Source: a virus. From it: DNA of 22,732 nt. Location: the IMG/VR virus record IMGVR_UViG_3300042879_002840, positions 1 to 22,732 of that record. One strand, given 5' to 3'. The position numbers and the translations under genes are program-made. The stretch's first letter is position 1. The number at the start of each line of letters is the position of its first letter. Positions 1 to 22,732 of the stretch are shown in pieces. The notes below the pieces were generated by a model. That model saw only the letters and a program-made list of their open reading frames with translations, searched no databases and was not told where the DNA came from.

Positions 1-129
1 AGAGACTACTTCTTTTGCGAGCATCAGTACTTCTTCTTTAGTGAAGCTTCTGATACTTCTTTGATCGTCATCTGCCCAGAGCTGCATCTTGTACTCAAGC
101 TCTTCAATGCTTAGTGCTTTATCGATCAT
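1..129 (-). CDS. Hypothetical protein, 3' end outside window
   Basis: An open frame of 43 codons runs off the left edge, starting at the ATG read from 129 to 127 (MIDKALSIEELEYKMQLWAD...). Its start overlaps the stop of the upstream gene in an ATGA junction, which argues for translational coupling and fixes the start. The visible part is acidic and probably helical, with no motif I recognise. It is the last visible member of the leftward early operon. Function unknown; that it is coding rests on the coupling and the open frame. Confidence 0.55.
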   Translation of the reverse strand, partial: MIDKALSIEELEYKMQLWADDDQRSIRSFTKEEVLMLAKEVVS

Positions 130-491
130 CGTGTCTCTCCAATGTAATGCGCTAGAGTGGATTCACCTAGCTTACGAGCGCGTTCTTCAGTAGGCGCAAA
201 GCCAAACTCAGCGATGACATTTCGGTCATCGAGCACTGTCCAGCACCATGAAGGTTCAGCGGACTCTTCACGCATAACAGTAAGTGCGTACGCGGGCTTT
301 ACATATCGACGTGCAACGTTGTCGATTGTGTGTAGCCATCTTGCTGCTTCGTAAACTGTCTTGCGTGGGTACAGCGATCGGTACTCCCAGATGACTCGTG
401 CAAGTGTCTTGCGATCGAGCATGTGACTGTTCTGAGGGCCAGACTGCCAAGCATCTTTACGCATATATGGCCAGAGTTGACGCCAGTGCAT
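126..491 (-). CDS. Hypothetical early protein, 121 aa
   Basis: The ATG at 491-489 follows a leader ending TTTAGGAGATAACACAA, the same ribosome-binding box used by several other early genes here, so the start is well supported. The protein is basic and tryptophan-rich at the N-terminus (WRQLWPYMRKDAW). Its C-terminal half (about residues 65-121) has alternating strand and helix character and ends in a helix like those of small DUF domains. I do not recognise the family. It lies directly downstream of a hammerhead ribozyme (515-567), so its mRNA would begin with the ribozyme stem I hairpin after cleavage. It is followed by an ATGA-coupled gene. Confidence 0.75.
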   Translation of the reverse strand: MHWRQLWPYMRKDAWQSGPQNSHMLDRKTLARVIWEYRSLYPRKTVYEAARWLHTIDNVARRYVKPAYALTVMREESAEPSWCWTVLDDRNVIAEFGFAPTEERARKLGESTLAHYIGETR

Positions 492-514
492 TTGTGTTAT
501 CTCCTAAAGGTGAA

Positions 515-567
515 GGACTCATCAGTGGCAGCATAACTGCCAGACCGGCGGGCGACCGGTTTCGTCC
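515..567 (-). ncRNA. Hammerhead ribozyme, type II (copy D)
   Basis: Read on the minus strand: stem II 5' strand GGAC (567-564), core GAAA (563-560), stem III CCGG/CCGG (559-556 with 548-545, loop TCGCCCG), then GTC with predicted cleavage after C543. Stem I follows: TGGCAG/CTGCCA (542-537 with 531-526, loop TTATG), then core CTGATGA (525-519) and stem II 3' strand GTCC (518-515). All core bases of the hammerhead consensus are present and stem II is the open helix, which defines type II. The first G pair overlaps the TAG stop of the upstream gene. No TTGACA promoter is nested here, unlike three sister copies. The ATG of the next gene is 24 bases downstream of the ribozyme. Confidence 0.9.
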
Positions 568-905
568 TACTCAGCGGCTTGTGTAAGCAAGTACCCAAGT
601 GCTTCGAGTCGACCGTCGTGATGCGACCTCTTAGCATCGTTGCCACGGCCTGACCAAGTATCGTCGGCACCGAAGTGTGTAACGGCAGCAGCTATGAGGA
701 TAACAGCTTTAGTTTGGTCCTCACGTGATCCAAGAATCTTCAAGAACTGCCTGTAAGTATGCAAGCAGCCTTGCTGGTGTGCGAGTTGGTTGGATAGGTC
801 TGACAGACGAAAGGCATCGATGGTGCCAGCAAGTTCGTCGTGCAACTTGCTCTTGAGGTGTTCGATGCGATCATTCGTCTCAGCGATTCTTCGTTCAACG
901 TTCAT
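567..905 (-). CDS. Hypothetical early protein, 112 aa, coiled-coil N-terminus
   Basis: The ATG at 905-903 follows TTTAGGAGATAACACAG, the shared early ribosome-binding box. Residues 1-55 (RRIAETNDRIEHLKSKLHDEL...) look like a helical hairpin or coiled coil. The C-terminal half is rich in Ala, Gly and His and contains a hydrophobic patch (AVILIAAAVTHFG). No family recognised. The gene is bracketed by ribozymes at 930-987 (upstream) and 515-567 (downstream; its first base pair uses the G of this gene's TAG stop). Cleavage at both would release a 416-nt RNA carrying only this cistron. Confidence 0.75.
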   Translation of the reverse strand: MNVERRIAETNDRIEHLKSKLHDELAGTIDAFRLSDLSNQLAHQQGCLHTYRQFLKILGSREDQTKAVILIAAAVTHFGADDTWSGRGNDAKRSHHDGRLEALGYLLTQAAE

Positions 906-929
906 CTGTGTTATCTCCTAAAGGTGAAT

Positions 930-987
930 GGACTCGTCAGTAGCAGCACCAACTGCCAGACAGGCTAGATTGTAGCCTGTTTCGTCC
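930..987 (-). ncRNA. Hammerhead ribozyme, type II (copy E)
   Basis: Minus-strand order: GGAC (987-984), GAAA (983-980), stem III CAGGCTA/TAGCCTG (979-973 with 967-961, loop CAATC), GTC with cleavage predicted after C959. Then stem I TGGCAG/CTGCTA (958-953 with 946-941, one G-U wobble, loop TTGGTG), CTGACGA (940-934) and GTCC (933-930). It is the mirror partner of the plus-strand copy at 2764-2820 and sits in the same relative place, after the first gene of its operon. The wobble in stem I and the different stem III sequence support structure rather than mere sequence copying. Confidence 0.93.
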
Positions 988-997
988 TGTGTGTCAA
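969..997 (-). promoter_or_regulatory. Sigma-70-like promoter nested in ribozyme E
   Basis: TTGACA (997-992), a 17-base spacer and TACAAT (974-969) on the minus strand. The -35 starts one base after the TAG stop of the preceding gene, and the -10 overlaps the distal end and loop of ribozyme stem III. A start about 7 bases after the -10 would fall near 963-961, two to four bases before the predicted cleavage site at 959/958. Read by eye; no start site is measured. Confidence 0.75.
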
Positions 998-1249
998 CTA
1001 CGAATTGCGAATGTCTTCGGATCGGTTGTGCCAGATCTTTTCGAGACGTCGGGCCTGAGCGACAACCTGTGCAGGTGTTGGGCAGCGGCCAGTGCTGCTT
1101 AGTGGTTCAGCGATGTAGTGATCGACTAGCTCTTCGTCAGTGAACGTGTTGGTGTGCATTGAATCGTATGCACCAACAATCTTATCGTTACGAACAGCTG
1201 CAATGCATTTCTTTACGCAATCAAGGTCCAAGAGGGTGGCTACGGTCAT
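998..1249 (-). CDS. Hypothetical early protein, first gene of leftward operon, 83 aa
   Basis: The frame stays open upstream to a TTG at 1297, but that would lie inside the promoter and leader. The ATG at 1249-1247 is preceded by TTGGAGATAACACAA, the common early ribosome-binding box, so I use it. The product (MTVATLLDLDCVKKCIAAV...) is small and mixed helical, with no motif I recognise. It is the leftward counterpart of the gene at 2525-2749: both begin just after mirror-image promoters, and their upstream leaders even spell the same MSSIDT-like residues. Function unknown; early takeover or regulation is only inferred from position. Confidence 0.7.
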   Translation of the reverse strand: MTVATLLDLDCVKKCIAAVRNDKIVGAYDSMHTNTFTDEELVDHYIAEPLSSTGRCPTPAQVVAQARRLEKIWHNRSEDIRNS

Positions 1250-1286
1250 TTGTGTTATCTCCAAGTTAGGAACTGTGTTCGTGTCA

Positions 1287-1358
1287 ATCGACGACAATAG
1301 AATTATCGACTAGATGATGCATCGTGTCTATAGGAACTAGATGTTTTGCGAAAAGTTT
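1287..1358. repeat. Left arm of inverted repeat, promoter and leader segment
   Basis: This segment is closely similar to the reverse complement of 2405-2475. Shared blocks include ATCGACGACAAT, GAATTATCGACTAGATGATG, GTGTCTA and GATGTTTTGCGAAAA. Each arm carries one outward promoter. The pair frames the repeat region between the two early operons. Confidence 0.85.
1302..1330 (-). promoter_or_regulatory. Leftward early promoter
   Basis: TAGACA (1330-1325), a 17-base spacer and GATAAT (1307-1302) on the minus strand, with a start expected near 1295. The rightward promoter at 2432-2460 has the same two hexamers, the same spacer length and a nearly identical spacer, which is the main support. The -10 overlaps the sequence GTCGATAATTC, related to the operator-like motif of this region. 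Confidence 0.75.
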
Positions 1359-1360
1359 TT

Positions 1361-1424
1361 CGACCGTTATATTAGCACCTCTTTCATCGTTACGACCGTT
1401 ATATTAGCACCTCTTTCATCGTTT
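1361..1424. repeat. Two tandem 32-bp repeats
   Basis: The segment beginning CGACCGTTATATTAGCACC occurs at 1361-1392 and again at 1393-1424 with no differences apparent by eye. A third, degenerate partial copy (TCGGATGTCGTATTAGC) follows near 1424-1440. The repeats lie just upstream of the leftward promoter -35 and resemble half of the CGA-N8-TCG motif seen further right, so they may be protein-binding sites. Confidence 0.85.
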
Positions 1425-1446
1425 CGGATGTCGTATTAGCGCATTA

Positions 1447-1998
1447 GATGCATTTTCAAATTCTTTTGAGAAAGTGTTCATTTCGTATTGACATCATTTT
1501 GATGCATGTTGCATCGCTTTAAAGACGACGCACAGCAATGCACTTTGTGAGTGCTGATCGATCAGTCTATCGACTTTGTGTGAAGAGTGCATTTTGGTGC
1601 GTCCATTTTAAGAACTTTGGCGCATCGTTAGACGCATTTTCAAATTCTTTTGAGAAAGTGTTCATTTCGTATTGACATCCATTTCGTGGCAGTTAGAGAT
1701 CTTTAAAGACGACGCACAGGAATGCACTTTGTGAGAGTTGGTCGATCAATATATCGACTTTGTGTGAAGAGTGCATTTTGGTGCGTCCATTTTAAGAACT
1801 CCGATGCATCGTTAGACGCATTTTCAAATTCTTTTGAGAAAGTGTTCATTTCGTATTGACAGCATTTAAACGCATATTTGTGGCTTTAAAGACGACGCAC
1901 AGCAATGCACTTTCACGCCGAGGTACGACTATTGTATCGTAGTGAAAATTCTCTTCGTTTTGATGCCATTTACGAAATGAGTCATATACGCCATCAAA
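1447..1998. repeat. Three direct repeats, about 184 bp each
   Basis: Units start at about 1447, 1631 and 1815. Each opens with a nearly invariant block of about 46 bp (GCATTTTCAAATTC ... TTCGTATTGACA), then about 25 variable bases, then CTTTAAAGACGACGCACAG followed by AATGCACTTT. Units 1 and 2 also share the later block AGAGTGCATTTTGGTGCGTCC, which forms an inverted pair with AATGCACT about 50 bases earlier. A degenerate fourth unit continues to about 2185 (AATGCAC at 1537, 1721, 1904, 2090). The TTGACA in each unit has no good -10 at 16-18 bases. Candidates are a replication origin with iterons or an operator array. Confidence 0.85.
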
Positions 1999-2360
1999 AT
2001 GCATCGAAAGAGCAACTTTTCACATATCGGAGAGAATTTGACGAAAATTCTTAGAGCGGGCATTTTTGTCATCAAACTATGTGCATTCAAATGCACTTTC
2101 ACACCGCGGTACGACTATTGTATCGAACCACTTTTTGAGTGCATTTTGAAGCCTTTGCAAAACAGGCTAGCTACAGTGCACCAAAATGCACAATCGTGCG
2201 GTACGACTAGAATATCGATCAAGCGGCTTGAAAGCGTCTAAATGCATTCCTAGAACCTACAATCGGCTTCCAATTAGGCTGCCAAAGACCACATGCGTAT
2301 TTTAAGAGACCTGGAAGCCATCAAAATGCATTTGGTACCTGGAGTCGATAAATAATATCG
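1559..2360. promoter_or_regulatory. Series of palindromic operator-like sites, CGA-N8-TCG
   Basis: CGATCAGTCTATCG (1559-1572), CGATCAATATATCG (1743-1756), CGACTATTGTATCG (1926-1939 and 2112-2125), CGACTAGAATATCG (2204-2217) and a 15-base variant CGATAAATAATATCG (2346-2360). Their spacing (184, 183, 186, then 92 and 142) follows the repeat period. Half-like forms occur at 1361 and 1393. The dyad symmetry and AT-rich centre are typical of helix-turn-helix repressor or initiator sites. No gene for such a protein was recognised in the window. From about 1331 to 2431 I see no credible gene. Confidence 0.6.
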
Positions 2361-2404
2361 GTCGTGTTTTGAGAGCGTTAAAACGCATAACAAACTTTCA
2401 TAAA

Positions 2405-2475
2405 ATTTTTTCGCAAAACATCAAATACCTGTAGACACAACACATCATCTAGTCGATAATTCCATTGTCGTCGAT
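2405..2475. repeat. Right arm of inverted repeat, promoter and leader segment
   Basis: Reverse-complement partner of 1287-1358, with shared blocks TTTTGCGAAAA, CATCATCTAGTCGATAATTC and ATTGTCGTCGAT (given in either orientation). It makes the control region an almost symmetrical divergent switch. Confidence 0.85.
2432..2460 (+). promoter_or_regulatory. Rightward early promoter
   Basis: TAGACA (2432-2437), a 17-base spacer and GATAAT (2455-2460), with a start expected near 2467. It is the twin of the leftward promoter at 1302-1330. The first gene it would serve starts at 2525. Confidence 0.75.
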
Positions 2476-2524
2476 CGACACGACTGATCGACCTGCACAG
2501 TTCTTAAACTCGGAGATAACCCTG

Positions 2525-2749
2525 ATGAAAAAGCCGACTCTAACCCACTGCGTAACATTGAAGTTCAAGATCGCATTACTTGCAACATTCTTGGACACAA
2601 TGGCTGACACGTTTGCTTACTCAACTTACAAGATGACTGTCGACGCGACTACGACAATCATCTCCGTTAAAATCACCTGTGATAGTAGCCTAGCTGAAAT
2701 CTTGCTTGAAGAGTTGGAAGGCTTCAATTGCACCGTTACTTCCAAATGA
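2525..2749 (+). CDS. Hypothetical early protein, first gene of rightward operon, 74 aa
   Basis: An upstream TTG at 2465 is in frame but lies at the predicted transcription start. The ATG at 2525 is preceded by CTCGGAGATAACCCTG, matching the early ribosome-binding pattern, and is preferred. The product (MKKPTLTHCVTLKFK...) has a strand-rich centre (TTTIISVKITC) followed by an acidic helix (SSLAEILLEELEG). A similar order of features occurs in the products at 2844 and 3706, hinting at a small paralogous family. Function unknown. Confidence 0.7.
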   Translation: MKKPTLTHCVTLKFKIALLATFLDTMADTFAYSTYKMTVDATTTIISVKITCDSSLAEILLEELEGFNCTVTSK

Positions 2750-2753
2750 CCTG

Positions 2754-2782
2754 TTGACACACAGGACGAAACAGGTTAAATT
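2754..2782 (+). promoter_or_regulatory. Sigma-70-like promoter nested in ribozyme A
   Basis: TTGACA (2754-2759), a 17-base spacer and TAAATT (2777-2782). The -10 lies in the palindromic stem III hairpin CAGGTTAAATTTAACCTG. A start about 7 bases downstream falls near 2788-2790, just before the predicted cleavage site 2791/2792. The -10 is weaker than in copy B. Confidence 0.65.
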
Positions 2783-2820
2783 TAACCTGTCTGGCAGTTG
2801 GTGCTGCCACTGACGAGTCC
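2764..2820 (+). ncRNA. Hammerhead ribozyme, type II (copy A)
   Basis: GGAC (2764-2767), GAAA (2768-2771), stem III CAGGTTAAATTTAACCTG (2772-2789, fully self-complementary), GTC with cleavage predicted after C2791, stem I TGGCAG/CTGCCA (2792-2797 with 2804-2809, loop TTGGTG), CTGACGA (2810-2816), GTCC (2817-2820) closing stem II with GGAC. It sits between two genes, and 23 bases lie between its end and the next ATG. The tail TTCACCTTTAGGAGATAACACAA is also shared with copy D. Confidence 0.93.
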
Positions 2821-2843
2821 TTCACCTTTAGGAGATAACACAA

Positions 2844-3059
2844 ATGCACTTTGACTTTAGGATAGGCCCAATCGCTAACATTGATGCAGCGAAAGTTCAT
2901 GCTCAGAAGTTTAAAGATGACGATCGTCTTCAAGAACTCGAAGTCACAGATCGGTTTATTCTGTGTTCTTGCACGGACGACACGATGAATGAACTTGTCG
3001 ATGAATTGCTTCGGGATCGCAAAGTTGGTTTAGGTTCTGTTACTGTACAAGATGCTTAA
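2844..3059 (+). CDS. Hypothetical early protein, 71 aa
   Basis: The ATG at 2844 follows TTTAGGAGATAACACAA, the standard early ribosome-binding box. The acidic product (MHFDFRIGPIANIDAAKV...) has a helix near residues 12-30, a strand (DRFILCSCTDD) and an acidic helix (MNELVDELLRD). No family recognised; it is weakly similar in pattern to the products at 2525 and 3706. The gene lies between ribozymes A and B, whose cleavage would release a 313-nt RNA carrying only this cistron. Confidence 0.72.
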   Translation: MHFDFRIGPIANIDAAKVHAQKFKDDDRLQELEVTDRFILCSCTDDTMNELVDELLRDRKVGLGSVTVQDA

Positions 3060-3066
3060 TCGCCTA

Positions 3067-3095
3067 TTGACACACAGGACGAAACAGAGTATAAC
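3067..3095 (+). promoter_or_regulatory. Sigma-70-like promoter nested in ribozyme B
   Basis: TTGACA (3067-3072), a 17-base spacer and TATAAC (3090-3095). The -10 covers the loop of stem III (CAGAGTA-TAAC-TACTCTG). The start is expected near 3101-3103, directly before the predicted cleavage site 3104/3105. The -35 begins seven bases after the upstream TAA stop. Confidence 0.78.
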
Positions 3096-3133
3096 TACTC
3101 TGTCTGGCAGTTGGTGCTGCCACTGATGAGTCC
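3077..3133 (+). ncRNA. Hammerhead ribozyme, type II (copy B)
   Basis: GGAC (3077-3080), GAAA (3081-3084), stem III CAGAGTA/TACTCTG (3085-3091 with 3096-3102), GTC with cleavage predicted after C3104, stem I TGGCAG/CTGCCA (3105-3110 with 3117-3122), CTGATGA (3123-3129), GTCC (3130-3133). Compared with copy A, stem III has changed on both sides while pairing is kept. A run of six T follows directly, but without an adjacent hairpin it is not a convincing terminator. Confidence 0.93.
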
Positions 3134-3168
3134 GTTTTTTCCACTGTTCCTTTTAGGAGTACACTGTT

Positions 3169-3591
3169 ATGTCGACCGCGATTGCACCAAAGAAACCCGT
3201 CCCACCACCTTCCGCTGTAGGTGCACCTTCCGCTGGCAAGTCCGACAAGCCTGCCAAAGTCAAGAAGATCGACTTCCCTGGCTTGTATGATTCGTCTGGC
3301 AATTACGAAAAGCTGACCGCACTGCCCGTTGGCTTCGATGCCAAGGCGCACAAGCCGCTTCGCAAGAAAGACTTCAAAGAAGAACCTCTGTTCCTCGAGT
3401 ACCAAGCCACCTTGCTTGATGCCAAGGCCGCAAGTCTTCGATCGCAAGCTGAAAAGCTCCGCACCGTTGGCTCGACCGCTTCGTCTGCCAAGGCCAAGAC
3501 CCTTGTCAAGATGCAAGCACGTATGGCCGAACTCATGGCTGCTCTCAAAGCCGAGGGCATGGATGTCGACGCACTGCTTGCCAGCAAGTAG
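3169..3591 (+). CDS. Hypothetical Pro/Ala/Lys-rich protein with C-terminal coiled coil, 140 aa
   Basis: The ATG at 3169 follows TTTTAGGAGTACACTGTT. Residues 1-35 form a flexible Pro, Ala and Lys-rich tail. A central block (FPGLYDSSGNYEKL...) resembles a short conserved phage motif I cannot name. About residues 80-135 are a long Ala/Leu/Lys helix (KMQARMAELMAALKAEGMDVDALLASK is its end). The high net charge would fit a nucleic-acid or structural partner, but this is inference. Codons look more biased (CTT, AAG, GCC) than in neighbouring early genes, suggesting strong expression. It lies between ribozymes B and C; the released RNA would be 519 nt. Confidence 0.8.
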   Translation: MSTAIAPKKPVPPPSAVGAPSAGKSDKPAKVKKIDFPGLYDSSGNYEKLTALPVGFDAKAHKPLRKKDFKEEPLFLEYQATLLDAKAASLRSQAEKLRTVGSTASSAKAKTLVKMQARMAELMAALKAEGMDVDALLASK

Positions 3592-3593
3592 TA

Positions 3594-3652
3594 GGACGAA
3601 ACCGCTACACGCCCATAGCGGTCTGACAGTCGAAGCTGTCACTGACGAGTCC
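3594..3652 (+). ncRNA. Hammerhead ribozyme, type II (copy C)
   Basis: GGAC (3594-3597), GAAA (3598-3601), stem III CCGCTA/TAGCGG (3602-3607 with 3616-3621), GTC with cleavage predicted after C3623, stem I TGACAG/CTGTCA (3624-3629 with 3636-3641, loop TCGAAG), CTGACGA (3642-3648), GTCC (3649-3652). Both stems I and III differ from the other copies with compensating changes, the best internal proof of the fold. It has no TTGACA upstream; instead a TATAAT (3657-3662) follows it with only a poor -35, so promoter and ribozyme are arranged differently here. Confidence 0.93.
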
Positions 3653-3705
3653 CGGGTATAATCACTGGTGTTTCATTCACTAGCACAACCCACAGGAGCA
3701 TTAGC

Positions 3706-3882
3706 ATGAGCCATCCGGTTCAAACAACTTTCAATGATGTTGACGTTGCCAACCTCGACACCGCATCGATCTTCGCCGCTGGCGGGTTCGTTCGTTTCGA
3801 CAGTGACACGCAAGTCACCGTCATTTGCACCTCTGACTCGGAAGAAACGATTCGTAAAGTTATCCTCAACACAGAGGACTAA
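3706..3882 (+). CDS. Hypothetical small protein, 58 aa
   Basis: Short frame from the ATG at 3706 to the TAA at 3880-3882, preceded by CACAGGAGCATTAGC, a good ribosome-binding site. The product begins MSHPVQTTFNDVDVANLDT and ends with a strand (TQVTVICTSD) followed by a short helix (SEETIRKVILNTED). That C-terminal pattern resembles the products at 2525 and 2844. It is the first gene after ribozyme C and heads the tightly packed run of genes that follows. No function recognised. Confidence 0.7.
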   Translation: MSHPVQTTFNDVDVANLDTASIFAAGGFVRFDSDTQVTVICTSDSEETIRKVILNTED

Positions 3883-3900
3883 GCACTTAGGAGATTAGGG

Positions 3901-4215
3901 ATGACCCCTACCGAATATCACGACGAAGAACGCCGCCTCCTCGCACTCATACGGGCACTAGAAGCTGACATAGCTAACCCCGTAACTCTTCAAGAGCGTA
4001 TCGCTCGCGACGAGGCGGCCATCTTGGCGCTGCAACACGGCATCGCCGCTGCTAAAGAGCGCCAAGCACAGTTGCCTGAGATCTTAGAGTCTACTCGGGC
4101 ACGTCTTAAAGATCACCGTGCTAAGAAGCCTAGCACGAGCGCTAAGATCGAACGTTTACTCAAGCTCAAGGAGATGATGAATGAGCTGCTTGCAGAGATC
4201 GATACGAATAGCTGA
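3901..4215 (+). CDS. Hypothetical coiled-coil protein, 104 aa
   Basis: The ATG at 3901 follows CTTAGGAGATTAGGG. The protein is almost entirely charged heptad-like helix (about residues 5-100; for example ERRLLALIRALEADI and IERLLKLKEMMNELLAEI), with a Lys/Pro/Ser break near residues 79-84. This predicts a dimeric or hairpin coiled coil. No family recognised. Its end overlaps the next frame by 35 bases. Confidence 0.75.
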   Translation: MTPTEYHDEERRLLALIRALEADIANPVTLQERIARDEAAILALQHGIAAAKERQAQLPEILESTRARLKDHRAKKPSTSAKIERLLKLKEMMNELLAEIDTNS

Positions 4216-4450
4216 GATCTTCTCTGATCTCGTACGCGGTGACAGGCCCAGGCCTGCGATCCGTGTCTCCTTTGAGGTTGGCACGCATCACATCGGGGCA
4301 ACTTGGATTGAGCTTCAGGTGCCCTTAGCCATCAAGTACGGCCAGTTATACGACCACAAGATTGCAGAGTTGGTAGAAGCGTTTTACCAACTGCCGTTTC
4401 ATACCTTAGGTTTCCCGGAGTTTACACATGGCACTTCCGAAATGGGCTGA
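4181..4450 (+). CDS. Hypothetical protein, 89 aa
   Basis: The start at 4181 has AAGGAG seven bases upstream, although this stretch also encodes the LKEMMNE end of the previous gene. The body (RPAIRVSFEVGTHHIGATWIELQVPLAIKYGQ...) reads as a strand-rich domain ending with a helix (LVEAFYQLPFH). No family recognised. It overlaps the genes on both sides by 35 and 23 bases, in keeping with this compact operon. Confidence 0.6.
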   Translation: MSCLQRSIRIAEIFSDLVRGDRPRPAIRVSFEVGTHHIGATWIELQVPLAIKYGQLYDHKIAELVEAFYQLPFHTLGFPEFTHGTSEMG

Positions 4451-4625
4451 GGCTCAACTTGACACGCAAGAGAAAGAGATCGAGCGACTAAAGCTTAGGG
4501 TCAAAAGCCTCACGGCTGACCTCAAGCAACGCGACGACATCATTGATGAACTGCACGCCGAAGTATCCGAGCTGAAGCGCAGTGAGTCTACGCTGAAGCA
4601 AGAAATCGCGGTCATCTCACAATGA
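4428..4625 (+). CDS. Small coiled-coil protein, 65 aa
   Basis: The ATG at 4428 follows CCCGGAGTTTACAC. Residues 8-62 are a continuous coiled coil (DTQEKEIERLKLRVKSL... DELHAEVSELKRSESTLKQEI), like a leucine-zipper dimer. Its stop overlaps the next start in an ATGA junction. Function unknown. Confidence 0.72.
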   Translation: MALPKWAEAQLDTQEKEIERLKLRVKSLTADLKQRDDIIDELHAEVSELKRSESTLKQEIAVISQ

Positions 4626-5035
4626 ATGTGTTCGTACCCTTCACGACGTTTGATCGTTGTGCTGCCTTCCTTGACAACTCGCGGCTTAACAAGCAGCTTG
4701 CGGAAGGCGCGCAGATCATGCGTCAGATAGACGTCTGGCCGCACGGGGCTTGGTCGCATCATCCTGCAATCATGTCTTGGGTTGGTCACCTTGATGCGCT
4801 CTTCGCGTACTTGCACGCAGTTGAGCTCGAGCGCCACGTACGCGGGTTTCGTACCCATCGTGAGTGGCTCAACATCCTCGACAAGTTCGTCGAGTTTGAA
4901 GTTGGTATGCCTTTCGACTATCCTTGGTGGTGGGGTGATGAAGCTGTTCATCGCTCGCACTATGACAACCTATTACTCAAGTTCGCGGGTAGCCCGCATG
5001 GAGATTACGTATGGCCTGTAAGTATTTCGAAGTAA
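4622..5035 (+). CDS. Pyrimidine-dimer DNA glycosylase-like protein (MSMEG_6728 type)
   Basis: 137 aa, coupled to the upstream gene by ATGA. The sequence follows the pattern of the MSMEG_6728/pyrimidine-dimer-excision-like family: an N-terminal MNVFVPFTTFDRCAAFLD, then SRLNKQLAEGAQIMR, a central HHPAIMSWVGH, and a C-terminal WWGDEAVHRSHYDNLLLK with a final WPVSISK. Members are annotated by similarity to T4 endonuclease V-like base-excision enzymes that act on UV lesions; activity has not been shown for most of them. A DNA repair role fits the nearby ligase and nuclease. The family assignment is from recalled motifs. Confidence 0.72.
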   Translation: MNVFVPFTTFDRCAAFLDNSRLNKQLAEGAQIMRQIDVWPHGAWSHHPAIMSWVGHLDALFAYLHAVELERHVRGFRTHREWLNILDKFVEFEVGMPFDYPWWWGDEAVHRSHYDNLLLKFAGSPHGDYVWPVSISK

Positions 5036-5322
5036 GAGACTGTGGCACTAACATCCCTGTCGTCGCAGTGGAACTAGAGTGCCACCCAATTGCAGCACGC
5101 GCTGGGTTTCGCCCAGGTGTTAACAAGCACGTGTTGGTGACGGCGCTGTCTTCGCTCAAGACCTATCATTGTGGTAGCTTTATCGAAGGCCGCACGATGC
5201 GCGTCGCCTGCGATCACATAGCTGCAAACTTCAGAGATCTGCAGTGCGGGTCTGTCGTCGATGTTGAGTTCATTCTTGGTGAGACGAAAGAACCAAAGGT
5301 GGCAGAATGCGTCCAACGATGA
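5011..5322 (+). CDS. Hypothetical protein, 103 aa
   Basis: The ATG at 5011 lies in the end of the previous gene and has ATGGAGATTACGT upstream. The product (MACKYFEVRDCGTNIPVVAVEL...) is strand-rich with several Cys and His residues, and a helix near residues 65-75. I recognise no family. The stop overlaps an ATG of the ligase frame (ATGA at 5319-5322). Position suggests a DNA metabolism accessory, but this is only context. Confidence 0.65.
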   Translation: MACKYFEVRDCGTNIPVVAVELECHPIAARAGFRPGVNKHVLVTALSSLKTYHCGSFIEGRTMRVACDHIAANFRDLQCGSVVDVEFILGETKEPKVAECVQR

Positions 5323-6110
5323 AAGCATATAAGCCCGGTGAACCAGCTAACTTTGCTCACGTGAAGCTCGATGGTCATTACCTTGAGGTTCATCAAGCTG
5401 TGAGTGGCCTTGTCACGTGCACTACGCGTCACGGTACTAAGCTTGATCTCAGGTGGGTGCCTACTCTTAAGGAAGCATGGCACATGCCTGGAGAAACTAC
5501 AGTGCTAGGCGAGTTATGGTACCCAGGGCAACCGGCTTCTTACATCAAGACAGCGATAAAGAATCGGATTACTGGCTTAAGGTTCTCTTGCTTCGCTGTT
5601 AGCACGTGTGCGACATTTGTCGAGTACAATGATTGGTGTCTTGCGTATGGCTTCGATGCAGTCGGGTTTTACATGCGCGAGTACTTGCCTTTAAGATACT
5701 GTCTTGGTCGTCTTGACGTGAATAACTTGCCGGCCACTGAACACGAAGGTTTCGTCATGAAGGACGAGCTCTGGGTTAACTGGCGTAAGCACAAGCCCTT
5801 CAAGACGATCGATCTTATCGTCGATGAAGTGACTGAAGGACGCGGGCAATTCGTAGGCTTGGTTGGGTCGCTTGTATGCAAGACAACTGAAGGCCATGTG
5901 ATAGCGAACGTCTCTGGGTTCACCTATGACGAACGGGTAGAACTAAGTGAAGCTGATGTTGGCCGCGTCGTTGAGGTGAAGTATCAATATGTCGGTGCGC
6001 AAGGTCGCTTGCGTCACCCGACGTTTGTTCGCTTCAGGGACGACAAGCTGCCAGGCGAGTGTACTCTTGATCAAGATGAGGATTTGCGATGCAAGTACAG
6101 CTCCAAGTAA
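5307..6110 (+). CDS. ATP-dependent DNA ligase, minimal form
   Basis: 267 aa. Nucleotidyltransferase motif I is VKLDGHY with the adenylated Lys at residue 20, motif III is VLGELW, motif IV is EGFVMK, motif V is NWRKHKPFKTIDLIV, and the C-terminus forms an OB-fold with a VGLVGSLVCK strand and a GRLRHPTFVRFRDDK end. The family seals nicks in duplex DNA using ATP; this size is close to the smallest viral ligases (adenylation plus OB domains only). The start may be 5307 (AAAGGTGG upstream) or the ATG at 5319, which forms an ATGA junction with the previous stop; motif I is intact either way. It likely works with the neighbouring repair and replication genes. Confidence 0.88.
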   Translation: MRPTMKAYKPGEPANFAHVKLDGHYLEVHQAVSGLVTCTTRHGTKLDLRWVPTLKEAWHMPGETTVLGELWYPGQPASYIKTAIKNRITGLRFSCFAVSTCATFVEYNDWCLAYGFDAVGFYMREYLPLRYCLGRLDVNNLPATEHEGFVMKDELWVNWRKHKPFKTIDLIVDEVTEGRGQFVGLVGSLVCKTTEGHVIANVSGFTYDERVELSEADVGRVVEVKYQYVGAQGRLRHPTFVRFRDDKLPGECTLDQDEDLRCKYSSK

Positions 6111-6310
6111 AGACTGCTGAACGGTGGGAGCCTTTCTGCAATCGCACCTTTCCTAACATGGATGATGCATGCGAGTGGTTCAGAAGTATTAAGTCACATT
6201 TCAAGACGAGGATGGTGCCTCGTCACTCCAGCCGCTGGGTTAGTGGCATCACAATTGAAGAAAGGACCTGGGAAATTGTCAGGAAAAGCAAAAGACCCCG
6301 AAAAGATTAG
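6089..6310 (+). CDS. Hypothetical protein, 73 aa
   Basis: The ATG at 6089 overlaps the ligase end by 22 bases and has GAGGATTTGCG upstream. The basic product (MQVQLQVKTAERWEPFCN...) has a strand-helix-strand look (DACEWFRSIKSHF, then WVSGITIEERTWEIVRK) similar to small RNA/DNA-binding or dsRBD-sized folds, but no family is recognised. Its end overlaps the next gene. Confidence 0.62.
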   Translation: MQVQLQVKTAERWEPFCNRTFPNMDDACEWFRSIKSHFKTRMVPRHSSRWVSGITIEERTWEIVRKSKRPRKD

Positions 6311-6956
6311 GCACGACTTCTGGCACAGGAATCGATGGTGTGCGCCGAAGTTCTTTGTGTGGGAAGATGGTTACACTCATTATTCATATGTGAGTGGTTA
6401 TCACCCATCACGCATCGGCCAGATGGTGTGGCAGGCTCTCGAACGACTCTGGGGCGACCCTGAGACGAAGGTGAAGACTGACTCGTATCTTAAGTACATG
6501 AAGGATAAGATGCCAGCCGATGAACTCGAGCTCGTCGCATCGAATCTTATCAGCCTTCATGCTGCGAACGAAGTTGTCGGTGACTGCACGTTCGAGAATA
6601 TTCTCATAAGCGATGGCCGCGTGTACATAATTGACCCTGGTCATCCACGCGGACTTAAGTGTCGAGAACTCGATCTTGCTAAGATCCTGCAGTCGATGCG
6701 AGGCTGGGAGAACGTCAAGCGACCCAAGGTCTTTGCACCGAGGGAACCCGATCACCTGGGTATGTACACCCGGGAGACTGTTGCACTTTACATTACTCAC
6801 TTATACAGGTTACTTAAGCATGAGCACCCAAAGCAATGCCACGAATGGGCAAGATCCGAAATACAACTCGCGAAAGAAAACTTACTTCATCGACGTGGAT
6901 GGGACCCTGTTGATCAAGCGAGAGACTGGCGGCCAGCACTGGCAGGACCTCGTTAA
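6276..6956 (+). CDS. Phosphotransferase/kinase-fold protein (sugar kinase-like)
   Basis: The frame is open from 6162, but its first part lies opposite the convincing upstream gene, so I place the start at the TTG 6276 (AAAGGA upstream); the true start is uncertain. The core carries a protein-kinase-like phosphotransferase signature: VVGDCTFENILI (Asp and Asn of the catalytic loop, with Val where His is usual), then VYIIDPG (metal-binding Asp) and ELDLAKILQS. Families with this pattern phosphorylate small molecules and often sit in capsule or sugar-nucleotide clusters. It is followed by a HAD phosphatase, a nucleotidyltransferase and a glycosyltransferase, suggesting the first step of sugar activation. 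Substrate unknown. Confidence 0.68.
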   Translation: MSGKAKDPEKIRHDFWHRNRWCAPKFFVWEDGYTHYSYVSGYHPSRIGQMVWQALERLWGDPETKVKTDSYLKYMKDKMPADELELVASNLISLHAANEVVGDCTFENILISDGRVYIIDPGHPRGLKCRELDLAKILQSMRGWENVKRPKVFAPREPDHLGMYTRETVALYITHLYRLLKHEHPKQCHEWARSEIQLAKENLLHRRGWDPVDQARDWRPALAGPR

Positions 6957-7257
6957 TGCAGTCCCAGGCATGCTTGCGTGGGTCAACAGCCTTGAGAAAG
7001 ATGGCCACGTGATCGTGTTGACGACTGCAAGGAAGGAGAGCCACCGCGCTGAGACTGAACGAACACTTAAGCTCAATGGCTTCTGCTGGGACCACTTGAT
7101 CATGGGCTTAACGAACGGCGAGCGTGTCGTCGTCAACGATGGCCCGTGCGCTTCAATTCAAGTTAAGACGAATGGCGGGTTAACCGGCGCCGCTGTCGTC
7201 GTTAACGATGGCCCGTGCTCTGTGGTTGAACTTAGGAAGAATCGAGGATTGCAATGA
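6820..7257 (+). CDS. HAD-superfamily phosphatase
   Basis: 145 aa from the ATG at 6820; no later start precedes motif I. Motif I is FIDVDGT (nucleophile Asp25, acid/base Asp27), motif II is VLTTARKE (Thr68/69), and a conserved MGLTNGERVVVND supplies the C-terminal acidic residue. This resembles small HAD phosphatases of capsule and heptose-type pathways. The frame overlaps the kinase by 137 bases out of phase, which is long for a phage. Residues 103-110 and 126-133 are the same VVVNDGPC and the DNA is duplicated 69 bases apart (7126-7149 and 7195-7218), so the last motif has been copied. The next gene is ATGA-coupled. Confidence 0.8.
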   Translation: MSTQSNATNGQDPKYNSRKKTYFIDVDGTLLIKRETGGQHWQDLVNAVPGMLAWVNSLEKDGHVIVLTTARKESHRAETERTLKLNGFCWDHLIMGLTNGERVVVNDGPCASIQVKTNGGLTGAAVVVNDGPCSVVELRKNRGLQ

Positions 7258-7814
7258 TAGGAGTTGTTCTTGCTGCGGGTGAAGCGACGCGTATGCCTAA
7301 CAAGCTTATGCTTCACACACCTAACCGCACGCCTCTCATACTTGAAGCAATTCATTATACGATGAGGCACAGTGATTACGTAATTGTCGTTACGCGTAAG
7401 GATACGGTGGTCGAAACGTATTTGAAACAGCTTCGTTACAAGCTAGATATACGCTTCCAAACGCATCCAAGCGGAGTAGTCGATGCTATATCGATTGCGG
7501 AATCGAGCGACATTCTAGTGACGTTCGGGGATTGCTACGGGTATGAATGGCTGCCTGAGGTCAAGCCAAACTCAGCGACCGTAAAGAACGGGAGCTTGGA
7601 TCAAATGGACGGGTTTGGAGGACGTAAGTGGGTTGCACGCAATCGTCCTCGCAAGCAATCGTTCATAGGCGCGTTTCGTTGTGATCACTGGTACCCAAGC
7701 ACCAATGATCTGATGTTCGAGTTCAATGATCACGGCATTGAACCGCAAGTTGTTAACACATTCATTCAAGACTGCGGTACACCGGGAGGATATGAGAGAT
7801 TATGGCAACGATAG
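7254..7814 (+). CDS. Sugar-phosphate nucleotidyltransferase-like protein
   Basis: 186 aa, ATGA-coupled to the HAD gene. The N-terminus VVLAAGEATRMPNKLM is the glycine-rich nucleotide-binding loop of GT-A-fold pyrophosphorylases (the usual GxGxRxxPxxK, here with Glu and Ala at two Gly positions). ILVTFGDCYG carries the metal-binding Asp, and the DCGTPGGYERL end matches the conserved DxGTPxxY of the family. Such enzymes join a sugar-1-phosphate to NTP to give an NDP-sugar. At 186 aa it is shorter than most (about 230-290). Predicted third step of the local cassette; substrate and nucleotide unknown. Confidence 0.78.
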   Translation: MIGVVLAAGEATRMPNKLMLHTPNRTPLILEAIHYTMRHSDYVIVVTRKDTVVETYLKQLRYKLDIRFQTHPSGVVDAISIAESSDILVTFGDCYGYEWLPEVKPNSATVKNGSLDQMDGFGGRKWVARNRPRKQSFIGAFRCDHWYPSTNDLMFEFNDHGIEPQVVNTFIQDCGTPGGYERLWQR

Positions 7815-8854
7815 TGGTAAGTAAGTATGGGATGAAGTTCTATTCGCGTGACTGCACAAAGAATGCGATTGGTGAGCAGGGCGAGACAGAAGGCGTGCTA
7901 CGTCATCTAGTCAGTGCCGGCTACCGCGTGCTGTACTTTGGCAAGCATGAGGGCGAGATCCCAGGTGTCACGTTCCTTGAGCCGCATCTGACTGATCTCG
8001 ACGACATGAGTACCGCTGCTCATCAAGAATACTTGTGGTCGCTTGACACTCAGATGGTCGGTGATTACAAGCCTGACATCGCATTGCAGATCAATGGCAT
8101 GGCGCCCACGTTCTCATGGATTGACAATCCACGCGGCGCAAGGCTGCAAAGCTTTGCTGTTCGCATGTGCGCGCCTTGGCTTAACATTCTGCAGTCGCTT
8201 AAGCTCAAGCGCATATGCATCAACAATGACCCGCGGTCTTATCCGCGAGATCAAGAGATGTCGTATGGGTGGGATTATGTTCGCCCAAGCGCCTTGCTTG
8301 ATCAATGCGCTGTGACTAAGCCTATGACAGTTGGCGGCAAGGAGTACTTGCGCGTCAGTATTTATGCCAAGGCTGAATCGTTCGGCTGGCTGCCTCCTCG
8401 CAAGAACACGAAGGAACGCGATGTAGTGATCGTCGCGCACAGTCACTTCGATGATGGACTCGGGTCTAAGGCTACTTGGCCTGACCTTGAGAAGCTGCTT
8501 GAAGAGACAGATTGCGTGGTGTACGGCAAGGGTTGGGACGGCACTCCCTGGCAACAGCGCTGGCCAGAAAAGTTCTTAGGCCCAGTGAAGCCGCTTGAGG
8601 TTCTTGACATCGTCAACACTGCAAAGGCTTCATACGTCTGTGACCACACACCTGGCTTCAGGACTGGCAAGCCATATGTCTTGACCTCGCAGGGCTGTGT
8701 GCCGTGTTGGAGCTACAGTGAGGTGATGGATGCGATTAAGCACTACGCTTATTGGATCGAGTACGCTAAGCTTCACTTTCAACCTAACTTCCATGTACTC
8801 GATCGTGTGATTGAAGACCCTAACTTTGATGGAGGTGGCTATGAGCCGCGGTAA
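7802..8854 (+). CDS. Glycosyltransferase-like protein, GT-B fold suspected
   Basis: 350 aa; the start has GGGAGGATATGAGATT upstream and overlaps the previous gene by 13 bases. The N-terminal half contains a Rossmann-like part (GVLRHLVSAGYRVLYFGKH; YKPDIALQING). The C-terminal half has DVVIVAHSHF, a strand-helix-strand ending DCVVYGKGW, EVLDIVNTAKASYVCDH and then FRTGKPYVLTSQGCVPC, resembling the nucleotide-sugar binding half of GT-B enzymes. The acceptor could be phage DNA bases, a virion protein or host glycan. The context (kinase, phosphatase, nucleotidyltransferase directly upstream) is the strongest argument for a transferase; the fold call itself is tentative. Confidence 0.55.
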   Translation: MATIVVSKYGMKFYSRDCTKNAIGEQGETEGVLRHLVSAGYRVLYFGKHEGEIPGVTFLEPHLTDLDDMSTAAHQEYLWSLDTQMVGDYKPDIALQINGMAPTFSWIDNPRGARLQSFAVRMCAPWLNILQSLKLKRICINNDPRSYPRDQEMSYGWDYVRPSALLDQCAVTKPMTVGGKEYLRVSIYAKAESFGWLPPRKNTKERDVVIVAHSHFDDGLGSKATWPDLEKLLEETDCVVYGKGWDGTPWQQRWPEKFLGPVKPLEVLDIVNTAKASYVCDHTPGFRTGKPYVLTSQGCVPCWSYSEVMDAIKHYAYWIEYAKLHFQPNFHVLDRVIEDPNFDGGGYEPR

Positions 8855-9074
8855 GATCATTAAGTTGAAGAAAGGTCAACTCGCCTTCATCGGCGGGATG
8901 GCTGTTCACGTTCGAGACGGTAAGGCGGAGATGTATGTGTACGGTGATGGAGAGATCATCGTTCCTACGATCACGCGAGAACTCGGACCGTTTGACACTG
9001 TTGAGTCTATTGATAGAGTTTGGAGAGAGGCACATGGAAATCCAGTGGACGAAAAAGATATGCAAGGAACTTGA
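8841..9074 (+). CDS. Hypothetical protein, 77 aa
   Basis: The frame extends up to 8811, but the ATG at 8841 has a strong GGAGGTGGCT site and overlaps the glycosyltransferase end by 14 bases. The product (MSRGKIIKLKKGQLAFIGGMAVHVRDGK...) is a small strand-rich domain with a basic start and two predicted beta hairpins. It ends with a helix (DTVESIDRVWREAHG). No family recognised. It overlaps the following nuclease gene by 41 bases. Confidence 0.65.
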   Translation: MSRGKIIKLKKGQLAFIGGMAVHVRDGKAEMYVYGDGEIIVPTITRELGPFDTVESIDRVWREAHGNPVDEKDMQGT

Positions 9075-9402
9075 GGCGTGCGGCGCGATGATCTTTCCCA
9101 TTGTGGCGAGTAGGATGCAACCTCCGGGCTGGCCAGATAGGATCGTGGTTCATAAGAACTGGCACGGGTTCATTGAGTTCAAAGGAGAGCACACTGCGGT
9201 GAGACCTGTTCAAGCCGTGGTGATGAAGAATCTCCGCAAACGAGGTAAGCTCGTGTACATCGCTCGTGAACCCGGACTTCTCATAGACCCATATGATTCG
9301 CGCGTTGTTGGTGAGTTCGATTCGGGATCTGCCATGCTTATGCTGCTTGCTGGAGATAACTGTCCAACTGACTGCATTATTCCTGGAGATTTTACAAACT
9401 GA
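9034..9402 (+). CDS. VRR-NUC-like nuclease
   Basis: The frame is open from 8935; the ATG at 9034 (GGAGAGAGGCAC upstream) gives a 122-aa protein beginning MEIQWTKKICKELEACG. It shows the PD-(D/E)XK pattern of the VRR-NUC family: GWPDRIVV (Asp35), GFIEFKGE (Glu48, Lys50), and RPVQAVVMKNLRKRGKLVYIARE. Phage members are stand-alone nucleases believed to act on branched or recombination DNA. Together with the ligase this suggests a recombination or replication role. It is the last gene before an AT-rich gap. Confidence 0.78.
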   Translation: MEIQWTKKICKELEACGAMIFPIVASRMQPPGWPDRIVVHKNWHGFIEFKGEHTAVRPVQAVVMKNLRKRGKLVYIAREPGLLIDPYDSRVVGEFDSGSAMLMLLAGDNCPTDCIIPGDFTN

Positions 9403-9683
9403 TTTTACAAAATGCATTTCTTATTGTATCAATTTGATATAGATAGATAGAGATTACTTGGCTCATAAGTGAAATTATCAATAAAAATACGATATATAAG
9501 ACTCACAAAAATTTGGACAGTGGCTAGACCGACTGGCAGGTGCAGTCAGTTGGACAGTTATCTCCAGTAGTGTTTTGGTGATCTGGCATGGCATTTCATC
9601 CTTATACATCGTGTTTTAGGTTCATTCGTTAAGATAAGTGTCCAATAGGCTTGCACTTAGTTGGACAGTTATGTTGGGAGACG
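9403..9683 (+). promoter_or_regulatory. AT-rich intergenic region with repeated 14-mer and candidate promoter
   Basis: No gene is seen here. TTGGACAG occurs at 9513-9520, 9550-9557 and 9661-9668, the last two inside an identical AGTTGGACAGTTAT. A short hairpin GACTG-GCAGGTG-CAGTC lies near 9531-9547. A weak promoter candidate is GTGAAA (9469-9474), 18-base spacer, TATATA (9493-9498). The gap separates DNA metabolism genes from the sigma-factor and late genes, so a switch in transcription here is likely. No convincing terminator hairpin with a T tail was found. Confidence 0.5.
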
Positions 9684-9887
9684 ATGATGGAACGGCGTTA
9701 CAGACGACAAGAAGCTAGAGTTGCAGCGCTACCAAGTGATAGGCGTTGCCCATGTTGTGAAAAGACCATTCTTAAAAGTAGAAGTTGGGTGATAAAAGAT
9801 GGATGGATCTCATGCAGACGATGCTACTACAAAAGCTTTCGAATATGCGATGCAGAACGAGAAGAGGATACGGAGCATGCTCCTTAA
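9684..9887 (+). CDS. Small zinc-ribbon protein, 67 aa
   Basis: The open frame begins at a TTG (9651), but the ATG pair at 9684/9687 with TTGGGAGACG upstream is better. After a basic N-terminus (MMERRYRRQEARVAAL) come CPCC (Cys22 and Cys25) and CRRC (Cys44 and Cys47), a typical four-cysteine zinc ribbon. Such small proteins often bind nucleic acid or RNA polymerase. It precedes, and overlaps by 89 bases, a sigma-like factor, so a role in transcription control is possible but not shown. Confidence 0.68.
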   Translation: MMERRYRRQEARVAALPSDRRCPCCEKTILKSRSWVIKDGWISCRRCYYKSFRICDAEREEDTEHAP

Positions 9888-10326
9888 GAGTGCGAGAGGC
9901 GATCGTCAACTGGCAGACGAAATGTTTAGTGACGTCGCACTTGAGAGGTTGCCCAGGCTCTTTGAACTTTATGATGCAAGTAGGCCCATCGATAACTACA
10001 TGCTTCATAACATACGCTGGTATGCGTTTAAGTATATGAACAAGAGGCGGCACTATGCCGAGCTTGAGCATACTGGCATAAGAGACAAGCACGGGTTCAC
10101 TGATGCACTCGACTCGCTCAATGAACTCGATCGCTACTTAATCGAAGCTCATGTGCTGTATGGCATGACCTTTACTGAAATCTCAAAGGATCTTAACTGG
10201 CCCGTGCACTTAGTGAGCAAGGCTGTTAAGATCGCGAAAGATCGCGTGGCAGAGTGCTACGATGAGAACCGTGATTGGGTGTTCGTTAAACGCGTTATAA
10301 GGATCCTATGCAATGCAGTGGAATGA
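9799..10326 (+). CDS. RNA polymerase sigma-70-family factor (ECF-like)
   Basis: 175 aa. About residues 12-78 match a region 2 pattern (AFEYAMQNEKRIRSMLL ... DEMFSDVALERL ... PIDNYMLHNIRWYAFKYMNKRR). About residues 105-155 match region 4 with a helix-turn-helix (LDSLNELDRYLIEAHVLYG, MTFTEISKDLNWPVHLVSKAV). The linker is short, as in ECF factors. It should direct host RNA polymerase to phage promoters, most likely late ones, since the packaging and head genes follow. Targets are unknown; the TTGGACAG repeats just upstream are candidates. The ribosome-binding site is weak, so translation may depend on the overlapping upstream gene. Confidence 0.8.
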   Translation: MDGSHADDATTKAFEYAMQNEKRIRSMLLKSARGDRQLADEMFSDVALERLPRLFELYDASRPIDNYMLHNIRWYAFKYMNKRRHYAELEHTGIRDKHGFTDALDSLNELDRYLIEAHVLYGMTFTEISKDLNWPVHLVSKAVKIAKDRVAECYDENRDWVFVKRVIRILCNAVE

Positions 10327-10432
10327 TGACGATGGTGAATGGGTTGAGGATGACTTCTTGGACATGCTCTTCATGTGGGGTGTGGCGATCATGATCATAG
10401 TGCTTACGCTGACGGCTGGTTACTTATGGTAG
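10313..10432 (+). CDS. Small single-span membrane protein, 39 aa
   Basis: ATG at 10313 to TAG at 10432, with AAGGATCC upstream; it overlaps the sigma gene end by 14 bases and the next start by 7. The first 16 residues are very acidic (MQWNDDDGEWVEDDFL), followed by a hydrophobic segment of about 20 residues (MLFMWGVAIMIIVLTLTAGY). This predicts one membrane span. Size and topology would suit a small holin-like or accessory membrane protein, but no family is recognised. Confidence 0.62.
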   Translation: MQWNDDDGEWVEDDFLDMLFMWGVAIMIIVLTLTAGYLW

Positions 10433-10632
10433 AAGAATTCGTTATCGTTGCAGTTAAGGGCAATGAGTCTAAGCTTCTTCGCAAAGGAGACGTGATGACC
10501 ATTGCCAAGGCCGCAAGCCGTGAAGCGTATAAGAAGCCGGGTCCTGAGTGGACTGTTCTTGTGTTGTCATACAATCTTTACTTGGAGACGAAGCATGCCA
10601 GTGGACCCACTGCCGGCGGGCAAGGGCGGTAA
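10426..10632 (+). CDS. Hypothetical protein, 68 aa
   Basis: The open frame extends to 10375, but the ATG at 10426 avoids overlapping most of the small membrane gene. The product (MVEEFVIVAVKGNESKLL...) begins with a strand pair, has a helix (DVMTIAKAASREAY), and a second strand (EWTVLVLSYNLYLET) before a low-complexity Gly-rich tail. The ribosome-binding site is weak. No family recognised. It overlaps the terminase small subunit gene by 38 bases. Confidence 0.6.
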   Translation: MVEEFVIVAVKGNESKLLRKGDVMTIAKAASREAYKKPGPEWTVLVLSYNLYLETKHASGPTAGGQGR

Positions 10633-11254
10633 GCCTCCTTACGATCACGAGCGTAGATGCCAAGCTACTCGGCGCTGCGGCCTTCGTTGTGAACGATGGG
10701 CGCTTCGGGGTAGTAACTATTGTCAGTTTCATGGTGGACGACGTAAAGGCAAAGGCAAGTACTGGACTCAAGCTGTGGCGCGTTTTTATAAGAGAGCATT
10801 GACTGAGTCTCTTCAAGCTATTGTCTCTGAGCACTTAGAGATGAAGCCTGATGATCAGTTGAGTCTCTTTGAAGAACTCGCGCTTGTCCGTGAGACGGCT
10901 GCTGGACATGTGAGAGTGTACTCAGCAGCCGTTGAGAGCGGCAAGCAAGAAACCATTATGGCTGCTGGCGAGCTGATGGCACTATCGATGCAACGCGTTG
11001 CAGAGATGTGCAAAGCTGCCGCTGCTGTAGCGAACACGCAGAAAGATAAGTTCAGTGCTCACGACCTTAATTACATCATCGAGCAGATCATAAGAATCAG
11101 CTACGATTGCTTTAAGGACGATGAGCGCGTTAATGCGTTTGCGTTGAAGATCCGCAATGAACTTCAGCTCCGTGAAAAAGATCGGGGTACATCCATCACC
11201 CCAGATCAAGAAGTAGTTCAGATGGATAAGCTTACTTTAGGAGATGTCGAATGA
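10595..11254 (+). CDS. Probable terminase small subunit with Cys/His motif
   Basis: The ATG at 10595 (CTTGGAGACGAAGC upstream) gives 219 aa. An N-terminal cysteine cluster (RRCQATRRCGLRCERWALRG followed by NYCQFHGG; Cys22, 28, 32, 43, His46) is a motif common near the start of phage small terminase-type proteins ending in HGG. The rest is helical, with a glutamate-rich middle and a long amphipathic part. It precedes the large subunit by two genes, the usual position. The small subunit recognises the packaging site on DNA and activates the large one. Identification rests on motif and context; a generic phage zinc protein is the alternative. Confidence 0.65.
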   Translation: MPVDPLPAGKGGKPPYDHERRCQATRRCGLRCERWALRGSNYCQFHGGRRKGKGKYWTQAVARFYKRALTESLQAIVSEHLEMKPDDQLSLFEELALVRETAAGHVRVYSAAVESGKQETIMAAGELMALSMQRVAEMCKAAAAVANTQKDKFSAHDLNYIIEQIIRISYDCFKDDERVNAFALKIRNELQLREKDRGTSITPDQEVVQMDKLTLGDVE

Positions 11255-11427
11255 AAACGATCATTGCTTCTTTGTTCCTAGCCTTGTGCTGCACCTTCGT
11301 TCAAGCGTCGGACGGCGCCTGCGCCAATGGAGTGTGCACCAAGGCGAAGAACACCGTCTCTGCTGCGTCGCGTCAAGTCGTTAAGACCGCGACCCGCCCT
11401 GTTCGTCGCTTGATCCGAGGTCGCTAA
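11251..11427 (+). CDS. Small exported basic protein, 58 aa
   Basis: The ATG at 11251 overlaps the previous stop (ATGA), with CTTTAGGAGATGTCGA upstream. Residues 1-19 form a classical signal peptide (MKTIIASLFLALCCTFVQA, cleavage probably after Ala19). The mature part has CANGVC (Cys24, Cys29) and a basic C-terminus (RPVRRLIRGR). This resembles short secreted proteins common in Planctomycetes, my main clue to the host. A phage role could be envelope targeting during lysis or superinfection exclusion; both are guesses. The stop overlaps the next ATG (TAATG). Confidence 0.72.
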   Translation: MKTIIASLFLALCCTFVQASDGACANGVCTKAKNTVSAASRQVVKTATRPVRRLIRGR

Positions 11428-12155
11428 TGTTTGACTGGGTTTACTTGTGCTGCAATCGATGGATGCTCGATCTCTTTCTCGAGACCTTGCCTCCCATCGA
11501 TAGCCTACGACAAGTGGTCGTCGTCGCGAATGCCGACATCGGCGAAGTGACAGATCCGCGTTGCAGAGTCGTGCGGTACGATGGCCCAACTCATCCATAT
11601 AGCCTTTACGTCAAGCTTGATCTTTGTCGTTTCACAGACATCGACTTCTTATACACGGACGACGATGTCATATGCCTGCGCGACCCAGCCTACCTCGGTA
11701 CAGCATGGTGCACAGGCTCTCATCTCGATCGCTTAGGCACATCGGCCCGCGACTTCGGCCTTTGCCAGATGATAAGCGATGCCTGTGGATACGACTTTAC
11801 ACCAGTAGATGTTGGCTGCGATGCTGGCATCTACTTTATGAAGCATGAACTTAAAGACGAGTTTAATCGATGCGTTCACAAGTTCTTTGAGCACAAGCTC
11901 TTTAACCTCGTGTACGAGCAACCACGCGGCAACTGGTACCGCACTATCGATCAACGCATCATGAGCGGATTCTTCAACGCACACGAGTACAAGTTCATTA
12001 AGTCGACACAAGACATCAAAGTCATCTACTCGATGCAGAGCACAATCATTAAGAAGCGTGCGCCTACTTTCTATCACTATGGCTGCTCTTCTCACAAGCG
12101 CGAAGCGTGGCAACTCTTAAGAGATTACTATGTGGAGTCAACTCAAGCATCATAG
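11427..12155 (+). CDS. Glycosyltransferase-like protein, GT-A fold with DDD motif
   Basis: 242 aa. The N-terminus DWVYLCCNRWMLDLFLETL and VVVVANADIG form a nucleotide-sugar-binding start. About residue 75 is FLYTDDDVICLRDP, a DxD metal-binding motif in the usual context, and VGCDAGIYFMKHEL resembles the acceptor-side motif of GT-A enzymes. TFYHYGCSSHKREAW could supply the C-terminal metal ligand His. It may modify virion proteins or DNA, using sugar made by the cassette at 6276-7814. Lying between the small and large terminase genes, it is presumably expressed late. It overlaps the large terminase by 26 bases. Confidence 0.65.
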   Translation: MFDWVYLCCNRWMLDLFLETLPPIDSLRQVVVVANADIGEVTDPRCRVVRYDGPTHPYSLYVKLDLCRFTDIDFLYTDDDVICLRDPAYLGTAWCTGSHLDRLGTSARDFGLCQMISDACGYDFTPVDVGCDAGIYFMKHELKDEFNRCVHKFFEHKLFNLVYEQPRGNWYRTIDQRIMSGFFNAHEYKFIKSTQDIKVIYSMQSTIIKKRAPTFYHYGCSSHKREAWQLLRDYYVESTQAS

Positions 12156-13404
12156 CGTTCAGTCAGAGCTGTGGCGCACGAAGAAAAGATTCGCTCTCGT
12201 TGCAGCTGGACGCGGAAGCGGTAAGACAGAGCTTGCTCGTCGGCGCATCGTAAGGTACTTGCCTATCGTAAAGCCGTGGTCTGACCCGATGTACTTTTAT
12301 GCACTGCCTACTTACAATCAAGCTAAGCGCGTTGCATGGGAAGAGATTAAGAAGCTTGTGCCTAAGCATTGGCTTGCTGGCGAACCTAAAGATGGTGAGA
12401 TGTTGATACGCACCATCTTTGGCAGCAGTCTGTATGTCGTAGGCCTTGATAAGCCTCAGCGTATCGAAGGAAACCAATGGGACGGCGGCATCATTGACGA
12501 GTTCAGCGATCAACGCCCAGGTGTGTTCGATAAGTCAGTTCGTCCAGCGCTATCTCATAAGACCGGCTGGTGCTGGATGATCGGCGTGCCTAAGCGCTTC
12601 GGCATTGGCGCCGTTGAGTTTAAAGATAAGTTCTACAAGTACTTAGATCCTCAAGCTGATCCTGACTTCGGTTCTTACACGTGGTCGAGCGAAGACATCT
12701 TAGATCCACGTGAACTTGAGAGTGCACGTCGTAACTTGTCGACTGAGGACTATGATGAACAGTATCGCGCTTCATGGGTGAGTATACGCGGTGCTGTGTT
12801 TCACGCGTTCAACGAAATCTTCAACGTTGTTGTAGATGCTACCTATCATAACAACTTGCCCATCATCATTGGCCAAGACTTTAACGTCGACCCGATGTCG
12901 TGGGTCATGTGCCACGCTGCTTCAAACGGCCTCATCTGCTTTGATGAACTGCGTCTTAACAACACTAACACTCAAGCATCGCTAGACGAACTTTACTCGC
13001 GGTACGGCCAGCATAAGGCTGGCTTCATATTTATCGGTGATGCAAGCGGCCGCGCACGTAAGACAAGTGCCACATCCACAGACTACGTTATCATAAAGAA
13101 CGACGACCGCTTCTTGAATAAGACCATGTCGTATACGAAAGCGAACCCAGCGGTTGAAGATAGGAACGCGTCAGTTAACGCTCTCTTGTGTAACGCTAAC
13201 TCTGAGCGTAGGCTCTTTATAAATCCTCGATGTAAATGGCTCATCAGAGACTTGACGTCGTTATCGTACAAGCCCAACACGCGTGAGATCCAGTTAGGTC
13301 CTGGCTTAGGCCACATGAGCGATGCACTTGGGTATATTGTGTACAGGCTATTTCCTCTACGCACAGAGCATAAAATCACTTCTTCGTTGGTGACACGTGG
13401 TTAA
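12130..13404 (+). CDS. terL: Terminase large subunit
   Basis: 424 aa. Walker A is AGRGSGKT (residues 26-33), Walker B is GGIIDEFSD (about 118-126), and the C-terminal RNase-H-like nuclease has GQDFNVDP, FIGDASGR and HMSDALGY, each supplying an acidic metal ligand. The enzyme pumps DNA into the prohead with ATP and cuts the concatemer. The size is slightly short but complete. The start at 12130 lies within the end of the upstream gene and shares its reading area by 26 bases, with TAAGAGATTACT upstream. The portal gene follows with an 8-base overlap. Confidence 0.93.
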   Translation: MWSQLKHHSVQSELWRTKKRFALVAAGRGSGKTELARRRIVRYLPIVKPWSDPMYFYALPTYNQAKRVAWEEIKKLVPKHWLAGEPKDGEMLIRTIFGSSLYVVGLDKPQRIEGNQWDGGIIDEFSDQRPGVFDKSVRPALSHKTGWCWMIGVPKRFGIGAVEFKDKFYKYLDPQADPDFGSYTWSSEDILDPRELESARRNLSTEDYDEQYRASWVSIRGAVFHAFNEIFNVVVDATYHNNLPIIIGQDFNVDPMSWVMCHAASNGLICFDELRLNNTNTQASLDELYSRYGQHKAGFIFIGDASGRARKTSATSTDYVIIKNDDRFLNKTMSYTKANPAVEDRNASVNALLCNANSERRLFINPRCKWLIRDLTSLSYKPNTREIQLGPGLGHMSDALGYIVYRLFPLRTEHKITSSLVTRG

Positions 13405-14605
13405 GCAGCTTTCTTCTAACATCATAGTCAATGAGACCGACAGCGTGCTGTCACAAGCACCCGGGTCTCTTAAGTACGACAAAGTTAGACGAATGCGCAA
13501 AGACCCAACGATCGCTCTCGCGCGATTGATGGTGAGGTCACCTATCATTGCGTCATCCTGGACTGTCGAGCGAGATGATGCTTCGTTGCAGCCTATTGCA
13601 GATACCATCAGTTCACAACTCATTCCTCTTCGCTTTCGATTCTTAGAGGCTGCGTCTCAAGGACTCATTGACTTTGGCTGGCAAGCGTTTGAAAAAGTCT
13701 GGACAGTCAAAGATGGCGTCTTCGTCATTAAGAAGCTCAAGCCACTGATGCAAGACATCACTGAGGTGCGCGTCGACATTAACACGGGCGAACTTATCGG
13801 CCTCTTTAACGGCACTGATGAAGACCGTGTCGAGCTTGATCTCTTTGACACTTTGCTGCTGAATATTAACACAGAGTGTGATTACTTGTATGGTGCTTCA
13901 TACATGGCTAACGCAGAGAAGGCCTACGACTCGAGCATTAACATCATGCGGAGCGCTGACATCTATGATAAGAAAGTAGCCGGTGCGCACTGGGTCATAC
14001 GATTCCCTGACGGCGGTTCAAGTTTATACGATGGAGTTGAGACGAACAACGAGGTGATCGCCCGTCGTCTTCTTGAGGCATTAGAGAGCAGTGGCTCATT
14101 CGCTATTCCTCATAAGATACTTGACACCATCGAGCAGCTGTCAGGTACCTCACCGCAAGCGTGGCAGATTGAACTCATCGAATCTTCAGGGAGCGGTGCT
14201 AACTTTGAAGAGCGACTGCTTAGATGTGATCGTGAAAAGGTTAGAGCCTTCGGCGTCCCTGAGCGCTCAATACTTGAAGGACAATTCGGCACGAAGGCCG
14301 AAGCTGATTCACATGCTGACTTCGCGCTCTTAGGCATTGACTTGCTTAATCAAAGCATCGTTGAGCAACTCAACATTCAACTTGTGAATCAGATCTTGCG
14401 CATTAACTATGGCGATGACATGCAGAATCGAGTCTACTTAAAGGCACAGCCTCTTAGTGACACCTCCATAAGTTATCTTCGCCAACTCTACACTCAGATT
14501 CTTTCAAGCCCTGATGGCTTCATCACTGAGCTTGCTCAACTCGATGTAGACGCGATAAGAGACCGCCTGCAGATCCCATATGTAGAGGTGAACAATGGCA
14601 CTTGA
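13397..14605 (+). CDS. Portal protein, DUF935 / Mu gp29 type
   Basis: 402 aa with a GTG start at 13397 (MVKQLSSNIIVNETDSVL...). The pattern of an N-terminal extended region, KDPTIALARLMVRSPI, IDFGWQAFEKVW, and later EERLLRCDREKVRAFGVPERSILEGQFGTKAEADSHADF agrees with the DUF935 portal family, which forms the dodecameric ring at one capsid vertex for DNA passage. It is somewhat shorter than Mu gp29-like members (about 500 aa). The next gene begins 11 bases before its end. Identification is firm from order (terminase, portal, connector, minor head) and sequence feel. Confidence 0.85.
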   Translation: MVKQLSSNIIVNETDSVLSQAPGSLKYDKVRRMRKDPTIALARLMVRSPIIASSWTVERDDASLQPIADTISSQLIPLRFRFLEAASQGLIDFGWQAFEKVWTVKDGVFVIKKLKPLMQDITEVRVDINTGELIGLFNGTDEDRVELDLFDTLLLNINTECDYLYGASYMANAEKAYDSSINIMRSADIYDKKVAGAHWVIRFPDGGSSLYDGVETNNEVIARRLLEALESSGSFAIPHKILDTIEQLSGTSPQAWQIELIESSGSGANFEERLLRCDREKVRAFGVPERSILEGQFGTKAEADSHADFALLGIDLLNQSIVEQLNIQLVNQILRINYGDDMQNRVYLKAQPLSDTSISYLRQLYTQILSSPDGFITELAQLDVDAIRDRLQIPYVEVNNGT

Positions 14606-14960
14606 TCGTAAGACACTTGAATTGACATTCGGCCGCGACAACATTTCAAAGTGGGCTGACCTTGACAATCATGGTGACGACGCCGACATCGAGCTCCGCA
14701 TCGACCATGCACTATCGTGGGCTGCGTCTCATTTCGATTCGATGCTTAAAGGCATGCCAACTCCTCCAAGCTCAATCGTCGTTGATGACGTGAAGCTAAG
14801 ACTTGCAGGCATATGGCTGTACGAATCACGAGGCATCACAGAGCAAGACGCTACGCGCAGTCCTATTGCTCATCATCGCAAATACTGCTATGACTGGATT
14901 GATGGATACATCAAGTCAGTTATTCGTTTCACACTCCCTAATGGACCCAGTGTTATATGA
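14595..14960 (+). CDS. Head-tail connector, gp36/DUF1320-like
   Basis: 121 aa, with GTAGAGGTGAACA upstream of the ATG. The pattern RKTLELTFGRDNISKWADLDNHGDDADIE ... RIDHALSWAASHFDSMLKG ... VDDVKLRLAGIWLYESRG fits the small helical adaptor family (DUF1320, Mu gp36-like) that attaches between portal and tail. It sits after the portal, as in Mu-like gene order. The next gene overlaps it by four bases (ATGA). Confidence 0.68.
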   Translation: MALDRKTLELTFGRDNISKWADLDNHGDDADIELRIDHALSWAASHFDSMLKGMPTPPSSIVVDDVKLRLAGIWLYESRGITEQDATRSPIAHHRKYCYDWIDGYIKSVIRFTLPNGPSVI

Positions 14961-15301
14961 GCGCCGATCGTCTTTATTGGTATCGTCTTAAAATAAACCG
15001 CATCATTGATGCTGACACTTTCGAGGTCACCATCGATAAAGGCCATAAGGACTACGCTGACCGCCGCGTTCGTCTTTATGGTGTTGATGCATATGAGAAG
15101 AATACGCTTCAAGGACAAAGCGCCATTTTAATGCTGAAGGGTATCTTCATCCCGGATAAGTGGTACTTTGCTCGATCGCATATGGATAAGACTGATTCGT
15201 TCGGTCGTTATCTTTATGAGATCTTTCTTGACGACGACTGCCAGCAGTCGCTTGGCGCCTATCTGTTACATGAAGGCCTAGCTGTCCCGATGGTGCGCTA
15301 A
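14957..15301 (+). CDS. Staphylococcal-nuclease-like (thermonuclease) protein
   Basis: 114 aa, ATGA-coupled to the connector. It contains the SNase core: IIDADTFEVTI (Asp near 20), VRLYGVDAYE (Arg39, Asp44, Glu47) and SFGRYLYEIFL (Arg near 83), followed by LGAYLLHEGLAVP. These match the calcium-binding and catalytic residues of the thermonuclease family. It lacks a signal peptide, so it should act inside the cell. A nuclease between connector and minor head genes is unusual; roles in host DNA degradation or headful processing are possible. It ends at a TAATG junction. Confidence 0.82.
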   Translation: MSADRLYWYRLKINRIIDADTFEVTIDKGHKDYADRRVRLYGVDAYEKNTLQGQSAILMLKGIFIPDKWYFARSHMDKTDSFGRYLYEIFLDDDCQQSLGAYLLHEGLAVPMVR

Positions 15302-16074
15302 TGGTGAATCTTACTGCTCTTCAAACGCGCGAGCTAATACGCATCGAGAACGCGACAGCTTCAGAGATAAGGCAAGTGCTTGCCACCTTTAAGCTTAATG
15401 CGATACGAAGAGCAATGAGAGGTGACACTAGCATCATCACTCAAAAAGAGATCGATAGGCTCGTCAGAATACTAGCTGCGGGCATGGCTGCTGCCTCGTC
15501 TTTTGGGCAACGTAGAGCGCGTTTAAACGCTCGCTCCATTAAGGCTAGTATTGTCGATCAGTACTACGATGACATGTCGTATATGCCACAATCATTGCAA
15601 CTAGTGACCGACTATACGACTGCAATCAATGCCGAGTTAAACGTGTTCACTCGCGACTTGATCCGAGAGAACCTACCTGTGGCAGCGATGAAGCGCAAGC
15701 TCGCTGACAAGTTTGCAGCATTGGGCATTAGCCCAACGAATGCATATCAGCTAGAGAACATCGCTCGCACTCAGGCACAGATCACCTATAACGCAGCGAA
15801 GTACAAAGAAGAACAAGAAGAGTACATTCAAGAAATCTTATGGGGCTATAAGTACGTCACCACAGGAGACGAACGCGTCAGGCCAGAGCACGCTGTTCTT
15901 GAAGGCGTAACTCTCCCTAAAGATGACCCATTCTGGAAGCGGTATTATCCACCGAACGGATGGTCGTGCAGGTGTCAAGTGATACCTGTGTTTGAGAAGA
16001 CGAAGGTTAAGAAGCCGCCTAAAGACGTCGCACCACCCGATCCTAAGTTCGCAACAACACCTGATCGCATATGA
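15301..16074 (+). CDS. Minor head / head morphogenesis protein, SPP1 gp7 - Mu F family
   Basis: 257 aa; its ATG shares the last A of the upstream TAA. The C-terminal half carries the family hallmark: ENIARTQAQITYNAAKY, WGYKYVTTGDERVRPEHAVLEG, PPNGWSCRCQVIPV. The N-terminal half is helical. Proteins of this family sit inside the head near the portal and help DNA exit or assembly. Mu F is larger (about 400 aa), so the present one is compact. The next gene overlaps by four bases (ATGA). Confidence 0.9.
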   Translation: MVNLTALQTRELIRIENATASEIRQVLATFKLNAIRRAMRGDTSIITQKEIDRLVRILAAGMAAASSFGQRRARLNARSIKASIVDQYYDDMSYMPQSLQLVTDYTTAINAELNVFTRDLIRENLPVAAMKRKLADKFAALGISPTNAYQLENIARTQAQITYNAAKYKEEQEEYIQEILWGYKYVTTGDERVRPEHAVLEGVTLPKDDPFWKRYYPPNGWSCRCQVIPVFEKTKVKKPPKDVAPPDPKFATTPDRI

Positions 16075-17021
16075 TAACCGAAGCACTTTATTTGACACTC
16101 TCGTCTAGCGGTGACGCTTCAGGAAATGGACTAACTTGGGAGAAAGAACTCATCTATATCGGTGAGTTCGTCAAGGGCGATGTTAAGTTCAATGTGACTG
16201 AAAAGCTCATAGACCACTGGGTTAAAGAGTTCAGTGCGATGTCACAGCACGGCTTCAAAGTCAAGCTGCCAGTTGAACACACGTTCGACCCTGAGCAAAA
16301 TAGAGGCCACATCGTTTCGTTATCTAAGAAACTTGATTCTAAGGGACGCATAGCTCTCTTTGGCGCGATCGAGTTCTTGGATGCTGAAGCCGCAAAGCTC
16401 GCGCACTCAACAGACGTAAGCATATATTCACCGCCTACTTATACGATGGGCAATGGGTATACTGCCAATAGACCCATAACGCATGTTGCGTTAACTGATT
16501 ATCCTGTCGTACCTGGCCTTGATCCGTTTGAGACCCTGGCCGCTTCACTTAAAGAGGTGATGAAGATGTCAATGAAGGATCTTGCCGATAAGCTCGGTCT
16601 TACGGTCCCGGCCGAAGTTACGGACGAGGCTGCGATCGCTGAGCTGATCATGGCTGAGATGCAAAAGCTTAAGGACGCAGTTGCCGCTGCTAGCGGCGGT
16701 GCATCCCAAGGCGACCAACAAAAGACCTCCGCTCTCGAAGCATCGATGACGTCGATGATGAAAGAGCTTCGAGCGTCGAAGATCGATGGTCTTGTTTCAG
16801 CATGCAAGCTTACGCCTGCAGAAGCTGCGTCTTGGAAGAAGACGTACGTTCAAGCTGAAACGATCAGTCTTAGCAACGTCGATGGATTCGATGCTGCATT
16901 TAGCTTGGCTCAACAGCGTCAAGCTTTCACCGCACCTGGCGAGAAGACGTCGCCACAAGCGAAGTTTGATCCCAACAACAATCCTCTGATGGCAGACGCT
17001 AAGCGTCGGACTGGAGCGTAA
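16071..17021 (+). CDS. Prohead protease with scaffold domain, Mu gpI-like
   Basis: 316 aa. Residues about 25-165 look like the Mu I / peptidase domain (LIYIGEFVKGDVKFNVTEKLID..., VKLPVEHTFD, RGHIVSL, VSIYSPPTY, THVALTDYPVVPGL). Residues about 166-316 are Ala/Glu/Lys-rich helix (scaffold-like) and end in a charged tail NPLMADAKRRTGA, where Mu-type proteins are also cut. The protease processes the head scaffold during capsid maturation. An in-frame internal start with its own ribosome-binding site (16560/16566) could make the scaffold alone, as gpZ does within I. Confidence 0.82.
   Translation: MITEALYLTLSSSGDASGNGLTWEKELIYIGEFVKGDVKFNVTEKLIDHWVKEFSAMSQHGFKVKLPVEHTFDPEQNRGHIVSLSKKLDSKGRIALFGAIEFLDAEAAKLAHSTDVSIYSPPTYTMGNGYTANRPITHVALTDYPVVPGLDPFETLAASLKEVMKMSMKDLADKLGLTVPAEVTDEAAIAELIMAEMQKLKDAVAAASGGASQGDQQKTSALEASMTSMMKELRASKIDGLVSACKLTPAEAASWKKTYVQAETISLSNVDGFDAAFSLAQQRQAFTAPGEKTSPQAKFDPNNNPLMADAKRRTGA
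16560..17021 (+). other. Predicted internal translation start for a scaffold protein
   Basis: Inside the protease gene, AAAGAGGTG precedes in-frame ATG codons at 16560 and 16566 (MKMSMKDLADKLGL...). A product starting there would be about 153 aa and would match the helical scaffold half. In Mu the scaffold Z is produced this way from the end of I, which is the basis for the call. Not a separate gene and not proven; the site could be chance. Confidence 0.5.
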
Positions 17022-17024
17022 ACC

Positions 17025-17456
17025 TTGCCAAACACTAGCGAAAAAATGCATGTTGGCGATCTTGTGAAAACTGAATTTCACGAGTCGTACAACTTTGAAG
17101 CACTCGTGTTGGCTGCGGCCACCACAGTGCCAGTGAACTCCGATCTTCTTGGGTACCCAGTTGTGGTGTCTGGCACGACCGCCACCATCCAAACTGCGGC
17201 TCAAGTGACTGCGTTCACTGCCACGTCGTCGTGCAACGTTGTTGCTGACGACACTCATGCTGTCGCTGCGTTCTCTGCAACGCCATCGACTGCGAAGTAT
17301 CGTGTTCTTCGACGCGGTCCTGCGATCGTACATCGTCAAGGTCTTAAGACGGCTGACCCAGCAGCGGCCAACTATGATATGACCAAGTTCATTGCTGCTC
17401 TTCTCGTCGCCGGCATCGTTGTGGTTAACGAGACCGGTCTGACCAACACCATCTAG
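17025..17456 (+). CDS. Probable head decoration protein, lambda gpD-like
   Basis: 143 aa from a TTG at 17025 with GGAGCGTAAACC upstream; an ATG at 17046 is the alternative. Strand-rich and Ala/Val/Thr-rich (ALVLAAATTVPVNSDLLGYPVVV), with a C-terminal MTKFIAALLVAGIVVVNETGL. Its position directly before a lambda-E-like capsid gene fits a trimeric decoration protein stabilising the head. Lambda gpD is 110 aa. Family call is contextual. Confidence 0.6.
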   Translation: MPNTSEKMHVGDLVKTEFHESYNFEALVLAAATTVPVNSDLLGYPVVVSGTTATIQTAAQVTAFTATSSCNVVADDTHAVAAFSATPSTAKYRVLRRGPAIVHRQGLKTADPAAANYDMTKFIAALLVAGIVVVNETGLTNTI

Positions 17457-17467
17457 GAGGTGATACT

Positions 17468-18457
17468 TTGTTAGACATCTTCACAACAGATGCCTTTAAC
17501 GTGATTTCGTTGACGTCGTCAATGGAAGTGCTGCCTGTTAACCCGACGAGGCTGAGTCAACTGCGTCTCTTCTCTGAAGAAGGCGTCAGCACGACGACAG
17601 TTGGAATCGAGTTCAAGAACGGCTCTCTTTCATTGATCCCGTCGCAGCCTCGAGGAACGATGCCTGAGTATGGCAAGAGTGATAAGCGAATCTTGCGTTC
17701 GTTTAGCATTCCTCACTTGCCAAAGAACGACACGGTAAAAGCTGAGGAGGTGCAAAACCTTCGAGCGTTTGGAAGCAATGATGCTGCGGAGTCGGTCGCG
17801 TCGGTCATCAACAACAAGTTGCAGGCCCTCAAGCAAGACCACGAGTTCACTGCCGAATGGCATCGAGCTGGTGCTCTTCGAGGCGTGCTCTTGGATGCTG
17901 ATGGATCGAGCGTCATCTACAACATCTTCAACGAGTTTGGCATCAGCGAAACGAATGTGAACTTTCCGATGGCAACGGCTGGCGCTGTAGCAACTGCTGC
18001 TCGCACCGTCGTTCGCAACATGGAAGCAGCATTGGGTTCGCTAGTGTACAGCTCGATTCGTGCGGTCTGCAGCTCGACGTTCTTTGACTTGTTCATCAAT
18101 AGCACTGACGTTAAGGCAGCTTACGACAAGTGGCAAGATGGACAGTTCTTCAGGGACGATCAGCGACGCGGGTTCTTTTACCAAGGGATTTATTGGGAGG
18201 AGTACTCAGCTGCAATCGGCGCGACCCCGTTCGTCCCTGCGAACACGTGTCGTTTCGTTGCAGAGGGCGTGCCAGGCCTGTTCAAGAGATACAATGCTCC
18301 AGCCGACTTCGTCGAGACTGTGAACACTCTTGGCAAGCCTTACTACGCAAAGCAAGAGCCGATGCGCTTTGGTAAAGGCGTTGAGTTGCATACACAAAGC
18401 AACCCTTTGCACATCTGCTTGCGCCCACAAACCCTCATCAAGGGGACTGCAACCTAA
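17468..18457 (+). CDS. Major capsid protein, lambda gpE family
   Basis: 329 aa with a TTG start at 17468 and a strong GGAGGTGATACT upstream. Matches the phage capsid E family: N-terminal DIFTTDAFNVISLTSSMEVL, then RLFSEEGVSTTTVGIEFK, SIPHLPKNDTVKAEEVQNLRAFG, an Ala-rich helix, and the C-terminal AEGVPGLFKRYNAPADFVETVNTLGKPYYAKQEP. Lambda gpE has 341 aa, so the length agrees. It builds the HK97-fold shell. High use of few codons and the strong ribosome-binding site fit the most abundant virion protein. Confidence 0.9.
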   Translation: MLDIFTTDAFNVISLTSSMEVLPVNPTRLSQLRLFSEEGVSTTTVGIEFKNGSLSLIPSQPRGTMPEYGKSDKRILRSFSIPHLPKNDTVKAEEVQNLRAFGSNDAAESVASVINNKLQALKQDHEFTAEWHRAGALRGVLLDADGSSVIYNIFNEFGISETNVNFPMATAGAVATAARTVVRNMEAALGSLVYSSIRAVCSSTFFDLFINSTDVKAAYDKWQDGQFFRDDQRRGFFYQGIYWEEYSAAIGATPFVPANTCRFVAEGVPGLFKRYNAPADFVETVNTLGKPYYAKQEPMRFGKGVELHTQSNPLHICLRPQTLIKGTAT

Positions 18458-18459
18458 TC

Positions 18460-18969
18460 GTGATTGAGACGAATGTCACAATCTCTTTGGATAAGCTTAA
18501 GCTGTGGCGGAAGTCAATTCGGTCACAGCTTAAGCATTCCGAAGCCGGCCCATTGACGAACACATTTAAGCAATGGGCTGTAAGATACCGAGCATTCGCT
18601 CAAGATAGGTTCGATAGGGCTAGCAAAGGCGATGGCACGTGGCCACCGCTATCTCAAGCAACAGTCGCTCGTCGTCGCAAAGGATCATCAACGATCCTTC
18701 GAGACACTGGCACTCTCTTCGCTGCTCTCGCGCCAACGTGGACTGCACCGCCTGGCAGCATCAATGAATTCATCGATGGCGGTGTACGCGTAGGCTTTGG
18801 TGGATCAGCTTCGCACCCTGAAGGCTTTGCGACGATAGCACAGATCGCAAGCTATCATCAAGTAGGTGGTGGCAAGTTGCCTAAACGCGAGATCATTGTT
18901 CAACCTACGAGTGCGCTTCTTGACGCATTTGTGTCAGACTTAGATAGGGCCTTGAAAAATGCTGAATGA
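18460..18969 (+). CDS. Virion morphogenesis / tail completion protein, Mu gpG-like
   Basis: 169 aa with a GTG start two bases after the capsid stop. Contains WAVRYRAFAQDRFDRASKGDGTWPPL, STILRDTGTLFAAL and ASYHQVGGGKLPKREIIV, which agree with the phage virion morphogenesis family (Mu G, P2 S-like). Members finish the head-tail interface or tail end. The next gene overlaps it by 11 bases. Confidence 0.78.
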   Translation: MIETNVTISLDKLKLWRKSIRSQLKHSEAGPLTNTFKQWAVRYRAFAQDRFDRASKGDGTWPPLSQATVARRRKGSSTILRDTGTLFAALAPTWTAPPGSINEFIDGGVRVGFGGSASHPEGFATIAQIASYHQVGGGKLPKREIIVQPTSALLDAFVSDLDRALKNAE

Positions 18970-19453
18970 CATCTACGACTTCATATTTGACGTTCTTAGA
19001 AAGAATGCGCCGGACAGCATTCGTCAAGGTAACATCAGGTCAATGACAGATGAGGACTTCTCTTTAAAGAGAGGAGTATCTAACGCGGACTTCCCAGAGA
19101 TACAGATGGGACTCGTTCAAGTATTGGGACCATTAACTTCAACGTCTTCCCACGCCAAATATGATCTCATATACGACATCAGTATAGCGTCGGGTAGCAT
19201 GTCCCAAACTACCATAAACGAATTGATGTGGTGGCTAATGACCCGAGTACAGTGGCTTAATGTGAATCGCGGTATATTCGACTATAAGAGTTCGAGACCT
19301 ATCGTTTCGGTAACGTTTACTGATTCATCGATAGGCCTAAAAGTCGAAGAGTCCGGTCGTAACGTCACTGGCTTCTCTTCTATCGCTAAGATAAGGGTCC
19401 AAGTCCATGTTCAGAATTCTCTGTTTATTCCTAGCTCTTGTGACAACGTGTAG
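18959..19453 (+). CDS. Hypothetical protein, tail-terminator-like position, 164 aa
   Basis: The ATG at 18959 lies in the end of the previous gene. A helical N-terminus (MLNDIYDFIFDVLRKNAPDSIRQG) leads into a strand-rich body (VQVLGPLTS, AKYDLIYDISIASGSM, RPIVSVTFTDS, IAKIRVQVHVQ). Size and position after the gpG-like gene suit a tail terminator or joining protein, but I do not recognise a family. AT-rich codons such as ATA are more frequent here than in the capsid gene. It overlaps the next gene by 47 bases. Confidence 0.68.
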   Translation: MLNDIYDFIFDVLRKNAPDSIRQGNIRSMTDEDFSLKRGVSNADFPEIQMGLVQVLGPLTSTSSHAKYDLIYDISIASGSMSQTTINELMWWLMTRVQWLNVNRGIFDYKSSRPIVSVTFTDSSIGLKVEESGRNVTGFSSIAKIRVQVHVQNSLFIPSSCDNV

Positions 19454-19790
19454 TTTCACGTACGCCCAAGATAAGCCACAACCGCAAGTCGTTGCACAAG
19501 AAGAACCAACGCCTCAATCGCTGTCGTCGTTTCGTCGCTCTTTGATCAAAGCCGCTGAAGAAGCACAGAGCAACGGCGAGATCACTCGTGGCGAACTCTT
19601 TAAGATTCGTATCGCGTCCATCAGTCGCCCTGCTTTAAGACAGATGCAACAGGCTGTCGTCGAGCAGGCTACTCATGAAGGCAAGATCGTCGCGGGAACG
19701 CCGATAGGTGCGGTGAACTGGGACAACCTGTTGCAGTTCATTAAAGAACTATTGCCGATCATCCTCGAAATCATCAAGATGTTCTCTTAA
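19407..19790 (+). CDS. Exported helical protein, 127 aa
   Basis: The ATG at 19407 lies within the upstream gene (AAGGGTCCAAGTCC before it). Residues 1-20 form a signal peptide (MFRILCLFLALVTTCSFTYA), with cleavage likely before QDKP. The mature part has a Pro/Gln-rich stretch, then helices (SFRRSLIKAAEEAQSNGEITRGELFKI, ALRQMQQAVVEQA), ending with a hydrophobic tail (LLQFIKELLPIILEIIKMF). This amphipathic C-terminus could touch a membrane. It may be an envelope-acting lysis or exclusion factor. No family recognised. Confidence 0.68.
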   Translation: MFRILCLFLALVTTCSFTYAQDKPQPQVVAQEEPTPQSLSSFRRSLIKAAEEAQSNGEITRGELFKIRIASISRPALRQMQQAVVEQATHEGKIVAGTPIGAVNWDNLLQFIKELLPIILEIIKMFS

Positions 19791-19791
19791 C

Positions 19792-20490
19792 ATGCGCACA
19801 CTACTAGCTCTCCTCATACTGACGTCATCGACATTCGCTCAGATTCAGACTTCTGTGTCTAAAGCCAAAGTGTTCGATGGCGTCACTGGGTCGCGACAAG
19901 TTGGTCAACTGTTGTTCGTGCAAGCGGATAACGTTCCTAAGCTGCTTGACGCAGCTGTACTTAAAGTGACGACCCCTGCAAAGTTCGTGCGAGTGAAAGC
20001 ACGTGTTAGAGGCTCATTCGATCCTGCGCCCATACAGAAGATAAGTGAGACAGAGTATGCGCTTATTGGGCAAGGTCGTTACATCGTCGAGATCACTACG
20101 TTTGATCCTACGCTTGGCATTGATGATGCTGCTGTTGATGTGGAACTGCAGGACCCTGAGCCAAGCGGCCCTGATGGTGATAAGTTTGATAAGCTTGCAG
20201 CTCGTGTTGCGTCTTGGACGAAAGGCCTTACGAAGAACAAAGACTTAGCATCTTGCTATTCTGAGGCATCTAAAAAGCTGCTCGAAGACCCATCAATGAC
20301 TATAAACATCGCGGCTGATCAAATAGTCGTATGTAGAAACAAAGTGCTGCAGAATGCGAGCCAGGGTTACATAAAGCTCATTGAAGAACTCAACTCCGAT
20401 CTTAAATCAAGGTGGTCGAACGGGCCGTTCACTAAAGCCGTAATGGCCGAGTACTATAAAGAAGTAGCGCGAGGTCTTAATCATGAATGA
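19792..20490 (+). CDS. Exported protein of unknown function, 232 aa
   Basis: It starts one base after the previous stop and has a short signal peptide (MRTLLALLILTSSTFA). Residues 20-125 are strand-rich (Ig-like or jelly-roll possible: FVRVKARVRGSF, RYIVEITTFDP). Residues 130-232 are helical with Cys, Lys and Asp (DKFDKLAARVASW, SMTINIAADQIVVCRNKV). No family recognised. With the previous gene it makes an exported pair between tail and peptidase genes. It overlaps the next gene by 8 bases. Confidence 0.68.
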   Translation: MRTLLALLILTSSTFAQIQTSVSKAKVFDGVTGSRQVGQLLFVQADNVPKLLDAAVLKVTTPAKFVRVKARVRGSFDPAPIQKISETEYALIGQGRYIVEITTFDPTLGIDDAAVDVELQDPEPSGPDGDKFDKLAARVASWTKGLTKNKDLASCYSEASKKLLEDPSMTINIAADQIVVCRNKVLQNASQGYIKLIEELNSDLKSRWSNGPFTKAVMAEYYKEVARGLNHE

Positions 20491-21496
20491 ACTGCAAGGA
20501 TGGGGACCTAGAGACGCCACCACTATCGAAGAACGCCTCTTGCACGAGCGTCGAGGCTTTGATCGTCTTTACAGCGATATGCCAGTGTTAGCTGTTAAGA
20601 GGTCTGAAGCACCACTTACGAACGTGATGGCTGAACGGTGGGAACAGTTTCAGTCGTCTAAGGGACGGGGCTCAGGTTCGTACGACTTGACGCTCGTGCA
20701 GGAGTTCGTATGGGGCAAGAACTTCGACTGGCTTCCACAACTTATCGGAAGCTGTGTCGCTAGCAACACGTTTCGTCCTTGGGTGACACGCGCATCATAT
20801 CAGATAGGGATGCGTGGTGATGGAAATGAGTTCATTGGTAGGAATGAGTTCTCACAGTTTAACATTTCGTTCTACGCACCCTTCTCATATGGCGAAGCAA
20901 GACGCCGAGCTAATATGAAAGGCGCAACAGAGCGGGATGACGGGCTGTACTGCGAAGCGTTTTACAACTCATTGACGAAATGTGGAGTACTGCCGTGCAG
21001 CGTTCCTGCACTGTCTACCTTGCTTACACGTCTTAATGTAGCGTCTGACCGCGACTTCCCAGAGCCGCAAAGCGAGAAAGTGTATAGAGCGTTCGGCAAC
21101 TGGCAGTATCTCGACGAATTGATAAAGTACTGTGACTTTAGGCTCCTCGATACGCAAAGCATTACGACAGTCGACGCACTCTTAGCTGCACATAAAGATT
21201 ATAAGCCTGCGTCAGTATGCAGCTCCGTCGCGATTCGTAAAATCGGGACGCACAAAGATGGCTTTGATATTCATGCGCGGGATCCTAATAACGTATGGAT
21301 GCATAACATGAGTTTCCAAGGCTTCTTCTTGTCATCAGACAGCAAGGTGTTCGTGAAACTCTGTAACAAGTCATGGGGTCCTGACCGCGTTTACAACGTG
21401 CCTGTCGAGGAAGTAGGTGTGTGGTTCACTCGTAAGCTTCTCACTGTCCAAACGATAGGTGAAATCGATCTTCCTAAATCAGTTCCGTTCACTTAA
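20483..21496 (+). CDS. Papain-like cysteine peptidase-like protein
   Basis: 337 aa. Near residues 86-91, PQLIGSCVASNTF resembles the Gln and Cys active-site segment of C1-type peptidases. Downstream, VWMHNMSFQGFF could supply His (about 272), and LCNKSWGPDRVYN resembles the Asn-Ser-Trp-Gly segment of papain (about 293-303). The order Cys, His, Asn fits. The rest is unfamiliar. Without a signal peptide it would act in the cell or in the virion; peptidoglycan crosslinks, host proteins or phage structural proteins are possible substrates. The gene lies between the exported pair and a holin-like gene, so lysis is one reading. Confidence 0.5.
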   Translation: MNELQGWGPRDATTIEERLLHERRGFDRLYSDMPVLAVKRSEAPLTNVMAERWEQFQSSKGRGSGSYDLTLVQEFVWGKNFDWLPQLIGSCVASNTFRPWVTRASYQIGMRGDGNEFIGRNEFSQFNISFYAPFSYGEARRRANMKGATERDDGLYCEAFYNSLTKCGVLPCSVPALSTLLTRLNVASDRDFPEPQSEKVYRAFGNWQYLDELIKYCDFRLLDTQSITTVDALLAAHKDYKPASVCSSVAIRKIGTHKDGFDIHARDPNNVWMHNMSFQGFFLSSDSKVFVKLCNKSWGPDRVYNVPVEEVGVWFTRKLLTVQTIGEIDLPKSVPFT

Positions 21497-21831
21497 TGGA
21501 GAGCGTGGTGGATGTTAGAGCAGGAGCTATCTTCTATGCCAGCGTGTGGCTTATCGGTTTCACGACGGCATTTGTTCGCGTATTGCGGGATGACGCTTAT
21601 AAATCTTTTGTGCACTGCGTTAGTGTGTCTAGTGCATCTGGATTTTTCTGCTTTGCAATCATTAGCATTCTTGACGGCGATAGTGCTAGTGATGTTAGCA
21701 GAAGTTGGTATTGGTTGGGCGTTGCAGCACTTATGGGCTTAGCTGTCAAAGAGCAAGACGCAATAGCTCGAAGCGTCTTGTCCAAAGTCTTAAAGGTTTT
21801 TACTGATGACAACACTGGGACCAAAGCCTAA
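21496..21831 (+). CDS. Small membrane protein, holin candidate, 111 aa
   Basis: The ATG shares an A with the previous stop (TAATG). Three hydrophobic segments are visible at about residues 9-28 (GAIFYASVWLIGFTTAFVRVL), 41-60 (SASGFFCFAIISIL) and 72-90 (YWLGVAALMGLAV), with a charged C-terminal tail (FTDDNTGTKA). Size and spans fit a class I holin, and position after a peptidase-like gene supports this, but sequence alone does not prove it. It overlaps the next gene by 26 bases. Confidence 0.62.
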   Translation: MESVVDVRAGAIFYASVWLIGFTTAFVRVLRDDAYKSFVHCVSVSSASGFFCFAIISILDGDSASDVSRSWYWLGVAALMGLAVKEQDAIARSVLSKVLKVFTDDNTGTKA

Positions 21832-22171
21832 GCGACTCGACCTTTATGTGACACGCGGAATCACATGGACAAAAGCATTACGGATCAAAGATGCGGATGG
21901 CAACTTACTTGACTTAACTGGTCACGTGTTTGAAGGAAAGATACGAAAGACACCTACGTCAGTCGTAAGCTACTCGTTCGCTTTTGCTCAGCTCTCGTCA
22001 CAAGTTGTCACGTGGTCGCTTGACGATTCTGTGTCAGCGACAATGCCTGTTGGTTGCAATGACGCTGATCCTGCTTCGAAATATGTGTATGATGTGATAT
22101 GGACTCGTCCTGGTAACGATCCTGTTTGCATTATGAAAGGCATCGTCACTCTTAACCCTAAAGTAACATGA
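21806..22171 (+). CDS. Phage structural protein, baseplate/fibre-associated type, 121 aa
   Basis: The ATG at 21806 lies within the end of the previous gene. The sequence (LYVTRGITWTKALRIKDADGNLLDLTGHVFEGKIRKTP... VYDVIWTRPGNDPVCIMKGIVTLNP) follows the common pattern of small beta proteins next to tail fibre genes: a DLTGxxxxGKIRKTP stretch, a W-L-D turn, and a final G-x-V-T-L-x-P strand. It is probably part of the tail tip or fibre base. The next gene is ATGA-coupled. Confidence 0.68.
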   Translation: MTTLGPKPKRLDLYVTRGITWTKALRIKDADGNLLDLTGHVFEGKIRKTPTSVVSYSFAFAQLSSQVVTWSLDDSVSATMPVGCNDADPASKYVYDVIWTRPGNDPVCIMKGIVTLNPKVT

Positions 22172-22551
22172 GCGACATAATCGATGTTGAGATTCTTGAT
22201 GGCGCCGACGTGTTACTTGAGCTTTCATCAGGCGTCATCTATGTTGGCGGCGGTGGAGGTGGTGGAAGCGAGTTCATAAGCTATGCTGCCAACCAGTCAC
22301 TCACGTTGGCACAGCTTCGTACAGCTCGTCGCAATTTGAATGTCGGATCTGCTCCCACATTAACATACGACATCAATGGCCGCGTGTCTTCGATTGCTTA
22401 TGCTGATGGGTCGTCTAAAACATTCGCGTACAACGGCAACGGCGAACTTGCATCTGTCGTGTTCACCTACGGGTCGCGGGTGTACACTAAGACTATGTCT
22501 TATGCAGGCGGTATACTAAGTTCAATATCAGAGAGTGTTACTGGAGTTTAA
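22168..22551 (+). CDS. Tail-fibre-like protein with Gly hinge and YD-like repeats, 127 aa
   Basis: The N-terminus (MSDIIDVEILDGADVLLELSSGVIYV) is followed by a Gly7 hinge and then SLTLAQLRTARRNLNVGSAP, like the joint of tail fibre proteins. Residues about 66-98 (LTYDINGRVSSIAYADGSSK and YNGNGELASVVF) resemble RHS/YD repeat units, which occur in phage fibres and toxins. ATGA coupling to the upstream gene fixes the start. Probable host-recognition component. Confidence 0.62.
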   Translation: MSDIIDVEILDGADVLLELSSGVIYVGGGGGGGSEFISYAANQSLTLAQLRTARRNLNVGSAPTLTYDINGRVSSIAYADGSSKTFAYNGNGELASVVFTYGSRVYTKTMSYAGGILSSISESVTGV

Positions 22552-22732
22552 ATGACCCCACAAGAAATCAAAGTCTTGATCGAATCTGATCCGCAAGCTA
22601 AAGCACTTGCGGAAGCAGGCAACGATTATGCGTGTGCAATTCGATGCTCAGAGATAAGCCCATTGATTCGTTCAAGTCTGATTCTTACAGAACGTGGGCT
22701 GTACAATAAACTTGGGCCAATGGTTGCAGAAA
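22552..22732 (+). CDS. Phage protein, 3' end outside window
   Basis: The ATG at 22552 follows directly on the previous TAA with GGAGTTTAA upstream. Sixty codons are visible (MTPQEIKVLIESDPQAKALAEAGNDYACAIRCSEISP...), open to the edge. The pattern SDPQAxALAxAGND is common in small phage proteins near tail fibres and lysis genes. I cannot name it. The frame continues beyond the window. Confidence 0.7.
   Translation, partial: MTPQEIKVLIESDPQAKALAEAGNDYACAIRCSEISPLIRSSLILTERGLYNKLGPMVAE

Follow-up and report, generated by a model that had tools for sequence, protein, structure and literature searches.

The early region of the phage sequence analysed here carries five elements whose sequence and predicted fold support well an assignment as type II hammerhead ribozymes. 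All are directed outward along the two arms of a divergent early region, and a candidate sigma-70-type promoter, also present in two orthologs, overlaps three of them; by sequence, the outward copies on both arms and the promoter appear to go beyond the published hammerhead clusters. We propose that the leader hammerheads generate gene-length mRNAs and that three of them also carry an early promoter, a reading which we consider reasonably probable as a whole.

Source sequence and genomic context

The window, i.e. the whole stretch of DNA that was analysed, is the entire IMG/VR record IMGVR_UViG_3300042879_002840 of 22,732 bases. It contains terminase large subunit and portal genes and is apparently a piece of a larger tailed-phage genome, with close relatives of 38–45 kb. 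One of these, the 45-kb contig G001, shares about 177 nt between its two ends, which suggests a circular or complete genome. DNA-level relatives were not found among the INPHARED phages, and a host search over genome contigs returned nothing beyond a distant terminase match. The two early arms flank a control region at 1279–2483, which is bounded at either end by an 82-nt inverted repeat (1279–1360 and 2402–2483) and harbors 184-bp direct repeats. The sample for conservation comprises three phages (the window, G001 and G003) and, for the left arm alone, G005 and G058.

Anatomy of the ribozymes

The initial annotation had placed five type II hammerheads in the early region, and a pattern search, a structural finder, minimum free energy folds and an independent covariance model agree on their positions and strands. 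Two are located on the minus strand, m1 at 515–567 and m2 at 930–987, and three on the plus strand, p1 at 2764–2820, p2 at 3077–3133 and p3 at 3594–3652, with cleavage predicted from the sequence after C543, C959, C2791, C3104 and C3623, respectively, the same sites as originally listed. The core pattern GGACGAAA-N-GTC-N-CTGAYGAGTCC matches five times in the window and not once in 100 dinucleotide shuffles, and the structural finder returns the same five elements, with a total of one match over 50 mononucleotide shuffles. The three-way junction is the minimum free energy structure of every copy; stems I and III are closed by loops and stem II is open in all five, in the folds as well as in the covariance model. 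CUGANGA, GAAA and the NUH cleavage triplet form an invariant core throughout.

The Infernal search with Rfam hammerhead models that had been suggested as a check was negative: Rfam 15 gave no hammerhead in the window at the gathering score, which is a database cut-off and not a biological feature, and at relaxed limits a single spurious permuted type I match straddling two copies. A covariance model built from 17 IMG/VR copies, with the window excluded, does recover all five with E-values of 1e-11 to 1e-14 (m1 1e-14, m2 2.4e-11, p1 1.3e-11, p2 2.2e-11, p3 2e-11), and the Rfam result is thus a limit of Rfam's models. A sixth copy was found in the window neither by the structural finder nor by the covariance model.

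Stem III has five different sequences in the window, among them CCGG..CCGG in m1, and pairing is kept in each; stem I changes in a compensating manner from TGGCAG/CTGCCA to TGACAG/CTGTCA in p3 and contains one G-U pair in m2, both as first described. In 90 IMG/VR motifs, from a comparison set gathered by the core pattern alone with no pairing required, those positions of stems I and III that vary are paired in 88–100%, versus 42–58% with shuffled partners.

Contacts between loop I and the 3′ tail are thought to speed hammerhead cleavage. In p1 and m2, loop I and the sequence that follows stem II on its 3′ side could form four Watson-Crick pairs (GGUG/CACC), while the pairing is weak in m1 and p3; the G003 version AGUG/CACU differs from GGUG/CACC by one covarying pair. 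A conserved pseudoknot as a general trait of the GGAC/GTCC set was not supported, as at least four Watson-Crick pairs occur in 16 IMG/VR copies versus 16.7 with shuffled tails. Pairing of the freed GUCC with the Shine-Dalgarno sequence after cleavage was likewise dropped, being seen in the folds only where a U follows GUCC (m1 and p1).

Placement between early genes on two arms

In line with the initial annotation, the hammerheads lie between small early genes on both arms, each with the stop codon of the preceding gene on one side and the Shine-Dalgarno sequence of the next gene on the other (five of five). On the left arm, all on the minus strand, m2 is preceded by a gene at 998–1252 (ATG at 1249) and followed by a 112-aa gene at 567–905, whose stop codon TAG overlaps the first G of m1, and downstream of m1 a 121-aa gene at 126–491 gave no family match. 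The plus-strand genes of the right arm are a 74-aa gene upstream of p1 (2525–2749), a 71-aa gene between p1 and p2 (2844–3059), a 140-aa gene between p2 and p3 (3169–3591) and a 58-aa gene downstream of p3 (3706–3882). The gene downstream of p2 has homologs of 81–82% identity in G001 and G003, besides which a protein search revealed no relatives. Between cleavage site and start codon, the leaders are predicted to measure 51 nt for m1, 53 nt for m2, 52 nt for p1, 64 nt for p2 and 82 nt for p3.

This placement is also found elsewhere. A Shine-Dalgarno sequence and start codon lie within 120 nt downstream of 156 of the 178 IMG/VR copies; at random sites the figure is 28%, and on the opposite strand it is 12%. 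Most of the 178 have the stop of an open reading frame within 15 nt upstream. IMG/VR multi-copy contigs contain two to eight hammerheads each, often at distances between a few hundred and some 1,500 nt, and a spacing of one gene recurs in many IMG/VR phages. In the window the copies are directed outward on both arms of the control region (three plus, two minus), as they are in G001 (two plus, two minus) and G003 (two plus, one minus), whereas all copies share one strand in each of the 16 other IMG/VR contigs with at least two copies. The two-armed layout is real and looks unusual.

Candidate promoter sequences within three ribozymes

Promoters were scored by sigma-70-type hexamers (TTGACA and TATAAT-like). 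On both strands of positions 1–5000 of the window exactly five candidate promoters score at least 10/12, versus about 0.4 per strand in shuffles: two flank the control region, and m2, p1 and p2 contain one each, every spacer being 17 bp. The two early promoters not associated with a hammerhead read CCTA-TAGACA, 17 bp, GATAAT on the left (1302–1330, minus strand) and CCTG-TAGACA, 17 bp, GATAAT on the right (2432–2460, plus strand). The nested ones, which the initial annotation had missed, conform to a sigma-70-type definition of hexamers 16–18 bp apart, with 10–11 matches out of 12. The m2 promoter (969–997, minus strand) consists of TTGACA at 997–992 and TACAAT at 974–969 (11/12), the p1 promoter (2754–2782, plus strand) of TTGACA and TAAATT (10/12, the -10 element matching at four of six positions) with CCTG in front, and the p2 promoter (3067–3095, plus strand) of TTGACA and TATAAC (11/12) with CCTA in front.

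In all three copies TTGACA is followed by the four nucleotides CACA and then by the GGAC of stem II, and the 17-bp spacer passes through GGACGAAAC, including the catalytic GAAA. The -10 element is composed of the last TA of the 5′ arm of stem III and four loop bases (TA+AATT in p1, TA+CAAT in m2 and TA+TAAC in p2). In the window, G003 and further relatives, early promoters with and without a hammerhead have the -35 context CCTR-TWKACA in common, with the exception of m2, where GTAG replaces CCTR. The promoter motif is kept in the orthologs of p2, with TTTACA-17-TATAAC in G001 and TTGACA-17-TAGAAT in G003, stem III still being paired; in G003 the loop is altered from TAAC to GAAT and the cleavage triplet is GUA.

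Two of the five window copies and most copies in the relatives have no nested promoter. In m1, p3 (which likewise has orthologs in G001 and G003) and their relatives, where the -35 element is absent, the stem III loops are GC-rich, UUCG-like or otherwise unlike a -10 element. Such overlap occurs in seven of 210 distinct hammerheads, five of them from this clade, while of the two outside it one came from a TTGACA-based search and is therefore biased. Composite-like sequences, at least 118 among the matches listed, did not contain a hammerhead in any case. Promoter overlap as a general trait of phage hammerheads was rejected, since the TTGACA-like peak in front of GGAC is mostly a TGA stop followed by CA.

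Several early genes of G003 possess the same type of promoter and no hammerhead, followed by a hairpin (GTCGAT..ATCGAC) and a Shine-Dalgarno sequence, with the start codon 54–58 nt past the -10 element. A 5′-terminal hairpin seems to be a common feature of the leaders, consistent with protection from 5′-end decay.

Proposed function and alternative explanations

In the proposed mechanism, a type II hammerhead is situated in the leader of each small early gene, and RNA initiated at an upstream early promoter would fold and cut itself at GUC in vivo. The upstream mRNA would thereby gain a new end formed by the stem III hairpin with a 2′,3′-cyclic phosphate, and the downstream mRNA would begin with a 5′-OH and the hairpin of stem I; about 50–80 nt including the Shine-Dalgarno sequence would come next. 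Divergent polycistronic early RNAs would in this way be converted into mRNAs of gene length, uniform in their leaders and protected by hairpins at their ends, from whose stabilisation the phage may benefit.

The DNA of m2, p1 and p2 would in addition double as the standard early promoter of the phage, with the -35 element upstream of the ribozyme and the -10 element in the stem III loop. Transcription usually starts 7–8 nt from the -10 element, which would place the start at the G of GUC or close to it, 2–3 nt on the 5′ side of the cleaved bond. Such a transcript could not cleave because the upstream half of the ribozyme would be missing, and its message would carry the same 5′ stem I hairpin; given the predicted start site, initiation and cleavage would yield nearly the same 5′ end. 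That these three stretches of DNA are at once working promoters and self-cleaving ribozymes, with initiation and read-through cleavage giving one 5′ end within about 3 nt, we regard as evenly balanced between right and wrong.

The promoter likeness might instead be a coincidence or a functionless legacy of duplication in an ordinary phage cluster that processes read-through RNA. Hammerhead clusters are indeed common in phages and have been described before (PMC3088659); in other hammerheads TGACA-GGAC results simply from a TGA stop lying directly against the ribozyme, and the promoter-bearing copies are related by duplication (a 76-nt repeat at 86% and inverted matches between m2 and p1). Being paralogous, m2, p1 and p2 are not independent evidence. 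However, coincidence accounts poorly for a CCTR-TTGACA context identical to that of the early promoters without a hammerhead, for a 17-bp spacer in every nested promoter, for a -10 element preserved in G003 despite the change in the loop, and for loops unlike a -10 element in precisely those copies that have no -35 element, and we consider this explanation rather unlikely.

The hammerhead-leader units could also be mainly recombination joints, whose near-identical stretches move early gene cassettes between or along the arms. Between m1 and p1 a 49-nt inverted match of 98% runs from stem I as far as the start codon, and the left-arm gene that precedes m2 in the window has its counterpart on the right arm of G003, 86% identical and directly in front of the hammerhead at the p3 position. 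Judged by this match and this relocation, the units behave as modules. Yet recombination alone demands neither a stem III that varies and still pairs nor an invariant core, and the strict order of stop, hammerhead and Shine-Dalgarno sequence is also found in unrelated phages, which makes joints as the main role very unlikely. Still further from the evidence is the notion of hammerhead-like regulatory hairpins or protein-binding sites such as operators: stem III with its -10 element could resemble an operator-like inverted repeat at a promoter, but an operator would conserve sequence and not pairing alone, whereas here the stems vary and the whole catalytic core is kept in five copies and in many copies from unrelated phages. 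We deem this extremely improbable.

Comparison with known systems and implications

The mechanism proposed for the leader hammerheads is reminiscent of phage T7, in which RNase III, a host protein, cuts the early RNA between genes and leaves hairpin-ended mRNAs. Both systems would divide a polycistronic early RNA between genes into hairpin-ended messages, T7 by means of a host protein enzyme, whereas the RNA of the window would cut itself.

Natural type II hammerheads were discovered by Perreault et al. in 2011 (PMC3088659). That study described prophage clusters flanking single genes or short gene blocks, observed cleavage of three tandem arrangements in vitro and of one in E. coli, and proposed that long phage transcripts are processed into mRNAs of gene length. 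These clusters equal the window in ribozyme topology, in the core, in the presence of several copies flanking single small genes and in the proposed processing. In the window, by contrast, hammerheads occupy the two arms of a divergent early region, and three copies overlap a candidate promoter, an overlap which is not mentioned in the portion of PMC3088659 available. The assertion in the initial annotation that a serial, symmetrical use of hammerheads as intergenic modules was new is therefore not supported: as regards serial intergenic use in phages it is wrong, since prophage clusters and their processing had been described in 2011 (PMC3088659). The layout on two arms does look unusual. A 2017 review restates the clustered prophage hammerheads and still terms the purpose of prokaryotic hammerheads an open question (PMC6155905).

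In the engineered RiboJ insulators a hammerhead equalises the 5′ UTR of mRNAs that start at different points and makes them more stable (PMC7536230). RiboJ and other engineered hammerhead insulators resemble the arrangement proposed for the window in that a hammerhead between promoter and ribosome site provides one 5′ end with a 5′-OH and a hairpin. RiboJ is placed after its promoter and is cleaved off the RNA made from it; in the window the promoter would lie inside the ribozyme and its own transcript would, unlike that of RiboJ, remain uncut. If the dual use is true, the window would contain a ribozyme insulator of natural origin, comparable to the engineered one but with its promoter located within the ribozyme.

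The early region offers a compact, directly testable system: of its five sites three contain a candidate promoter and two lack one, and relatives are available for comparison. If promoter and ribozyme share their DNA and specify one 5′ end, this would point away from a role in circular RNA or splicing, and towards one of providing each early gene with a defined, hairpin-headed leader.

Leaders and control-region repeats

The left-arm series of small genes in G003 (L165), a related IMG/VR phage contig with hammerhead ribozymes on both arms, spans positions 3800-8000 and carries one promoter-plus-hairpin leader per small gene, nearly identical from gene to gene. Most of these leaders are devoid of a ribozyme, and they constitute a natural comparison set for the ribozyme leaders. 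Inside the control region of the window, each of the 184-bp repeats (1444-1878) contains TATTGACA as well as motifs of the AATGCACTTT / GTGCATTTT type; resembling repeats are also found in G003 and in the second related contig, G001.

Other genes of the window

The early genes include a member of the pyrimidine dimer DNA glycosylase family (Pyr_excise, 4622-5035). The sigma-factor-like protein encoded at 9799-10326 (Sigma70 region 4, phrog_1740) is a candidate for a role in later phage transcription. In the neighbourhood of an ATP-dependent DNA ligase-like gene (5307-6110) lies a HAD-type phosphatase gene (6631-7257; Pfam PF03767, phrog_415), the product of which is similar to the phosphatase half of polynucleotide kinase. 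Enzymes healing 3'-phosphate or cyclic-phosphate ends would be interesting in the company of self-cleaving RNAs, and the 6631-7257 product may be one of them.
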